From an uncultured Clostridia bacterium (GTDB lineage: Bacteria > Bacillota > Clostridia > Oscillospirales > Acutalibacteraceae), in contig CANQBP010000002.1 of assembly GCA_947589415.1 (NCBI GenBank), positions 1 through 64,000 of the forward strand: 64,000 nucleotides of DNA, read 5' to 3'. Position 1 is the first letter of the stretch. Each line of letters starts with the position of its first letter. A model generated the notes under the pieces. That model was not told the origin of the DNA, did not search any database, and saw only the letters and a program-made list of their open reading frames with translations. Of this stretch, positions 1 to 64,000 are shown one piece after another. A program made the translations under genes and the position numbers.

Positions 1-1308
1 GACGGTGAAGAAATTATACAGTCCGTGGACGTCTATTACAGCAGTTTTGGAGATCCTTTTAATATTGACGGTAAATACCCTGAAATGAAAACTCAAATTG
101 TTTTCACTAAAAAATCCGACCCACATATTGAAGACAGCGATGGGGATGGTTTTTTGGATGGAGAAGTATATAAAGATATAGAGGGCAGAAGTTTGCCTAA
201 AGATCCAAAACCATTAAAATATGAAATTATACCCTATCTTGACGATTTGTGTGATTTAGCAATGATATATACCAACGATTTTGAAAAAAGTCAAAAATTA
301 GTTCTTGACTATATTCGAGCAGGAAAATATGTTGATGTTAGTGGTAATGTTTATGGCGATATTTATGACAGTGTATGGGGTTATACTTTAGGGGAAATTG
401 ATTCGGAGTTTATAAAATATGTTAATAAAGAAAATCCGAATATACAATCTTATATCTATTGTAATGGTGAAATTGATGCAAAATATATTAAAGATCCTGT
501 TACAAAGGAATTGATTGACTTTACTCATTTTGCAGCAACATTTGGTGCGTATTTATTTTATACAGATCCAGTGATAACCTTGTTGGGATCAATAGCTAAA
601 GGCTATCCTAATATGACTGATTCTCAAATAAATAATTTAGCCGGTTGGGCAGGAGATTTACAAACATTTATACAAAATGATTTACTGATATACTATGACA
701 GAGATTATGGGACATGGGAAGGCGATCATTATTTTGATGAAAGTGTATTAAATCAGTACTCTGAAGATGATTTTAGGCGATTAACAATTAAATTGCTGAC
801 GGACTCTCGGCAAAATGATTATGACGATTCTACACATATATTATTAAATAATAAGCGTCTTAAAAATACATTATTTAGACTTGAAGATCAAATAGCTGAT
901 ATAGATGCTGTTAATATATGCAAATATTATTCCTTACAACTTTCGCTTAAACAACCGGTAACAATTTCTGAATGCATTAATAATTATTACTTGTGTATTA
1001 ATGAATCCAATTCCTGTACAAAAAGATACGATTCTTTTTTTGAAAGCTTATTCTACTTAGATAGTGACCATAGTTACGAGAACAAATATTATGCTCTTTG
1101 CATTGACTATCTGAATGGAAATATTACATTGTCAGAACTAAAAGAAGCTGAATTTAATTTATATTATGATTATGTAATAACTTATACAAACCGTAATGCA
1201 CCGGATGGAAAAAAATGGAAATTATACCTAAACGCACCTGTTACCGAAAATGTTTCTAAAGGAGTTGCAAAGGGGTTTGTTGAATATATAATTTATAGGA
1301 GAGGTTAG
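1..1308 (+). CDS. C-terminal part of a large secreted protein, possible toxin-like C-terminal domain (partial)
   Basis: The frame is open from the first base, so the gene starts upstream; a GTG at 25 is internal and has no ribosome site. Near the start is DSDGDGFLDG, a thrombospondin-type-3/EF-hand-like calcium-binding loop common as a spacer in secreted clostridial proteins. The rest is Asp/Tyr-rich and globular, with no membrane segment. Around residues 170-220 of the visible part, a His in a THFAATFGAY stretch is followed by GWAGDLQT, a spacing that looks enzymatic, but I cannot assign a family. It is followed directly by many small membrane-anchored proteins and gene remnants, as is typical for the effector gene of a polymorphic toxin locus. 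The toxin role is inference; an ordinary secreted enzyme is the alternative. Confidence 0.6.
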   Translation, partial: DGEEIIQSVDVYYSSFGDPFNIDGKYPEMKTQIVFTKKSDPHIEDSDGDGFLDGEVYKDIEGRSLPKDPKPLKYEIIPYLDDLCDLAMIYTNDFEKSQKLVLDYIRAGKYVDVSGNVYGDIYDSVWGYTLGEIDSEFIKYVNKENPNIQSYIYCNGEIDAKYIKDPVTKELIDFTHFAATFGAYLFYTDPVITLLGSIAKGYPNMTDSQINNLAGWAGDLQTFIQNDLLIYYDRDYGTWEGDHYFDESVLNQYSEDDFRRLTIKLLTDSRQNDYDDSTHILLNNKRLKNTLFRLEDQIADIDAVNICKYYSLQLSLKQPVTISECINNYYLCINESNSCTKRYDSFFESLFYLDSDHSYENKYYALCIDYLNGNITLSELKEAEFNLYYDYVITYTNRNAPDGKKWKLYLNAPVTENVSKGVAKGFVEYIIYRRG

Positions 1309-1313
1309 ACGTT

Positions 1314-1714
1314 ATGGTTGAAAAAAAAAATTAAAAATATTATTGACAATTATAATAATCATCATATCGTTAGTTACGTTATGTTTTTTGGTAATCAGAT
1401 TGATAACAAATGCTCCAAGGACTATTTATGAAGAAAAATCAGATATTCACAATATAGTTGTTGAAATACAAGCTATTCAACCGGACGATATAAAAGTAAT
1501 AAATGGTTCTTGTGAGTATTGTATCAATATTTATCGTAATGATCTTTTTGATAAAACTCGATTGCTATCTGAAACATTTGATTACACCAAAGATGAAGGG
1601 TTACTATCTAAAGAAAATATCAAGGTTAATTGGTTTGAAAGTGAAGTGCAAGTAATCATTAGTAAGTCCATTGGAAGTGATAAATACCAAAAAGTTTTTA
1701 CATGTGAATATTAA
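1314..1714 (+). CDS. Small membrane-anchored protein with start-proximal frameshift in an A10 run
   Basis: AGGAGAGG at about 1297-1304 is well placed for an ATG at 1314. Reading from that ATG hits TAA at 1332, because the run of ten A (1321-1330) puts the remaining 120 or so codons in another frame. That frame can otherwise begin only at TTG 1343, which has no ribosome site. One extra A would fuse ATG 1314 to the long frame, giving an N-terminus with Lys residues, then an Ile-rich membrane anchor and a soluble domain of about 100 residues. It lies 5 bp after the upstream secreted protein, as an immunity gene would. No family recognised. The intended start is inference; sequencing error, phase variation or transcriptional slippage are all possible. 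Confidence 0.5.
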
Positions 1715-1809
1715 ATGCCCGGTTTTTTATAGTGACGACGACAAGTCATATGTTAAGTTGGTAAAACAAATTATGTCAAATTGCCAGAAAAAATATTGAT
1801 ATTTGTGGA

Positions 1810-1872
1810 ATGATGTGGTATAGGGATTATGTTATTTTTGATAGGGGGGACGGTATGTTGCGTTGGATGTAA
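1810..1872 (+). pseudogene. Remnant of a gene 3' end (copy 1 of the WYRDYVIFDRG fragment)
   Basis: A short frame from ATG 1810 to TAA 1870-1872 reads MMWYRDYVIFDRGDGMLRWM. The stretch 1813-1848 is identical to 3666-3701, where the same residues sit in a longer open frame. The DNA just upstream (1770-1809) aligns loosely with 3627-3665, so this is a decayed copy of the same 3' gene end. It contains six G where the other copy has five. No function is claimed. Confidence 0.45.
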
Positions 1873-2113
1873 TAGAGGTTTTGAAACATGGCTTGAAATA
1901 TCATCAAACGGATATAGGCGGTATATTGATTTTAAGGAATATCTGTCATATACCAAAGAGCAGGAAAAAAGGCGAAATACTCTTGATAGTATACTTGGTA
2001 TCAAGGACTATCGCTGGGATAATAACATTTTAAAAATAAGTGTCATTCCTAATATTATTGTGGAGGTGTCCAAATGGTTAAAAAGCTCAGCAAAGGAAAA
2101 GTTGCAAGTCTGA
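1829..2113 (+). CDS. Hypothetical protein or truncated immunity-like gene fragment
   Basis: A 94-codon frame that begins inside the repeated 36-bp element, so its first 15 or so residues are probably not native. The later part, from FETWLEISS onward, has a normal mixed composition with Trp, Tyr and Asp and resembles a piece of a small soluble domain. It overlaps the start of the next gene by 40 bp, and the ribosome site of that gene lies inside it. I see no ribosome site for the ATG at 1829. It is most likely a 3' fragment left by recombination, but a short functional protein cannot be excluded. Confidence 0.3.
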   Translation: MLFLIGGTVCCVGCNRGFETWLEISSNGYRRYIDFKEYLSYTKEQEKRRNTLDSILGIKDYRWDNNILKISVIPNIIVEVSKWLKSSAKEKLQV

Positions 2114-2892
2114 TTATATTTTCAGTAGTAGTTTTGGTTATAGTTATAGTAGCAGTTAAAAAAATAGTTGATTACATAAATGATACAGAGAATAGAAATT
2201 TCTATAATTATGTTTATTCCGAGATGTTAAAACTTTATGATGATGTAGAACTGAGTACAGGTCTAAGTCCACGTCTTGAAGAAAATAAAAAAACCTCGGA
2301 GTACTATCTGTCAACTAATTTTAGAGTAAAAAAAAATTATCCGGCAGATGAAATAAATAAAGATCATTTTCTTAGAGAGGCGGCGGATTTAAGGGAGATT
2401 TGTATAAAATATTCCGAACAACACCGGGATGGAAAATTCGGGGAAATAACCGGTTGGAGGATAGCTGCTTTGGGGGGGATTCCGGATTATGATTTTATAG
2501 AGTTTGGCAAAGATTATGATGAAACGTTTGGCATGGAAGAAAATAAAGCTTATGATAGTATCTCTTTACGGGATTTAGATAAGATAAGGGTTGGAGTTGG
2601 AATGTGTGAGGAAATAACGCTTAGTGATTTACGGTATTTTTCTGATTGCAAGCAAATTATTACATATAGTCTTTCCGGCATAGATCGTGATTGCGATTTC
2701 AGCGAATTTGAAAATTTGCGTTGTTTTTGTTCCGGATTTATAGGTGGTGGTGGAAGATCATATGTTTCCGATGATGAACTGGATCGTTCCGGTAATGGGA
2801 GAGAACTAGAAGAAAAAGTATTGTCAAATCTGCCCAAGGGTTGTCGTTATTACACTATTTATCACGGAAAAAATAATATTCTTATAGCATGA
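2074..2892 (+). CDS. Membrane-anchored hypothetical protein, 272 aa
   Basis: GGAGGTG at 2061-2067 fixes the ATG at 2074. The protein has a lysine-rich N-terminus, one Val/Ile-rich membrane segment (about residues 10-29) and a long acidic extracellular domain with many Tyr and Asp, including a GGGG run near residue 225. No known family is recognised. The C-terminal motif EKVLSNLPK recurs as a detached fragment at 5251-5350, so this family has had at least two members here. An immunity or accessory role for the upstream secreted protein is inferred from context only. Confidence 0.55.
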   Translation: MVKKLSKGKVASLIIFSVVVLVIVIVAVKKIVDYINDTENRNFYNYVYSEMLKLYDDVELSTGLSPRLEENKKTSEYYLSTNFRVKKNYPADEINKDHFLREAADLREICIKYSEQHRDGKFGEITGWRIAALGGIPDYDFIEFGKDYDETFGMEENKAYDSISLRDLDKIRVGVGMCEEITLSDLRYFSDCKQIITYSLSGIDRDCDFSEFENLRCFCSGFIGGGGRSYVSDDELDRSGNGRELEEKVLSNLPKGCRYYTIYHGKNNILIA

Positions 2893-2967
2893 TGAAAAGG
2901 TAAAATCGGAGTCTGATGTGTGGGGATACCGCCGGTATCCCCATACCCTGACACGGCAGGAAAGAAG
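2883..2967 (+). repeat. 85-bp direct repeat with perfect hairpin, copy A
   Basis: Identical over 85 bp to 5341-5425. It begins in the last codons of the preceding gene and contains the inverted repeat TGGGGATACC (2921-2930), a 3-base loop, and GGTATCCCCA (2934-2943). It has no run of T after the stem, so it does not look like a normal terminator. A third, diverged copy lies at 3591-3645. Confidence 0.85.
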
Positions 2968-3106
2968 TACGTATTATGGATATTCTCCGGCAGATGCGGG
3001 GCAGGACATACGTGAAAATTATAGTGATTATATATATTATGATTACTGTTTGCTATCAGACGGAACTTATACAGAAGCCGTATTTGATGCCGAATGCAAT
3101 GATTAG
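2918..3106 (+). pseudogene. Gene remnant downstream of repeat copy A
   Basis: A 62-codon frame starting in the hairpin of repeat copy A. Its first 15 residues are simply the repeat translated. The remainder, including DYIYYDYCLLSDGTYTEAVF, looks like the C-terminal end of a real small protein. It ends in TAG followed by ATTAACTTT, a string also found after the end of the lipoprotein gene at 5530-6063 and after the fragment at 3546. That shared 3' flank suggests the fragment is the tail of a once-larger gene. Confidence 0.4.
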
Positions 3107-3128
3107 ATTAACTTTGAGGTGACAGACA

Positions 3129-3488
3129 GTGTTTAAAGTTTTAAAAAGATGTGCTATCGTTTTAATGGCTTGTATTGTTATTTTTTCGCTAATTTTTGTA
3201 AGTTATGTATATATGTATATCTTTCCTAAATTGAATATTTATGAAAATATAGATAAATTTGAGTTTTATAACAATAATAATGACTTGATTACAATAAAAC
3301 CTACTGACTATGATTTTGAGATTACATATAAGTCATATATTACAAAAGAACAACTATCAGGAAAGGTAATTTATAGTGATGGTACTGTCGGAAAAATGGT
3401 ATATTATTCTCCGGGCAACCTTTTAAAGATTGAGGGAATATCGTTTTTTATTTACTTGAAATCGAATAAATGGATAGCTTACCCCTAA
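3129..3488 (+). CDS. Small membrane-anchored hypothetical protein, 119 aa
   Basis: Starts at GTG 3129 after GAGGTGA. One hydrophobic segment (about residues 8-32) is followed by an Asn/Tyr-rich domain of about 85 residues predicted outside the cell. The size and layout match the frameshifted gene at 1314-1714 (anchor plus about 90 residues), though I do not see convincing sequence identity. No family recognised. It sits between two gene remnants in the repeat-rich island. Confidence 0.5.
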   Translation: MFKVLKRCAIVLMACIVIFSLIFVSYVYMYIFPKLNIYENIDKFEFYNNNNDLITIKPTDYDFEITYKSYITKEQLSGKVIYSDGTVGKMVYYSPGNLLKIEGISFFIYLKSNKWIAYP

Positions 3489-3791
3489 AAAATTTTATCA
3501 ATAATAGATTCAGCACAAAATACAGGTTATAGGTTTGATACATATTAACTTTCGCAACAATGAACAGAACATGGATAGAAAAAGTAGTTATGTGGGGATG
3601 CTGCCGACATCCCCACACTGCCCCGGCAGGAAAGAAGAAAGTATGACCTTGATGTAAGCAAAATAATGTGGTATAGGGATTATGTTATTTTTGATAGGGG
3701 GACGTCCGGCAGCTCTATATGGTTCTATTTTATCAAAAGAAAATGAACATAGTAACGATACTGAACATGATTTATTAAGGGGAAATTATAT
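3489..3791 (+). repeat. Gene-free stretch with two 3'-end remnants and hairpin repeat copy C
   Basis: No intact gene. A frame ending TGYRFDTY at TAA 3546-3548 is followed by AACTTTC, like the end of the lipoprotein gene at 6063. Then comes hairpin copy C: TGTGGGGATG (3591-3600), 7-base loop, CATCCCCACA (3608-3617). An open frame 3588-3746 follows through the hairpin and the CGGCAGGAAAGAAG string shared with copies A and B, and carries the 36-bp element 3666-3701 shared with 1813-1848. The stretch ends at the ribosome site (AAGGGG, 3778-3783) of the next gene. Confidence 0.7.
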
Positions 3792-4154
3792 ATGAAAAAA
3801 ATAAACACAATCAGATTGATACTCCCACAAATACTTTTGACAGTTATTTGTATAATATATCTTTTTATCAGTCAAATATTATTTTATGTGAAAGTTAAAT
3901 CCATAGCATATGGATTGGATTCTCTCAAAGTGGATCCTATAACCGGAATGGTGACACCGAATCCGAATGTTATTTTGGGGTTAAATCTTTTTATGAAATA
4001 TCAATATTTCAATTATGTTGTTTTGCTTTTCTTTGTTCTTTTGTGCTTTTTACGTTATGCCATCATGCGTAAAAAAGTATTCAATAAAAAAGTATATGTG
4101 GTTATCAATTGCATTTGTACTGTTGTAATTGCACTGTTTAATATTGTACTTTGA
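3792..4154 (+). CDS. Hypothetical membrane protein with about 3 TM segments (first of a pair)
   Basis: ATG 3792 follows AAGGGG at good spacing. 120 residues with hydrophobic segments at roughly 8-32, 70-92 and 98-119, and a short outside loop between the first two. Lys/Arg clusters after segments 1 and 2 set the topology. It is followed 13 bp later by another 3-TM protein of similar size. The pair closely matches, in size, order and layout, the pair at 14745-15439. No family recognised. A membrane immunity complex is one guess. Confidence 0.55.
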   Translation: MKKINTIRLILPQILLTVICIIYLFISQILFYVKVKSIAYGLDSLKVDPITGMVTPNPNVILGLNLFMKYQYFNYVVLLFFVLLCFLRYAIMRKKVFNKKVYVVINCICTVVIALFNIVL

Positions 4155-4167
4155 AGGGATGATTTAG

Positions 4168-4539
4168 ATGCAAAAAAAATCCAATATTATTTTGTTTGTT
4201 GTTCAACTGATTACAAGCATCTTTGCCACAATAGTAGTAAAATTTGAAATAGACTCTATGCTAAATTATTATAAAGCCAATTTGGAGAGTTATAATAAAT
4301 TTTTAATTCATTGGGGCAATTATTCATGGTATGAACTAATGTCGTATGAAATACGAGGTATTTTCAGAATCTTTCAGATACATATGTTTATCATTATTGT
4401 CTTAATTACCGTTATAGGGATAGTAACATTTCATTTCAATAAAAATTCCGATAGATTAAAAAAAATAATAATTATTTTATCTTCATTTTTACCAATAGTT
4501 TTTTCTGCTATATATCCGATAATAGTGGGAAACTTTTGA
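4168..4539 (+). CDS. Hypothetical membrane protein with 3 TM segments (second of a pair)
   Basis: ATG 4168 follows GAAGGGATG. 123 residues: TM about 8-26, a soluble loop of about 45 residues, TM about 70-90, a basic loop, TM about 98-120 with prolines in the last segment. The protein encoded at 15110-15439 has the same plan, an Ala-Thr-Ile motif in TM1 and prolines in TM3. Probably co-transcribed with 3792-4154. Function unknown. Confidence 0.55.
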   Translation: MQKKSNIILFVVQLITSIFATIVVKFEIDSMLNYYKANLESYNKFLIHWGNYSWYELMSYEIRGIFRIFQIHMFIIIVLITVIGIVTFHFNKNSDRLKKIIIILSSFLPIVFSAIYPIIVGNF

Positions 4540-4704
4540 GTACATATCCGAATGTATGCACTGTTTCCAAAAATATATGAATTTAAAAAAATGAAATGTT
4601 GAATGAAAAGATAATATACGCCATGAATTTTCAAATACTACTGTAATAATTTTTGCAAACAGAATAGTGTACGTAATACATATGAGGGAGGTTATCATTA
4701 CATC

Positions 4705-5250
4705 ATGATGAAGAAAGCCAATAAAAAATTAGTTGTTGTAATTGTGCTGTTTTTTATTCCTGTATGTATTTTGGGTGGTGGATTTTTATGTGCATATCTT
4801 GTGGCTATACATAACAGCGCCTATAATGAAACTTGTGCACAAATTGGGAGTTTGGTTTGGCAAATTGTTGATGAATCGTATGATAATTACGGAAATATAG
4901 AATTCAGTGAGTACAAGGATGTTGTTTCTTCTGATATTTATGATAAGATGTATTATATGGAATATTTCCGTGATGAAAACGGAGAATATCCTGACAGAAG
5001 TGAGTATAAGGATATCAGACTGTCATATCATTCATATGTGGATGTAACTTTAAATAGCTCAACTGAAGCAACTGCAACTTATGAGGTTGCATATGACTAT
5101 GTACCTGCGGAGGCAGAAGCATCATATCGCGGTGAGCACCCTTATTACAGTCTCCATACCGGTGAAATGCGCACTTGCATGGTTACATTAGAATTGCAGG
5201 ATGACGGCAAATGGCATATTGTGGATTTTTCACGTTTGCAATCATGCTAG
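4705..5250 (+). CDS. Membrane-anchored hypothetical protein, possible NTF2-like fold
   Basis: AGGGAGG at 4684-4690 precedes ATGATG at 4705. The protein has a Lys-rich start, one TM or uncleaved signal (about residues 10-32) and an extracellular domain of about 145 residues ending in a strand-rich pattern, with MVTLELQDDGKWHIVDF near the end. That ending is typical of NTF2-like or DUF4878-type secreted domains, but the assignment is tentative. The 165 bp before it (4540-4704) contain no clear gene. Confidence 0.5.
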   Translation: MMKKANKKLVVVIVLFFIPVCILGGGFLCAYLVAIHNSAYNETCAQIGSLVWQIVDESYDNYGNIEFSEYKDVVSSDIYDKMYYMEYFRDENGEYPDRSEYKDIRLSYHSYVDVTLNSSTEATATYEVAYDYVPAEAEASYRGEHPYYSLHTGEMRTCMVTLELQDDGKWHIVDFSRLQSC

Positions 5251-5350
5251 AGCTACCAGTGATACGAAAGAACTTAGAGAAAAAGTATTGTCAAATCTGC
5301 CCAAGAGTTGTATCTGTTTCAGCGGAGACATTCGTATAGGTATAGCATGA
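5251..5350 (+). pseudogene. Detached 3' end of a paralogue of the gene at 2074-2892
   Basis: In frame, this reads ELREKVLSNLPKSC and ends GIA with TGA at 5348-5350, matching ELEEKVLSNLPKGC and ILIA at the end of the 2074-2892 product. There is no start codon or upstream coding region; it abuts the stop of the previous gene. The exact 85-bp repeat begins just before its stop, as in the intact paralogue. Confidence 0.75.
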
Positions 5351-5425
5351 TGAAAAGGTAAAATCGGAGTCTGATGTGTGGGGATACCGCCGGTATCCCC
5401 ATACCCTGACACGGCAGGAAAGAAG
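5341..5425 (+). repeat. 85-bp direct repeat with perfect hairpin, copy B
   Basis: Exact copy of 2883-2967. Hairpin arms are 5379-5388 and 5392-5401 with loop GCC. After the shared block the sequence continues GAAAGTATGACATTGATGTA, resembling copy C at 3636-3655, so copies B and C share more downstream sequence than A does. Confidence 0.85.
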
Positions 5426-5529
5426 AAAGTATGACATTGATGTAGCGGAATAACGGGGTATAAGGATATACTGTTTAGATTATATAGCACTAACCTATGG
5501 TAGTGAAAAATTGAAAGTAGGTTAAAGAT

Positions 5530-6063
5530 ATGAAAACAAAAATCAGTATTGTAATTATAATGGTTCTGTCAATATTTCTGACAGGTTGCAGTTTGAATTT
5601 AGATATATGGGATTTTACGGACAATTCCTCCGAAAAACTTACACCGAAACAAATAATGGAGGAGATTTTAGATTGTTTTGAAAAGAAAGATGCCGAGAGA
5701 TTGAAAAGTCTGTTTTCGGAAAAGGCAAACAGCAATGAAGATGATTTGAATAATGAAATTTCCGAAGCATTTGACTTTTTTAAGGGAAATGTTGTATCTG
5801 TCGGGCACGTTTACGGAGATAGATTTACAGCAGAAACCAGAGAAGAATATGGGATTACCAAAAAGAATATATTAGGGGAGGCGAATGATATAGAGATGGA
5901 TAATGGAAAAGTATATACTATTGCTTATGCCGGTTGGGAGATTTTTAAGGCGGACGAAACGGCATTGGGAGTAAACGCTGTTACGGTTTATAAACCAAAT
6001 ACATATGATGACTCCGGAAAAATTGAGCTTGTAAATATTGGTTCTTTGTACGATATAGATTAA
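5530..6063 (+). CDS. DUF5104-like lipoprotein
   Basis: 177 residues with a lipoprotein signal: Lys, hydrophobic core, LTGC lipobox (Cys20). The mature part begins with an acidic linker, then LTPKQIMEEILDCFEKKD and an AFDFFKGNVVS motif, a pattern I associate with the DUF5104 family of secreted clostridial lipoproteins. The probable ribosome site is the AAAGTAGG at 5514-5521, 8 bp before ATG 5530. It is the last gene of the accessory island and shares its 3' flank with gene remnants upstream. Function of the family is unknown; an immunity-type lipoprotein is inference. Confidence 0.6.
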   Translation: MKTKISIVIIMVLSIFLTGCSLNLDIWDFTDNSSEKLTPKQIMEEILDCFEKKDAERLKSLFSEKANSNEDDLNNEISEAFDFFKGNVVSVGHVYGDRFTAETREEYGITKKNILGEANDIEMDNGKVYTIAYAGWEIFKADETALGVNAVTVYKPNTYDDSGKIELVNIGSLYDID

Positions 6064-6125
6064 CTTTCACGACCTTGAGAATGAATATACAGAAATAGTG
6101 CCTTATGCGGAAATGTTGCCGACAT

Positions 6126-7565
6126 CTACCTCATGCTCAGCAGCCTGTTTTTTTCCGCCCATAGTTTTTCGGATAAATCGACATAATAGGTGTGTGGATT
6201 TTCAAATCTCCTTACTTCGTCCCATAGGGTGTTTATTTGTTCGGCACAATTTTTTCTAATTTGTTTGATTGACGGACTTTTGTATGAAAGAATACCCTTA
6301 TTAAAGATCCTTTTGCGTAACTTTACAGCCTTAAAATCTGTAACGGTTTTTTTCTTCCATGTATAAGTGGGATCGAAAATTGTAAACGGCTTACTGTCGT
6401 CGATTACCTCATCAAAGAGAGTGATAACATCTGCAATAGCCTTTCCGCTTTCATTGTCATAAAGGCGGTATAATTCCTTAAAACACGGGTTTGTTATTTT
6501 TCCCACATTTTCACTTATCTTTATTTTGGGAACTTCTTTTCCGTTTCTGTTTATTGATACCAGCTTATACACTCCTCCGAACACGGACTCGGAGCTTGCG
6601 GTTATAAGCCTTTCACCGACTCCAAAGCTGTCGATCGGCGCACCCTGACGGAGCATATCTTTTATAATATATTCGTCAAGAGAATTGGAGGCACAAATCT
6701 GACAATCGGAATATCCCGCTTCGTCAAGCATTTTTCTTGCCTTTTTAGATAAATAGGTTATATCTCCGCTATCTATGCGTATTCCTTTAGGTCGAAATCC
6801 GAGAGGCGTAAGTATGTCGTTAAATGTGCGTATAGCATTAGGAATTCCTCGCGAAAGTACATCATATGTGTCTACGAGTAACGTGCAGTTGTCCGGATAT
6901 CTTCTTGCATAAGCGCGGAAAGCCTCATATTCACTGTCAAAAGATTGTATCCAACTATGAGCCATTGTACCGAGTGCGGGTATGCCGAAATCCCTTTCGG
7001 ATATCGTACAGGCAGTTCCTGCAGCTCCGCCGATATACGCAGCCCTTGCCCCATATACGGCACTGTCATAACCGTGAGCACGTCTTGAACCGAATTCCAT
7101 GACTGCCTTTCCGTCTGCCGCACGTACTATACGGTTGGATTTTGTTGCAATAAGGCTCTGATGATTTATGGTGAGAAGTATCATGGTTTCGATAAGCTGC
7201 GCTTGAATTATAGGACCTCTTACGGTTATAACAGGTTCACCCGGAAATATAGGCGTACCTTCCTCGACAGACCATACATCACACGAGAATTGAAAATTCC
7301 TTAAATAGGAGAGAAATTCCTCGCTGAAAATTTTTTTGCTTCTCAAAAATTCTATATCCTCATCGGTAAACTTGAGGTTTTGCAGGTATTCTATGACCTG
7401 TTCCAGACCTGCCATGACTGAAAATCCCCCGTTATCGGGATTACGGCGATAAAACATATCAAATGTTGCAATATCATTTTTCATGCCCTCTTCAAAATAT
7501 CCGCCGGCCATTGTAAGCTCGTAAAAGTCTGTAAGCATTGTAAGGTTAATTTTTTGGTAGCTCAT
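6126..7565 (-). CDS. pncB: Nicotinate phosphoribosyltransferase
   Basis: 479 residues, normal length for the clostridial form. It converts nicotinate and PRPP to nicotinate mononucleotide in the cytoplasm, the entry step of NAD salvage. Family signatures are visible: N-terminal TDFYELTMAGGYF, FDMFYRRNP, EFGSRRAHG around residue 160, and the phosphate-binding IRIDSGD near 265. It lies 29 bp after a nicotinamidase gene on the same strand, so the two form a two-step salvage operon driven from the promoter near 8301-8341. Confidence 0.95.
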   Translation of the reverse strand: MSYQKINLTMLTDFYELTMAGGYFEEGMKNDIATFDMFYRRNPDNGGFSVMAGLEQVIEYLQNLKFTDEDIEFLRSKKIFSEEFLSYLRNFQFSCDVWSVEEGTPIFPGEPVITVRGPIIQAQLIETMILLTINHQSLIATKSNRIVRAADGKAVMEFGSRRAHGYDSAVYGARAAYIGGAAGTACTISERDFGIPALGTMAHSWIQSFDSEYEAFRAYARRYPDNCTLLVDTYDVLSRGIPNAIRTFNDILTPLGFRPKGIRIDSGDITYLSKKARKMLDEAGYSDCQICASNSLDEYIIKDMLRQGAPIDSFGVGERLITASSESVFGGVYKLVSINRNGKEVPKIKISENVGKITNPCFKELYRLYDNESGKAIADVITLFDEVIDDSKPFTIFDPTYTWKKKTVTDFKAVKLRKRIFNKGILSYKSPSIKQIRKNCAEQINTLWDEVRRFENPHTYYVDLSEKLWAEKNRLLSMR

Positions 7566-7594
7566 AATTTTTCCTCCTGATTTTCGGTTATATA

Positions 7595-8272
7595 TTACAT
7601 TTTGATGTTGTCGAAATCAATATTCCGTACAACCTCAATTCCGTTTGTCTGCATTATAAGTATTGCTGCAAGTTCACCCGTTTCCGGAAGTCTTGAAGGA
7701 AGCGGGCAGGTTGCCACAAGATCTGCGGGTATTATAATTCTGCTCGGTCGATTTATTCTGTTCATAGCACTCTTGAGGGTGATTGCAAGCTGAAGTACAC
7801 ACATATCCGTGCAATCTCCGGTTATAATAAATATATTGAACGGGGAACAGATTATTTCATTTTGAAAACTTTCCTCCAACCAACCGTTTACAGACAGCTT
7901 TGGGAATATTTTGAATACTGCCGCATTCTGCATTTCGTCGGTGAGCCGGCTTTCAATATCGCCCTCAAGACAATGCACGGGATAGCTGTCAAACTCGGTA
8001 CAGTTTCTCGGATGACAGTCGCAAAGCGCATAGTTTTTAATTCCAACCTTTTCGCATTTTGCGGAAAATTCCGCAACGTCGGAATTTATTGAAAGTACCT
8101 CTTTGCTCGCCAGCGCACCTTTTTTTACAAATCCGTTGACCATATCCACGGCGATATGTGCAGTTTTTGGAATATCCGATTTTTTAATTTTAAAGCTGTC
8201 GCCGGAAATTACGCTGTCATAGATTTTTTTAAAATCTTCTGATATTGAATTAAAATCATTTATAAACTTCAT
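7595..8272 (-). CDS. pncA: Nicotinamidase / isochorismatase-family cysteine hydrolase
   Basis: 225 residues. It has the isochorismatase fold: HIAVDMVNGF with the catalytic Asp near residue 43, CDCHPRNCTEF (the usual metal-binding DxHxx region), and GDCTDMCVLQLA, where the Cys is the nucleophile. Its likely reaction is nicotinamide to nicotinate plus ammonia, feeding pncB just downstream. The ribosome site GGAGG sits just before ATG 8272. Exact substrate is inferred from the pncB neighbour. Confidence 0.88.
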   Translation of the reverse strand: MKFINDFNSISEDFKKIYDSVISGDSFKIKKSDIPKTAHIAVDMVNGFVKKGALASKEVLSINSDVAEFSAKCEKVGIKNYALCDCHPRNCTEFDSYPVHCLEGDIESRLTDEMQNAAVFKIFPKLSVNGWLEESFQNEIICSPFNIFIITGDCTDMCVLQLAITLKSAMNRINRPSRIIIPADLVATCPLPSRLPETGELAAILIMQTNGIEVVRNIDFDNIKM

Positions 8273-8300
8273 GAAATTACCTCCGCATCAAATTATCTTT

Positions 8301-8341
8301 TTGATATTATCAATTATATACTAAGTCTTTTTTAATGTCAA
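8301..8341 (-). promoter_or_regulatory. Consensus sigma-A promoter with palindromic operator for pncA-pncB
   Basis: On the minus strand TTGACA (8341-8336), a 17-bp spacer and TATAAT (8318-8313) match the consensus exactly. A perfect inverted repeat, TTGATA-T-TATCAA (8301-8313), overlaps the end of the -10 and the expected start point. That placement suits a repressor, possibly NAD-responsive; its identity is unknown. Confidence 0.8.
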
Positions 8342-8620
8342 TACTCTAAATAAGGAAATTTTTGCCTATTGTTCGTTAAAATAAATAAAAATTCGACAAA
8401 AATTTTGAAAATTTACAATTTACTCATAATTGATTAACATAATTTTAATTTATTTTTCATTAAAATTAAATCTTAATGAGAAAAACATTATAAAATTTAT
8501 ACAAAAAAATTTATATACAGACAATAGTAAACAATTTTAAACATATTATTTTGTATAAAAAACAGATGTAACTAACCGATTTATATAACTTTCAACATTT
8601 ATTTTTTTACATTATGGCTA

Positions 8621-8649
8621 TTGTCATTTTTTTTACTATACTCTATAAT
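8621..8649 (+). promoter_or_regulatory. Sigma-A promoter for the XRE gene
   Basis: TTGTCA (8621-8626), 17-bp spacer, TATAAT (8644-8649), about 35 bp before the start codon. The rest of the 411-bp gap 8273-8683 is very AT-rich and holds no gene; a perfect Spo0A-box heptamer (TTCGACA, reverse TGTCGAA) occurs at 8392-8398. Confidence 0.7.
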
Positions 8650-8683
8650 TCATATGTATAATTTATTTAGTGAGGTGTGATCC

Positions 8684-8935
8684 ATGAGATTACGTAAACA
8701 AGCGCTTGGAAACAGAAATCTTATCGGCACGAGAGTAGAAGAAATTCGTAAGAAAAAAGGCATGAAACAAAAAGAGCTTCTCGCACAATTGCAGGTCAGA
8801 GGCGTGGATATGAATGCATCGGGGCTTTCAAAGCTCGAAGGTCAGATTAGATATGTAACAGATATTGAACTTGTTGCCCTTGCTGATATACTTGAAGTAT
8901 CTGTTGACAGGCTTCTGGGACGTGACAGCAAATAG
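8684..8935 (+). CDS. Small XRE-family (HTH_3) DNA-binding protein
   Basis: 83 residues, almost all helix-turn-helix: GTRVEEIRKKKGMKQKELLAQL, a second part beginning MNASGLSKLEGQ (recognition helix), and LADILEVSVDRLLG, the standard C-terminal part of this fold. Starts at ATG 8684 after GAGGTG. A stand-alone repressor; its target is not evident. It lies between divergent pncA and pyrE, each with its own promoter, so it may regulate itself or a neighbour. Confidence 0.8.
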   Translation: MRLRKQALGNRNLIGTRVEEIRKKKGMKQKELLAQLQVRGVDMNASGLSKLEGQIRYVTDIELVALADILEVSVDRLLGRDSK

Positions 8936-9000
8936 AACGAAAAAGCCTCGTCCTTTGGCGCATTTTCCTTATTTTCCGCCCTCCGCTTATCAAAATACGG

Positions 9001-9029
9001 TTTACAAAGCATTAGAATTATGGTATTAT
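9001..9029 (+). promoter_or_regulatory. Sigma-A promoter for pyrE
   Basis: TTTACA (9001-9006), 17-bp spacer, TATTAT (9024-9029), 30 bp before the pyrE start. The leader is too short for a PyrR-type attenuator. Confidence 0.65.
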
Positions 9030-9058
9030 ATTCTTATCAATGATGCAGGAGGTAAGCT

Positions 9059-9736
9059 ATGGAAAATTACAAAAAGGAATTTATTGAGTTTATGGTTGAT
9101 TGTCAGGTTCTCAAATTCGGTGACTTTGTCACCAAAAGCGGAAGAAAGACCCCGTTTTTCGTCAATACGGGTTTCTACCGCACAGGGACGCAGCTAAGAA
9201 AACTGGGAGGTTATTACGCTGAGGCTGTAAGGGAAAAGTTCGGTCTTGATTTTGATGTTCTTTTCGGTCCTGCATACAAGGGCATACCGCTTTCAGTTGC
9301 CGCTTCCATGGCTATAAGCGAAAAGTACGATACCGATGTGCGCTATTGTTCCAACCGTAAGGAAATAAAGGATCATGGCGATAAGGGTATTCTCCTCGGA
9401 AGTCCGATAAATGACGGTGACAGAGTAGTGATTATTGAAGATGTCACAACGGCAGGAACGTCAATAGAGGAAACACTTCCTATAATAAAGGCACAGGGAA
9501 CGGTTGACGTTGTGGGACTTGTTGTTTCCGTTGACAGAATGGAAAGAGGACAGGGAGAAAAAAGTGCCCTTAAAGAAATTGAAGAGAAGTACGGTATTAA
9601 AACTGCCTCTATCGTCACGATGGCTGAGGTTATTGATCATCTTTACAACAAAGAATATAAAGGCAGGGTTGTTATTGATGACGGGCTGAAGGAAGCTATT
9701 GATGCTTACTATGAGAAGTATGGCGCAAAAAATTGA
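9059..9736 (+). CDS. pyrE: Orotate phosphoribosyltransferase
   Basis: 225 residues. It makes OMP from orotate and PRPP, the fifth step of pyrimidine synthesis. Visible features: SGRKTPFFVNTG (orotate-binding end), FGPAYKGIPLS with the catalytic loop just after it, and the PRPP motif VVIIEDVTTAGTS (around residues 127-139). GCAGGAGG precedes ATG 9059. It stands alone, away from other pyr genes, with its own promoter and a stem-loop after it. Confidence 0.95.
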   Translation: MENYKKEFIEFMVDCQVLKFGDFVTKSGRKTPFFVNTGFYRTGTQLRKLGGYYAEAVREKFGLDFDVLFGPAYKGIPLSVAASMAISEKYDTDVRYCSNRKEIKDHGDKGILLGSPINDGDRVVIIEDVTTAGTSIEETLPIIKAQGTVDVVGLVVSVDRMERGQGEKSALKEIEEKYGIKTASIVTMAEVIDHLYNKEYKGRVVIDDGLKEAIDAYYEKYGAKN

Positions 9737-9752
9737 TACATAACAGGTCATG

Positions 9753-9782
9753 GTGCCATCGTTAAGAGAAAAACGATGGCAC
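9753..9782 (+). terminator. Stem-loop after pyrE
   Basis: GTGCCATCGTT (9753-9763) pairs with AACGATGGCAC (9772-9782), 11 bp perfect with an 8-base loop. There is no T-run after it, so termination would be weak; it may instead stabilise the pyrE end or partly separate pyrE from hflX. Confidence 0.5.
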
Positions 9783-9815
9783 TGTCGCTTACATACGGTA
9801 TAGGCGGGTGTATAT

Positions 9816-11069
9816 ATGGAATTATACGAAAATAAACAGAAAATTCAAAAAGCGCTGCTCGTTGGAATAGACACGGGTGAGTATGATGCGGAGGCTTCCG
9901 TTGAGGAGCTTAAAGAACTTACGGAAAGTGCGGGAGCCGAACCTGTTGCTGTTGTCATGCAGAAGCGTGATAAGCCTGACGGGGCTACCTGTATAGGTTC
10001 GGGGCGGCTTGAGGAAATAACGGAGTTTTGTGCGGACAATGACATTGATTTTATCGTATTTGACACAGAGCTTACCCCGACACAGATAAGAAATATAGAA
10101 CAGGCAACGGATATCAGGACTATTGACCGCACGATGCTTATATTGGATATATTTGCCGTTCGTGCAAGGAGTAATGAGGGTAAATTACAGGTTGAACTTG
10201 CACAGCTTAAATATCTTATGCCGCGGCTTTCGGGAAAAGGAAAGGAAATGTCAAGGCTCGGCGGCGGAGTCGGTACAAGAGGACCGGGTGAAACAAAGCT
10301 CGAAACAGACAAAAGACATATTCGCAGAAGGATAGAATATTTAAAAGATGAGCTTGAGCATATCACTAACCGCCGTGAACAACTGCGCTCCCGCAGAAAA
10401 AAGGACGGTATCATAACCGTAGCAATAGTAGGATATACAAATGCGGGAAAGTCCACGCTTATGAATACATTGACACAAGCGGGAGTCCTCTCCGAAAATA
10501 AGCTGTTTGCAACGCTTGACCCGACCTCACGTGCATTAAAACTGCCAAACGGAATATCGGTTATGATGATAGATACCGTTGGGCTTGTGCGCAGACTTCC
10601 GCATCATCTTGTAGAAGCATTTAAGTCAACATTGGAAGAGGCAGCTCTTGCGGATATAATACTGAATGTATGTGATGCGTCAAGTGAGGAGTATAAGCTG
10701 CATTTAGATGTTACAAATTCACTTTTGCGCCGGCTCGGCTGCGAAAACAGTCCGATTATTACGGTGCTTAATAAATGTGATCTCGTAGGTAATCCCGATG
10801 ATCTTCCGGGCGGCAGGGAGTTTGTGCGTATTTGTGCAAAAAACGGTGCGGGAACAGATGAGCTGCTAAGAAGAATTGAGGAGAATTTACCCGTTAAGCT
10901 AAGAAAATACACACTCATGCTTCCTTTCGATAAGGCATCTGTTGCTGCGGTTTTACGTAAGGCGGGTGCGCTGCAAAGTGAGGAATATACTTCGGGCGGT
11001 ATTCTTGTAAAAGCAATAGTTGAAGAACCTTTATGGTATTTTGTTGATAAATATTCTATTGATTTGTAA
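9816..11069 (+). CDS. hflX: GTPase HflX, ribosome-associated
   Basis: 417 residues. HflX splits or rescues stalled ribosomes under stress. Order: an N-terminal HflX domain with IGSGRLEEI and FDTELTPTQIRN; the glycine-rich RLGGGVGTRGPGETKLE linker typical of the family; then the G domain with GYTNAGKST (G1, about residue 208), DTVGL (G3) and NKCD (G4). The usual long alpha-helical linker is present, and the C-terminal tail is short. Ribosome site before ATG 9816 is weak (GGCGGG). Confidence 0.94.
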   Translation: MELYENKQKIQKALLVGIDTGEYDAEASVEELKELTESAGAEPVAVVMQKRDKPDGATCIGSGRLEEITEFCADNDIDFIVFDTELTPTQIRNIEQATDIRTIDRTMLILDIFAVRARSNEGKLQVELAQLKYLMPRLSGKGKEMSRLGGGVGTRGPGETKLETDKRHIRRRIEYLKDELEHITNRREQLRSRRKKDGIITVAIVGYTNAGKSTLMNTLTQAGVLSENKLFATLDPTSRALKLPNGISVMMIDTVGLVRRLPHHLVEAFKSTLEEAALADIILNVCDASSEEYKLHLDVTNSLLRRLGCENSPIITVLNKCDLVGNPDDLPGGREFVRICAKNGAGTDELLRRIEENLPVKLRKYTLMLPFDKASVAAVLRKAGALQSEEYTSGGILVKAIVEEPLWYFVDKYSIDL

Positions 11070-11074
11070 AACAC

Positions 11075-11103
11075 TTGACAAATTGAGATAAAGGAGTTAA
11101 AAT
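11075..11103 (+). promoter_or_regulatory. Sigma-A promoter for the tRNA-Arg gene
   Basis: TTGACA (11075-11080), 17-bp spacer, TAAAAT (11098-11103). The predicted start is about 40 bp before the tRNA. Confidence 0.75.
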
Positions 11104-11115
11104 AGACAAGTACCT

Positions 11116-11143
11116 GTTTTTCGGAGATGATACTCCGAAAAAC
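11116..11143 (+). other. Perfect hairpin in the tRNA leader
   Basis: GTTTTTCGGAG (11116-11126), 6-base loop, CTCCGAAAAAC (11133-11143). It lies between the tRNA promoter and the mature 5' end, and has no T-run after it. It could mark a processing site in the precursor. Confidence 0.55.
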
Positions 11144-11149
11144 AAATTT

Positions 11150-11223
11150 GTGCTAATAGCTCAGCAGGATAGAGCGTTCGCCTCCTAAGCGAAAGGTCGG
11201 GGGTTCGAATCCCTTTTAGCACG
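11150..11223 (+). tRNA. tRNA-Arg (anticodon CCU)
   Basis: Acceptor GTGCTAA (11150-11156) pairs with TTAGCAC (11216-11222); G11223 is the discriminator. D arm contains AGCTCAGCAGGATAGAGC; anticodon arm TTCGC-CTCCTAA-GCGAA gives CCU; T loop TTCGAAT. CCA is not encoded. It reads the rare AGG arginine codon. It has its own promoter and is followed by a strong terminator. Confidence 0.96.
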
Positions 11224-11233
11224 TTCTTTAAGT

Positions 11234-11269
11234 TTACCCTCAATCGGACACGGTTGAGGGTAATTTTTT
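11234..11269 (+). terminator. Rho-independent terminator after tRNA-Arg
   Basis: TTACCCTCAA (11234-11243), 10-base loop, TTGAGGGTAA (11254-11263), then six T. Confidence 0.9.
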
Positions 11270-11315
11270 CGGCTTATTTATATTCGTTTTTTAATAAGGG
11301 GGAATTTAATTAAAG

Positions 11316-11353
11316 AAAAAAACACGCTGTCGATAGTCCGAAAGCGTGTTTTT
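11316..11353 (-). terminator. Rho-independent terminator of pdxS-pdxT
   Basis: On the minus strand AAAACACGC pairs with GCGTGTTTT around an 18-base loop and is followed by a run of T (complement of the A-run at 11316-11322). It lies 13 bp after the pdxT stop. Confidence 0.85.
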
Positions 11354-11365
11354 AATTTTATGATT

Positions 11366-11944
11366 TTATTTTGAAGAAGCAGAACGCACCATATCCGCAA
11401 AATATCTATGGATACGCAAATCATCATTGAGCTCGGGGTGAAATGCGGTAACAAGCTGATTTCCCTGACGTGCGGCAACGATATGTCCGTCTACGGCTGC
11501 AAGTGCCTCGGCACTTCCCGAAACCGTTTCGATGTACGGGGCACGTATAAACGTCATGGGAATTTTACCGATACAACCAAACTCGGATTCGGTATAAAAG
11601 CTGCCGAGCTGCCTGCCGTATGCATTACGAACAGCGGTTATATCCATAGTTGCAAAATGAACACGATCGTCGTTTTTGATTTTTTTTGCAAGGAGCAGCA
11701 GACCTGCACAAGTTCCGAACACGGGCAGTCCTTTTTCAACCGCCTCCTTTATCGGATCATACAAATCAAGCTCTCTCATGAGCTTGCCTTGAACGGTGCT
11801 TTCGCCGCCGGGAATGATAAGACCGTCAAAATCATTGTCAAGATCTCTCTTTTGACGTATTTCAAAAGACGGTATATCAAGTCTTTTAAGCATTTGCTCA
11901 TGCTCGATAAATGCACCCTGCAATGCAAGTACAGCAATACGCAT
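11366..11944 (-). CDS. pdxT: PLP synthase glutaminase subunit PdxT
   Basis: 192 residues. It releases ammonia from glutamine and passes it to PdxS. Class I amidotransferase features: LALQGAFIEHE start, IIPGGEST oxyanion strand, FGTCAGLLLLA with the nucleophile Cys, and HPEL near residue 170 with catalytic His and Glu. It starts 3 bp after the pdxS stop, so the two are translated together. Confidence 0.96.
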   Translation of the reverse strand: MRIAVLALQGAFIEHEQMLKRLDIPSFEIRQKRDLDNDFDGLIIPGGESTVQGKLMRELDLYDPIKEAVEKGLPVFGTCAGLLLLAKKIKNDDRVHFATMDITAVRNAYGRQLGSFYTESEFGCIGKIPMTFIRAPYIETVSGSAEALAAVDGHIVAARQGNQLVTAFHPELNDDLRIHRYFADMVRSASSK

Positions 11945-11947
11945 ATA

Positions 11948-12823
11948 TTATTTTCCTCTTTCTGCCATAAGAAGCTGAATTTCCTGTTCGTTTATTCCAA
12001 CCATGGCTTCACCGAGGTCTTCTGAAAGTTCGGCAAGCATCTTAGCATCTGTAAAGTTTGTTACTGCCTTAACGATTGCGGCCGCACGTTTTTCGGGATT
12101 ACCTGATTTGAATATACCCGAACCTACGAACACGCCCTCTGCACCGAGCTGCATCATAAGTGCAGCATCAGCGGGGGTTGCAACTCCGCCTGCCGCAAAG
12201 TTTACAACGGGGAGTTTTTTATTCTCATGCACATACAGAACAAGATCATAAGGAACCTGAAGTTGTTTAGCAACATCAAAAAGCTCATCATCAGCCATGG
12301 AAGCTATTCTGCGAATTTCGGACTGCATCATGCGCATATGACGTACGGCCTGTACGACATCGCCCGTGCCGGGTTCACCCTTTGTACGGATCATTGATGC
12401 ACCCTCATTTATTCTTCTAAGAGCCTCGCCGAGATCCTTTGCACCGCATACAAACGGTACATCAAACTTTGTTTTGTCAATGTGGTACTTATCGTCAGCC
12501 GGGGAAAGTACTTCGCTTTCATCTATGTAGTCGATCTCGATTGCCTGTAAAATTTGTGCCTCTGCGAAATGACCTATACGGCACTTTGCCATAACGGGTA
12601 TCGAAACCGCATTCTGTATTCCCTTTATCATCTTAGGATCGCTCATTCTTGAAACACCGCCGGCAGCACGTATGTCTGCGGGTATGCGTTCAAGTGCCAT
12701 AACGGCACAAGCACCGGCAGCCTCTGCAATTTTTGCCTGTTCGGGCGTTGTAACGTCCATTATAACGCCGCCCTTAAGCATTTGCGCAAGATTTTTGTTA
12801 AGTTCAAATCTGTTGTTTTCCAT
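11948..12823 (-). CDS. pdxS: Pyridoxal 5'-phosphate synthase subunit PdxS
   Basis: 291 residues from ATG 12823, which has GGAGAACGTG upstream; the frame extends further but that part is not conserved in type. It builds PLP from ribose 5-phosphate, glyceraldehyde 3-phosphate and ammonia as a TIM-barrel dodecamer. Visible: [32 protein letters not shown] with the active-site Lys, TKGEPGTGD phosphate loop, [20 protein letters not shown] and [11 protein letters not shown]. It is the first gene of the pdxST operon. Confidence 0.97.
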
Positions 12824-12984
12824 CTTCACGTTCTCCTTTAATTTGTTTTTATACTGAAAATAAAAGTTTGAACAGCTTTGTTCCGACAACACAATTACGG
12901 AAAAAGATACCGACTCTGCCGTATCCTTTCAATAACCCGCCGAAAGAAAGCACATTACATAAACCTATATATTTGGTATGATTT

Positions 12985-13013
12985 AGTATATATCATTTCG
13001 GCATATTTGTCAA
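12985..13013 (-). promoter_or_regulatory. Sigma-A promoter for pdxS-pdxT
   Basis: Minus strand TTGACA (13013-13008), 17-bp spacer, TATACT (12990-12985). The leader to pdxS is about 155 nt and contains a small GATAC/GTATC hairpin followed by five T (near 12905-12930), a possible but weak attenuator. No gene is seen in the rest of 12824-13269, and I could not find a convincing promoter for the dGTPase gene on the other side. Confidence 0.75.
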
Positions 13014-13269
13014 TAGCAGCATTATAATCGTGGTGTAAATATAAATTGAGTTTTATTCCGCAAACCGGTCGCAGATCCGATTTTAATCTTTTTTAATATG
13101 TTTTTTAAAGGAGTTTATTATGCCGCCGAAGGGAAAAATTACACGGGTGTTGATGTCCGAATTTACAATATCCGCAGCAAAAATTTTATATAAAATATTA
13201 TACAAATTATGGTATTTTCAGTCGGAAAGTAGTACAATAAATATGTAAATTATATTAAGGAGGCGCATT

Positions 13270-14700
13270 ATGGACTGGGAACATTTACTTTGCGAAGAGA
13301 GGGAATGTGTGTCTGTCAAAAAGGCTTACGATGAAAGAAATGAATTTCAAAGGGATTACCATAGAATAATAGAAAGTGCATCATTCAGACGATTACAGGA
13401 TAAAACTCAAGTTTTTCCTCTCGACAACAGCGACTTTGTAAGGACAAGACTCACTCATTCCCTTGAGGTGGCATCGTTTGCAAAATCACTTGCGCAGTCG
13501 GCATTTATGTGGTTGAGAAACAATAAAACCGACAGTAAAAATATACCGGATCAGGAACAAATCGTAAAGATATCAAGTATTCTCGAATGTGCGGGACTTA
13601 TACATGATATAGGCAACCCTCCGTTTGGTCATTTTGGAGAATATTCCATAAGAAATTGGTTTGTTGAACATCTTGACAGACTTGAATTAAATAAAGTTAA
13701 AATTAAATTATTATTAAATGAGCAGATGGTTAATGACCTTATAAATTTTGAGGGCAACGCCCAAGCCTTACGACTGCTGACAAGACTGCATTATCTTGTT
13801 GATGACAAAGGAATGCACCTTACCTATGCGGTACTCAATACAATTATTAAATATCCCGTAAATTCACTTTCGATAAATACAAACAGCGGAAATGTCAAGG
13901 ATAAAAAATTAGGATATTATTATTCGGAAAGGGAACTGTTTAATGATATAACAGCCAAAACCGGTGCGGGTAAAAACAGATATCCGCTTGTATATCTTCT
14001 TGAAGCCGCCGACGATATTGCCTATTCCACGGCAGATATTGAAGATGCGGTTAAAAAGGGATATATTTCATATGAGCAGCTTTTAGAGGAATTGAATAAA
14101 GATGAATATATGAAAAGTATATCATCGGATAATGAAATGAAAACATATCAAGATGCTGTAAGCAAACTTGAGAATAATTATGAAAGGGCAAAACGTCAGG
14201 GTCTTGCCAATGCAAAGATGAATGCTGTACAAAACTGGATTATTTATGTTCAGGGAATACTTCTCCGTGCAGCTCAGTTCGGTTTTACGAAAAACTATGA
14301 TTTGATCATGAGCGGGGGCTTTGACAAGGAAATTCTGTCATCGGACAACAATATCGGAAAAACACTGATTAAGGTTTTAAAAAATACCGCTTTTAAGTAT
14401 GTATTTAACTCCTATCACATTACAAAAATGGAGCTTTCGGCGGCTGCCATAATCAATTTTTTCCTTGATCGTTTTGTACCGGCGGCAATCAAATATGACA
14501 GCGGAGAGAAACTGAATGCGATTGAAGAAAGATACATAAGAATAATTTCTGATAATTATAAAAAGGCATATAAAACAGCGTCTGAAAATAAGAATGAAAA
14601 CGAAAAGCTGTATCTGCGGCTTCTTTTGATAACAGATTATATATGCGGCATGACAGACAGCTATGCCAAAAGTCTGTATCAGGAATTAAACGGTATGTAG
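13270..14700 (+). CDS. dgt: Deoxyguanosinetriphosphate triphosphohydrolase, long (E. coli Dgt-like) type
   Basis: 476 residues. An HD-domain enzyme that cleaves dNTP to nucleoside and triphosphate. HD residues: H63 in LTHSLEVASF, H112-D113 in IHDIGNPPFGHFGE, and later EAADDIAYSTADIEDA with the final Asp. The HDIGNPPFGHFGE form and the length match the enterobacterial Dgt group. Ribosome site AAGGAGG precedes ATG 13270. A second, shorter member of the HD dGTPase family lies at 62231-63232 before dnaG. Confidence 0.9.
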   Translation: MDWEHLLCEERECVSVKKAYDERNEFQRDYHRIIESASFRRLQDKTQVFPLDNSDFVRTRLTHSLEVASFAKSLAQSAFMWLRNNKTDSKNIPDQEQIVKISSILECAGLIHDIGNPPFGHFGEYSIRNWFVEHLDRLELNKVKIKLLLNEQMVNDLINFEGNAQALRLLTRLHYLVDDKGMHLTYAVLNTIIKYPVNSLSINTNSGNVKDKKLGYYYSERELFNDITAKTGAGKNRYPLVYLLEAADDIAYSTADIEDAVKKGYISYEQLLEELNKDEYMKSISSDNEMKTYQDAVSKLENNYERAKRQGLANAKMNAVQNWIIYVQGILLRAAQFGFTKNYDLIMSGGFDKEILSSDNNIGKTLIKVLKNTAFKYVFNSYHITKMELSAAAIINFFLDRFVPAAIKYDSGEKLNAIEERYIRIISDNYKKAYKTASENKNENEKLYLRLLLITDYICGMTDSYAKSLYQELNGM

Positions 14701-14708
14701 GCGTATGT

Positions 14709-14728
14709 CAAACATTTAAAAATGTTTG
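14709..14728 (+). repeat. Short inverted repeat between dgt and the membrane pair
   Basis: CAAACATTT (14709-14717), 2-base loop, AAATGTTTG (14720-14728). Followed by no T-run. It could be a weak terminator or a protein-binding site. Confidence 0.45.
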
Positions 14729-14744
14729 AAGTAATGCGGAACTG

Positions 14745-15110
14745 ATGAAGAAAGGTCGGTTGAAGTTGAAATCCGAAAAAGTATATGTACCGTGTACGGT
14801 TGTGTTTATTAACCTGATATTCGGGGTAATAATGTCCGCAATGCTGTTAGGACTGTATTTGTCAATCCGACTTGAGGACTTTACCCGCAACAGCTATGAT
14901 TATATTCATACGCTCCATTTTTTTCATAATTCTTATATATCATTATTTATATTTATGCTCCTGTATATTATTTCCAATATGCTGTTATACGGATATTTCC
15001 GTAAAAAATACGGAGCAAACGACAGCTTGCGATATATCGGAAGAATAGTACTAATAACGTTGATTCCTGTTTTGCTGCTTGCCGTGGTTTTGTTCATTAT
15101 ACGATTTTAA
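14745..15110 (+). CDS. Hypothetical 3-TM membrane protein (first of second pair)
   Basis: 121 residues: basic N-terminus, TM about 17-40, a loop of about 25 residues with Tyr/His, TM about 62-84, basic FRKKYG loop, TM about 98-120. ATG 14745 has only a weak ribosome site; TTG 14760 after GAAAGGT is an alternative. Its stop overlaps the start of the next gene (TAATG). Same plan as the protein at 3792-4154. Family not recognised. Confidence 0.6.
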   Translation: MKKGRLKLKSEKVYVPCTVVFINLIFGVIMSAMLLGLYLSIRLEDFTRNSYDYIHTLHFFHNSYISLFIFMLLYIISNMLLYGYFRKKYGANDSLRYIGRIVLITLIPVLLLAVVLFIIRF

Positions 15111-15439
15111 TGGTGGAAGAAATGCTTAAAAACAGATTATTGGTATTGATCGATGCCGTGCTTAATTGCATAATAATTGCGGCAGCAACGATCATAGGAA
15201 AAGCGTACATAAGTAATTGCTTGGATAACTTAAATTTTCCGTCAAATCAAGAAATATCTAAAATATATGTTATTGCAAATTTTTCGTATATTATTTTTTT
15301 AATTATCGTATGTGTTATTCTTAATTATATACAATATACGAGAAACGGACGTAATTTGAGTAACCCGCGGCAGTTTTTGATCATTAACATACTCATTTCA
15401 ATAATACCGTTTACACTCCCGATATTGTTGACCTGTTGA
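15110..15439 (+). CDS. Hypothetical 3-TM membrane protein (second of second pair)
   Basis: 109 residues: TM about 10-29 with an AAATIIGK motif, a loop of about 20 residues, TM about 50-70, a basic Arg/Asn loop, TM about 86-107 rich in Ile and Pro. Start and previous stop share a base (TAATG at 15108-15112), so translation is coupled. Its plan matches the protein at 4168-4539, which also has an Ala-Thr-Ile motif in TM1 and prolines in TM3. Confidence 0.6.
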   Translation: MVEEMLKNRLLVLIDAVLNCIIIAAATIIGKAYISNCLDNLNFPSNQEISKIYVIANFSYIIFLIIVCVILNYIQYTRNGRNLSNPRQFLIINILISIIPFTLPILLTC

Positions 15440-15491
15440 TGTAGCATATCGTATATTCTTATTTATTCTTTATCCGTGTTATGTAATGTTA

Positions 15492-15569
15492 TGTCGAAAA
15501 ATGCAGTATAGAGGGATTTCTTTGATAAAACCGCTTTTGACAAAGTATCCGAAATATATGGAATATAAT
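15492..15569 (+). promoter_or_regulatory. Spo0A-type promoter of spoIIE: 0A box plus 21-bp-spaced sigma-A elements
   Basis: TGTCGAA (15492-15498) is a perfect Spo0A box. TTGACA (15537-15542) and TATAAT (15564-15569) are both perfect but 21 bp apart rather than 17. A second near box, TGTCAAA in reverse, overlaps the -35 (15536-15542). In Bacillus subtilis the spoIIE and spoIIG promoters also have over-long spacers (21 and 22 bp) and need Spo0A~P. Confidence 0.75.
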
Positions 15570-15600
15570 TTGGGTACATATTTTTAAGAGGTGGTTTGGA

Positions 15601-17928
15601 TTGAAGAACCGTGGGCTTGCCGCAGTAAAGAAGTTCCGCAAAATTGATTTGAGTGACGGTGCAAAAAATATTTTTGTACATATAGCGGTATTTGTATGCG
15701 GCTTTCTTGCCTCAAAGGCATCTGTCTTTGAGGCTTATGCTCCGTTTGGCATATCTATTGTTGCAGCAGTACCGTTTTCAACAGTATTCTCTGCTTTTCT
15801 CGGCGCACTTACGGGATATGTTATTATGCCTGTCAGCGGCGGAAGTTTTCGGTATGTGGCGGCAATGGTTGCGGTTATAGCTATAAGGTGGACATTGAGT
15901 GACATAAAGAAAATAAACAGACATTTTCTGTACAGTGCCGTCATAAGCCTTATACCGACTTTTGCAACGGGACTTGCGATGATGAGTGTGGGGGGATTTT
16001 CGCCGAGATTATTTTCATTGTACACGACAGAGGCACTCCTAAGCGGAGCGGCGGCATATTTTATATCCAGAACCGTAGTAATGCTTTCGGGAACGAGAAG
16101 TCTTGGTATGTTGATGCCGCAGGAGCTTGCCTGCCTTATACTCTGCGGCTGCATAGGGATACTTGCACTTTCGGATTTTACTTTGGGTACACTTTCAATA
16201 GGCAGGATTTTTTCCGTGTTAATAATTCTTTTTTCCGCCCGATTCGGCGGAATACCGGGAGGTGCGATATCGGGTATAGCAACAGGCGTTGTGCTTAGTT
16301 TTTCATCGGTTGACTTTGCCTTTATCGGTTCTGCATATGCTTTCGGCGGACTTATGTCGGGACTGTTCTCGCCCATTGGAAAAATAGCGGGTTCGGCTGC
16401 ATTTATATTAAGTGCAATCGTCACGGGTATGCAAACGGGTGATACGGCAAATATAGTAAGGGTAATATATGAAATAATTATAGCCTCGATTTTATTTGTA
16501 ATTCTGCCGAAGAATACTGCGAGTTTCCTTAGATCCGTATTTATTTCGAATAAATGTGATGATCATGCGGAGGGCTTGAGAAAATCCATAATAATGCGTC
16601 TTGATTTTGCATCAAAGGCATTATCCAATGTATCCGATGATGTTGAGGAGGTATCCGAAAGATTATCGAGGATAGTGACTCCGACTATGGACAGCGTATA
16701 TAAGGAGGCGGTGGAAAATACCTGTTCACGGTGCGGAATGAAGGTATTTTGTTGGGAACACCGTGACGGGGTAAGCCTCGAATCCTTTGAATATGTAAGC
16801 GGTAAACTGAAAACGGAGGGTGAAATAAAAGCAGAGGGATTTAGGGAGGATTTTAAAAAGAAATGCTGCCGCACAAATGAAATGGCAAGTGCCGTAAATA
16901 AAAGCTACAAACATTATCTTGCTTCGGAGGCGGCGGAAAAAAGGATAGATGAGGTACGTCAGGTCGTTGCGGGACAATTTTGCGGACTCGGTGATATTCT
17001 CGGTGAAATGGCGGAGGAATATTCAAATTATGAGGTATTTGATGATGACCTTGCGGATCAGATAACGGTAAAATTTAAAGAGTTCGGTCTAAGACCCGAA
17101 AGTGTCAGCTGCCGCATAGATTATCTCGGAAGAATGACGATAGAAGCCGAAACATCGGACTCGGACCGGGGAAAAGTAAAACGTGCGCTTATGGTGCATG
17201 AAATTTCAAAGCTCTGCGGAAGAAACTTCGACACTCCGAGTATTACTTCCGCATTCGGCAGTTTGCGTATAACAATGTGTGAACGTCCCTGCCTTGATGT
17301 GGAAATTGCGGGGAGTCAGCATACCTGCGGCGACGGCAGACTTTGCGGAGATCATATAACATATTTTACGGACGGTACCGGAAAACTGAATGCAATAATA
17401 AGTGACGGAATGGGTACGGGCGGCAGGGCGGCTGTTGACGGCGGCATGGCATCAAGCATTATGGAAAAACTTTTAAAAGCCGGCCTCGGATACGACTGTT
17501 CGCTGAAGGTCGTTAATTCCGCCTTGCTTGTTAAGTCGGGAGATGAGTCCCTTGCAACGCTTGATGTGGTATCAATTGATTTATATAACGGAAAAACTAA
17601 TTTTATGAAAGCGGGCGCAGCACTTTCGTTTATACGTAAGCTCGGAGATATGTACAGAGTGGAAACACCGTCATTACCGGCGGGGATACTTCCGCAGGTG
17701 GAGTTTACCTATACCGAGGACGAGCTTACGGAGGGTGATATAATAGTTATGGTTTCGGACGGGGCAATTGCAACCGGGGAGGAATGGATAGAGAGAATTA
17801 TACAGTCATGGGAAGATAAGAGTATGCAGCAGTTGGCGGACTGCATAATTGACGAAGCGGTTGCAAGAAGGAATGACGGGCATGATGATGATATAACGGT
17901 TATAGCTATGCAGATAAAAAATAACTGA
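15601..17928 (+). CDS. spoIIE: Stage II sporulation protein E (SpoIIE phosphatase)
   Basis: 775 residues from TTG 15601, which follows AAGAGGTGG. N-terminal part (to about residue 305) holds about ten hydrophobic segments; the middle is a coiled, Cys-containing region with CSRCGMKVFCW; the last 200 or so residues form a PP2C phosphatase with SDGMGTGGRA (about 600) and MVSDGA (about 717), ending HDDDITVIAMQ. It dephosphorylates SpoIIAA to release sigma-F in the forespore and helps polar septation. Length (about 800) fits the family. Confidence 0.96.
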   Translation: MKNRGLAAVKKFRKIDLSDGAKNIFVHIAVFVCGFLASKASVFEAYAPFGISIVAAVPFSTVFSAFLGALTGYVIMPVSGGSFRYVAAMVAVIAIRWTLSDIKKINRHFLYSAVISLIPTFATGLAMMSVGGFSPRLFSLYTTEALLSGAAAYFISRTVVMLSGTRSLGMLMPQELACLILCGCIGILALSDFTLGTLSIGRIFSVLIILFSARFGGIPGGAISGIATGVVLSFSSVDFAFIGSAYAFGGLMSGLFSPIGKIAGSAAFILSAIVTGMQTGDTANIVRVIYEIIIASILFVILPKNTASFLRSVFISNKCDDHAEGLRKSIIMRLDFASKALSNVSDDVEEVSERLSRIVTPTMDSVYKEAVENTCSRCGMKVFCWEHRDGVSLESFEYVSGKLKTEGEIKAEGFREDFKKKCCRTNEMASAVNKSYKHYLASEAAEKRIDEVRQVVAGQFCGLGDILGEMAEEYSNYEVFDDDLADQITVKFKEFGLRPESVSCRIDYLGRMTIEAETSDSDRGKVKRALMVHEISKLCGRNFDTPSITSAFGSLRITMCERPCLDVEIAGSQHTCGDGRLCGDHITYFTDGTGKLNAIISDGMGTGGRAAVDGGMASSIMEKLLKAGLGYDCSLKVVNSALLVKSGDESLATLDVVSIDLYNGKTNFMKAGAALSFIRKLGDMYRVETPSLPAGILPQVEFTYTEDELTEGDIIVMVSDGAIATGEEWIERIIQSWEDKSMQQLADCIIDEAVARRNDGHDDDITVIAMQIKNN

Positions 17929-18023
17929 AATATTGGCGTTTTTTCTTTTTTGTAATTGACTTCTGTTACGGTTTATTATATAATTGAAATAATTTCAGGC
18001 AACTGTATAAGAAGGAGGTAATT

Positions 18024-18185
18024 ATGACAAAGTATGTATGTAATGTCTGCGGCTATGTGTATGAGCCTGTTGACGGAGATCCGGATAACGGCATAGCTCC
18101 CGGCACACCTTTTGAGGATATTCCCGATGATTGGACTTGTCCTCTTTGCGGTGTGGGCAAGGAGAATTTCTCGCCGGAGGAGTAA
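18024..18185 (+). CDS. Rubredoxin
   Basis: 53 residues, too short for most scans. GAAGGAGG precedes ATG 18024. Two iron-binding pairs, CNVCGY (Cys6, Cys9) and CPLCG (Cys39, Cys42), surround the conserved [21 protein letters not shown] small electron carrier used by anaerobes in oxygen and peroxide reduction. Own unit, followed by a GC-rich stem. Confidence 0.97.
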
Positions 18186-18195
18186 ACTCAAAATT

Positions 18196-18247
18196 AAGCG
18201 GCTGTCGGTTCGGGCGGTATTTTTGCCTGTACGTCGGCCGCTTTGTA
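18196..18247 (+). terminator. Stem-loop terminator after rubredoxin
   Basis: AAGCGGC (18196-18202) pairs with GCCGCTT (18237-18243), with a smaller GC hairpin inside the loop, followed by TGTATTTT. T-run is imperfect. Confidence 0.65.
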
Positions 18248-18294
18248 TTTTAGAAGATGTTGTGAGCATGAGGCGGCACGGGAAAGCGGGTTAC

Positions 18295-19215
18295 ATGATA
18301 ATGTGGAACGGAAGAAGATATTGTTCCCTTGATTGGTACTTGAAAGAAAAATTCGGACAAAAACTATATAAACTTACGCTTGACGGCGGTATGACCTGCC
18401 CGAACCGTGACGGCAGTATATCATATAGAGGGTGTATATTTTGCAGCGACTGCGGTTCGGGGGAATTTTCGGCTTCAAATTCGCTCGGAACAGACAAACA
18501 ATTGGAATTTGCAAAATCACTTATTTCCGATAAATATTCGGGCGACAGGTTCATAGCGTATTTTCAGTCATACACAAATACATACGCCCCTGCGGATTAT
18601 TTGCGAAGTTTATATGTACCGCTTATAAACCGTGACGATATAGCGGTTCTTGACATAGCTACACGCCCCGATTGTCTGGAAACCGAAAAATTGAACCTTA
18701 TTTCCGAGCTTGCAAAAATCAAGCCCGTGTGGGTGGAACTCGGACTCCAAAGTGCAAGCGATAAAACAGCGCAGCTTATCAACAGAGGATATCCGACCGA
18801 AATATATGCGCAGGCGGTAAAAAATTTGCATCTTGCGGGAGCGGAAGTTATAACTCATATGATAATAGGTCTGCCGTATGAAACACGATCGGATATGCTT
18901 GATACAGTCCGATATGTTGACCGATGCGGTTCGAACGGGATAAAGCTGCATTTACTGCATATCATAGAGGGAACGGAACTGGCAGGAATGTATGCTGACG
19001 GAAAGGTCAATACCCTTAGTGAGGAAGAATATGTTTCCGTTGTGTGTGACATTATAGGAGTACTGCCGAGAAATATGGTGATACACAGGCTTACGGGCGA
19101 CGGCGACAGAAATAAGCTGATTGCGCCGAAATGGAGCGGAAATAAACGAAGGGTACTAAATCTTATAAACCATGAATTAAAGGTGCGCAATATTATACAG
19201 GGCTGTCTTAGGTGA
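18295..19215 (+). CDS. Radical SAM protein, TIGR01212/YhcC-type
   Basis: 306 residues from ATG 18295 (ATG 18301 and 18268 are also in frame; none has a strong ribosome site, but family members start near the WNGRRY motif). The unusual iron-sulfur motif is CPNRDGSISYRGCIFC, with three Cys spaced as in the YhcC group rather than the usual CxxxCxxC. Later GLQSASDKTAQLINRGY and ITHMIIGLPYE fit the same family. Substrate not known. Its 3' end overlaps the convergent YihY gene by 8 bp. Confidence 0.85.
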   Translation: MIMWNGRRYCSLDWYLKEKFGQKLYKLTLDGGMTCPNRDGSISYRGCIFCSDCGSGEFSASNSLGTDKQLEFAKSLISDKYSGDRFIAYFQSYTNTYAPADYLRSLYVPLINRDDIAVLDIATRPDCLETEKLNLISELAKIKPVWVELGLQSASDKTAQLINRGYPTEIYAQAVKNLHLAGAEVITHMIIGLPYETRSDMLDTVRYVDRCGSNGIKLHLLHIIEGTELAGMYADGKVNTLSEEEYVSVVCDIIGVLPRNMVIHRLTGDGDRNKLIAPKWSGNKRRVLNLINHELKVRNIIQGCLR

Positions 19216-20101
19216 GTGTTTTCTTTTTGGTGTTATTATAATGCTTTTTCCTAAAGCTGAAATTCATGATTTGATTGTGGTAAATTACATTTATTTCTGC
19301 ACCGATCATAAGACAGATGATACACATATATATCCATATCATCAGTATTGCGAGCTTTGTAAGACTGCCGTATATCGAAAAACCTTGAAAGTCGTCAACA
19401 TACACCGATATTCCCAGCGACAGCAAAAGCCATGCGCTCGAACAGAATATTGCTCCGGGAAATTGACTTTTAATTCCGTATTCATGTTTCTTTTCTTTGT
19501 CAATGTTGGGGGCGTGACTGTAAAGCAGCGCAAAGAGAAAGCTCAGATAGATATAGAAAAGAAGATATCTAAGGTCGTATATTATTCCTGCAATACCCGG
19601 CAGACACCTTATATAGGGCATAAGAAAATTATTGAGAGATGTGCCGAGAATTATTATCAGTACGGTAAGAATGATTATTGCAAAAAAGAGAATGGTCAGC
19701 AAAACCGATTTTAACCGCAGTAAGATCCAAATGCGGTCTTCATAAGTTTCATGTATGCGGTTCAGTCCGTTCGTTATTATGTGTATGCCTTGCGCAGATG
19801 TCCACAATGTGACGAGCAGGGTGATCACGGATATCCCGGAGGAATTTTCCGATACGCTTCCGATTATTTCCGAAATATATTCGCTTGCTTTGTCGTTGAG
19901 AACCTCATCAAGAATATTCTCGAATGTATCTACCGATATATTGAAATTCCGCAGAACCGATATTGAAAACATTGCAAGAGGAAAAAATGTGAGAATAAGA
20001 AAAAAAGCACATTGTCCGGCTATCGCCGTTATATTATCCCTTTCGCATTTATCAAGGAAAGGGGTGATTATTTTTTTTATTTTTTTCAATCTGCCTGTCA
20101 A
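19208..20101 (-). CDS. YihY/BrkB-family membrane protein
   Basis: 297 residues with about six membrane segments. Signature strings: AIAGQCAFFLILTFFPLAMF near residue 30 and ITLLVTLWTSAQGIHIITNG near 100, with a short basic C-terminus. Once called RNase BN by mistake; current view is an inner-membrane protein of unknown transport role. ATG 20101 has no near-perfect ribosome site. Convergent with the radical SAM gene. Confidence 0.88.
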   Translation of the reverse strand: MTGRLKKIKKIITPFLDKCERDNITAIAGQCAFFLILTFFPLAMFSISVLRNFNISVDTFENILDEVLNDKASEYISEIIGSVSENSSGISVITLLVTLWTSAQGIHIITNGLNRIHETYEDRIWILLRLKSVLLTILFFAIIILTVLIIILGTSLNNFLMPYIRCLPGIAGIIYDLRYLLFYIYLSFLFALLYSHAPNIDKEKKHEYGIKSQFPGAIFCSSAWLLLSLGISVYVDDFQGFSIYGSLTKLAILMIWIYMCIICLMIGAEINVIYHNQIMNFSFRKKHYNNTKKKTLT

Positions 20102-20193
20102 TACGCTGCCCCCCGTGACGCAAGAAAATTCTGTCCCTATATGATTTTATGCAGTTTTTGAAATAAAATACAATAAAATAGGACAGCATGGCA

Positions 20194-20221
20194 TTGATTT
20201 TTTTTTGTAATAATGTATAAT
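20194..20221 (+). promoter_or_regulatory. Sigma-A promoter for hisS-aspS
   Basis: TTGATT (20194-20199), 16-bp spacer, TATAAT (20216-20221). The leader is only about 20-30 nt, so there is no room for a T-box. Confidence 0.65.
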
Positions 20222-20248
20222 ATAGTAGTATGAAATATCGAAAGGAAG

Positions 20249-21568
20249 ATGAAAGTGAAGCTGATTACAAATAAGGTTTACGGTGCGGAAGATATTTTGC
20301 CCGAAGACAGTTATAAATGGCAGTTTATTGAAGAAATAATGCGCGGTCAGGCTCAATCCTACGGATTTAAGGAAATACGCACTCCTGTTTTTGAACATAC
20401 CGAGCTTTTTAACCGTTCGGTCGGGGATACAACGGATATCGTTCAAAAGGAAATGTACACTTTTACGACAAAAGGAGGAGATTCCCTTTCGCTTAAACCG
20501 GAGGGTACGGCAGGTGCGGCGAGGGCTATGCTTGAACATGGCTTGTATAATGACGGATATCCGATAAAGGTATATTATCTTACTGCCTGTTACAGATATG
20601 AAAAGAAAAATTACGGAAGGCAAAGAGAATTTCACCAATTCGGTATGGAGGTCTACGGAGCGCCGTCACCGTATGCGGATGCGGAAGTTATATGTGCGGC
20701 TAATTCCGTTTTCGGACGTCTTGGCGTTAAGAATATCAGTCTTGAAATAAATTCCATCGGCTGTCCGAATTGCCGTCCGAAATATTATCAGGCTTTGAGG
20801 GAGTATTTTGAAGCAAACAGCGACTGCCTTTGCGATACCTGTAAGACAAGACTCGGACGCAATCCTATGAGAATACTTGACTGTAAGGAAAAGAAATGCT
20901 CGGAGATTGCAGAGGGTGCGCCGAAAGTGCTTGATTATATTTGTGATGAATGTAAGGAGCATTTTGACGGGGTAAAAAGATGTCTTGATGCAGCCGATAT
21001 AAAATATACGGTAAATTCTGCGATAGTAAGAGGACTTGATTATTATACACGTACCGTGTTTGAATTTGTTTCGGACGAGATAGGAACGGTTTGCGGCGGC
21101 GGAAGATATGACGGTCTTATAGAGGAACTCGGCGGTCAGCATACTCCCTCGCTCGGTTTTGGCATGGGTATGGAAAGGCTTATGTTACTGCTTGATAAAC
21201 AGGGGATAGAGATTGAAAAACCCCTTACCTGCGATTTGTATGTTGTAGGTTTGAGTGAGGAGGCAAAACTCAAGGCATTTTCAATAGTTGAGGGTGTGCG
21301 AAATTCTTCACTTATTGCCGAGGGGGATATAGTAGGAAGAAAACTGAGACCCCAAATGAAGTATGCGGATAAAATCGGCGCAAAATTCAGTATGGTAATA
21401 GGTGATGACGAGCTTACGTCAAATAGGGCGACCGTTAAAAATATGTTTACGGGCGCAAAAAAGGAAGTGCCGCTCGACGACGGATTTTATGAGGCTTTCT
21501 TTTCATTCTATGTAAACGGGGCGCAGGACAGCCTTTTGGAGAAATTGGGACTTGATAAAGAGGAGTAA
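20249..21568 (+). CDS. hisS: Histidyl-tRNA synthetase
   Basis: 439 residues. Class II synthetase charging tRNA-His. Motifs: GAEDILP near the start, motif 2 region YRYEKKNYGRQREFHQFG, LKPEGTAGAARA, the histidine motifs GLDYYTRTVFEF and GGGRYDGL, and motif 3 GFGMGMERL; a C-terminal anticodon-binding domain follows. ATG 20249 sits right against GGAAG; GTG 20255 (two codons later) has better spacing from AAGGAAG and may be the true start. aspS follows 5 bp later, so the two are co-transcribed. Confidence 0.96.
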   Translation: MKVKLITNKVYGAEDILPEDSYKWQFIEEIMRGQAQSYGFKEIRTPVFEHTELFNRSVGDTTDIVQKEMYTFTTKGGDSLSLKPEGTAGAARAMLEHGLYNDGYPIKVYYLTACYRYEKKNYGRQREFHQFGMEVYGAPSPYADAEVICAANSVFGRLGVKNISLEINSIGCPNCRPKYYQALREYFEANSDCLCDTCKTRLGRNPMRILDCKEKKCSEIAEGAPKVLDYICDECKEHFDGVKRCLDAADIKYTVNSAIVRGLDYYTRTVFEFVSDEIGTVCGGGRYDGLIEELGGQHTPSLGFGMGMERLMLLLDKQGIEIEKPLTCDLYVVGLSEEAKLKAFSIVEGVRNSSLIAEGDIVGRKLRPQMKYADKIGAKFSMVIGDDELTSNRATVKNMFTGAKKEVPLDDGFYEAFFSFYVNGAQDSLLEKLGLDKEE

Positions 21569-21573
21569 TAAAA

Positions 21574-23367
21574 ATGGCAGAATTTATGACAGGACTTAAA
21601 CGCAGTAACTATTGCGGGGAACTGCGCTTGGAAAATATAGGACAGACTGTTACGGTGTGCGGTTGGGTACAGCGCCGCCGTGACCTCGGACAAATGCTTA
21701 CTTTTATAGAGCTTAGGGACAGGACGGGTGTCGTACAGCTTGCCTTTGATGAAAATACGGATAAGCAGGTGTTTGAAAAGGTAACTTCGGTACACTCCGA
21801 ATATGTTCTTGCGGCTGTCGGCAAAGTCAGAGAAAGAAGCAGTAAGAATAAAAGTATTCCCACGGGTGATATTGAAATTGAGGTAACGGAGCTTAGAATA
21901 CTCGGAGAAAGCGAAACACCGCCGTTTGAAATTGTTGACGACTGTAAAACAGCGGAGCTGAACCGTCTGAAATACAGATATCTTGACCTGCGCAGACCCG
22001 AACTTCAGAAAAATCTTATTTTTCGGCATAAGGTTGCAAAGGTGACAAGAGATTATTTTGACGAAAACGGCTTTATAGAAATAGAAACACCGATGCTTAT
22101 TAAGTCAACGCCGGAGGGGGCAAGAGATTTTCTCGTTCCGTCAAGAATACATAAGGGTTCGTTCTATGCTTTGCCGCAGTCGCCGCAAATGTATAAACAG
22201 CTTTGCATGGTTGCCGGATTTGACAGATATATGCAGATAGCAAGATGTTTCCGTGATGAAGATCTGCGCGCGGACAGACAGCCGGAATTTACACAAATTG
22301 ACCTTGAAATGTCGTTTGTCGATATGGAGGACGTTCTTGAAATAGGCGAGGGATATATTAAGCGTCTTTTTAAAGAGGTACTTGATACAGATGTGCCGAC
22401 GCCTTTTCCGAGATATACATATAACGAGGTAATGGAGCGTTTCGGCTCGGATAAGCCCGATACACGCTTCGGTATGGAAATTTTTGATATCAGCGATGCG
22501 GTCGTGAACAGTAATTTTGCTGTGTTTAAGAATGCACTTGAAGCCGGCGGATCTGTTCGTGGAATTACCGCTAAAAACGCAGTAAAAGTATATACACGAA
22601 AGGAAATAGATAAACTGACGGAATATGTAAAGGGAATAGGCGCAAAAGGTCTTGCATGGATAAGGCTGACCGATGACGGTGTTACTTCGAGTTTCGGAAA
22701 ATTCATGAGCGGGGACGAAATGGATTTAATTCTTAAAAAGGCAGGAGCCGAAAAGGGCGATGTGGTATTTATTGTAGCCGATGCGGACAATAATACAGTC
22801 CTTACAACACTCGGAGCGGTCAGACTTGAGGCAGCGGGAAAACTCGATATAATTGCTGACGGTTATAATTTCCTTTGGGTAGTTAAATTTCCTTTCTTTG
22901 AGTTTGATAAGGAAAGCGGAGAGTGGATAGCAATGCATCACCCGTTCACCTCACCGACAGATGACTGCATTGACAAGCTGGACGGAAACAAGGGAGATGT
23001 GTATGCAAAGGCATACGATATGGTTCTCAACGGAACAGAGCTTTCAAGCGGATCAATTCGTATAACAAATCCCGAATTACAAAATAAGATGTTTGAAATG
23101 CTCGGAATGAGTGACGAGGAAGCATATAACAAGTTCGGATTTCTTATGGATGCATTCAAATACGGTGCGCCGCCGCACGGAGGAATGGGAATAGGTCTTG
23201 ACAGACTGGTAATGCAGATGTTAAAAGCTCCCACATTGAGAGATGTTGTTGCATTTCCGAAAGTACAGAATGCAAGTGAGCCGATGACCAATGCTCCGTC
23301 AGATGTTGACAAACAGCAGCTTGACGACCTCGGAATACAAATTGCGAATACGGAAAAAACAGAATAA
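21574..23367 (+). CDS. aspS: Aspartyl-tRNA synthetase
   Basis: 597 residues, the full bacterial type. N-terminal OB-fold (TVCGWVQRRRDLGQM), then KYRYLDLRRPE, motif 2 FRDEDLRADRQPEFTQID, a bacterial GAD insertion (about 300-410) and motif 3 GIGLDRLVMQM near residue 545. It charges tRNA-Asp. Whether it also charges tRNA-Asn cannot be read from these motifs alone. It ends 6 bp before a hairpin. Confidence 0.97.
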   Translation: MAEFMTGLKRSNYCGELRLENIGQTVTVCGWVQRRRDLGQMLTFIELRDRTGVVQLAFDENTDKQVFEKVTSVHSEYVLAAVGKVRERSSKNKSIPTGDIEIEVTELRILGESETPPFEIVDDCKTAELNRLKYRYLDLRRPELQKNLIFRHKVAKVTRDYFDENGFIEIETPMLIKSTPEGARDFLVPSRIHKGSFYALPQSPQMYKQLCMVAGFDRYMQIARCFRDEDLRADRQPEFTQIDLEMSFVDMEDVLEIGEGYIKRLFKEVLDTDVPTPFPRYTYNEVMERFGSDKPDTRFGMEIFDISDAVVNSNFAVFKNALEAGGSVRGITAKNAVKVYTRKEIDKLTEYVKGIGAKGLAWIRLTDDGVTSSFGKFMSGDEMDLILKKAGAEKGDVVFIVADADNNTVLTTLGAVRLEAAGKLDIIADGYNFLWVVKFPFFEFDKESGEWIAMHHPFTSPTDDCIDKLDGNKGDVYAKAYDMVLNGTELSSGSIRITNPELQNKMFEMLGMSDEEAYNKFGFLMDAFKYGAPPHGGMGIGLDRLVMQMLKAPTLRDVVAFPKVQNASEPMTNAPSDVDKQQLDDLGIQIANTEKTE

Positions 23368-23372
23368 AATAA

Positions 23373-23405
23373 CTGCGGGGATTGCTGACAAGGCAGTCCC
23401 CGCAG
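23373..23405 (+). terminator. Hairpin after aspS
   Basis: CTGCGGGGA (23373-23381) pairs with TCCCCGCAG (23397-23405), followed by GTTTATATT. Serves the convergent gene pair aspS/23421. Confidence 0.75.
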
Positions 23406-23420
23406 GTTTATATTACGTAT

Positions 23421-24302
23421 TTAATAAATATTGTATTTGTTTGTTCCCGCCGAATGGTTCAGTCCTTTATGATACCGTTTTCTGCTGAAAGCAAATTCGG
23501 TGTTGTCCCCTTTAAGGTTAAGTATTACAATAAGAACTGCGGTAACAATTACACCTATAACCGACCAAATTATCATTCCTACGAGAAACGATGAATTATC
23601 CTTTTCAGAATTATAGGTTACTGCGGCAGAATGTTCATCATATTCAATGGACGGTGTACTGTCGAACCTGCTTGAATCATCTATTATAGCGGCAGCCTCC
23701 ATCGAGCTTTCTGCCGACGATTCATTTTCAATACTGCTTTCGGGTGCGGAAAATTCGGGATTGTCTGCGGGCAGTATATATTTGCCTCCGGTTATACCTG
23801 CGAACGGATCAACAATACTCGGAGTGCTGCTTTCGAGCGGCTCGTATGAAATTTCGGGCTCAGATATCGGTTCGGATTCGTCAATTTCCTCTGAAGGTTC
23901 AAATTCATTAACCGGCTCGGAAGTTTCATAGGACGACTCTTGTACGTTTGACGGTTCGGAGGGTTCTCCGTACGGCTCCTGTACATAAGACGTTTCGGAG
24001 GATTCCTCATATGACTCCTGTACGTATGACGGCTCGGAAGTTTCTGCGGAAGACTCCTGTTCATAAGACGGCTCCGACTCATATAAAGGTTCGGAAATCT
24101 CCTCGGACGGTTCTGACATATCTGACATATATGATGATTCCGCTGCGGACGGTTCGGTTTGTTCCGGAACGCTGACAAATTCCGACGATTCCTGCGCAGG
24201 TATGCTGTTTTCGGCGTAAGATGTAATACCGTAAACAGAAAAAACAGATGCGGTAAGCATTATTGCCGTAAGTACTTTAACATATCTCCTCATTTTTTTC
24301 AC
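23421..24302 (-). CDS. Secreted Ser/Glu/Pro-rich repeat protein with C-terminal membrane anchor
   Basis: 293 residues. Signal peptide (residues 1-30, ending SYAEN), then about 110 residues built from loose SEPSYVQES-type units, a spacer, one TM near residues 235-258 and a basic tail (SRKRYHKG). The repeats are low in complexity and acidic, as in cell-wall-spanning stalks. No catalytic domain is visible. Alone between aspS and spoIIP. Family not recognised. Confidence 0.7.
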   Translation of the reverse strand: MKKMRRYVKVLTAIMLTASVFSVYGITSYAENSIPAQESSEFVSVPEQTEPSAAESSYMSDMSEPSEEISEPLYESEPSYEQESSAETSEPSYVQESYEESSETSYVQEPYGEPSEPSNVQESSYETSEPVNEFEPSEEIDESEPISEPEISYEPLESSTPSIVDPFAGITGGKYILPADNPEFSAPESSIENESSAESSMEAAAIIDDSSRFDSTPSIEYDEHSAAVTYNSEKDNSSFLVGMIIWSVIGVIVTAVLIVILNLKGDNTEFAFSRKRYHKGLNHSAGTNKYNIY

Positions 24303-24428
24303 CGCCTATAATTATACAAAGCATTTTCTTTATTATAGCAGAAATTATTTACTTATTAAAGTGTCATAATCGCAGAAAATATCCGCTTTGAAATGAAATT
24401 TTCAGCACATTATTATAGACTTTAGTCC

Positions 24429-25634
24429 TTAATCTGCCTTTTTAACGCTTTTTTGGTCGGGATCGAGTACCTTTTTAAGTACATTACCGAGCAAATAACC
24501 CGTATATCTGACCTCCTCAACGGTATTTGAATCTGCACCGACTTCAATAAGCAAAGATCCTGTATTTACATTCATATTATACATAAAATCACCGAAATTT
24601 AACGGTCGAACCATGTCGGGGTACATTTCTGCGGCGGTTTTTTGTATTTGCAGAGCAAAACGGAGATTATATTCCCAATCCTTAAATTCATCTGCATTTT
24701 CATAATTATATCCTGCAAGGATCATAATTTGCGCCGCTTTTTTTCCGTTCACTTGAAAAACCGGTTTGGATCTTTGTGTATCCGAACCTATTCCGTCACG
24801 GTGAATATCGAGAACAACTTTTATTGTCGGATATTTTTTGAGATTTTTATATATTGTATCCGTACTTCTGTAATATGCGCCGTTGTAGCTGGGGTCATCA
24901 TGGACGGTTGTATCGTGTATTGTAACTATGCCTGCCGCATTGAGCTGTTTGGCAATTTCTTCCCCTATGGCACATACGTTTTTGCTTTTATCCTGACTTC
25001 TGGGATAAAAGCTCTCGTAATAATAACCCGTATCGTAATCAAGGAAACTTTCGCTTGTATGTGTGTGATATATAAGGACTTGCGGTTTATCGCTTTTTTC
25101 AATCTTAAATCCGAGTTCAGACTCCAGTTCCTTTTTGATATCTATATCGGTTGATGCAGTATTCTTTACCTGAACACCGTTATATGATATGTTTCCGGTT
25201 GTGGAGGTAAATTCAAGAACAGGAAATTGCTCCTCGCCGTCATGCTCATTGTCATATTTTTCGATATCTTCTTTTGTTACGGTTGAGCTTTCAAACGGGG
25301 CGGATGCCGTGTCCTTTTTGTTGTCTGTTACCGTTTCTTCCTTATCCGATGATGTTGTGCTGCTTTCCACGGTTTCGTATTCCGAAAGTTCCCTGTCGAT
25401 GTTTTCGGTTTTATTCGTATTTTTTGATGCGGAAGTTGAAGCGGGTCTTACGGTACTGTATTTAATATCACCGGTCGGCATGGCGGTTTGTGCGGCAAAT
25501 GTGTTTATTGAAACGGTAATATTTGCCCCGCTTATCCTTATTACGGTGCATAATGCCGCTATGCCAACAAGCAGGGAAGATAGTGCGATAAGGCTTGTTT
25601 TTCTAAGTAAGCACTTATTGATCTTCATATACAT
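24429..25634 (-). CDS. spoIIP: Stage II sporulation protein P (peptidoglycan amidase/endopeptidase)
   Basis: 401 residues. One N-terminal TM (about 13-33), a long Ser/Thr/Glu-rich linker to about 150, then the SpoIIP catalytic domain: VLIYHTHTSESF with zinc-site His, VVLDIHRDG and LIEVGADSNT with the Glu. With SpoIID and SpoIIM it thins septal peptidoglycan for engulfment. It follows gpr by 56 bp on the same strand, the usual gpr-spoIIP operon. Confidence 0.95.
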   Translation of the reverse strand: MYMKINKCLLRKTSLIALSSLLVGIAALCTVIRISGANITVSINTFAAQTAMPTGDIKYSTVRPASTSASKNTNKTENIDRELSEYETVESSTTSSDKEETVTDNKKDTASAPFESSTVTKEDIEKYDNEHDGEEQFPVLEFTSTTGNISYNGVQVKNTASTDIDIKKELESELGFKIEKSDKPQVLIYHTHTSESFLDYDTGYYYESFYPRSQDKSKNVCAIGEEIAKQLNAAGIVTIHDTTVHDDPSYNGAYYRSTDTIYKNLKKYPTIKVVLDIHRDGIGSDTQRSKPVFQVNGKKAAQIMILAGYNYENADEFKDWEYNLRFALQIQKTAAEMYPDMVRPLNFGDFMYNMNVNTGSLLIEVGADSNTVEEVRYTGYLLGNVLKKVLDPDQKSVKKAD

Positions 25635-25690
25635 ACCCCCCGCTTCGGCAACTTTATTTCGTAATAAAACTTATGACAGCGGAAAAGCAA

Positions 25691-26566
25691 TTATGATACG
25701 AGTGATGCAAGCTCCTCAAAGCTGTAATTATTTTGCAGCGCACAATTTACTGCCATTCCGATAAGTTTTGATGCCCGCATTGTAAGAAGATCAATTTCCC
25801 TCGGTGTTACAATAAGATTTTCTTTGTATCTGTTCGGTAATTTGTTATGAGTAAAATTTACCTCCTCAAGCAGATCCGCTGCAAGAGTCATTCCGTCAAC
25901 AACGGTGGGCATACCTATTCCTATGACAGGAATACCGAGTGTTTCCTTTGTCAGACTCAATCTGTTGTTTCCTATTCCCGAACCCGGAGATATACCGCTG
26001 TCACTTATTTGTATTGTTTTTCCGAGATGAGAAAGACTTCTTGAGGCAAGGGCATCTATTGCTATAACTGCCGATGTTCCTATACTTTGTATAAGCGATA
26101 ATATCAATTCGCCCACTTCAATTCCCGTTTGACCGAGTACACCCGGTGAAAGCACAGCAACAGACCGCAGTTTGTCCAGTCCTGCCGAACGAGCTATTTC
26201 TCCGCTTATGTGTCTTGTGGCAAGAACCGAGTCGGCACTTTTTGGCCCCAGCGAATCAGGAGTTATTTCCGTATTTCCTATCCCTATGACCAAAATTGTT
26301 CCGTCTTTGGGAACGAGCGGCTTTATCTCGTCAGAAAGTGCCTCGATCTGTTCCTTTACGTCACGAAAATTATCCGTCAGCGGCAGTCCCTCCGCAGTTA
26401 TATATTTCCCCTTCGGTTTACCGAGCTTCTTTGAAGCATTATCACTTTGAATATGCAGTCTGCTTATTTTCATTATTCCCTTTGTAACGGTATCCATTTT
26501 TATCCCGTTCATATCACCTCCGCTTATCTCATGTGCTTCAAGTGCAAGGTCTGTCCTGTAATTCAT
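25691..26566 (-). CDS. gpr: Germination protease GPR
   Basis: 291 residues. It degrades small acid-soluble spore proteins at germination. The self-cleavage motif YRTDLALEAHE is at residues 3-13, very close to the N-terminus, so the propeptide is short. Other marks: VIGIGNTEITPDSLGPK, ARHISG-like TRHISGE, and SVAVLSPGVLGQTGIE. GGAGG precedes ATG 26566. First gene of the gpr-spoIIP operon. Confidence 0.95.
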   Translation of the reverse strand: MNYRTDLALEAHEISGGDMNGIKMDTVTKGIMKISRLHIQSDNASKKLGKPKGKYITAEGLPLTDNFRDVKEQIEALSDEIKPLVPKDGTILVIGIGNTEITPDSLGPKSADSVLATRHISGEIARSAGLDKLRSVAVLSPGVLGQTGIEVGELILSLIQSIGTSAVIAIDALASRSLSHLGKTIQISDSGISPGSGIGNNRLSLTKETLGIPVIGIGMPTVVDGMTLAADLLEEVNFTHNKLPNRYKENLIVTPREIDLLTMRASKLIGMAVNCALQNNYSFEELASLVS

Positions 26567-26610
26567 TTATATTTCCTCCCGAAAATAATGTTGTTGGTAT
26601 CTTTAATGAG

Positions 26611-26639
26611 ATTGTTTCCATACAAATCAATGTTTATTC
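26611..26639 (-). promoter_or_regulatory. Candidate forespore (sigma-F/sigma-G) promoter of gpr
   Basis: On the minus strand GAATA (26639-26635), 15-bp spacer, GGAAACAAT (26619-26611). The second block fits the GGNNANNMT -10 consensus fully; the first differs from GYATA at one base. It lies about 45 bp before gpr, a forespore gene in Bacillus. Confidence 0.55.
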
Positions 26640-26727
26640 GCACTATAAAATATTGGTTTATTATTGAAAGTGAGCATAAATCTACAAAAAAAATTATTTA
26701 AAGGTACGAAATCCGTCAAAAATAATT

Positions 26728-26756
26728 GTTGACAGTAATAATTGTAAGAAGTATAA
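26728..26756 (+). promoter_or_regulatory. Consensus sigma-A promoter for the solute-binding lipoprotein
   Basis: TTGACA (26728-26733), 17 bp, TATAAT (26751-26756): perfect match. Leader about 45 nt. Confidence 0.85.
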
Positions 26757-26804
26757 TTAACCATGTAATATTTGTATATTAAGGAATAAATTACGGAGGA
26801 AAAA

Positions 26805-28031
26805 ATGAAAAGGACTATTTTGTTTATTTTGACTTTTGCTGCTGTTATGATGTCTGTTGTATCGTCAGGCTGCGATAACAAAGATAACAAATCCGATGAT
26901 GGTGTGCAGAGCTCCGTTGTTCAGAAATCATCGGAACCGTCTGAAGATGTGGTATCGGATATAAGTGTGGCTGAGTCAAAACCGGAAATTACAAAGGCAC
27001 AACTGAACGATCTCGATAGCTTTATATCCTCGTATAAAGATGTGCCGGAATTTACTTTTAAGGCGGAAAATATAAACGCAAAGGAAATTGCCGACGGGAA
27101 GTCGATTATGCTGATACCCGACAATTCAAATTACACCTTTACGTCACTTGTGTGTGACCAGTTTAAGACCGCTGCAAAAACAGTAGGTTTTTCAAAAACG
27201 GTATGTAATAAATCGGACGGAACAACGTCTTTTTACAGCGAATCACTTAACGGAGCAATAGGTAATAGTGATATCGTTCTTATGTATGGGGATATAAATA
27301 AGGACGGGCTTGCAACAGATATAGAACGTACTCAGGCAAACGGGGTAAGGGTGATGTCTGTCGGAAATATGGGCAGGAATGAAAATGACCATTATGTGGA
27401 CTATACCATGCCGATAGATTATAATTTGGCAGGAAAGCTCCTTGCGGACTGGAGTATTGTAAAAAATAGCGGCAAGGTAAATGCACTTGTTATTAACAAT
27501 TCCGATTCTACACTTTCTACATCAATATACAGAGGATTTGCCGATGAGTTTAAAAAGTATGTGACGTCAGGGTATTGTACTGTTGTCAGCGGATCATCAC
27601 TTGAAATACAGAACGGTCTTTCCGTGAAAATAAAACAGTCAATAGACAAAGATCCTAATCTGAATTATGTTGTTGTGCTTGACGAGGCAATGATAAACGA
27701 TGCCGTCAGCGGAGTTGAGCAGTCGGGAAAGGATATCAAAGTCATATCGACCGGAGGCGGAGTTTCGGCATTTGAGGCGGCGGAGAACGGAAGCATTGAA
27801 ATGTTGGTCGCACAAAGTTATGAGTGGACTGCTTATGCAATGGTCGATTATGCGTTGAGGATATTAAATAGGAGTGAGCTTCCGAGTGACTTGGAGGTAC
27901 CTGTAAGAGTCATTACAAAGGAGTCTATCAAGAACGAACTCGAAGAAACAATATATGAGGTTGACGGTTTCCATGAAATATGTTTCGGATCAAATTTCCT
28001 GACAGGATATACGGGTCTTTGGAATTTATAA
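26805..28031 (+). CDS. Solute-binding lipoprotein (periplasmic binding protein type 1, sugar-like)
   Basis: 408 residues. Lipoprotein signal with SSGC (Cys23), an acidic Ser-rich linker to about 60, then a two-lobe type 1 binding domain: IMLIPDNSNYTFTSLVCDQF and VVVLDEAMINDAVSG, with VISTGGG near the hinge. It resembles ribose/galactose-type binding proteins. No permease or ATPase gene is adjacent, so it is an orphan that may work with a transporter elsewhere or as a sensor. Strong promoter and terminator make it a single-gene unit. Confidence 0.8.
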   Translation: MKRTILFILTFAAVMMSVVSSGCDNKDNKSDDGVQSSVVQKSSEPSEDVVSDISVAESKPEITKAQLNDLDSFISSYKDVPEFTFKAENINAKEIADGKSIMLIPDNSNYTFTSLVCDQFKTAAKTVGFSKTVCNKSDGTTSFYSESLNGAIGNSDIVLMYGDINKDGLATDIERTQANGVRVMSVGNMGRNENDHYVDYTMPIDYNLAGKLLADWSIVKNSGKVNALVINNSDSTLSTSIYRGFADEFKKYVTSGYCTVVSGSSLEIQNGLSVKIKQSIDKDPNLNYVVVLDEAMINDAVSGVEQSGKDIKVISTGGGVSAFEAAENGSIEMLVAQSYEWTAYAMVDYALRILNRSELPSDLEVPVRVITKESIKNELEETIYEVDGFHEICFGSNFLTGYTGLWNL

Positions 28032-28215
28032 AAGCGGGCGTGATTATTCCGAAGTCCGCTGCCGATTTTACTCCTGAACGTAAGTACGATGCATTTGGCG
28101 CAGCGTTTGATCGGTAGAAAAGACATCGGCGGGGGGTTGAGATCTTTTCGGCGGACCATACAACACAAGATCTAATGTTTATTTACGGGACAGTAAAGAA
28201 TATAAAGAAATGGAA

Positions 28216-28246
28216 ATATCCGAACACGAGGGAGTTGTTCGGATAT
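28216..28246 (+). repeat. Inverted repeat after the solute-binding gene
   Basis: ATATCCGAACA (28216-28226) pairs with TGTTCGGATAT (28236-28246). No T-run, so not a classic terminator. The rest of 28032-28270 has no gene that I can support. Confidence 0.55.
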
Positions 28247-28270
28247 GTATACGGAAGCAGATAAATAATA

Positions 28271-28310
28271 AAAGCCGTGAGCAAGAGTTTAGCCGATGCT
28301 CACGGCTTTT
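28271..28310 (+). terminator. Rho-independent terminator
   Basis: AAAGCCGTGAGC (28271-28282) pairs with GCTCACGGCTTT (28298-28309) followed by T. It lies 240 bp after the solute-binding gene, so the transcript would have a long 3' tail. Confidence 0.85.
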
Positions 28311-28399
28311 CGGATATGGACGAAAATATCAGTCAATAAGGCAACTGTTATGAAGAATAAAATTTTTTTATTATTTTTCAACAAAATTTTCTGGAGATA

Positions 28400-28429
28400 T
28401 TGACATTATTGTAGAATGTGTAATATAAT
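28400..28429 (+). promoter_or_regulatory. Sigma-A promoter for the zinc-ribbon repeat protein
   Basis: TTGACA (28400-28405), 18-bp spacer, TATAAT (28424-28429). The leader carries a small ACCACA/TGTGGT hairpin at 28468-28486. Confidence 0.75.
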
Positions 28430-28522
28430 TAAACTAATCTCGGAATAAAAATTATTACAGGTTATGAACCACATGATATTTGTGGTGATCTCTATGTTTT
28501 ATTCATACAGGAGGCTCATTAT

Positions 28523-30034
28523 ATGAAACTTTGTGCTAAATGCGGTGCTACACTTCAGGATAATGCCGTGTTTTGTATTTCGTGCAATTCAAGAGAATTT
28601 GTGCCGTATGTTATGCCTGATTTGGATGCACCGGAGCCGGATAAACCACATATAGAATATGATCAATACGGAAGACCCATAGGTCAGGAATATACGCAGC
28701 CCGAATTTGAACAACCGCATTTTACGGAAGGAATTTCTGATGGAATTTCCGACAGCTTTCCCGGTTCGTTTCATGACCCTTTCGGGGACAGTTATTCCGA
28801 AGCTGCAAATTATCCGCAGTATATAGAACAGTATAATGCGCAGTCACAACCGGTACAACAGCAGTTCGGTAATCCGTTGACACAGCCTTTCGGACAACAA
28901 TATGAACAACCGCAGGCACAGTCTTACGGTCAGCAGTATGGACAGCCGCAGGCACAACCTTACGGACAACAGTATGGACAGCCGCAGGCACAGTCTTACG
29001 GACAGCAATATGAACAGCCGCAGGCACAGTCTTACGGACAGCAATATGAACAGCCGCAGGCACAGTCTTACGGACAGCAGTATGGACAGCCGCAGGCACA
29101 GTCTTACGGACAGCAATATGAACAGCCGCAGGCACAGTCTTACGGACAGCAGTATGGACAGCCGCAGGCACAGTCTTACGGTCAGCAATATGAACAGCCG
29201 CAGGCACAGTCTTACGGTCAGCAATATGAACAGCCGCAGGCACAGTCTTACGGACAGCAGTATGAACAACCGCAGGCACAGCCTTACGAACAACAGTATG
29301 AACAACCACAGGCACAGTCTTACGGTCAGCAGTATGAGCAACCGCAGGCACAGTCTTACGAACAACAGCATGAACAGCCGCAGGTACAGCCTGCACAGGA
29401 TAAACGACAAAGCAGGGTAAGGGATAAGCAGCGAAAGAAACCTGCCGCACCGCCGCCGAAAGAAACAGAAGCAGATGTACAGCCTGCCCCCGAGCAGACT
29501 GAACCCCCAAAACCGGTATTTGACTCTAAAAATTTTGTCTACGAGAAAAAAGAGGTGACAGAGGAAAATCCGGAGGAAAATAAAAAAGCAACGCCAAAAT
29601 CTTTCAAGGAGTTTATTGCGGCTCTGCAGGATACAAGGGATTTTACCAATAATTATAATGCTCAAGACTTTGCGGAACATAAGAGTCAATGCATACTTGC
29701 ATCACTCGGCATTACCTTTTGGATACCATATGTTCTTTGCAAGGACTCAAAATCGTCAAGATTTTATGCCAATCAAGGTTTTTTGACCTTGCTGCTTGAA
29801 ATTGTTTTCGGTTTGATTTATTGGCTGTTTTCAAATTTGATAAGTATAGGATTTGTTGAAAATACCTTTGAGGGCGGTTATCAGCTTAGTTTTGCGGGTT
29901 GGATAGTCGGCATCATTATTGCTGCAATCGTCTTTGCAATCCCGATATTCGTTATTGTTACGAGTATAATGAACATTCGTTCCGGGAAAATAAAGGAAAT
30001 CCCGTTTTTGGGTAAATTTAGAGTACTTCCATAA
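28523..30034 (+). CDS. Zinc-ribbon membrane protein with Tyr/Gln-rich tandem repeats
   Basis: 503 residues. N-terminal zinc ribbon CAKCGATLQDNAVFCISC (residues 4-21), an acidic Pro region, then fourteen 12-residue units of consensus YGQQYEQPQAQS (about 123-290), a basic stretch, a Pro/Glu linker, and a C-terminal region with about two TM segments (about 390-490) resembling DUF4870-type membrane domains (HKSQCILASLGI, FYANQGFLTLLLEIVF). The cytoplasmic repeat domain is highly enriched in Gln, Tyr and Pro. Function unknown. GGAGG precedes ATG 28523. Confidence 0.8.
   Translation: MKLCAKCGATLQDNAVFCISCNSREFVPYVMPDLDAPEPDKPHIEYDQYGRPIGQEYTQPEFEQPHFTEGISDGISDSFPGSFHDPFGDSYSEAANYPQYIEQYNAQSQPVQQQFGNPLTQPFGQQYEQPQAQSYGQQYGQPQAQPYGQQYGQPQAQSYGQQYEQPQAQSYGQQYEQPQAQSYGQQYGQPQAQSYGQQYEQPQAQSYGQQYGQPQAQSYGQQYEQPQAQSYGQQYEQPQAQSYGQQYEQPQAQPYEQQYEQPQAQSYGQQYEQPQAQSYEQQHEQPQVQPAQDKRQSRVRDKQRKKPAAPPPKETEADVQPAPEQTEPPKPVFDSKNFVYEKKEVTEENPEENKKATPKSFKEFIAALQDTRDFTNNYNAQDFAEHKSQCILASLGITFWIPYVLCKDSKSSRFYANQGFLTLLLEIVFGLIYWLFSNLISIGFVENTFEGGYQLSFAGWIVGIIIAAIVFAIPIFVIVTSIMNIRSGKIKEIPFLGKFRVLP
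28889..29392 (+). repeat. 36-bp tandem repeat, 14 in-frame units
   Basis: Fourteen units of 36 bp coding for [YF][GE]QQ[YH][EG]QPQ[AV]Q[SP]. Units differ mostly at third positions and at Gly/Glu in position 6. In-frame length means copy number can change without breaking the gene. All six reading frames stay largely open through it because of this repeat. Confidence 0.95.
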
Positions 30035-30055
30035 TGTAATATCACTTCTTAACAG

Positions 30056-30091
30056 TATGCTCTTTTTCGGTAACTGCCAAAAAAGAGCATA
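30056..30091 (+). terminator. Convergent terminator hairpin
   Basis: TATGCTCTTTTT (30056-30067) pairs with AAAAAAGAGCATA (30079-30091). It lies between two convergent genes and could act both ways, though the T-run is inside the stem. Confidence 0.65.
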
Positions 30092-30118
30092 TTGTCTGTC
30101 GGGGGCAGTATCAGGATT

Positions 30119-30910
30119 TTATACAGGAATATTTTCCGAATGTGAAAATAATATTTTTATTTCGGGGTGATCTTTATGCAGACGTCTTAGTGTTGCAAGA
30201 ACCGAAATATAATCGTCCGGGGAGGAAACCGTTCGGAGAAGTTTATCGGAGGGTATTAGCCCCCTTTCTATTGCATCACTGTTGATCGAGGCATCGGCAG
30301 CAATAAAAATATTTTTCTCCGTAAAATAATATCCTGCCATTTGTGAGGCATATCCGCTGATATCGGCTGCTAATACCGTCCCGTCGCCGAAAACATCAAA
30401 TATCCATTTAAAATAATCCTTGAGAAATGTATTGCCGCCGAATATACCTGCAGCACGCCTTTTTATTTCGTTGGAAGGAAGTGTGCTTTTCATTATGCCG
30501 TCCGAAGGATCGGAAAGCCATAAAACCGTAAGTACTTGGGCGGTTGATATAATTTCATATTTTGGCAGCATCGGAAGTCCGCCGCAACATTCCGGAAGGC
30601 AGTGCGTAAGAAGAACTTTTTTTATACATAAAGGGTCAATTCCCTCTTGCAGATACTGCGAACAAAATTCATCACTCTCTTTGAACATGATTTTACGGTT
30701 AGCGCAAAACTTTGCAAAGGCTACCGGATTTTTTTTCAAATAACGGCTGCACCCGGTATTTATAAGAATGTTACCGTATTTCCTATGCTCAAAGAGAAAA
30801 ACATTGATCGGCAGTATTTTCTTTCCGTCTGTACATTGCCTGTATAATTCCGAAAAGTTAAATTCCTCCTTTCCGCATATGTATCTTTTGAAGCTGATTA
30901 TGTTCTGCAT
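30119..30910 (-). CDS. Metallo-beta-lactamase-fold protein with a degenerate metal site
   Basis: 263 residues. The fold is visible in INVFLFEHRKYGNILINTG near residue 35 and IFIAADASI near 205. The usual HxHxDHxGG motif reads HCLPECCGG, so only the first His is kept; the second His, the Asp and the third His are replaced by Leu, Glu and Cys. The later Asp and a final His (FSHSE) remain. It may be a non-enzymatic or unusual-metal member. Starts at ATG 30910 after GGAGGAAAG. Confidence 0.7.
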   Translation of the reverse strand: MQNIISFKRYICGKEEFNFSELYRQCTDGKKILPINVFLFEHRKYGNILINTGCSRYLKKNPVAFAKFCANRKIMFKESDEFCSQYLQEGIDPLCIKKVLLTHCLPECCGGLPMLPKYEIISTAQVLTVLWLSDPSDGIMKSTLPSNEIKRRAAGIFGGNTFLKDYFKWIFDVFGDGTVLAADISGYASQMAGYYFTEKNIFIAADASINSDAIERGLIPSDKLLRTVSSPDDYISVLATLRRLHKDHPEIKILFSHSENIPV

Positions 30911-30943
30911 ACTTTCCTCCTGATAAAGATATTCAATAATATT

Positions 30944-30971
30944 ATTTTATAATACACGAAAAAAATGTCAA
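30944..30971 (-). promoter_or_regulatory. Sigma-A promoter for the MBL-fold gene
   Basis: Minus strand TTGACA (30971-30966), 16-bp spacer, TAAAAT (30949-30944). The rest of 30972-31228 has no gene; it holds an imperfect hairpin (AAACAG 31094-31099 / CTGTTT 31112-31117, with inner AGTAC/GTACT). Confidence 0.65.
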
Positions 30972-31228
30972 TAGTATCGGTAATTTTTTATAAGTGCAGG
31001 TAGTGTGACAAAATTGCAAAAATAACTATCTTACATAATAACACAAAAGCCGTTATAGGTAAATACATAAATAGGGGGATAATTTAAAAATTGAAACAGT
31101 ACATTGTACTCCTGTTTGGGAGATAACATTATGTAAAGTTTTTATGAAAAATATATTTTGACTTTTATATTTGAAGAAAATGTATTATAATATTTTTGTA
31201 TTTAATAAATAACAGAGGTGTATTGCAC

Positions 31229-31705
31229 ATGGAAGAAAAAATAAAAAACCGTATAAAAATAGAAATTGCCGGTACTCCGTTTACGGTGCTCAGCGTCGAG
31301 GGAGAGGAATATACCAAAGCTGTTGCGGAAAGGCTGAACAGGGAAATCGAAACAGTACGCAGGGCTGCGCCGGGATTGTCACTTACATCGGCGGTTATGC
31401 TTGCGGCATTGAATTTGTGTGACGGTATGACTAAGGCTGAAGAGGACTCCGACAGACTCCGAGGTCAGGTTAAGGAATATCTTAATGATGCCGCAAGATA
31501 TCGTTCGGAATATGATGCGGCAGTAAAGGAAAACGAAAAGCTCAAAAAGGATATGGAAACCTACCGCAAAAGGTTGGGGGAAAAGGGCAAAACACAAGAA
31601 CCGGCTCCCGTATCGCCTGCGGTAAAAACTGTACGCAAGTCAAATTCCAAAGAGGCCGAGGACGAGGAAAATATTTCATTTTTCGGGGCCTCTAATAAGA
31701 AATAA
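31229..31705 (+). CDS. zapA: Cell division protein ZapA
   Basis: 158 residues from ATG 31229 (AGAGGTG upstream; the frame also extends 11 codons further to a TTG without site). The ZapA domain is at 1-90 with IEIAGTPFTVLS and a helix TSAVMLAALNLCDGMTKAEE, followed by a coiled coil and a low-complexity tail. It bundles FtsZ filaments. zapA before a U32 peptidase is a standard clostridial order; the gap is 14 bp. Confidence 0.9.
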   Translation: MEEKIKNRIKIEIAGTPFTVLSVEGEEYTKAVAERLNREIETVRRAAPGLSLTSAVMLAALNLCDGMTKAEEDSDRLRGQVKEYLNDAARYRSEYDAAVKENEKLKKDMETYRKRLGEKGKTQEPAPVSPAVKTVRKSNSKEAEDEENISFFGASNKK

Positions 31706-31719
31706 GAGAGTATCGGGTT

Positions 31720-33786
31720 ATGAAAGGTCTTGAAATACTTGCACCTGCCGGGGGTATGGAAAGCGTTTACGCCGCAGTAAGGACAGGTGCAGATGCAATA
31801 TATCTCGGTGCGAAAAACTTCAGCGCACGGTCATCTGCTCATAATTTTGATTATGAACAACTGAAAGAAACCGTGAGGTATTGTCATATAAACGGAGTTT
31901 CCGTGCATCTTGCGTGTAATACCCTTGTCCGTGATGACGAGATAAAGGAGGCGCTGGGGCTTATCGAATATGCCTGCAATATCGGTATTGATGCACTCAT
32001 AATGCAGGATACGGGTCTTATTTCTCTTGTAAGAAAATGTGCGCCGAATATGCCCGTACACGGATCAACACAACTTTCCGTCCATACACGTTCGGGTGTG
32101 GAAAATTTGTATAAGCTCGGACTTACAAGGGTAGTACTTTCCCGTGAGCTTTCAAGAAAGGAAATAGAGGAAATAGTAAAGGACTGTCCCGTTGAGCTTG
32201 AAGTTTTTGTACACGGTGCATTGTGTATGAGTGTATCGGGACAATGCTATTTTAGTGCAATGTTGGGTTCACGCAGCGGAAACAGGGGAGCGTGTGCGCA
32301 GCCGTGCAGACTGCCCTTTTCATCGGGCGGCGGTTCGGGTTATACGTTGAGTCTTAAAGATATGTCAATAATAAATCATCTTCGTGAACTTCAGGAAATG
32401 GGGATAGCCTCCGCAAAAATAGAGGGCAGAATGAAACGCCCCGAATATGTTGCGGCTGCCGTTTCTGCCTGCAGGCAGGGACTTGACGAGGGAAAAGTTT
32501 CGGCAGAGCTGTACGAAAAACTCCAAGCGGTATTTTCACGTTCGGGCTTTACGGAGGGATATTATACGGGAAAGCTCGGAAGAGAAATGTTCGGGATACG
32601 CTCAAAGGAAAATGTTGTATCGGCGGACAGCAGGGTTTTTGCCTCAATACATGAGATGTATAAAAATGAAAGAAAACATATACCCGTTGATTTTACGCTT
32701 GACGTACATGAAAATACGGATATCAGCCTTACAGCGGCTGACAGCGATAAAAACACCTTTACTGCAAAGGGAAGTTTGCCGGAAAAAGCGGTAAAACTTC
32801 CGCTTGATTATGCGAGGTGCGAAAAGAGTATATCCAAAACGGGCGGGACGCCGTATGTTATGCAAAGCCTTGTATGCAATACCGATGTCGGACTGACAGT
32901 ACCTGTGTCTGCACTTAATACCCTTAGAACGGACTGTCTTAAAGGCTTATCCGAAATAAGAGCTGCAGCAAAACCGACGGATTTTTTTGAAACTGCCCTA
33001 TCGGAAACGGGTACGAGAAAAAACATTAAACCGAAAAATTACAGAGCAAGGTTCACGGATTGTAATATATCCGATGATTTTCTTGACAGTGAGCTTATAT
33101 ATGTTCCCCTTGAAACGGACAGCAAAAGCCTTAATTTGCTTATGGACAGAGGATTTGCCGTATCCGTGGAAATACCGAGGGGAATGTTCGGAATAGAGAA
33201 AAGTATATATTCCCATTTGGAAAGGGTTAAGGCACTCGGAATAAATGAGGTGCTTGCCAATAATGTCGGTGCAGTTCAAATGGCAAAAAATCTCGGTATG
33301 GATATACACGGCGGTTTCGGACTTAATTTGACAAATACCGAGGCACTGAAATGGGCGGAGTCGCAGGGAATAACAGACACCGAGGTTTCTTTTGAGCTTA
33401 CGCTTGAACAAATCTCAATGCTCGGCGGAGTGCTTCCGCTCGGAATTATTTCAATGGGCAGACTTCCGCTTATGCTTACGAGAAACTGTCCTGCAAAAAG
33501 CTCCGGCAGAAATTGTAAAATGTGCAGCGGAGAAATACCGCATATAACGGACAGAAAGGGAATAGATTTCCCGATTTTGTGTCATGGTCAGTGTGTGGAA
33601 ATTCTCAACAGCGTTCCTCTTGTTATGTCCGACAGAAAAAGTGAGATTAAAGGAGTCGAGTTTGAAATTTTATATTTCAATGTTGAAAACTATGTGGAAA
33701 AAGGGGAAAACTTATATGCTTTCAGGCAAAATTCGACACCGAAAGACCGCTTTACAAGGGGATTATACTATCGCGGAGTTGAATAG
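31720..33786 (+). CDS. U32-family peptidase/hydroxylase-like protein
   Basis: 688 residues, the long form with a C-terminal extra domain. N-terminal EILAPAGGMESVYAAVRTGA and ADAIYLG open the TIM-barrel; the family signature is EVFVHGALCMSVSGQCYFS with Cys residues that bind an iron-sulfur cluster, then NRGACAQPCR. Members include RlhA and TrhP, which modify 23S rRNA and tRNA, and collagenase-like peptidases; which applies here is not clear. Co-transcribed with zapA. Confidence 0.88.
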   Translation: MKGLEILAPAGGMESVYAAVRTGADAIYLGAKNFSARSSAHNFDYEQLKETVRYCHINGVSVHLACNTLVRDDEIKEALGLIEYACNIGIDALIMQDTGLISLVRKCAPNMPVHGSTQLSVHTRSGVENLYKLGLTRVVLSRELSRKEIEEIVKDCPVELEVFVHGALCMSVSGQCYFSAMLGSRSGNRGACAQPCRLPFSSGGGSGYTLSLKDMSIINHLRELQEMGIASAKIEGRMKRPEYVAAAVSACRQGLDEGKVSAELYEKLQAVFSRSGFTEGYYTGKLGREMFGIRSKENVVSADSRVFASIHEMYKNERKHIPVDFTLDVHENTDISLTAADSDKNTFTAKGSLPEKAVKLPLDYARCEKSISKTGGTPYVMQSLVCNTDVGLTVPVSALNTLRTDCLKGLSEIRAAAKPTDFFETALSETGTRKNIKPKNYRARFTDCNISDDFLDSELIYVPLETDSKSLNLLMDRGFAVSVEIPRGMFGIEKSIYSHLERVKALGINEVLANNVGAVQMAKNLGMDIHGGFGLNLTNTEALKWAESQGITDTEVSFELTLEQISMLGGVLPLGIISMGRLPLMLTRNCPAKSSGRNCKMCSGEIPHITDRKGIDFPILCHGQCVEILNSVPLVMSDRKSEIKGVEFEILYFNVENYVEKGENLYAFRQNSTPKDRFTRGLYYRGVE

Positions 33787-33863
33787 TTGAAAGAATATAT
33801 GTTAAAACTTGTTGAAAGTGTTGAAAACTGATTATCATGCTGTAAGCAAAAAGGAGCAGGAAA

Positions 33864-34307
33864 ATGGAAAAGGTTAAAATAATGAAACTGAAGAAAAATG
33901 CAATTATACCGAAAAGGGCAACATCGGGGTCGGCAGGTGCTGATCTTTATGCCTGCATAGATGAGGCGGTAACAGTAAAACCGAGGGAGCTTGTTAAAAT
34001 ACCTACGGGTATTGCAATAGAGCTTGAAAGTAATGAACTTGCGGCATTTATTTTTGCAAGGAGCGGACTCGGTATAAAATACGGTATATGTTTGTCTAAC
34101 GGAGTAGGTGTTGTTGACAGTGATTACAGGGGGGAAATATGCGTGGGACTTTGCAATATTTCCGAAAACGAATATACAATAATGCCCGGTGAACGTATTG
34201 CGCAGATGGTTATAATGCCCGTTGCAGGTGCGGAGTTTGTTGAAACCGATGTTTTAGGTGAAACCGAAAGGGGCGTCGGCGGTTTCGGTTCAAGCGGAAA
34301 AATGTGA
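33864..34307 (+). CDS. dut: dUTP diphosphatase
   Basis: 147 residues, trimer type. All five motifs are visible: GSAGADLYA, RSGLGIK, NGVGVVDSDYRGE, PGERIAQMV and RGVGGFGSSGK. It makes dUMP and keeps uracil out of DNA. AAGGAGCAGG precedes ATG 33864. Alone, between the U32 gene and mreB. Confidence 0.96.
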   Translation: MEKVKIMKLKKNAIIPKRATSGSAGADLYACIDEAVTVKPRELVKIPTGIAIELESNELAAFIFARSGLGIKYGICLSNGVGVVDSDYRGEICVGLCNISENEYTIMPGERIAQMVIMPVAGAEFVETDVLGETERGVGGFGSSGKM

Positions 34308-34416
34308 CTTTTGTCAATTTATCTGATAATGTTAATACATTTTAACAAAATTAAGTACAATAAAAACACGTTTTTTTGTGTTAAAGCAGAAGTTTTGTAT
34401 ATGCCCCTTTTTTTAG

Positions 34417-34445
34417 TTGAGATTGATATGTTTTGAGAGTATAAT
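34417..34445 (+). promoter_or_regulatory. Sigma-A promoter for the mreB operon
   Basis: TTGAGA (34417-34422), 17-bp spacer, TATAAT (34440-34445). An AACAC/GTGTT stem with a T-rich loop at about 34364-34382 may end dut transcription. Confidence 0.7.
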
Positions 34446-34518
34446 ATAAGATACGGTATTGAAGGAAAATTATGGAATTGTTTGTATATTAGCTGACAGA
34501 AGAAAAGGGAGAGATAGT

Positions 34519-35523
34519 ATGTTTTCAAAGGATATAGGAATAGATCTCGGTACGGCAAATACACTGGTCTATGTTAAAGGTAAGGGTATAGTTATGCGTG
34601 AACCGTCCGTTGTCGCCGTTGACCTTCGTACGGACAGCGTTGTTGCGGTCGGTTCAAAGGCAAAGGATATGATAGGAAGAACACCGGGATCAATAATTGC
34701 TGTCCGTCCGCTTAAAGACGGTGTTATAGCAGATTTTGACATAACCGCAACCATGCTCAACAGATTTATAAGAATGGTAGTAAAAACTACGGCATTCAGC
34801 AAGCCGAGAGTAATTGTGTGCATACCGTCCGGTGTTACCGATGTTGAAAGAAGGGCGGTTGAAGATGCCGTGCGCAGGGCGGGCGTAAAGCAGGTGGAAC
34901 TAATAGAAGAGCCTATGGCGGCGGCTATCGGTGCGGGACTGCCGGTAACCCACCCGGAGGGCAGTATGGTCGTTGATATAGGCGGCGGTACATCGGAAGT
35001 TGCGATAATTTCACTTGATGATATAGTTACCGCCTGTTCCGTGAGAGTTGCCGGAGATAAATTTGACGAGTCCATAATACAATATGTAAAAAAGAAATAT
35101 AATCTTCTTATAGGTGAACGTACCGCCGAAGAAATAAAAATCGGCATAGGATCCGCCTATCCTTATGAAGGAGAGGGAAGTATGCAGATAAAGGGAAGAA
35201 ATCTTATGGACGGACTTCCCAAAGATGTTGTAATAAGTGCCGCAGAGGTCAGAGATGCACTCGCCGATCCGCTCTCGGTTATTATCGAGGCAATAAAGAC
35301 GACACTGGAACAGACTCCTCCGGAACTTTCGGCGGATATTATAGACAACGGCATTATGCTAACAGGCGGCGGGGCATTGTTAAGAGGACTTGAACTGCTT
35401 GTTGCCCAAGAAACAAGTATGCCCGTCCATGTTGCGGAAAGACCGCTTGATTGTGTCGTTGACGGAACGGGAAAAAGGCTTGAGAGAAATTCCGGTTCGT
35501 GGGGACGTTCAAAGAGAAGATAA
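34519..35523 (+). CDS. mreB: Rod shape-determining protein MreB
   Basis: 334 residues from ATG 34519 (AGGGAGAG upstream). Actin fold: [19 protein letters not shown] (phosphate 1), [14 protein letters not shown] (phosphate 2) and [12 protein letters not shown] (adenosine). It forms membrane filaments guiding the elongation machinery. First gene of mreB-mreC-mreD-pbp2. A second member is at 43486-44505. Confidence 0.96.
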
Positions 35524-35650
35524 TTACATATTATAACTTATCTGCGGGTTTCGTTCGGTCTTTCCCCAAAGGCATGGACGAAGCCCGTTGCAGCAGAGAA
35601 CGGATTTGCGCTTTGTTTAAGTGCGGAGCAAAAACAGTGGAGGCGGAATT

Positions 35651-36547
35651 GTGAACAAGGTTACATCAAGCAAAGGATTTAAGGTGCTTATAACGACAGT
35701 ATGTATTTTGTTGGTGCTTGTTTTGATTACGGCGGGAAACAGCACGGTAGGAGGAATTGTTACGGGATATATTCTTAACCCGCTTCAAAGAGTAGCATCT
35801 GATTTTACGGGCTCGGCGAAGGAAACAATTACCCCGCCGAAAACCGTTGAAGAACTGGAAAAGGAAAACAGTGAGCTTCAAGAGGAAAACAGACGCCTTA
35901 ATGATATGCTTGTTGAATACTATGACCTTAAAAAAGAAAACGACGAGTTTTATAAATTTTATAATATCAAGAAAAATAATGAGGATTTTTCCGTTATACC
36001 GTCAACCGTGATATCAAGAGATCCGAACGAAAATTTTTACGGATTTATACTCGACAAGGGATCTGCCGACGGGGTCGACATAAATGATCCGGTTCTAACC
36101 GATAACGGACTTGTCGGTTATGTGTGTGAGTTAAGTGTAAAATCGTGTAAGGTAACTTCGATAATTTCACCCGCCGCACAGGTCGGAGCAATTGACAAGA
36201 AAACCGGGGATCAGGGTGTGGTTACAGGCTCGCCGGAATACAGCGACAGCGGAACGGCAGTTATGAAAAATATATCCGCACAAAATACAATGAAAAGCGG
36301 AGATATTCTTGTAACATCGGGATACGGGGGAATGTACCCCAAGAATATAAAAATAGGAACGATAAGCAAGCTGGATTATGACAGTTATACGGGTATGCCC
36401 ATAGTTGTGGTCAAACCGTTTGAGGATATAAGGAATATAACATCTGCCGCAATAATTACGAATTTCAGCGGCAAAGGAGATATAGAAATTCTTGAAGAGT
36501 CGGGAAACAATAAGGAAAATTCCAAAAAAACAACTGAGAGCGATTGA
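35651..36547 (+). CDS. mreC: Rod shape-determining protein MreC
   Basis: 298 residues from GTG 35651, which follows GGAGGCGG; an in-frame GTG at 35621 lacks a site. One TM (about 10-30), coiled coil (about 55-95 with EELEKENSELQEENRRL), then the MreC beta domain with VISRDPNENFYGFILDKGS and GDILVTSGYGG. The scaffold between MreB and the synthases. 128 bp after mreB. Confidence 0.93.
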   Translation: MNKVTSSKGFKVLITTVCILLVLVLITAGNSTVGGIVTGYILNPLQRVASDFTGSAKETITPPKTVEELEKENSELQEENRRLNDMLVEYYDLKKENDEFYKFYNIKKNNEDFSVIPSTVISRDPNENFYGFILDKGSADGVDINDPVLTDNGLVGYVCELSVKSCKVTSIISPAAQVGAIDKKTGDQGVVTGSPEYSDSGTAVMKNISAQNTMKSGDILVTSGYGGMYPKNIKIGTISKLDYDSYTGMPIVVVKPFEDIRNITSAAIITNFSGKGDIEILEESGNNKENSKKTTESD

Positions 36548-36550
36548 TGT

Positions 36551-37054
36551 ATGAACAGATATAATTTGGTAAAATATACGGCTTTTTCCCTTGAGATACT
36601 GCTTTGCTATATAATTCAAAGCACACCGGGACTTACGCTTGAAGTCTTTGGGGGCAGACCTGTTCTTATGCTGCCCGTTGCCATGACCATTTCAATTTTT
36701 GAAAGTGAGATACCCGCTATCGTGTTCGGGGTGGTATGCGGTCTTATGGCGGATTCGGGATACAGCGGGCCTATGGGATATTATGCGATAATGCTTGCGA
36801 TACTTTGCTATATCGTGAGTATCCTGATGGAAAATTATATAAAAACAAATCTTCTTACAGCGGTATTGATAGGTGCAGTTAGCATACCGATAATTATATC
36901 CGTGCAGTTCCTCTTGTTTTATGTCGTTATGGGGTACGGTTATGTCGGTGAATATTTCGCTGCGCACTATATTTCAAGAATTATATATACCTTTGCATTT
37001 GTTCCCGTGTTTTACGGCATGAACAGATTTATTGCAGCAAAAACAATAACCTGA
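36551..37054 (+). CDS. mreD: Rod shape-determining protein MreD
   Basis: 167 residues, about five TM segments, no large soluble part. The position 3 bp after mreC and before PBP2, with SGPMGYYAIMLAIL in the middle, fits MreD. It is weakly conserved, so the call relies mainly on context and topology. Confidence 0.85.
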   Translation: MNRYNLVKYTAFSLEILLCYIIQSTPGLTLEVFGGRPVLMLPVAMTISIFESEIPAIVFGVVCGLMADSGYSGPMGYYAIMLAILCYIVSILMENYIKTNLLTAVLIGAVSIPIIISVQFLLFYVVMGYGYVGEYFAAHYISRIIYTFAFVPVFYGMNRFIAAKTIT

Positions 37055-37071
37055 TAAGGAGCAGCATATTT

Positions 37072-39066
37072 ATGAATGACAAGACTGCAAAATGGCGTTA
37101 TGCCCTTATAATAACCGTTGCATTTATTATATTGGCAGTGTATTGTGCAAGATTGGTACAATGGCAGATTTTTCAAAATGATTACTATGAGGATATAGCG
37201 CTGACATCTACCGAATATACTGTAAAAACCGATGCTGTCAGGGGAGAAATATATGATAAAAACGGTGTTCCCCTTGCCGTGAACAAGTCCGGATACAGGG
37301 TCGTCATAAATAAAATATATATGCCCGATGAGGAGCTTAATGAAAATATAGTAAAGCTGGTAAAACTTATTGAGGGCTGTAAGGGAAAGTGGATAGATGA
37401 GCTTCCGATAAAAGCGGATAACAGCGGAAATTATTATTTTGACGAAAAAAAGACCGATGAAATAGATGAACTTAAAAGTAAAGATAATCTTAATATGAAC
37501 CCGTATTCCACGGCAGATGAATGTATAACCAAGCTCGTGGAAAAGTACGGGTGCGAAAAATTCGGCAAAAAGGAACAAAGGGATATTATAAGTGTGCGCT
37601 ATAATATGGACAGACAAGGTTATTCAAGGAGTAATCCCTATGTATTCGCTGATAATATCAATCAGCAGACGATGAGTATAATCTCCGAGAATATGCAGTC
37701 GGTAAAAGGTGTTGAAACGGAAACGACAGCTGTACGTGTTTATGAAAACGGTACGGCAGCCCCGCATATGGTGGGGGTTACGGGACTTATATCAGCCGAA
37801 GAATACACGGAAATGAAAAATAAAGGATACAGTTATACGGACGAAATAGGCAAAAGCGGAATAGAGCGGGCATACGAAAAAGAGCTTAGAGGGAGTGGTG
37901 GAAGCAAAACCTATGAAATAGCTGCGGACGGAACAACAACGCTCAAAAGTACCGTGGAATCAAAGCCCGGTAATTCCGTATATCTTACCATTGACGTAAA
38001 TATGCAGAAAACCGCGCAGAAGGCTCTCAAGGAAGCCGTGGCGGAGGCTAAGGAGTATTCAAAAAGTGTCGGAGGAAAATATAATGGGGAGGACTGCGTG
38101 GGAGCGGCTGCCGTCATGATTGATATAAGCGATTTTTCTGTAATTTGTGCCGCAAGCTACCCGTCATACGACCTTACAAAATATTATGATGATTATGAAA
38201 AACTTGCTTCAGACGAAACGCTGCCGCTGTTTGACAGAGCATTTATGGGGGCGCTTGCGCCGGGGTCTACTTTTAAACCTATGGTTGCATCGGCGGCTTT
38301 GCAGGAAAAAGCAATCACAACCAAGACACATATTGATTGTGAGGGAGAATACACAAAAAACGGACTTCATCTTTGGTGTATGTCATATCACGGAAGTATA
38401 GATGTATATCAGGGAATAAGAGATTCGTGCAACGTATTTTTTGCGGAAACGGCAAGACTTCTCGGAATAGAAAATATGAACCTGTATGCAAAAAGGTGCG
38501 GACTCGGTGTAAAAACGGGCGTTGAAGTGGCCGAAAGTGCCGGAACACTTGCAGGACCGGAATACAGTCGTGAAATGGGTTCGGAATGGTACGACAGTTT
38601 CGTATCTCCCGCAGGTATAGGACAGTCCGACAACCAGTTTACACCTCTCCAGCTTGCAACTTATGCGGCAACCATAGCTAATAACGGTGTTCGTTTGAGG
38701 ACTCATGTTGTTGACAGGGTCGTATCATATTCCGGTTCTGATGTTATATATAAAACCGAGCCGGAAGTTATGGATAATATGGGAGTGAGTATGACCAATC
38801 TAAAGGAAGTCCAAAAGGCTATGAATATGGCGGCGGACAGTTATATCGCACTTTATGATTTTGATATGGAAATAGCGGGAAAAACGGGAACGGCGGAAAA
38901 CTCAGGTTCGGACCATGCTAATTTTATTTGTTATGCTCCCTATGATAAGCCGCAGATTGCAATAGGCGTTATGGTCGAGCATGGAACAAAAAGCTCGGTT
39001 GCTGTCAATGTTGCCAAAAAGCTCATGAATGAATATTTTAAGAAAAGTTCTGATAAAAACTCATAA
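37072..39066 (+). CDS. Penicillin-binding protein 2 (elongation transpeptidase)
   Basis: 664 residues. N-terminal TM (about 10-30), a dimerisation region with EIYDKNGVPLAVNKSGYRV, then the transpeptidase: active-site STFK (about residue 399), SCN (about 452) and KTGT (about 603). It cross-links lateral-wall peptidoglycan with RodA. No rodA follows in this window, although clostridial clusters often include it. AAGGAG precedes ATG 37072; 17 bp after mreD. Confidence 0.93.
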   Translation: MNDKTAKWRYALIITVAFIILAVYCARLVQWQIFQNDYYEDIALTSTEYTVKTDAVRGEIYDKNGVPLAVNKSGYRVVINKIYMPDEELNENIVKLVKLIEGCKGKWIDELPIKADNSGNYYFDEKKTDEIDELKSKDNLNMNPYSTADECITKLVEKYGCEKFGKKEQRDIISVRYNMDRQGYSRSNPYVFADNINQQTMSIISENMQSVKGVETETTAVRVYENGTAAPHMVGVTGLISAEEYTEMKNKGYSYTDEIGKSGIERAYEKELRGSGGSKTYEIAADGTTTLKSTVESKPGNSVYLTIDVNMQKTAQKALKEAVAEAKEYSKSVGGKYNGEDCVGAAAVMIDISDFSVICAASYPSYDLTKYYDDYEKLASDETLPLFDRAFMGALAPGSTFKPMVASAALQEKAITTKTHIDCEGEYTKNGLHLWCMSYHGSIDVYQGIRDSCNVFFAETARLLGIENMNLYAKRCGLGVKTGVEVAESAGTLAGPEYSREMGSEWYDSFVSPAGIGQSDNQFTPLQLATYAATIANNGVRLRTHVVDRVVSYSGSDVIYKTEPEVMDNMGVSMTNLKEVQKAMNMAADSYIALYDFDMEIAGKTGTAENSGSDHANFICYAPYDKPQIAIGVMVEHGTKSSVAVNVAKKLMNEYFKKSSDKNS

Positions 39067-39133
39067 CATAAATTTGCCGATATTTTTTAAATATCCATAC
39101 TGTTAAATTTGTATGAAAAATTTTATTTCACTC

Positions 39134-39162
39134 TTGACTTTATGTTAAATGTGTGATAATGT
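39134..39162 (+). promoter_or_regulatory. Sigma-A promoter for minD
   Basis: TTGACT (39134-39139), 17-bp spacer, TAATGT (39157-39162), starting about 8 bp before the minD ribosome site AGAGG. Confidence 0.55.
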
Positions 39163-39176
39163 TATAAAAGAGGTAT

Positions 39177-39917
39177 ATGAAAATGGGAAGAGTGACAGTG
39201 ATTACATCGGGAAAGGGCGGAACAGGTAAGTCTACATTTGCTGCCGGAGTCGGGGCAGCATTGGTACGACGCGGAAACCGGGTACTTATAATAGACTGCG
39301 ATGCAGGTATGAGGGGAGTTGACCTCATGCTTGGGGTCAGCGGCAGATTAGTGTTCGATATCGCTGATATAGTCCGCGGGAATTGTACGCCTGAAAATGC
39401 TATATATCCGTGCAGCACTGTCCCGGAACTTTATATACTCCCTGCTCCGCAAAATATAAGGGACGAGGTCAGTCCGAATATTATGCGTCAGCTCGTACAT
39501 ATATTGAAAAAATACTATGACCATATCCTTATCGACTGCCCGGCGGGCATAGGTACCGGATTTGAGTCCGCAGCCGCAGCCGCAGGGTATGCGGTTATTG
39601 TGGCTAATGCGGAACCTCTTTCACTTAGGGGATGTGATAAAGTAAGGCAAAGACTCGTGAGGCTGAAAATATCAGAAATAAGATTGGTGATAAATCGTTT
39701 TAATGAAAGGAAATTCAGAAAATGCGGTTTTTTCCCCGATCTTGACAGCGTTATAGATAAGGCGGGAGCAAGACTGCTCGGAATTGTGCCTGAAGATAAT
39801 GCCGCAGCCGCCGAAACTCAAAGAGGACAGCCGCCCGAAGGGAAAATGAAGGCAGTTTATGCGTTTGACAGAATTGCCGCAAGACTTGACGGCGCAGATG
39901 TACCGCTCGGAATTTGA
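39177..39917 (+). CDS. minD: MinD-like septum-site ATPase, divergent
   Basis: 246 residues. Deviant Walker A SGKGGTGKST (about residues 11-20), IIDCDAGMRGVDLMLG (MinD form), ILIDCPAGIG (Walker B) and NAEPLSLRG. Ends in AFDRIAARLDGADVPLGI, without the basic amphipathic helix that anchors MinD to the membrane. Neither minC nor minE is present. Position after PBP2 and before mgsA equals the usual clostridial min site, which supports descent from minD. Confidence 0.8.
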   Translation: MKMGRVTVITSGKGGTGKSTFAAGVGAALVRRGNRVLIIDCDAGMRGVDLMLGVSGRLVFDIADIVRGNCTPENAIYPCSTVPELYILPAPQNIRDEVSPNIMRQLVHILKKYYDHILIDCPAGIGTGFESAAAAAGYAVIVANAEPLSLRGCDKVRQRLVRLKISEIRLVINRFNERKFRKCGFFPDLDSVIDKAGARLLGIVPEDNAAAAETQRGQPPEGKMKAVYAFDRIAARLDGADVPLGI

Positions 39918-39946
39918 ATGAGATTTAATTTAAGGGGGAGTTAATT

Positions 39947-40345
39947 ATGAATATAGCGTTGATAGCGCATGATGCCAAAAAGGAGCTTATGGTTCAGTTT
40001 TGCATTGCTTATTGCGGAATACTGAGCAGGCATAATTTGTGTGCGACAGGTACAACGGGAAAACTTGTGTCGGAAGCGACAGGTCTGGAAATACAAAGGT
40101 TTTTGGGAGGCTCTCAAGGCGGAGATCAGCAGATTGCCGCAAGGGTTGCGTTTAATGAAATAGATATGCTGATTTTCCTGCGTGACCCGCTTAATCCGAA
40201 ACCGCATGAGCCTAATGATATGAATCTTCTTAGACTTTGTGATATGCATAATATACCGGTTGCAACAAATATCGCTACCGGAGAGGTGCTGATACACGGT
40301 CTTGAGAGAGGTGATCTTGCTTGGCGTGATATCGTGAGATCGTAG
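39947..40345 (+). CDS. mgsA: Methylglyoxal synthase
   Basis: 132 residues. Converts dihydroxyacetone phosphate to methylglyoxal. [12 protein letters not shown] start, CATGTTGKL phosphate loop, [10 protein letters not shown] with catalytic Asp, [16 protein letters not shown] with the active His, and [19 protein letters not shown] precedes ATG 39947. Its place next to minD matches other clostridia. Confidence 0.96.
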
Positions 40346-40553
40346 CGTCAGGTGAGATGAATAGTTTTTATTCAACAGCGGTTGGCTTTTGCTGACCGTT
40401 TTTTATTTCTCCGTTGACGAATAATGACAGATTTAAGATTATTTATCGGAGGAACGTCAAAATATGTTGACATAAAGATAATAAAACTGTAAACTATAAA
40501 GCGGGGTTTTTACTCATTAAGTAAAAACGAACACTATGACGGAGGTGACGGGT

Positions 40554-42755
40554 TTGCCGGAAAATCAAATCACGGAAATAGAGGGTTCGGTTGAAGATAT
40601 AGTATATAGAAACGACAGCAACGGTTACAGCGTTCTTATGCTCAATTGCAGCGGTGAGCTTCTTACTGCTGTCGGAAAAATGACAGACGTGAGCGTGGGT
40701 GACGATCTCCGACTTATCGGCGGAATGAAGGTGAACCCTAATTACGGAGAACAATTTTCCTTTGAATATTACGAACAAAAAATGCCGTCTACCGCTTCGG
40801 CAATATTAAAGTACCTGTCATCGCATACGGTTAAAGGAATAGGTGCGAGGACAGCCGAAAAAATCGTTGATACCTTCGGGGAAAACACACTTGAGATAAT
40901 GCAGAAACAGCCCGAACGACTAACGGAAATAAAGGGGATATCAGAGGAAAAGGCTTTGTCGATAGGCGAACAGATAAGAAAAATATTCGGTATGAAAGAG
41001 ATAATGATGTATCTTACAAAGTATCGAATAAGCGCATTAGAGGCGGTACGTATATGGAAGGCATACGGGGACGGGGCAATTGCCGCAATAGAGAATGATC
41101 CGTATATACTATGCGGGGAAACTATAAGGGTGTCGTTTGAAAAGGCAGATAAAATTGCCGAACATCTCGGAATGGCGATTGACTCCCCGTGCAGGCTGAA
41201 AGCGGGGATACTGTATATTGTTACGTATAATTCGGGGAACGGGCATACCTGTTTGCCGACAGATAAGCTGATAGATATATCAGCGAATTTCCTTAAAACG
41301 GACAGGGAAAATACAGCATCAGCGACGGCGGAGCTTATTGATGCTTCGGCACTTATTTGCGATGAGATAAACGGTAGGAGTTTTGTCTTTTTGCCTGCAT
41401 TTTATAGAGCCGAATTTTACAGTGCAGACAGAATATCACTAATTCTTAAAGTACCTCCCGAACGTCTTGCGGGTACAGAATACGCCGTGGAGGAATTTGA
41501 GAGGGTCAATAATATAGAATATGCGCAGCAGCAAAAAAAAGCTATTATCGAGGCTATGTCCGGCGGATTGCTTATACTGACCGGAGGCCCGGGAACGGGA
41601 AAGACCACGACACTCAACGCTATTATAAAATTGTATGAAAATTTCGGGCTCAAGGTGCTGCTTGCTGCTCCTACCGGCAGGGCGGCGCAGAGAATGTCGC
41701 AGCTTACGGGACATGAGGCAAAAACAATACATAGACTTCTTGAGGTTGAGTGGGACAGTGATGAACGTCCGAGATTTTCTAAAAACGAAAGAAATCTTCT
41801 TGATTGTGACGTGCTGGTACTTGATGAAATGTCAATGGTAGACGTAATGCTTTTTGAAAGCGTTCTGCGTGCGCTTCCTCTCGGCTGCCGTCTTGTAATG
41901 GTGGGTGACAGTGATCAGCTTCCGTCCGTAGGAGCAGGTAATGTTCTCGGAGATCTTATTGATGCGGGTAAAATCCCCGTTGTTCGTCTTACTGAAATTT
42001 TCAGGCAGTCTATGGAAAGCCTTATCATAACAAATGCACATAAAATAGTTCACGGGGAAATGCCGGAAATACGTCGTACGGACGGAGATTTTTTCTTTAT
42101 GGAAGAACATGACAGGGACAGAATTTCCGATAAAATTGTCGCACTTTGTACTCATAGACTGCCGGCGGCATACGGATATGACCCTATGAATGATATACAA
42201 GTGCTTTGTCCGGGAAAAAAGGGCGTATTGGGTGCGGTGGAGCTTAACAAAAAACTTCAGGATTCGCTTAATCCGCCGGGTATAGGAAAACCGGAAATAA
42301 AGACGCCTTTATATACACTTCGTGTCGGAGATAAGGTCATGCAGACAAGGAATAATTATGATTTGTCCTGGGTACGTGATGACGGAAGTGAGGGTTCGGG
42401 AATATATAACGGTGATATAGGAATAATAGAAAATATAGATAAATCATCGGGTGCTGCAAAAATCAGATTTGATGACAAAATCGTATCGTATAATTCGGAT
42501 AATCTTATAAGTGTAGAGCTTGCTTATGCGGTAACGGTACATAAAAGTCAGGGAAGTGAATTTAAGGCTGTCGTTATGCCTATGTATTACGGCGCACCGC
42601 AGCTTTATTACAGAAATCTGCTTTATACGGCAGTAACAAGAGCAAAGGAAAAACTAATTTTAACGGGAAATGTATCAACACTGAAAAAAATGGTCGATAA
42701 TAATAAAAAGACCAAAAGATATTCGGGGTTGAGGGCATTTTTGGAAAGGAGTTAA
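40554..42755 (+). CDS. recD2: RecD2-type SF1B helicase
   Basis: 733 residues from TTG 40554; GGAGGTGA at 40541-40548 fits this start, while the upstream ATG 40536 lacks a site. N-terminal OB-like part, then helix-hairpin-helix (VKGIGARTAEKIV), Walker A GGPGTGKTTT (about 345), LDEMSMVD, GDSDQLPSVG and TVHKSQGSEF near the end, all typical for RecD2. A 5'-3' helicase in repair, not part of RecBCD. The stop overlaps comF by one base. Confidence 0.93.
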   Translation: MPENQITEIEGSVEDIVYRNDSNGYSVLMLNCSGELLTAVGKMTDVSVGDDLRLIGGMKVNPNYGEQFSFEYYEQKMPSTASAILKYLSSHTVKGIGARTAEKIVDTFGENTLEIMQKQPERLTEIKGISEEKALSIGEQIRKIFGMKEIMMYLTKYRISALEAVRIWKAYGDGAIAAIENDPYILCGETIRVSFEKADKIAEHLGMAIDSPCRLKAGILYIVTYNSGNGHTCLPTDKLIDISANFLKTDRENTASATAELIDASALICDEINGRSFVFLPAFYRAEFYSADRISLILKVPPERLAGTEYAVEEFERVNNIEYAQQQKKAIIEAMSGGLLILTGGPGTGKTTTLNAIIKLYENFGLKVLLAAPTGRAAQRMSQLTGHEAKTIHRLLEVEWDSDERPRFSKNERNLLDCDVLVLDEMSMVDVMLFESVLRALPLGCRLVMVGDSDQLPSVGAGNVLGDLIDAGKIPVVRLTEIFRQSMESLIITNAHKIVHGEMPEIRRTDGDFFFMEEHDRDRISDKIVALCTHRLPAAYGYDPMNDIQVLCPGKKGVLGAVELNKKLQDSLNPPGIGKPEIKTPLYTLRVGDKVMQTRNNYDLSWVRDDGSEGSGIYNGDIGIIENIDKSSGAAKIRFDDKIVSYNSDNLISVELAYAVTVHKSQGSEFKAVVMPMYYGAPQLYYRNLLYTAVTRAKEKLILTGNVSTLKKMVDNNKKTKRYSGLRAFLERS

Positions 42756-43405
42756 TGATGAACAGACTGCTGTCTATTTTTTATCCCCGAAAATGTCCGT
42801 ATTGTTCAAAGCCGCTTAAACATGATATGACGGAATGTCTGGTATGCAGGGCTGAATTTCCTAAAGTTCCGAGAATCGAGGCACTCCCTACCGGAGAAAT
42901 ATGTGTTGCCCCGTTTACTTATATGGGTGCTGTAAGAAGGGCAATATGCGATTATAAATTCAACGGGAAAAAATTTAACGGTTACAGTCTTTCGGAGGCT
43001 GTCTTATCATCTATAAAAGATGTGTACTATAAAGACATGGGTTTTGAAATTATTACTTGTGTTCCAATGAGTAAGGACAGAAAAAACGAAAGAGGCTTCA
43101 ATCAGTCGGAGTTTATAGCAAAATATGTTGCCGAACAGCTCGGAAAACCTTTTGAAAATCTTCTTTGCAGGGACAGCGGGGCGGCTGTCCAGCATGAAAT
43201 GACATATAAAGAGAGAATTTCCAATAATGATGACAGTTTTCATATAGTATCCTCCGATAAGGTAAGAGGTAAAAAACTTCTTTTGATTGACGATATAATG
43301 ACAACGGGAACGACACTTTCAAGGTGCAGTACAATACTTAGGGAAAGCGGTGCGGAAAGGGTATTTTGTGCATCAGTTGCCATATCCAAAGAATACGGAA
43401 TATGA
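42755..43405 (+). CDS. comF: ComF-family phosphoribosyltransferase-like protein
   Basis: 216 residues. An N-terminal zinc finger, CPYCSKPLKHDMTECLVC (about residues 14-31), is followed by a PRTase domain with VCVPMSKDRKNERGFNQSE-like sequence and LLIDDIMTTGTT (PRPP loop, about 178-189). In naturally competent bacteria ComF helps DNA uptake; elsewhere its role is unsettled. Translated from ATG 42755 or 42758 by coupling to recD2. Confidence 0.9.
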   Translation: MMNRLLSIFYPRKCPYCSKPLKHDMTECLVCRAEFPKVPRIEALPTGEICVAPFTYMGAVRRAICDYKFNGKKFNGYSLSEAVLSSIKDVYYKDMGFEIITCVPMSKDRKNERGFNQSEFIAKYVAEQLGKPFENLLCRDSGAAVQHEMTYKERISNNDDSFHIVSSDKVRGKKLLLIDDIMTTGTTLSRCSTILRESGAERVFCASVAISKEYGI

Positions 43406-43485
43406 TATGCGGAAACAGTCAGTTTAAAATACTTCGGTCATGATAAAAAGGATAATTTGTTAATATAACGGAAAGGGTGTATGAA

Positions 43486-44505
43486 TTGGGACTTGATATT
43501 GCGATAGATCTTGGAACATCACGTACAAGGATATATTTGCAGAATAAGGGTAAGGTGGTTGACGAACCGTCAGTTATAGCGGTCAACCTCGATAATGATA
43601 ATATTATAGCCGTAGGTGAGGAAGCATACAGAATGCTCGGACGCACGTCAAACAGATTTAGTGCTATCTATCCGCTTAGCGGTGGGGTTATATCCGACCT
43701 CGGACTGGTAGAGGTCATGATATCTTCATTTCTCAAGAGGGTAGTTTCATCAAAAATAGGTATGCCGAGGGCTGTTGCTTGTGTTCCGGGAAGGATAACA
43801 GATGTTGAAAAGCGGGCAGTCGTTAATGCGATAAGCTGTTCGGGAATCAGGCGTGTTTGTCTTATTGAAGAGCCCGTTGCGGCAGCAATCGGCGCAGGAA
43901 TAGACATATCGAGTCCTCACGGTTCGTTCGTTGTCGATATCGGCGGAGGAACTACCGATCTTGCCGTTATATCCTTAAGCGGTATAGCCGTTTCAAGGTC
44001 GATAAAGCAGGCGGGCAATATAATGGACGAGGAAATAATAAAGTACGTTAAGAGAAAATATAATATGCTTATAGGCAAAAGAACTGCCGAAGAGGCAAAA
44101 ATAAATATCGGTTGTGTGATCCCCGGCATGGGAACGGGAAAGTTTCGTATCAAGGGCAGAAATATGATATCTGGAATGCCTATGTGGGTAGACCTTGCCG
44201 CAGAAGAAACAGCAGAACCGCTTAAAGAAATTGCTGCGGCAATCGTCAGGCAGGTACAGGACGTATTGGAAGAAACTCCGCCGGAGCTTATAGGCGATAT
44301 ACATTCGGACGGTATAGTTTTGACAGGCGGTGCTGCACGAATAACGGGAATGGATACACTTATAAAAATGGCTACCGATTTGCGTGTTACTACCGCCGAA
44401 AACCCGGCTGATTGTGTTGTAAACGGCTGCGGGGCTTCAATAAAGTATATTGACAGACTGCGACACCCTGACGGCAGTGTAAATCCCATTTCCGACAGAT
44501 TTTAA
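43486..44505 (+). CDS. MreB/Mbl-like actin homologue (second copy)
   Basis: 339 residues from TTG 43486 (GGAAAGGG upstream); GTG 43477 is too close to the site. [28 protein letters not shown] and LTGGAARITGMD are the actin-fold phosphate and adenosine motifs. It is clearly diverged from the mreB at 34519 (Thr-Ser-Arg-Thr for the usual Thr-Ala-Asn-Thr). Mbl- or MreBH-like roles are likely. Probably co-transcribed with recD2-comF, and ended by a strong terminator. Confidence 0.9.
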   Translation: MGLDIAIDLGTSRTRIYLQNKGKVVDEPSVIAVNLDNDNIIAVGEEAYRMLGRTSNRFSAIYPLSGGVISDLGLVEVMISSFLKRVVSSKIGMPRAVACVPGRITDVEKRAVVNAISCSGIRRVCLIEEPVAAAIGAGIDISSPHGSFVVDIGGGTTDLAVISLSGIAVSRSIKQAGNIMDEEIIKYVKRKYNMLIGKRTAEEAKINIGCVIPGMGTGKFRIKGRNMISGMPMWVDLAAEETAEPLKEIAAAIVRQVQDVLEETPPELIGDIHSDGIVLTGGAARITGMDTLIKMATDLRVTTAENPADCVVNGCGASIKYIDRLRHPDGSVNPISDRF

Positions 44506-44564
44506 TGCTCCGTGCGTATTCGTGCAGCATTTTCATGCGTAATTAAGTTTATAAAATAAAAAGC

Positions 44565-44602
44565 ACCCTTATCGGATTTAAAAAATTCGATAAGGGTTTT
44601 TT
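44565..44602 (+). terminator. Rho-independent terminator after mreB-like gene
   Basis: ACCCTTATCG (44565-44574), 13-base loop, CGATAAGGGT (44588-44597), then TTTTT. Confidence 0.92.
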
Positions 44603-44624
44603 GCAGCCGCAGGAAAACGGGAGT

Positions 44625-45239
44625 TTATAAAATTCGTATTATTATTAAGCAAATACTGATAATCAAAGCAAGAACGGCAAATATTAACGTTTTCGTTCTC
44701 AATGTTCTTTTTTCATCGGAATTGTCCTTTTTGGGCATATTTGACAACATTATGATTGCAATTATCGACGGGATAATTCCCATGCCGAAAAAACTGAAAA
44801 TCAATGAAAATACGGATACTATGTAACAAAGCATATCCGAATTTATTCTTACGTGTGTAGTATGCCTTGAGTAAGTATTATGCGGAGAACCGAATTTGTT
44901 TGTTCTGTTTTGGGGATTGTCGGTTCTGTTCCCGGAGCCGACATAGTTTTTTACTTTTGGGAGCGTGGTGTATTTGTTCTCATTACTTATGTTATTGTAC
45001 TGATATGCATCTTCTGTAAAATTTAACCCGCTGCTCCCGTCATATCCTGAATTACTGTTTTCCGTAAAAACTTTTCTTTCATTTACCTGCGACTCGCAGT
45101 CGGGATCATAGTTTTGATGTGCGTTGTTATCGTCCGTGAGCTGATTACTTCCGTACACCGTATCGTTTCCTTTTTCGGGGAATTGCACGTCGGGAAATAT
45201 TTCGTCAAATGACATATCCGTAAAATTTTTGTTATCCAT
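44625..45239 (-). CDS. Hypothetical protein: Asn/Asp-rich N-terminus, two C-terminal TM segments
   Basis: 204 residues from ATG 45239 with AGGAGG upstream; the frame extends 10 codons more. Residues 1-135 are disordered and Asn/Ser/Tyr-rich; then TM about 140-168 and TM about 182-203 separated by a basic KKDNSDEKRTLRTK loop. That is the layout of DUF4190-type membrane proteins. The gene after it upstream (45297-45698) has the same design, and the two face the murA cluster. Function unknown. Confidence 0.65.
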   Translation of the reverse strand: MDNKNFTDMSFDEIFPDVQFPEKGNDTVYGSNQLTDDNNAHQNYDPDCESQVNERKVFTENSNSGYDGSSGLNFTEDAYQYNNISNENKYTTLPKVKNYVGSGNRTDNPQNRTNKFGSPHNTYSRHTTHVRINSDMLCYIVSVFSLIFSFFGMGIIPSIIAIIMLSNMPKKDNSDEKRTLRTKTLIFAVLALIISICLIIIRIL

Positions 45240-45296
45240 AATAACCTCCTGACAAAAATTAAAAAGCAAACAGCGGTATATGGTAAAATTATATTG

Positions 45297-45698
45297 TCAT
45301 GCCAAAAATTTGTTATACAACGATGTTCCGAGGAAAATTACCAAAATTATTAACAGTACGTATATTACAATATTTATTATAAGCCCCAATACAGACAGTA
45401 CGATACCTGCGACAGCGGAAGAGGATCTCGGCTCTGATGACATGGCTTTTATCCTTTTATCCTCGTGCGCAAGAAAAAGTCCCAATACAGACATTATCAG
45501 CGGGAATATAGGGGTAAAGCAGAATATAATCGACATCAAACCGCAGATAAAACTGCCCGTCGCACTCCTTTTTTCAAGGTTAAATATAGGTTTCGGATAA
45601 CTTTCGTAGGGATAATCGGGATATCTGCCTGTTGCCTCCCTTTCCTCCGAATAATCGTCTTTGTTAAGATTAACGGTTTTATTTTCATTTGTACTCAT
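45297..45698 (-). CDS. Small DUF4190-like membrane protein
   Basis: 133 residues. A charged N-terminus of about 45 residues with Tyr/Pro, then SATGSFICGLMSIIFCFTPI (TM1), a polar loop (HEDKRIKAMS), and SAVAGIVLSVLGLIINIVI (TM2). The GxxxGxxS-like small-residue pattern in both segments is typical of DUF4190. Likely paralogue of the next gene downstream. Confidence 0.7.
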   Translation of the reverse strand: MSTNENKTVNLNKDDYSEEREATGRYPDYPYESYPKPIFNLEKRSATGSFICGLMSIIFCFTPIFPLIMSVLGLFLAHEDKRIKAMSSEPRSSSAVAGIVLSVLGLIINIVIYVLLIILVIFLGTSLYNKFLA

Positions 45699-45715
45699 AT
45701 AACATCAGTCCTTTA

Positions 45716-45777
45716 ATAAAAAATCGCAGTTTTGTGTCCCCTCTGTAACCATTTTAGCACAAAGACACGAAAACTGC
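45716..45777 (-). terminator. Terminator of murA-MBL-rlmH
   Basis: On the minus strand GCAGTTTTCGTGTC (45777-45764) pairs with GACACAAAACTGC (45738-45726) and a T-run follows. It begins 7 bp after the rlmH stop. Confidence 0.85.
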
Positions 45778-45783
45778 AATAAA

Positions 45784-46266
45784 CTATTTATGATATTTTC
45801 CGCCGCTGTTTATTTGGAATGACCTGTATATCTGTTCGCAAAGCATTACTCTTGCAAGCTGATGAGGGAAAGTCATATCGGACATAGACATTTTAATATC
45901 CGCTGATTTTTTGACATTCTCGGAAAGTCCGTATGAGCCGCCTATTATAAATACCATGTTACCGCAGCCGTGTACGGCATTATCACTTATTACTTTTGCA
46001 AGCTCATTTGACGAAAATCTCCTGCCTTCTATGCACATCGCAACAACAAAAGCACAATTCGGTATTTTAGCGGAAAGTCGCTGTCCCTCTTTAACGACAG
46101 TATTATTTATCTGCGCCTCGGAGGGGGCATCCGGGAGTTTTTCCTCGTCCACTTCAATCACGGAAAAGTCGGCAAACCTGCCCATTCTTTTTGAATATTC
46201 GGAAACGGCTTTTTTCCAATATTCTTCTTTAAGTTTGCCCACACAAAGAACAGTAACTTTTATCAT
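45784..46266 (-). CDS. rlmH: 23S rRNA pseudouridine(1915)-N3 methyltransferase RlmH
   Basis: 160 residues, the normal size. SPOUT fold with the C-terminal knot: VFIIGGSYGLSE (SAM loop) and MTFPHQLARVMLCEQIYRSF, which is diagnostic. Starts IKVTVLCVGKLKE. Last gene in murA-MBL-rlmH, 17 bp after the MBL gene. Confidence 0.96.
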   Translation of the reverse strand: MIKVTVLCVGKLKEEYWKKAVSEYSKRMGRFADFSVIEVDEEKLPDAPSEAQINNTVVKEGQRLSAKIPNCAFVVAMCIEGRRFSSNELAKVISDNAVHGCGNMVFIIGGSYGLSENVKKSADIKMSMSDMTFPHQLARVMLCEQIYRSFQINSGGKYHK

Positions 46267-46283
46267 ATGTTTTCTCCGTCACC

Positions 46284-47072
46284 CTAATAAATCAAATACT
46301 TATTGTCCTTTTCGGCGGCAACAGACAGTATATAGTCAATATCACGCTTCATATTACTTTTTTCAAAGGCGCACACGCTTGTCTGTTCCGCAAGATACGG
46401 CATATTATTTTCCCTGCTCAGATGTGCCAGTATAAAGCGTGTTGTCCCGCTTTTAACGAGTTCTACGGCAGTATCGGCACAAATATCGTTTGACAGATGA
46501 CCGATGTCGGAAAGTATGCGTTTTTTCAGGTTATACGGATAGCATCCGTTTTGCAGCATACGTACATCGTGGTTCGATTCAAGTACGACCGTATCGCAGC
46601 CGTTTACGGCGGATCTTATTTCTTTATTTATCGTACCCGTATCGGTTGCAAAGGCTGTCTTTCTCCCGTCTGACGTTTCCACAACATAGCCGTAACCCTC
46701 TGCGCAGTCGTGAGAAATTCTGAAAGGGATCACACGCATATCATTTGTTTCAAGTCCGTCGAGTGTGATTGGTGAAATATCCGTACTGTCATCGGCGAGT
46801 CCTTTATATCTCATTTCGTCAATAGTACCCCTTGAGGCATATACCTTTAATTTATATTTTGACGCAAGCACACGCAGACCTTTTGTGTGATCAATATGCT
46901 CATGTGTGATAAAAACGGCTCGTACGTTCTTTATATCAAGCTCTTGTTCCTCAAGTGCTGTTTTTATTTGTTTTGCGCTTCTCCCGGCATCTATAAGTAT
47001 TCCGCTTTCTTTCGTTCCCAAATAATAACAGTTTCCCGAACTTCCGCTGAAAAGCGGATATAATCTCGGCAT
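46284..47072 (-). CDS. MBL-fold hydrolase, WalJ/YycJ type
   Basis: 262 residues with an intact metal motif: LFSGSSGNCYYL start, FITHEHIDHTKG (HxHxDH), SHDCAEGYGY, ATDTG, and LAHLSRENN near the end. These match the WalJ/YycJ group, proposed to coordinate cell division and DNA replication. Operon partner of murA and rlmH. Contrast with the degenerate MBL at 30119. Confidence 0.88.
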   Translation of the reverse strand: MPRLYPLFSGSSGNCYYLGTKESGILIDAGRSAKQIKTALEEQELDIKNVRAVFITHEHIDHTKGLRVLASKYKLKVYASRGTIDEMRYKGLADDSTDISPITLDGLETNDMRVIPFRISHDCAEGYGYVVETSDGRKTAFATDTGTINKEIRSAVNGCDTVVLESNHDVRMLQNGCYPYNLKKRILSDIGHLSNDICADTAVELVKSGTTRFILAHLSRENNMPYLAEQTSVCAFEKSNMKRDIDYILSVAAEKDNKYLIY

Positions 47073-47135
47073 TACCGCACTTCCCTTACTTTGTCAATGT
47101 TCCGTTTCATTACGGATATCCGCTGCGGACAAATA

Positions 47136-48407
47136 TTATTTCAACTCATCTTCAGTTCGGATCAGCTTTATATCTGCTCCCACGGACGATAATTTTCCGA
47201 CAACGTCCTCATAACCACGCTGTATATGTCTGATGTCCTCAATCTGCGTTGTTCCTTTTGCACCCAAAGCGGCAACAATCATCGCAGCACCCGCACGAAG
47301 GTCGGTTGCCTTCACGGGCACACCTGTCAGACTTTCTTTGCCGTTCACTATGGCAAGACTGCCGTCAACGACAATATCTGCACCCATTCTCTGAAGCTCG
47401 GTTACATAACGGAAACGGTAGTCCCATACGGCTTCGTTTACAATACTTGTTCCGTTTGCTTTGGCAAGAAGTGCCGTTATTTGCGGCTGCATATCGGTAG
47501 GAAATCCGGGGTGCGGCATGGTAGTAACATTGCACCTTTTCAGTTTTCCGTTACTGACGACACGTACGTAATCGTCAAACTCCTCTATCGTTACACCCAT
47601 TTCACGCAGCTTTGCGGTTATGGATTCGAGGTGTTTCGGAATTACGTTTTGTATCGTAACATCTCCGCCTGCACTACACACGGCTGCCATATACGTTCCC
47701 GCCTCTATTTGATCGGGTATGATAGAATATGTCGTGCCCCTCAGTTTTTTGACACCGTTTATTTTTATGACATCAGTTCCGGCTCCTCTGACATCTGCCC
47801 CCATAGAATTAAGAAAGTTTGCAAGATCAACGATGTGCGGCTCTTTTGCAGCATTTTCTATGGTCGTCCTGCCTTCTGCCTTAACGGCGGCAAGCATTAT
47901 ATTTACGGTCGCACCGACCGATACAACATCAAGATAGATATGATTACCGACGAGCTTATCGGCTCTTACTTTGATCGTATCGTTTTCAATGGTGTGTGCA
48001 GCACCGAGTATCCCGAAACCTTTAAGGTGCTGATCGACAGGTCGCACACCGAAGTCGCAGCCTCCGGGAAGTGCAACATCTGCTCTCAGATATTTTCCGA
48101 GAAGCGCACCCATAAGATAACTTGAGGCTCTCATATGACGCACGAGATCATAGTCGGCAACCGGCTTTTTAATACCGGCGGGATCAATTTCAAGAGATGT
48201 TTTGTCTATATGCTTGACACTCGCACCCATTTTGCATAAAATCTCGTCAATAATATTAACGTCCTCAATATCGGGGATATTTTCTAAAACACATACACCG
48301 TCCGATAAAATCACAGCCGGAATTATAGCCACAGCAGCATTTTTTGCACCGCTTATTTTTATTGTTCCGTGAAGCATTTTGCCCCCGGTTATAACTAACT
48401 TTTCCAA
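47136..48407 (-). CDS. murA: UDP-N-acetylglucosamine 1-carboxyvinyltransferase
   Basis: 423 residues. First committed step of peptidoglycan synthesis. GAKNAAVAII near the start, RASSYLMGALLGK, PGGCDFGVRPVDQHL with catalytic Cys117 (fosfomycin target), and the Asp of TDMQPQITALLAK. Only one murA lies in the window, with a long leader upstream (see 48408-48772). Confidence 0.96.
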   Translation of the reverse strand: MEKLVITGGKMLHGTIKISGAKNAAVAIIPAVILSDGVCVLENIPDIEDVNIIDEILCKMGASVKHIDKTSLEIDPAGIKKPVADYDLVRHMRASSYLMGALLGKYLRADVALPGGCDFGVRPVDQHLKGFGILGAAHTIENDTIKVRADKLVGNHIYLDVVSVGATVNIMLAAVKAEGRTTIENAAKEPHIVDLANFLNSMGADVRGAGTDVIKINGVKKLRGTTYSIIPDQIEAGTYMAAVCSAGGDVTIQNVIPKHLESITAKLREMGVTIEEFDDYVRVVSNGKLKRCNVTTMPHPGFPTDMQPQITALLAKANGTSIVNEAVWDYRFRYVTELQRMGADIVVDGSLAIVNGKESLTGVPVKATDLRAGAAMIVAALGAKGTTQIEDIRHIQRGYEDVVGKLSSVGADIKLIRTEDELK

Positions 48408-48984
48408 AGCTCAACACTCCCACCGTTATAATTTAAAGGAAAACAGAGATACTTTCCGAGCAAAGAACTGACTGATGCAAACAAAATCAAAGATACATGG
48501 CTCGGATATTTTATTCGGGATGTTGTTCCTCATTGAATAAAATCTGAGGCTTCGTGCGAATACTCTTAACCGTCCGTTGTTTTACTTATAAAGACACTTA
48601 CCTTACACGCATTTCCCGATATTGCGTGACCATATCAATAACAAATCAATCAGCGTTTTTTCCGAATTGCCGAACACAAATAAAAACTTTTACAGCGCAC
48701 GAATTTTTATAATAACAGATAAAATTTAAGTTACTCTTGAGTAATAATAATACAAATTATAGTTAAAGTCAATATAAAATTACGCGTACTTTATATTTTA
48801 TTTTAAAAATAATGAATTTTGACAAAATAAAACATTGAATATAGCTTAATTTATACTTTTATTATCGAAAAGAAACAGGCACAAAGCCATCATGTAATGT
48901 TTTTATCCGCCTTGCCGCAGTTTGCGGCAGATACTGATATCCGAACGGTTGCGGGAGTATTGCTTTGAAGATATGCACACGGGG
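48408..48984 (-). other. 577-bp intergenic region: long murA leader, inverted repeats
   Basis: No gene is seen. It contains the murA promoter, a leader of about 330 nt, and an imperfect long hairpin 48501-48548 (CTCG-GATATTTTATTC with GAATAAAATC-TGAG). CACGCA/TGCGTG can form another hairpin near 48606-48630. A GC-rich stem TGCCGCA (48913-48919), loop, TGCGGCA (48923-48929) may terminate the M18 transcript. It does not match a riboswitch that I know. Confidence 0.5.
48731..48772 (-). promoter_or_regulatory. murA promoter with palindrome at the start site
   Basis: Minus strand TTGACT (48772-48767), 17-bp spacer, TATTAT (48749-48744). TTACTC-TT-GAGTAA (48731-48744) is a perfect inverted repeat over the predicted start point, as for the pncA promoter. 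Confidence 0.7.
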
Positions 48985-50397
48985 TCAGGCATTATAAAAT
49001 TCATACAATGCTCTGTATGTCATATAAACATCGAGCTTTGAAACCACTTCAACAGGGGCGTGCATTGAAAGTACGGGCACACCGAGATCTACAACATCGG
49101 CGTTAAGGTTTGCTACAAATTTAGCTATTGTTCCTCCTCCGCCGCCGTCTACCTTTCCGAGTTCGCAGGTTTGGAAAAGCACATTTTTATCATCGAGCAG
49201 GCGGCGTATTTTTGCCATATATTCCGCACTTGCATCTGATGTTGAATATTTTCCTCCGCTTCCGGTGTATTTTGATATAACGGCACCGTTGTTTATATAG
49301 GCGGAATTATTTGCCTCAAATGCCGAGGAGTATGTGGGGTCGTAGGCTGCGCTTACATCAGCCGAAAGGCAGGTGCTTTTTGCCATGACATGGCGCAGCT
49401 CTTCTCCGTCAGCCTTTGCAAGATCTTCTATAAAGTCTGCCATATATGTTGAGCGCATACCTGTATTACCGTCACTGCCTATTTCCTCCCTGTCGGTAAG
49501 AACGGTTATAATTGTACTTTCGGGAATATCCGTATCTGTTGCGGCGCAAAGGGCGGGGTATGCACAAACCTTATCGTCATGACCGTATGAAGCGATCATA
49601 CTTCTGTCCAGTCCGAGATCCCTTGCTTTATCGGCAGGAACCATTGAGAGATCGGCGGAAACGAAATCGTCTTCGGTTATTCCGTATTTTTCATAAAGAA
49701 TATTCATTATATTGAGTTTTACGTTTTCGCTTTCCTCATCTTTATTGAAAGGTCTGCTTCCTACAAGGACATTCAGCTGTTCGCCGTCAAATGCTTTGGT
49801 CATGACCTTTGACATTTGTTCGTTTGCAAGGTGGGGGAGCAGGTCGGTAACGCAAAAACAGGGTTCGTCCTCATTATCGCCGATATTCACATTGATGCAT
49901 TTTCCGTCTTTCAATGCTATCACTCCGTGGAGAGCAAGAGGAATTGTAGGCCACTGATATTTTTTAATTCCTCCGTAATAATGTGTCTTGAAAAGAGCAA
50001 GGTCATTTGCCTGATAAAGCGGGTTCGGCTTTAGGTCAAGACGAGGGGAATCTATATGTGCAATTCCGAGTCTTACTCCGTTGTGCGTGCCGTTTTTTCC
50101 TATAACGGCGAGCATGACCGCCTGATTTCTGTTATTTACATATATCCTGTCGCCCGCTTTATATTCTTTGTTTCTGTCGTATTCGCAAAATCCTTTTTTT
50201 TCTGCGGCAGAAATTGCATAAGCGACTGCTTCACGCTCGGTCTTGGCATTGTTAAGAAAAATTTTGTAGTCCTCACAAAAATGATCCGCCTTTGCGATTT
50301 CATCTTCGCTTACTTTACAGCAGCCGCTGACAGTTTTGCGAAACAGTTTTTCCTTGAGCTTTGCCGCTGTACTCTTTTCTTCCTTTTTGTTTGACAT
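48985..50397 (-). CDS. M18-family aminopeptidase
   Basis: 470 residues. Zinc aminopeptidase: IAHIDSPRLDLKPNPL (metal His/Asp near 120), VLTDREEIGSDGNTG (catalytic and metal Glu near 310), SADVSAAYDPTY, and the final VLSMHAPVEVVSKLDVY with the last His ligand. It trims peptides in the cytosol. Last gene of the sua5-coaE-SLT-M18 operon, 52 bp after SLT. Confidence 0.92.
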   Translation of the reverse strand: MSNKKEEKSTAAKLKEKLFRKTVSGCCKVSEDEIAKADHFCEDYKIFLNNAKTEREAVAYAISAAEKKGFCEYDRNKEYKAGDRIYVNNRNQAVMLAVIGKNGTHNGVRLGIAHIDSPRLDLKPNPLYQANDLALFKTHYYGGIKKYQWPTIPLALHGVIALKDGKCINVNIGDNEDEPCFCVTDLLPHLANEQMSKVMTKAFDGEQLNVLVGSRPFNKDEESENVKLNIMNILYEKYGITEDDFVSADLSMVPADKARDLGLDRSMIASYGHDDKVCAYPALCAATDTDIPESTIITVLTDREEIGSDGNTGMRSTYMADFIEDLAKADGEELRHVMAKSTCLSADVSAAYDPTYSSAFEANNSAYINNGAVISKYTGSGGKYSTSDASAEYMAKIRRLLDDKNVLFQTCELGKVDGGGGGTIAKFVANLNADVVDLGVPVLSMHAPVEVVSKLDVYMTYRALYEFYNA

Positions 50398-50449
50398 AAA
50401 TCATCTTTCCCTTCTTATAAAATTTAACGGTTTATTTATACATAAAAAT

Positions 50450-51037
50450 TTATTTATCCTCATTACCGTAAAGCCTCATATAGCAGCTTTTATTCCTTGC
50501 GACGGTATGTCTGTAATTTTCGGTTTCGCCGAAAGGCAGTTTTTTGAGTGTTTTCCCGTCATCCGAATATTCTTTATCTGCGAGCCATGTGTCAACATGA
50601 CCCATACCGGCATTGTATGCACATACTGCCGTATCTTCATTTTCATACATATCAAGAAGTACGGAAAGGACATTTGTTCCGTAGTCTATATTAACTCCGC
50701 AGTTATACAAATCGTCAACGGTATTATCCTTGTATTCCTCATCGACATAATAGGTTTGTATCCATTCAAATGTATCGGGAGTTATCTGCATAAGTCCTAT
50801 TGCCCCCGCCGACGAAACCGCATCGGGGTCAAAATCACTTTCGGTTTTTATTATACCGTATATGAGATATTTATCGACACCATACTTTTCGGATGCTGCC
50901 TCCACTTCTGCCTGATATTTCAAGGGATATGTATTATAGACGTATTTATCATGAACTTCTTTAAGCACAAATGAACATATAACTGCTGCTGCGATGACGA
51001 CCGTAATACAGATAAATGCTTTTACGGATTTTTTCAT
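50450..51037 (-). CDS. Lytic transglycosylase, SLT domain
   Basis: 195 residues. N-terminal TM/signal anchor (about 7-26), then SLT: KTESDFDPDAVSSAGAIGL with the catalytic Glu near residue 67, GLMQI and AYNAGMGHV. It cleaves the MurNAc-GlcNAc bond and remodels the wall. Its start overlaps the coaE stop by 4 bp (ATGA). Confidence 0.92.
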   Translation of the reverse strand: MKKSVKAFICITVVIAAAVICSFVLKEVHDKYVYNTYPLKYQAEVEAASEKYGVDKYLIYGIIKTESDFDPDAVSSAGAIGLMQITPDTFEWIQTYYVDEEYKDNTVDDLYNCGVNIDYGTNVLSVLLDMYENEDTAVCAYNAGMGHVDTWLADKEYSDDGKTLKKLPFGETENYRHTVARNKSCYMRLYGNEDK

Positions 51038-51660
51038 CTGTTTTTATTCCCCCTTTCGGAGTCACTCATGATTTTTTTAAGAATTTCAGAAAAATCCGTT
51101 CTCACCGAAGATAAGGATTTTCCGCCGTTTATTACATAATCGGAGTTTTTGGTATAATATTCCTCGTCATATTGGGCGTTTATCCGCATCATAGCCTCTT
51201 TTCGGCTAAGACCGTCACGCTTTACGATTCTTTCAAGACGTATTTTTTTGTCTGCCGTTACCGCAATAATGTAATCGCAAAGGCGGTTTCCGCCGCTTTC
51301 AAAAAGTTGAGGAGCATCAAATAATACTACATCATAATTATTATGTAACAGTTCTTCAATATATTCCCGACATCTGTCGATTATAAACGGGTGGGTAATA
51401 CTGTTGAGAAGATCGGTTTTTTGACGGCTTGCAAATGCTCTTTCGGCAAGCAGTTTCCTTTTGCAGCTTCCATCACTGTCTATTATATCATATCCGAAAA
51501 TTTCCGCAAGTCTTTTCAGACAATCAGAGCCCTTTGTCAAGGCTTCTCTTGCCGCCAGATCCGCATCTGCAATTCCGCACCCTATTTTTTCGGCATATTT
51601 GCATACCGTGCTTTTTCCTGCACCGGTTTGCCCGGTAATACCGATAACGATTTTTTTCAT
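51034..51660 (-). CDS. coaE: Dephospho-CoA kinase
   Basis: 208 residues. Last step of CoA synthesis. P-loop GITGQTGAGKST at residues 7-18, then DADLAAREAL, ITHPFI and the LID segment LERIVKRDGLSRKEA. Overlaps both neighbours by 4 bp, so tightly coupled. Confidence 0.95.
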   Translation of the reverse strand: MKKIVIGITGQTGAGKSTVCKYAEKIGCGIADADLAAREALTKGSDCLKRLAEIFGYDIIDSDGSCKRKLLAERAFASRQKTDLLNSITHPFIIDRCREYIEELLHNNYDVVLFDAPQLFESGGNRLCDYIIAVTADKKIRLERIVKRDGLSRKEAMMRINAQYDEEYYTKNSDYVINGGKSLSSVRTDFSEILKKIMSDSERGNKNR

Positions 51661-52688
51661 TGTTGATTTACACTCCCCAAAGAAATAATGTTAAAACCGG
51701 CGGCACGAATCATTCTGTTATACACGGCAAGACCTACGCCCGTTTTTTCGGGGCATCTCGCATATACAACAGAAAAACCGTTTTCATCTGCTTTTCGCAG
51801 GGCAGAGAAAAGCTTGTGCGCCTGTTCGCCATAGTCGTGTTTTTTTCCTATGGATATACAGGGAAGTATGATTTTTTCCTTATCCTCTTCATAACAAAGT
51901 ACTACAATATTTCTGTCCGTAGGTCTGTTTACAAATTCATAAAAATCTTTGTCCGTGCCGTCCAGCAAAATCACCTCCGCTTTGGGGGAGTAATGCTTAT
52001 ATTTCATTCCGGGACTCGATACTCTTTCGCCGTCCGCAAGAGGGTTTGTGACGGCTTTGTCTATTTCTGTTTTTCCTATGACCCCGCTGATCTGTTCGGC
52101 AGTTACTCCGCCCGGACGCAGCAGTCGGGGAACATCGGAGGCAAGAGTTATGACAGTAGACTCTACTCCGACGTCACAGTCGCCGCCGTCAATTATTGCA
52201 TCAATTCTGCCGTTCATATCGTCACAAACGTGCCGCAGCGCAGTCGGACTCGGACTTCCGGAAAGGTTTGCCGACGGTGCGGCAAGAGGAGATGAGAGCG
52301 AAATAAGTTTTTGTGCGGTTTTATGTGAGGGAAAGCGTATTGCAACGGTATCAAGCCCCGCACTTACTTCATCGGGTATTATATCTGATTTTGGGAGTAT
52401 GACGGTAAGCGGCCCCGGCCAAAACTTTTCCGCAAGCAGTTGTGCCTTTTTCGGAAATTCCCTTACAAGGGGATATATTTGTGATATATCCGAAATATGT
52501 ACTATTAGCGGGTTATCGGCAGGTCTGCCTTTTGCGGCGAATATTTTTTTTACGGCATCACCATTGAGTGCATCGGCTGCAAGACCGTAGACCGTTTCCG
52601 TTGGCATAGCAACTATACCCCCGTTTTTTATTATCAATGCCGCTTTTTTAATATCCTCTTCATTGGAGGAAAGAATAAGTGTATGCAT
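51657..52688 (-). CDS. Threonylcarbamoyl-AMP synthase (Sua5 form)
   Basis: 343 residues, so it carries the extra C-terminal Sua5 domain beyond the 200-residue YrdC part. MPTETVYGLAADA, KGRPADNPLIVHI, VAIRFPSH and STVI are the YrdC motifs. It makes the intermediate for t6A37 in ANN-decoding tRNAs. Start ATG 52688; first cleanly assigned gene of the operon, 20 bp after the membrane protein. Confidence 0.94.
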   Translation of the reverse strand: MHTLILSSNEEDIKKAALIIKNGGIVAMPTETVYGLAADALNGDAVKKIFAAKGRPADNPLIVHISDISQIYPLVREFPKKAQLLAEKFWPGPLTVILPKSDIIPDEVSAGLDTVAIRFPSHKTAQKLISLSSPLAAPSANLSGSPSPTALRHVCDDMNGRIDAIIDGGDCDVGVESTVITLASDVPRLLRPGGVTAEQISGVIGKTEIDKAVTNPLADGERVSSPGMKYKHYSPKAEVILLDGTDKDFYEFVNRPTDRNIVVLCYEEDKEKIILPCISIGKKHDYGEQAHKLFSALRKADENGFSVVYARCPEKTGVGLAVYNRMIRAAGFNIISLGSVNQQ

Positions 52689-52708
52689 TATATCATTCCT
52701 GTTCTAAG

Positions 52709-53653
52709 TTAATATTTTTTTAGGTAATTATCCTCATCGGGGTTCTCGCAATACGGGGTCTGATTTTTTTTGGTACTGTCCACATAAAAGTTGCCTTCAT
52801 CATTAAGACCGCCTTCGTAAAACAGATCCTCCTGCGATACCATATGTGTCATCAGTTCCTCATTGCATTCGTCCGCAGCACCCTCATTCCTTAAATTATG
52901 TTCCGTGTTTACATAAAAGCTGTCGTTCTGCTCTTTCTCCGTATTATAAATTCCTCCGTCATCGAATATGTAGTCTTTTTTTTCAAGAAGTCTTTTATCA
53001 TTTATTTTTCCGCTGTGTATTGCCAATGAAATATAGGCATTCTTAACTGTTTTTCTCAAAAGCAGGGGAATAAGCAGTACTAATATGCCCGCTAAAACGA
53101 AAGTTAAAACTATATATTTTTCGGGAATTTTATCGTCCGGATCGGTTATATCTACAAGTACACCGAGCATGGCATTCTGCGTTCCGCCTTTTATTCCGTG
53201 ACTCCTTAAAAAATTGCTTGTTATAAGTTCAAGATTCAGGGCAGTCTTGTCCGCGTCCGTAATCTCACGCACATATCCCCGAAAACCGACAGTCTGAATA
53301 TTCTTTTTAATAAGGGATTGCAGCTCTTTATCAGTGGTCGAACCGGAATTGGTTCTGAAAAGCAGGATTTTTTTAGCCTCCGTAACCATGATGTAATATT
53401 GTATTGTTCCCTGTTCGGATTCCGCATCACCGTAAAGTGTCCCTTCGATGTGGTTCAGCTCACCCCTTATTTCCGTTCCGGCAGTAAGATAATCGAAACC
53501 TTCCGAGGATACCGGATTGGGGAGATTATTATTTGAGTTTATCATTCTGATACCTGAGGAAACTTGATCAATTATTAAAATAACGCATAAAATTGCAATT
53601 ATTATTTTAGTAATTTCCCACTTATCACCACGGAAATACATATTTTTTAACAT
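52709..53653 (-). CDS. Hypothetical membrane protein with two TM segments and an acidic tail
   Basis: 314 residues. TM about 15-31, an extracellular loop of about 145 residues, TM about 182-200, then a cytoplasmic tail of about 115 residues rich in Asn, Asp and Glu. GGAGATG precedes ATG 53653. No family recognised. Probably the first gene of the sua5-coaE unit. Confidence 0.65.
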   Translation of the reverse strand: MLKNMYFRGDKWEITKIIIAILCVILIIDQVSSGIRMINSNNNLPNPVSSEGFDYLTAGTEIRGELNHIEGTLYGDAESEQGTIQYYIMVTEAKKILLFRTNSGSTTDKELQSLIKKNIQTVGFRGYVREITDADKTALNLELITSNFLRSHGIKGGTQNAMLGVLVDITDPDDKIPEKYIVLTFVLAGILVLLIPLLLRKTVKNAYISLAIHSGKINDKRLLEKKDYIFDDGGIYNTEKEQNDSFYVNTEHNLRNEGAADECNEELMTHMVSQEDLFYEGGLNDEGNFYVDSTKKNQTPYCENPDEDNYLKKY

Positions 53654-53785
53654 ATTGGTTCATCTCCGATTATTTGTTGCTGTCACGACAACGATTTAAT
53701 AAACGAACGGAAATACCTCGGTTACCGATGTCGCTGACGGTTTATAAATCCTTATACGGATTTTAATATTTTTGCTTCGAATATA

Positions 53786-53814
53786 ATATTATAACAATTT
53801 TTTCCCCACGTCAA
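53786..53814 (-). promoter_or_regulatory. Sigma-A promoter for the membrane protein-sua5 operon
   Basis: Minus strand TTGACG (53814-53809), 17-bp spacer, TAATAT (53791-53786). Leader about 125 nt. The 357-bp gap 53654-54010 holds this and the divergent DUF951 promoter and no gene. Confidence 0.6.
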
Positions 53815-53956
53815 TTAAAATGTAAGTATAAAAAAAATAAATTATAAATTACACCTTTTCGGTGAGGCATAGAAAGTTACGTTTATCGGTCATTTAAGCG
53901 AAAACGGAGAATTATTTTTTCGGAGGGGTATAATAATTTGAATGTTCGGCGGATAA

Positions 53957-53985
53957 TTGTAAAATAAAATAAACAGTGATATAAT
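53957..53985 (+). promoter_or_regulatory. Sigma-A promoter for DUF951-prfA
   Basis: TTGTAA (53957-53962), 17-bp spacer, TATAAT (53980-53985), 25 bp before the start codon. Confidence 0.7.
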
Positions 53986-54010
53986 ATGCATATATGACAG
54001 GAGGATAATT

Positions 54011-54217
54011 ATGGATATAAGACTTAATGATGTACTCGAAATGAAAAAAGCACATCCGTGCGGTAAGGAAAACAGCAAAAAATTTCTTGTTCTGCGCATA
54101 GGCATGGATTTTAAGATACGGTGTCTTGGCTGCGGACACGAGATAATGCTGCCCAGACAGAAAGCGGAAAAAAATATACGAAAGGTCATACGGCAGACGG
54201 AAAACGAAAAACAGTGA
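54011..54217 (+). CDS. DUF951-family protein
   Basis: 68 residues. MDIRLNDVLEMKKAHPCG start, RIGMDFKIRCLGCGHEIML middle and PRQKAEKNIRKV end are the DUF951 pattern, including HPCG and CLGCG Cys residues that probably bind zinc. AGGAGG precedes ATG 54011. A small DNA- or RNA-binding role is plausible but unproven. prfA follows after 47 bp. Confidence 0.88.
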   Translation: MDIRLNDVLEMKKAHPCGKENSKKFLVLRIGMDFKIRCLGCGHEIMLPRQKAEKNIRKVIRQTENEKQ

Positions 54218-54264
54218 TTTTACCGTCAATTATATTTATATGAAAACAGGAGGGTTTTACGGAT

Positions 54265-55338
54265 ATGGTTGAAAAACTTAAATTATTTGAAAACAAATAC
54301 GAGGAGATTTCACTGCGGCTCTGCGATCCGCAGATTGCATCATCTGCCGAAAAATATACCGAGGCTATGAAAGAGCTTAAAGAGGTTGAGCCGATAGTTT
54401 TAAAATATAGGGAATATAAAAAATATGACGAGGAGCTTAAAGAAGCAAAGGAAATGCTGACACATGAAACTGACAGTGAGCTTAAAGAGATGATAGAGGC
54501 TGAAATTTCGGAATGTCAGACAAAGCTGTCGCAGATTGATGAGGAATTAAAATTACTGCTGTTGCCAAAAGATCCGAATGATGAGAGAAATGTCATTGTT
54601 GAGATAAGAGGAGGAGCAGGCGGGGAGGAGGCTGCACTTTTTGCCGCAGTATTGTACAGAATGTATTCCATGTATGCGGTTAAAAAAGGCTGGAATGCGG
54701 AATTGTTGGGTGCAAATGAAACGCAGCTCGGAGGTTTTAAAGAGGTGAGTTTTATGCTTACGGGGTACGGAGCATACTCAAGGCTGAAGTTTGAAAGCGG
54801 CGTACACCGTGTACAGCGTGTACCCGATACCGAAACGCAGGGAAGAATACACACTTCAACGGTAACGGTTGCGGTATTGCCCGAAGCGGAAGATGTTGAA
54901 GTAAATATTGACCCGACAGACTTGAAAATAGATACCTACCGTTCGAGCGGTGCGGGCGGACAGCATATAAACAAAACCGAATCTGCTATACGCATAACCC
55001 ATATACCGACAGGTCTTGTTGTTGAATGTCAGGACGAAAGAAGTCAGTATAAAAATAAAGATAAGGCAATGAAGGTGCTAAAGTCAAGACTGCTTGAAGC
55101 GGAGAGGGAAAGACAGCACGACCGGGTTGCAAATCAAAGACGCCTGCAGGTTGGAACGGGCGACAGAAGTGAACGCATAAGGACTTACAATTATCCGCAG
55201 GGCAGAGTAACAGATCATCGTATAGGTCTGACCTTATATAAAATTGAGGATATACTTAACGGAGATATAGATGAGATAATTGATGCGCTTATTTCGGCTG
55301 ACAGAATGGAACAGCTCAAAAACAGTGAAGCTACATGA
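54265..55338 (+). CDS. prfA: Peptide chain release factor 1
   Basis: 357 residues. GGQ at about 231-233 in [19 protein letters not shown] catalyses release. The codon-recognition site reads VPDT, where RF1 usually has a P-x-T triplet (often PAT). N-terminal helical domain and [20 protein letters not shown] near the end are RF1. Recognises UAA and UAG. Confidence 0.96.
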
Positions 55339-55416
55339 TTTTTCGGTAAGGCAAGGTAATCAATGCCGTATTACAAAAAAATTTCGGGGTGTTTCTCCGA
55401 TCAGCTTTATAATCAA

Positions 55417-55445
55417 TTGAATATTATGAAGAAAAATGATATAAT
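55417..55445 (+). promoter_or_regulatory. Sigma-A promoter for the OGG gene
   Basis: TTGAAT (55417-55422), 17-bp spacer, TATAAT (55440-55445). Transcription would start near 55452, only about 10 bp before ATG 55462. Confidence 0.6.
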
Positions 55446-55490
55446 ATAGGAGCATTATAAAATGTTGGGGGTGTCGTTACGGAGTACAGG

Positions 55491-56312
55491 ATTACGGAAC
55501 ATGGAATAGAAATAAAGCTGAATGATGTATTTGATTTAAAAAATACCTTTGACTGCGGACAATGCTTTCGTTGGAATGAAAATAATGACGGCTCGTATTC
55601 GGGAATTGTGAGAGGAAAGTATGCCAGAATTTACGAAAATAACGGTGATGTCATTATTGAGGGAAGTAATGAGGAAGATTTTCTTAATATATGGAAGGAT
55701 TATTTTGATCTCGACAATGATTATAATGAAATACGCAGGGAAATATCGGAGGTTTGTCCGAAACTCGAATGTGCGCTTAAAAGTATAGACGGGATACGGA
55801 TATTATCACAAGAACCGTGGGAGGCGCTTTGCTCGTTCATAATATCGCAAAATAATAATATACCGAGAATAAAGGGAATTGTTACAAGGTTGTGTGAGGA
55901 ATTTGGTGAAAAAGGTGAGCATGGTTATTCCTTTCCGTCTGCGGAAAGGATAGCGCATTGTACGGCGGAGGAGCTTGCACCGCTGCGGGCAGGCTTCAGA
56001 GCTTCTTATATATCCGATGCCGCAAAAAAAATATCTGACGGGGAGGTTGTGCTTGAGGATATGTACATAATGCCTGTCGAAGAATGCAGGGCGCAGCTTA
56101 TGAAAATAAAGGGGGTCGGGCCTAAAGTGGCGGAGTGTACACTTTTGTACGGACTGCATAGGCTCGATGCTTTTCCGATAGATGTATGGATGAAAAAGGC
56201 ACTCTCAACGCTTTTTAGCGGCATTGATTCGGGAAATTTGGGAAAATATGCGGGGGTAGCCCAACAGTATATTTTTCATTACAGCAGGCTTAATCCCGAT
56301 TTTGTAAAATAG
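55491..56312 (+). CDS. 8-oxoguanine DNA glycosylase (OGG type), start unclear
   Basis: The coding frame is open from 55461, since the sequence before GTG 55608 encodes DCGQCFRWN, the conserved OGG N-terminal motif. No ATG, GTG or TTG lies in frame between the stop at 55458 and that motif. An ATT at 55491 follows CGGAG at good spacing; alternatively ATG 55462 (AGGAG at 55448-55452) is joined by one extra base in the G5 run 55467-55471. Downstream the HhH-GPD motif GVGPKVAECTLLYG carries the catalytic Lys, and FPIDVWM the Asp. It removes 8-oxoG. Confidence 0.85.
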   Translation: MTEHGIEIKLNDVFDLKNTFDCGQCFRWNENNDGSYSGIVRGKYARIYENNGDVIIEGSNEEDFLNIWKDYFDLDNDYNEIRREISEVCPKLECALKSIDGIRILSQEPWEALCSFIISQNNNIPRIKGIVTRLCEEFGEKGEHGYSFPSAERIAHCTAEELAPLRAGFRASYISDAAKKISDGEVVLEDMYIMPVEECRAQLMKIKGVGPKVAECTLLYGLHRLDAFPIDVWMKKALSTLFSGIDSGNLGKYAGVAQQYIFHYSRLNPDFVK

Positions 56313-56605
56313 TTATACATAAATTACTATACTTACTTGACGTATTATTGACATACGGTTAAAGAGGATATTAAAAGAAAGTATGTTTGACAGCAAATCG
56401 GTTATTGTTTGTTTTTTCTGACGGACGCTGTTATAATGACGGATAGTCTGCGGGTATGCGGCAGGTACGGGTTTGAGTATAATACATAATATAATGTTTA
56501 GCAGATGCGGTTTCGGAGGCAGTCCGAGACCGTATGTGTTTTTTGGGAATGACATTTTTTATTTCTGACGGCATATACATTACAAAAGGAAAAGGGGGAA
56601 TTGTA

Positions 56606-57358
56606 ATGAGATATACCGAAAATGAAATTGCGGAAACAGAGGAAGATCAAACAGACGAATACAGCGGAGAAACAGCAGAAAAACCGATCGTCAGGGGAAA
56701 CGGTATGCTGCTTATTATAATTCAGCTTATTGTAAGTGCCGTTATAGTAATTGCGGCATTGGTCATAAAGCTGATAGGCGGAGAAGTACACGGTCAGGCT
56801 GCTGCATGGTTTTACGATAATTACAATAATTCCGTTTTTACAAATACGGCAGACGGGATAATTCCATATACGGATAATATTAAATTAAAGGAAACAAGCA
56901 AACCTGCACCCGATATTAAGGCAGAAGATAGTGATGATATAGTCGAAAAGCTAAAAAAGTGCATAACAAAGCCGCTGAAAAATGCTGTTATTACATCGGG
57001 ATTTGGCGGAAGAGAACTTAACGGTGAGGAACAGAACCATAAGGGGATAGATCTCGGAGCAGATAAGGGAACAGAAATATATGCGGCTTTTGACGGAGAT
57101 GTCATAATTTCCGGAGAAGATCCTACCTACGGCAATTATGTAGTAATTTCACATAAAGACGAAGTTAAGACGCTTTATGCCCATTGTTCAAAGCTGCTTG
57201 TGAAAAAGGGGGATAAAATCAAGGCGGGGGATAAAATAGCACTTGTCGGTGCAACGGGAGATGCGGACGGAAATCATCTTCATTTTGAGGTAATTGTAAA
57301 CGGAGAAAATATTGATCCGTCGGAAATTATTGAATATCCTGCTGCGGGAATTGAGTGA
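56606..57358 (+). CDS. M23 (LytM-domain) membrane protein, SpoIVFA-like
   Basis: 250 residues from ATG 56606 (AGGGGG upstream). Acidic N-terminus, one TM (about 33-55), linker, then an M23 domain (about 125-245): HKGIDLGADKGT (HxxxD) and HLHFE, so the zinc site looks intact. The M50 protease gene follows 6 bp later. In Bacillus, SpoIVFA, a LytM-domain protein, anchors and inhibits SpoIVFB, so this is probably SpoIVFA; SpoIIQ is the alternative. The 293-bp gap upstream shows no gene. Confidence 0.8.
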   Translation: MRYTENEIAETEEDQTDEYSGETAEKPIVRGNGMLLIIIQLIVSAVIVIAALVIKLIGGEVHGQAAAWFYDNYNNSVFTNTADGIIPYTDNIKLKETSKPAPDIKAEDSDDIVEKLKKCITKPLKNAVITSGFGGRELNGEEQNHKGIDLGADKGTEIYAAFDGDVIISGEDPTYGNYVVISHKDEVKTLYAHCSKLLVKKGDKIKAGDKIALVGATGDADGNHLHFEVIVNGENIDPSEIIEYPAAGIE

Positions 57359-57364
57359 TGTTAT

Positions 57365-57997
57365 ATGCAGATAAAATTGGGAAGTCTTACCGTTGAGTTA
57401 AGTTTTCCGCTTGCTGCCGCAATGACTGCCATTATTATTTGCGACAGCTCAATGTCCGTTACGGTATGCTTTATTGCCGCAGCAATACACGAATCGGGTC
57501 ATCTTGCCGCACTATGGAAATACGGTTCGTTTCCGAAAAAAATTAAGCTGACACTTTTTGATATTGCAATCATAGACAAAAATAAGCCGCTGAGATGTAT
57601 GAAAAAAGAAATGGTCGTTATTCTTGCGGGTGTTACGTTTAATGTGGCGGCGGCTGTTCTTTCTTATATATTAAATAAATTATTTCCGTGTGTGTTTTTT
57701 GACAGACTGTTTGCGGCAAACGTTACATTAGCTGTATTTAACAGTTTGCCCGTTGATTCGCTCGACGGCGGTCAGGCGGTATTTATGCTTTTATGCGAGA
57801 AAACGGATATAAAACGTGCCATGTCGCTGCTCGATATTATTTCATTTGCGGTTTTAATTCCCGTGGGCTGTCTTGGTTTTTTGGTTCTGTTAAGGTCAAA
57901 ATATAATTTTACACTTCTTTTGACTGCCGTGTATCTTACGGCACTGATATTGATACGGCGCAGGCAGACCCCCGCCGATCCTCATTCAAAATATTAA
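57365..57997 (+). CDS. M50 site-2 protease, SpoIVFB-like
   Basis: 210 residues, about six TM segments. HESGHLAALW holds HExxH (residues 43-47) and NSLPVDSLDGGQAV gives the LDGG motif with the third zinc ligand. In Bacillus, SpoIVFB cuts pro-sigma-K in the mother cell. Here it pairs with an M23 protein. No pro-sigma-K gene is in the window, so the substrate is unproven. Confidence 0.86.
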   Translation: MQIKLGSLTVELSFPLAAAMTAIIICDSSMSVTVCFIAAAIHESGHLAALWKYGSFPKKIKLTLFDIAIIDKNKPLRCMKKEMVVILAGVTFNVAAAVLSYILNKLFPCVFFDRLFAANVTLAVFNSLPVDSLDGGQAVFMLLCEKTDIKRAMSLLDIISFAVLIPVGCLGFLVLLRSKYNFTLLLTAVYLTALILIRRRQTPADPHSKY

Positions 57998-58140
57998 ATG
58001 CAGTCACGCAAACGCTCGGATTATAATGAAAAAGTAAGCAAATTTACCATATAAGAAAGCTGTTTATTTTAAATTTATGACTTCAGCCGAACCGTTTCGT
58101 TTATTCGCAAAACAGACGTTTCAATTTTTCTTAAATTTAA

Positions 58141-58177
58141 ACAGTCCCCGTCAGACGTGTTGTGAGGGGACTGTTTT
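58141..58177 (+). terminator. Bidirectional terminator
   Basis: ACAGTCCCC (58141-58149) pairs with GGGGACTGT (58166-58174), then TTT; A-rich flank on the other side gives U-run for the minus gene as well. Confidence 0.85.
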
Positions 58178-58212
58178 AAAATTATATAAATTATTGCAGT
58201 ATTTAAAGTGAA

Positions 58213-59841
58213 TTATTTCTTAATTGATTTCTTTAACTGCTCAAACGTAACACCGTATTTTTCGGCTATATCCTTTGCATAACTTACGCCCTCCGGAGGA
58301 GCAAGAAATACTTTGTACGAACGCTCTCCGTCATGTATTCCCGTTATAAGACTTGCAACATTCATATCACCCTCGATTGAGTTCATAATGTCAAGCTCCA
58401 TAGCAAGCTCATGCATATGTGTATTAAATATTGTCCTTGCACCAAGATATCGAAGTGCTTTGACAACGTCTTTAGCAATATAAAGACCTTCGGCAAATGA
58501 TGTTGTGGCGAGTGACTCATTGAAAAGAAGCAGGCTTTTGTTTGTCGCTTTTTCAAATATCCGACTGAGTCGTTTTGACTCCTCCCCGAGTCTTCCCAAA
58601 TTGACCGTTTGGTTCTCATCGGCGGGAAAATGCGTGTATATATTGTCTGCGGGAGAAAAAGAAACGGATTTCGCCGGTACATAAATGCCGTGCTGCGCAA
58701 GCAGAAAGATAATTCCGACTGCTTGTGTAAAAGTGGTTTTTCCTCCTCTGTTAGGCCCGGTCATAATATAAATTCCGTGTTCGGAATTAAAGTCTATATC
58801 ATTTTTTATTATATCTGTTTTTTTATCCTGTTCAAATTGGATACCTAACTTCAAATTATAAATATCTCTTCCGCTGAACACACGCTCTTCAATATCGAGT
58901 ATTTCGGGTTTACACATGGGCAAACCGAGTGACATAAGTTTATCGCAATATTCTGCCCAACGTATGTAAAAAATAAATTCGGGTATGAGCTTTGTAAGAC
59001 TGTATCCGCTTATATTTACATATCTCGACAGCTTATTTTTTATCTGCTTAACAATTGATCCGAGCATATCGGTGATTACCCTGCTCAATGTATTCATAAG
59101 CGGATCTTCTCCTGCGGTCTTTCCGACCGTATGTATTTTTGTCATTCCGTCAAACGATGTACCGCCGTGTATTTCACTCTTTTTAGAGGCGAAATCAAGA
59201 AATTTATTGAGCAGTCCCGGACGTGAAAATGATGAATCGTTGATTGAAACTATTCCTACCTCAACAGGTCGCATATGGCTGTCAAGGTTCACACCGAGCG
59301 AAACGCTTTTTATTTGTCCTATTTCCCCCATAAGCTCCTTTATATCATCGTTAAGATGCTCAAAGCCGCTTTCGCTATAAACGGAGCTTACGTATTCCTT
59401 CATTTGCTTCAGACCCTCGGATTGTATATCATTTTCCGTAAGACTTTGATTTATTCCTGTAATGCAGTTCACATAAACATCAAGCTCCTGAAGACGGTTT
59501 ATAAGCTGCCATATAGGGGCGGCGGTATTATCCTTTACGGATCTTTCAAGTTCTTTAAGATAATTAAGCTGCTCAAGAAGTTCTTTTATTTTATTGCGGA
59601 GCGACGGAAATTTCAGTATATCGTCAAATACATCACAACGGTAACGTATTATTTCCGGATCGCTTTCAATATTTATCATCATTTTCTTGATGATATTCTG
59701 TTCATATTCGCTTTCGGATATATGCTCACAAATATATTCGAGCGAAAGATCATTGCATGACTCGTCAGTCAGAACGTCAGATGACGGTGTTTTATCCTGC
59801 GGATAAAGTAGGCTGAAATTATCCATAAATACAGTCTGCAA
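58213..59841 (-). CDS. MutS-family ATPase without mismatch-recognition domain
   Basis: 542 residues. C-terminal part is MutS domain V: Walker A GPNRGGKTTF (about 363-372), Walker B LLLFNESLATTSFAEG, and a trans His in THMHELA. N-terminal 340 residues are helical core and clamp-like; no mismatch-recognition domain. Best start is TTG 59841 (protein begins MQTVFMDNF) or ATG 59826; neither has a ribosome site. A perfectly spaced GAAAGG-ATG 59861 is out of frame and opens only a 4-codon mini-ORF. Its cellular role is uncertain. Confidence 0.8.
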   Translation of the reverse strand: MQTVFMDNFSLLYPQDKTPSSDVLTDESCNDLSLEYICEHISESEYEQNIIKKMMINIESDPEIIRYRCDVFDDILKFPSLRNKIKELLEQLNYLKELERSVKDNTAAPIWQLINRLQELDVYVNCITGINQSLTENDIQSEGLKQMKEYVSSVYSESGFEHLNDDIKELMGEIGQIKSVSLGVNLDSHMRPVEVGIVSINDSSFSRPGLLNKFLDFASKKSEIHGGTSFDGMTKIHTVGKTAGEDPLMNTLSRVITDMLGSIVKQIKNKLSRYVNISGYSLTKLIPEFIFYIRWAEYCDKLMSLGLPMCKPEILDIEERVFSGRDIYNLKLGIQFEQDKKTDIIKNDIDFNSEHGIYIMTGPNRGGKTTFTQAVGIIFLLAQHGIYVPAKSVSFSPADNIYTHFPADENQTVNLGRLGEESKRLSRIFEKATNKSLLLFNESLATTSFAEGLYIAKDVVKALRYLGARTIFNTHMHELAMELDIMNSIEGDMNVASLITGIHDGERSYKVFLAPPEGVSYAKDIAEKYGVTFEQLKKSIKK

Positions 59842-59926
59842 TATAATTAAACGGTAATCATACTGCTTTTCCTTTCTGAAATTTTTTTAACAACAGGTCT
59901 TATAATGTACCCGATACAACCCGAAA

Positions 59927-61030
59927 CTATTCGGGCAGAGCTTCCAATATATTAAGAAACAGGGTCTGAATGTATGACGTATCCGTGGTATTGCTTGCCA
60001 GAAACAAGGTCATATCTTTACTTGAATTTATGTAATCAATTGCTGTATAAATCCCGTTTGAACCCGGATGACCCATTCCGTTATTTATGAAGTCAACATA
60101 CAGACCGTAGCCGTAGTGCATTGACGGTGAGTAATCGGCTGTCATAGCCTTATAGCTTTCGTCTGAAAGCACCTTGCCGTTGAACAGTGCATCTGTCCAT
60201 ACCGTCATGTCGGCGGCATTTGAAATCAAGTCACCCGCACCCTTTGTAAGTCCGGGCTGACAGTCAAGCTCCTTAAATATCAGACCTTTCGCCCAATCCG
60301 GTGATAACGGCAGCTCGTCAATTGAACCCGTGTGCGTCATTCCCAGAGGTTCAAGGATATTTTCTCTTAGAAAATCAATATATTTTTTGTCGGATATCTT
60401 CTCGATGATATTTGCAAGCAGAAAATAATTACTGTTGGAATACTCAAAAACATCGCCGGGTTTGTAATCGGTTTGTTTTGCGAAAAGCCATTTCTCAATA
60501 GAGGCCGTGTTCTCTTCGTCGGTTTTATCTGCCGAGATTACATTATAAAGATCATCGGTATAATCAGGAATGCCCGAATGCATGGAAAGCAGATCACCGA
60601 CAGTAATTCCCTTGCCGTTTTCGTATTCCGGATAGTACTTATCCAGCGTATCATCAACTCTCAGTTTACCCTGTTCCTGCAGAAGAAGTACGGCTGCCGC
60701 ACAAAATTGCTTGGAAACCGAACCCAAGGGCAGGGGAGTGTCAATTGTGATATCCTCGCCGTTTTCGAGAGTTCCGTCAGCATATGATGCAATAACCTTT
60801 CCGTTTTTTACCGCATACAGCACACCGCCGAAATCATAATCCTGAAGTATTTCTTCAACCGTTTCCGGCTCGTCGTACGAGCTTTCCTGTCGGGAGTCGG
60901 ACAGGACGGAACTTTCCGCTGCTTCCGACGGGCGGTCAGCAGTTGCGGCGGGTTCGGTTTTACAAGCCGTGAGGGTTAAGGCGGCACATAGGGAAACGGA
61001 CATCAATGAAATCAATTCCTTTATTTTCAT
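59927..61030 (-). CDS. Class C beta-lactamase-like serine hydrolase lipoprotein
   Basis: 367 residues. Lipoprotein signal with TAC box (Cys23), Ser/Glu-rich linker to about 55, then the serine hydrolase domain: SVSK (SxxK, about 104-107), YSN in EYSNSNYFLL (about 193) and a C-terminal HPGSNG (HxG). Such proteins are often DD-peptidases or esterases rather than resistance enzymes. It lies after an XRE regulator on the same strand (104-bp gap). Confidence 0.85.
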   Translation of the reverse strand: MKIKELISLMSVSLCAALTLTACKTEPAATADRPSEAAESSVLSDSRQESSYDEPETVEEILQDYDFGGVLYAVKNGKVIASYADGTLENGEDITIDTPLPLGSVSKQFCAAAVLLLQEQGKLRVDDTLDKYYPEYENGKGITVGDLLSMHSGIPDYTDDLYNVISADKTDEENTASIEKWLFAKQTDYKPGDVFEYSNSNYFLLANIIEKISDKKYIDFLRENILEPLGMTHTGSIDELPLSPDWAKGLIFKELDCQPGLTKGAGDLISNAADMTVWTDALFNGKVLSDESYKAMTADYSPSMHYGYGLYVDFINNGMGHPGSNGIYTAIDYINSSKDMTLFLASNTTDTSYIQTLFLNILEALPE

Positions 61031-61134
61031 AAGTACCCCTCCTTACGGTCTATATTGTAAACCAAAGGTTAAATAAATACAAGCAACCTTTAGTGTTACC
61101 GTTAAACCGAGAGGAACAAATATCAACCGATGTT

Positions 61135-61968
61135 TTATAAAAACGGCTTCGTCCTGTCGCACCCTGCAATAAAGTCACGAAAATCCGTTTTTGTTATCTC
61201 ATCGGCAAAGCAAAGGAGGGGAATGACGGAGCTTTCCTGACGGAACATATATGAATATATATCACCGTCGGCGGTTGCGACAGAGCTGCGTGTGGCAAGA
61301 TTATTCATGCAAAGGATTTCCATGCAGCGGTCAACTTCGGATATTTCAATACCTGTACCTTTGCTGATAAGTGATGCGGCAATAGGCGTATTCAAACGGG
61401 AATACATATAAAAAATGATACTTAACATTTTTTTGTCCGCAAATATTTCAAATACCGTGCGGAGCGATTCGATATCGGAAAGCCTGTCCCTGATGCTGCC
61501 CTGCGGCTCGACCATAAGAAAAAAGTAACGGAGGTCGGGGGAAAGCCGAGCATTGGCAGTTCCTCCGTTGCGCATGATTTTTGCAAAATAATCGTTTTTA
61601 TCGTCATTTATGGCGGAGTGGTCAAGAAAGGAATTTAAAAGATAGTCAAGTGTTGAAATATCGGGCGTCAGACCTATTTCTATTGCCCAGCAGATATTAA
61701 ACGCATAACGGTATGCATCTTCAACCGACATTTGAGAAAGCTGCCTGACGATAGATACGGTCAGACTTTGCTCCTCACGACCGAAAAGTGCGTCAATACT
61801 GACATTCAGAACTTGTGACAGACGTGGGAGCAGTTCCGCATCGGGTGTTCCGCCCCGTTCCCATTTTGATACCGCCTGTGTGGTCACTCCCAACAACTGA
61901 CCGAGCTGTTCTTGTGTTATACCCTTTGCAGTACGGTATTTCTTTATTTGGCTGCCGATAACACTCAT
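61135..61968 (-). CDS. XRE-family regulator with a C-terminal sensor-like domain
   Basis: 277 residues from ATG 61968 (GGAGGG upstream); the frame extends 124 codons more but that part is AT-rich intergenic sequence. HTH is at about 5-60 (IGSQIKKYRTAKGITQEQLG, then VTTQAVSKWERGGTPDAELL). The C-terminal 200 or so residues are helical with no known fold. It sits upstream of the serine hydrolase gene and may regulate it; the dgt2-dnaG operon is divergent. Confidence 0.78.
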   Translation of the reverse strand: MSVIGSQIKKYRTAKGITQEQLGQLLGVTTQAVSKWERGGTPDAELLPRLSQVLNVSIDALFGREEQSLTVSIVRQLSQMSVEDAYRYAFNICWAIEIGLTPDISTLDYLLNSFLDHSAINDDKNDYFAKIMRNGGTANARLSPDLRYFFLMVEPQGSIRDRLSDIESLRTVFEIFADKKMLSIIFYMYSRLNTPIAASLISKGTGIEISEVDRCMEILCMNNLATRSSVATADGDIYSYMFRQESSVIPLLCFADEITKTDFRDFIAGCDRTKPFL

Positions 61969-62230
61969 AGGTATCAACCCTCCGTTGATTTTTACTGATT
62001 TTATAATAACAGAAAAAAGCTGCGTTTTCAAGCATAATACTAAAATAACGGTAAAATTACACTTAACTTTTCTTATTTTAGTCTGACAACGGTTTAATGA
62101 AAGATATGAGTTTGACATTATTTTGGTATATTTCAAAAAAAATTTGAAAAATAAAAAGGTGTCGGACGGTATTTTTGCGTATATTCTTATATAAGAGTTT
62201 TTATATGTTGAAGCGGGGGGGGTGTACTTT

Positions 62231-63232
62231 ATGAATATTCGTGAGAAAAGCGAAGAAATCGAAAGGCAGATTTTGTCGCCGTGTGCCTGTCTTTCCTCGG
62301 AAAGCAGAGGACGAAGCAGGGAGGAAGAAAAATGCAGCATCAGGACGGAGTTTCAGCGTGACAGGGACAGAATTATACACTGCAAGGCATTTAGAAGGCT
62401 AAAGCATAAGACACAAGTATTTCTGTCGCCGGAGGGCGACCATTATCGGACGAGGCTTACGCATACGCTTGAGGTTTCGCAGATAGCACGAACAATTGCA
62501 AGGGCAATGAGGCTGAACGAGGATCTTACAGAGGCTATATCACTTGCACATGACCTCGGCCATACACCGTTCGGTCATGCGGGAGAAAGAGTCCTTGATT
62601 CCATAATGCCCGGCGGATTTCGTCATTACGAGCAAGGTCTGAGGGTCGTTGATATTCTTGAAAAGGACGGCATGGGACTAAATCTTACATATGAAACACG
62701 GAACGGAATATTGTGTCACACGACGGGCAAGGAGGCTGATACTGCGGAGGGCAGGATAGTGCGGATAGCGGACAGAATAGCATATATCAACCATGATATT
62801 GACGATGCGGTCAGGGCGGGTGTAATATCAACGGAGAGTCTGCCGAAAGATGTGGTAGAGGTTATAGGAACAACAACTTCTAAAAGGATAAATACTCTCG
62901 TGATGTCCCTTATAGAAAATTCGGACGGAGAAAATCTTAAAATGGATAGCAGCGTACAGGAGGCATTTGATAATTTACATAAATTTATGTTTACAAATGT
63001 TTACAGTAACGATTATGCAAAGCGGGAAGAAAAAAAGGTGCCCGACTTTATTTCGCTGCTTTACGAATACTTTTTGAAGCACCCGCATCTTATGCATGAG
63101 GAGCTGATAAATATGACGGAGGAAGAATCGGTTGAGCGTTCTGTTTGTGATTATCTTGCGGGTATGACGGACAGATATGCAGTCGAACAGTTCAGAAAAA
63201 TTTTCATTCCGAATTCTTGGGTTGTGAGGTGA
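62231..63232 (+). CDS. dgt: dGTP triphosphohydrolase-like protein, short type
   Basis: 333 residues from ATG 62231, with a long GGGGGGGGTG site before it. HD motif: H78 in RLTHTLEVSQIA, H107-D108 in AHDLGHTPFGHAGE, and RIADRIAYINHDIDDA with the last Asp. This short form often sits just before dnaG, as here (62-bp gap). It is distinct from the long Dgt at 13270. Confidence 0.92.
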   Translation: MNIREKSEEIERQILSPCACLSSESRGRSREEEKCSIRTEFQRDRDRIIHCKAFRRLKHKTQVFLSPEGDHYRTRLTHTLEVSQIARTIARAMRLNEDLTEAISLAHDLGHTPFGHAGERVLDSIMPGGFRHYEQGLRVVDILEKDGMGLNLTYETRNGILCHTTGKEADTAEGRIVRIADRIAYINHDIDDAVRAGVISTESLPKDVVEVIGTTTSKRINTLVMSLIENSDGENLKMDSSVQEAFDNLHKFMFTNVYSNDYAKREEKKVPDFISLLYEYFLKHPHLMHEELINMTEEESVERSVCDYLAGMTDRYAVEQFRKIFIPNSWVVR

Positions 63233-63293
63233 CTTTTGGATTTTGCGGCGTATGTCATGCGGATAAAAAGCGGATTAAAAAAACAGGAAAGGA

Positions 63294-64000
63294 ATGTGTG
63301 AAAAATTGCCTATACCCGATCAATTTATACAAGAGCTTAAGTCACGCATCGCAATAGAAGATGTTATATCCGACTATGTTACTCTTAAAAAAAGGGGCAG
63401 AAGCTATATGGGACTTTGTCCGTTCCATAACGAAAAAACTCCGTCGTTCAGCGTATCGCCGGAAAACGGATTTTTCCATTGTTTCGGCTGCGGTGCGGGC
63501 GGAGATACAATAACATTTATAAGGAGAATAGAAAATCTTGATTATGTAGAGGCTGTAAAATTTCTTGCGGGAAGAGTGGGAATGACGGTGCCGGAGGACG
63601 GAAGAGATGACGGTACCGGCAGGCTTAAAACAAGAATTTATGAGGCTAACAGAGAGGCGGCAAGGTTTTATCATAAACAGCTGTACTCACCCGCAGGTCA
63701 GCAGGCACTTGATTATTTGAGAAAACGAGGGCTTACGGAAAAAACCATTATACATTTCGGACTCGGATATTCTCCGACATCAAGGTTTGAGCTTGTGAAT
63801 TATCTGAAATCCAAGGGATTTTCGGGGAGTGAGATAATATCCGCAAATCTTGCAAATCAGTCAAAAAACGGATATGCATTCGACAGATTTTCCGACAGGG
63901 TAATGTTTCCGATAATAGATTTAAGAGGAAATGTTATAGCTTTCGGAGGGAGGATAATGACGGATATCAAGCCTAAATATCTCAACACTTCGGATACACT
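63294..64000 (+). CDS. dnaG: DNA primase DnaG, N-terminal part (partial)
   Basis: Runs off the window end. Start is probably ATG 63294 after AGGAAAGG (TTG 63306 is the alternative). The CHC2 zinc domain shows CPFHNEKTPSFSV and HCFGCGAGGD, followed by ITFIRRIENLDYVEA, and then the RNA-polymerase domain begins near 63850 (RVMFPIIDLRGNVIAF). It makes primers for lagging-strand synthesis. dgt-dnaG, often followed by rpoD, is a common Firmicutes order. Confidence 0.96.
   Translation, partial: MCEKLPIPDQFIQELKSRIAIEDVISDYVTLKKRGRSYMGLCPFHNEKTPSFSVSPENGFFHCFGCGAGGDTITFIRRIENLDYVEAVKFLAGRVGMTVPEDGRDDGTGRLKTRIYEANREAARFYHKQLYSPAGQQALDYLRKRGLTEKTIIHFGLGYSPTSRFELVNYLKSKGFSGSEIISANLANQSKNGYAFDRFSDRVMFPIIDLRGNVIAFGGRIMTDIKPKYLNTSDT

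Follow-up and report, generated by a model that had tools for sequence, protein, structure and literature searches.

An immunity gene array that probably marks the 3' end of a polymorphic toxin locus with a TelC-like tip in an uncultured Clostridia bacterium

Orphan immunity arrays probably help decide survival in dense gut communities, and the worked cases known to us come from T6SS, CDI/Rhs and T7SS. Orphan rhs and cdi modules consist of a truncated scaffold start, a tip and an immunity gene and lie downstream of the main gene, as in the array reported here. The scaffold of these rhs/cdiA-CT modules (on which see PMC3150448, PMC3967940, PMC3482391) is Rhs or CdiA, whereas here it is a Gram-positive secreted CBM26/TSP3/vWA protein. 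Work on the Vibrio cholerae T6SS effector displacement arrays (PMC5361080) describes how new effector-immunity modules push out old effectors while the old immunity genes stay on downstream, and reports a displaced effector 3' end. Our locus is similar in these respects, although the secretion system and gene families differ. The esaG/tipC arrays, as far as the available part of PMC9484751 goes, resemble it in apparent recombination between blocks common to paralogues and in a toxin fragment (tspA) inside the immunity cluster, whereas here unrelated immunity families are also interspersed with toxin scaffold pieces and palindromes. TelC/TipC of Streptococcus intermedius (PMC5555719 and PMC6193138, in the parts available; PDB 5UKH) is like T1, the toxin of our locus, in toxin fold, in the Asp-rich and His motifs, in the extracellular site of action (expected for T1) and in several immunity paralogues at the locus. 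Membrane-anchored immunity proteins with an N-terminal TM are a further point in common. TelC is an LXG T7SS substrate, whereas relatives of T1 sit on vWA or TSP3 scaffolds.

The window is the whole stretch of 64,000 nucleotides that was analysed (GCA_947589415.1, contig CANQBP010000002.1, positions 1 to 64,000, forward strand). An earlier note had delimited an island at 1715..6120. The array is real, but these limits are too narrow, as the toxin gene end (1-1308) and a variant form on contig C66 belong to it (Table 1). We consider it quite probable that a polymorphic toxin locus has its 3' end in this island and that displaced tips left orphan modules there, which were later shuffled.

Table 1. 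Features of the island, in window coordinates
Position	Strand	Feature	Details
1..1308	+	T1 gene, 3' part	secreted polymorphic toxin; TelC-like domain ~235-1305
1..77	+	exact 77-bp stretch common to C66	assembly junction, two toxin versions diverge
1343..1714	+	a123, membrane-anchored, likely the immunity protein cognate to T1	start codon uncertain
1796..1868	+	junction-unit remnant (CBM26 end, incl. 36-bp repeat 1813-1848), without palindrome	90% to C66 junction
1829..2113	+	detached, eroded C-terminal tail of papain/C39-like toxin	homology ~1874-2047
2074..2892	+	e272, putative orphan immunity gene for papain-like toxin	G059 homologue
2883..2967	+	85-bp repeat copy 1	palindrome 2919-2945
2976..3106	+	detached gene 3' end fused to 85-bp repeat	open frame 2918-3106, ends just 5' of ATTAACTTT flank
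3129..3488	+	h119, membrane-anchored, immunity-like	N-terminal hydrophobic segment
3518..3563	+	detached 3' tail resembling lipoprotein gene end	46 bp, 72% to 6033-6078
3591..3704	+	junction unit: palindrome 3591-3617 + CBM26-module end	91% to C66; 36-bp repeat 3666-3701
3792..4154	+	i120, multi-TM, immunity-like	homologues behind toxins, G058 E 2e-33, G060 E 4e-23
4168..4539	+	j123, multi-TM, immunity-like	homologues G060 E 2e-35, G058 E 1e-31
4705..5250	+	f181, membrane-anchored, immunity-like	homologues G060/G058, E 1e-24 to 7e-20
5278..5467	+	detached 3' end of an e gene, then second copy of 85-bp repeat and CBM26-end start	91%/191 columns to C66; repeat 5341-5425, palindrome 5377-5403
5530..6063	+	DUF5104 lipoprotein, island's last gene	Pfam PF17117, E 6.7e-16

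The N-terminal scaffold of T1 lies beyond the contig edge and is absent from the assembly. The C-terminus carries a TelC-like toxin domain with the TelC fold. H98, D141, D218, D222, D224 (six positions past D218) and R264 were invariant in all 22 rows of an alignment from which L062, L065, L071 and T2, the C66 toxin version, were excluded. These residues were mapped, by motif and not by measured superposition, onto the aspartate-rich motif described for TelC in the available part of PMC5555719 and onto the H2 histidine, the H4 aspartate, the Asp six positions past it and the C-terminal Arg of prok-TelC (Lipocone; PMC12419801). As judged from the alignment, the domain thus has the putative active-site His and Asp-rich motif of this family together with its Asp(+6) and Arg. 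For the T1 tip, extracellular cleavage of lipid II is predicted, and its probable target is cell-wall building. Export is probably by a signal peptide; a Sec-like N-terminal stretch was recognised by eye in the relatives L058, L060, L061, L064 and L070. The 24 TelC-like loci were gathered with two short patterns, and therefore relatives without those patterns were missed. T1 relatives were found in 1 of 64 congeners (its own genome) and T2 relatives in 2 of 300 family genomes (its own and G286). The island is therefore rare. No viral relative of T1 was found, and at E 1e-5 the island matched no phage.

An N-terminal part that stays constant while the C-terminal tips vary, as in polymorphic toxins, was seen both here and in congeners. 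One N-terminal stretch carries two different C-termini in the window contig (C2) and C66. The vWA scaffold bears differing tips in G058, G059 (two), G060 and G063, namely C39-like (by motif), metallopeptidase-like (under Pfam's cut-off), Amidase_6, DUF3289 and one more. Cassette content and order also differ between C2 and C66 and between species. It is possible, though we lean against it, that one genome has two separate toxin loci, in the window and on C66, in which case no allelic swap is seen. Both contigs are in the bin, whose estimated contamination is low (0.38), which fits two loci. However, they overlap by exactly 77 bp at each end and in the same order, the second overlap being 4822-4898 within f181, and the bin yielded a single f-gene 3' half. 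This combination is as expected for a strain bubble.

We then consider the small genes. The next ORF was taken as the longest among those starting -60 bp to +350 bp from the toxin end; at 3 of the 24 TelC-like loci no ORF of at least 70 aa lay there. An N-terminal hydrophobic segment was present in 21/21 of the remaining genes, compared with 38/94 control ORFs (90-260 aa). In a tree built with T2 and excluding L062, L065, L071 and L069, T1 grouped with L048 (support 100/100) and T2 with L054/L055/L066 (89/91). The immunity families follow these subtypes: the C66 d genes match genes behind exactly L054, L055 and L066, and a123 resembles the gene directly behind L048 (z 5.3, 0/300 shuffles; no BLASTP match at E 0.05). 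Relatives of a123, d, e, i, j and f, in the array or C66 version, are found behind toxins elsewhere, while the loci and libraries covered yielded no relative of h119. In congener arrays i, j and f recur in shuffled order behind toxins with different tips. Linkage and subtype matching support these as linked immunity genes, which would protect against their cognate toxins. Together with the TelC-like domain and the varying cassettes, this kinship supports the earlier suggestion of toxin-immunity turnover. A kinship of i120 and j123 to two 118-aa G063 genes was rejected, the similarity being no better than shuffles, and f181 showed no similarity to the lipoprotein.

Behind a123 lies the tail of another toxin. 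It matches the end of a G059 toxin (tblastn 41%/58 columns, E 5e-7; C66 copy E 1e-13), and directly 3' of that intact toxin tip lies the e272 homologue (34%, E 1e-26). 'Papain-like' refers to motifs read by eye, because a PDB search with the intact tip yielded chance-like matches only, Pfam gave none, and the match of Peptidase_C39_2 to the G038 relative was weak (E 0.021, under Pfam's cut-off). Relatives of this tip occur in 2 of 398 family genomes (its own and G038). Orphan toxin modules are eroded in the window and C66. An intact one, with scaffold fragment, tip and immunity gene downstream of a main toxin, is present in G063: L086:2437-3510 is an intact frame with a CBM26 end (E 0.0012, under Pfam's cut-off) and Amidase_6 (E 3.4e-19), its scaffold part 92-94% identical to the G059 toxin gene. 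Other congeneric modules or fragments also have CBM26 ends.

These arrangements suggest the following history. A new tip-plus-immunity cassette would recombine onto the conserved scaffold and shift the older module downstream, where it would lose most of its toxin and retain its immunity genes. The current TelC-like tip would thus be followed by its likely cognate membrane-anchored immunity gene, with orphan modules of earlier tips behind. Later duplication and unequal recombination between gene tails and junction units (palindrome plus CBM26 end) would shuffle and trim the modules. We infer this order of events and recombination at junction units; recombination within shared stretches is read from breakpoints. 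Rather unlikely is growth mainly by immunity-gene duplication and decay, as for esaG/tipC, with no tip displacement. Part of the pattern is indeed plain duplication: the C66 d unit (~0.8 kb) is a tandem duplicate (90% identity), its e unit (~0.9 kb) occurs twice ~0.33 kb apart (91%), and in G060 a stretch of 340 bp is duplicated (91%) and one of 115 bp is repeated (98%). However, duplication fails to explain the toxin tail before the e genes, the pieces of CBM26 scaffold found between modules or the Amidase_6 module that lies in frame behind a different toxin in G063. With tip displacement, the array would be a record of rival bacteria swapping weapons on a secreted vWA/CBM26 scaffold with interchangeable tips, old antidotes retained. 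Broken pieces of earlier weapons remain, and therefore replaced toxins and kept immunities can be read.

The exact 85-bp and 36-bp repeats reported earlier are real, since in 200 dinucleotide-Markov sequences of equal length the exact repeats reached at most 17 bp; both belong to a single longer unit that is unbroken in C66. The detached 3' end of the 2074-2892 gene was likewise confirmed (5278-5432 against 2811-2974, 86%/165 columns). Swapping within shared 3' tails had been proposed; shared gene tails exist, but shared pieces also include the papain-like toxin tail and the junction unit. The 3591-3617 palindrome matches G063 (94%/32 bp) and G059 (84%/45 bp), and among the 64 congeners the palindrome is confined to arrays. 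A junction search gave some match at E <= 1 in 53 of the 64 genomes. Beyond the own copies, three matches to the CBM26 end (E 3.6e-5 to 1.5e-3), all at the same codons, stood above the next best (0.008, chance-like); those in G059 and G060, at E ~1e-3 per genome, are borderline on strict reading.

For the V. cholerae arrays, PMC5361080 makes the case that recombination needs no specific integration sites, whereas here a palindrome-containing unit lies at several junctions. We think it improbable that the palindromes are sites of dedicated cassette capture or shuffling by a hairpin-recognising recombinase or replication-fork switching. If they were, gut Clostridia would gather immunity genes in a palindrome-punctuated array with integron-like logic; the array-specific palindrome makes the question of module recombination testable. 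A perfect stem of at least 9 with 5 G+C is lacking in arrays L240 and L241, which speaks against a universal role of palindromes. Among six aligned G000/G059/G063 palindromes no pair changed on both sides and the score (0.060) equalled shuffles, too little covariation to argue for an RNA structure. There was no Rfam match, no plasmid match to the junction at E 1e-5 and no integrase family among the scanned array proteins; a phage integrase lies ~300 bp past the last gene of the G059 array. A standard intrinsic terminator was rejected (T-rich tail at 1/3 window copies, 3590-3618, minus strand), as was a virus-borne signal (at least 120 IMG/VR stretches, which says nothing when the pattern is short and the collection huge). 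In G060 the f cassette is flanked on both sides by another palindrome, whose core is similar (GATAC...GTATC).

It is very improbable that the small genes encode ordinary membrane proteins and that the secreted protein is a housekeeping lipid enzyme: no small gene matches a toxin or immunity family of Pfam or NCBIfam significantly, but the TelC-like fold and residues, the linked subtype-matching partners and the shuffling of i, j and f behind different tips stand against it.

A conserved genomic site beside NAPRT was rejected, as relatives of array proteins occurred at 0/18 loci (tblastn E <= 1e-3; the loci come from 18 of the 22 congeners that have a close NAPRT orthologue, some extending only 0.9-4 kb beyond NAPRT). 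No gene beyond NAPRT was common to all 18, and small groups share neighbours. The flank ATTAACTTT has just three copies in the window, each after a gene end in the array (3107, 3544, 6059), but the count is unremarkable; only its clustering is notable, because 29/100 shuffles reach at least 3 copies in 64 kb. The lipoprotein-like tail proved short but real, with a score of 20 that 0/2000 shuffles reached, compared with 15 for the best of 2944 tiles from window positions 8000-64000.

An ORF of at least 70 aa starting no more than 350 bp behind the toxin was found at 21 of 24 TelC-like loci. All 21 of these ORFs (21/21) had an N-terminal hydrophobic segment; among 94 ORFs of 90-260 aa taken from the same loci as controls, 38 did. 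TipC, the TelC immunity protein, is described in PMC6193138 as also having an N-terminal hydrophobic anchor. In a tree of 22 domains, the TelC-like domain of the window toxin (T1) was sister to that of L048, a locus from a relative, with support 100/100. The small gene a123 of the window resembled the gene behind L048 (z 5.3, 0/300 shuffles), a pair that BLASTP does not detect. The toxin (T2) of C66, a second contig of the same genome, clustered with L054, L055, and L066 (support 89/91, below the tree's threshold, on a long branch). The genes behind exactly these three loci were also the relatives of the C66 d genes (E 3e-7 to 5e-17). The strongest evidence that these small genes are immunity genes is this agreement between immunity family and toxin subtype. 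The true start codon of a123 is uncertain because an ATG in another frame lies directly upstream; an A-rich run (1314-1345) was also seen at this start.

A secreted protein of the congener G059 contains four CBM26 stretches, TSP3 repeats, a vWA domain, and a papain-like tip with Cys and His motifs read by eye, and a relative of e272 comes directly after it. The end of this tip matched a window ORF (1829-2113, E 5e-7) and a C66 copy (E 1e-13), so of the three full-length e genes, two have a toxin tail in front of them. The first C66 e gene retains only about 29 bases of the toxin-tail stretch. A stand-alone relative of the tip in G038 showed a weak Peptidase_C39_2 fit (E 0.021). The toxin represented by this tail is probably the target of the e genes.

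The i, j, and f families of the window were found again behind toxins on a vWA scaffold in two other genomes (E 2e-35 to 7e-20), in the order toxin-i-j-f-i' in G060 and toxin-f-f-i-j in G058. In G063, a single-frame orphan module consists of the last 25 CBM26 residues, a linker, and an Amidase_6 tip, and two small membrane proteins stand behind it. A vWA-linker query matched in 37 of 64 genomes; matches of at least 83% occurred only in G059 and G063, and most other genomes matched in the vWA part alone.

The 85-bp and 36-bp repeats reported in the earlier note proved exact as claimed, and the longest exact repeat in 200 random sequences was 17 bp. When 110 bp spanning the 85-bp unit were searched against their own genome, all eight matches at E <= 0.001, some being the palindrome read backwards, fell in the window array or C66. 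In C66, the two repeats are contiguous and form one unit of e-gene end, palindrome, and CBM26-end-like sequence. The CBM26-end sequence matched G059, G060, and G063 over 28 bp at 89-93% (E per genome 3.6e-5 to 1.5e-3), with the same codons in all. The same CBM26 end comes after the palindrome in both G059 and G063, where it runs on into TSP3 codons. Of 64 genomes, 3 carried the pattern GTGGGGAT-N9-ATCCCCA; its six distinct sites all lay within these arrays, and its reversed control gave one match. The whole 64-kb window contained seven perfect stems of at least 9 with 5 G+C, including the three array palindromes. Homology between copies began or ended at the palindrome in three comparisons. 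G060 has a different palindrome, CCGGAGAGATAC...GTATCTCTCCGG, in two copies within a 115-bp repeat flanking f on both sides, and no strong palindrome was found in the arrays L240 and L241.

Repeats, breakpoints, toxin tips, and neighboring features of the arrays
Feature	Location	Detail
85-bp repeat	window 2883-2967, 5341-5425	
36-bp repeat	window 1813-1848, 3666-3701	
Breakpoint at palindrome	window 3591	upstream side
Breakpoint at palindrome	G063 vs G059	upstream side (by eye)
Breakpoint at palindrome	C66 near 256	within 3' arm
Breakpoint 22-29 bp past palindrome	window 2967-2974	one comparison
Toxin tip	G058	Amidase_6
Toxin tip	G059, second toxin	DUF3289
Toxin tip	G060	without family match
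Toxin tip	G063	metallopeptidase-like, split over two frames; family scores below cut-off
Polymorphic toxin	L046:4272-7754	four CBM26 starch-binding stretches; stop interrupts frame after signal-peptide stretch
Phage-type integrase and TnpB/Cas12f-like gene	L046:10855-13414	directly past G059 immunity array
LPxTG anchor end	L086:5320-5538	at far side of G063 array
ORF, DDE transposase-like (by eye)	L048:3033-4418	behind toxin-immunity pair of closest T1 relative

The window is the start of C2, a 161,847-bp contig in a 95-contig genome, and the island extends from the contig edge to 6063, where NAPRT adjoins on the opposite strand. C66 (6023 bp, minus strand) opens with an exact copy of the window's first 77 bp and closes with an exact 77 bp of the f gene (window 4822-4898); these equal overlaps resemble k-mer ends of an assembly graph. 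In between, C66 carries T2 (another toxin C-terminus), b188, c139, a tandem pair of d genes, two e genes separated by the 85-bp unit and a toxin tail, and the start of f. A second 3' half of f was absent from the genome bin. That C66 and the window are two separate loci in one genome is possible but somewhat doubtful; we read C66 as a strain variant of the window site with identical flanks.

The remnants suggest that toxin tip and immunity genes would recombine together onto a common scaffold, and that the displaced module would shed its toxin and retain its immunity genes. These genes may still guard against kin bearing the old toxin, and unit duplication could supply extra copies. The displacement we infer is the model of PMC5361080, its cassette logic is that of PMC3482391, and unit duplication is as in PMC9484751. 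Systems of this kind are already known; the apparent novelty lies in the scaffold, the set of tips, and the palindrome. Among the open-access papers listed on polymorphic toxin/von Willebrand/immunity/starch-binding, no title was recognisably on this scaffold, and among the papers listed on orphan toxin-immunity/rhs modules, none was recognisably on palindromes at module edges; absence from print is not thereby proven in either case.

Tandem repeats were also observed in the window, one of 36 bp with 14 copies (28881-29389, 90% matches) and one of 39 bp with about four copies (23913-24074).
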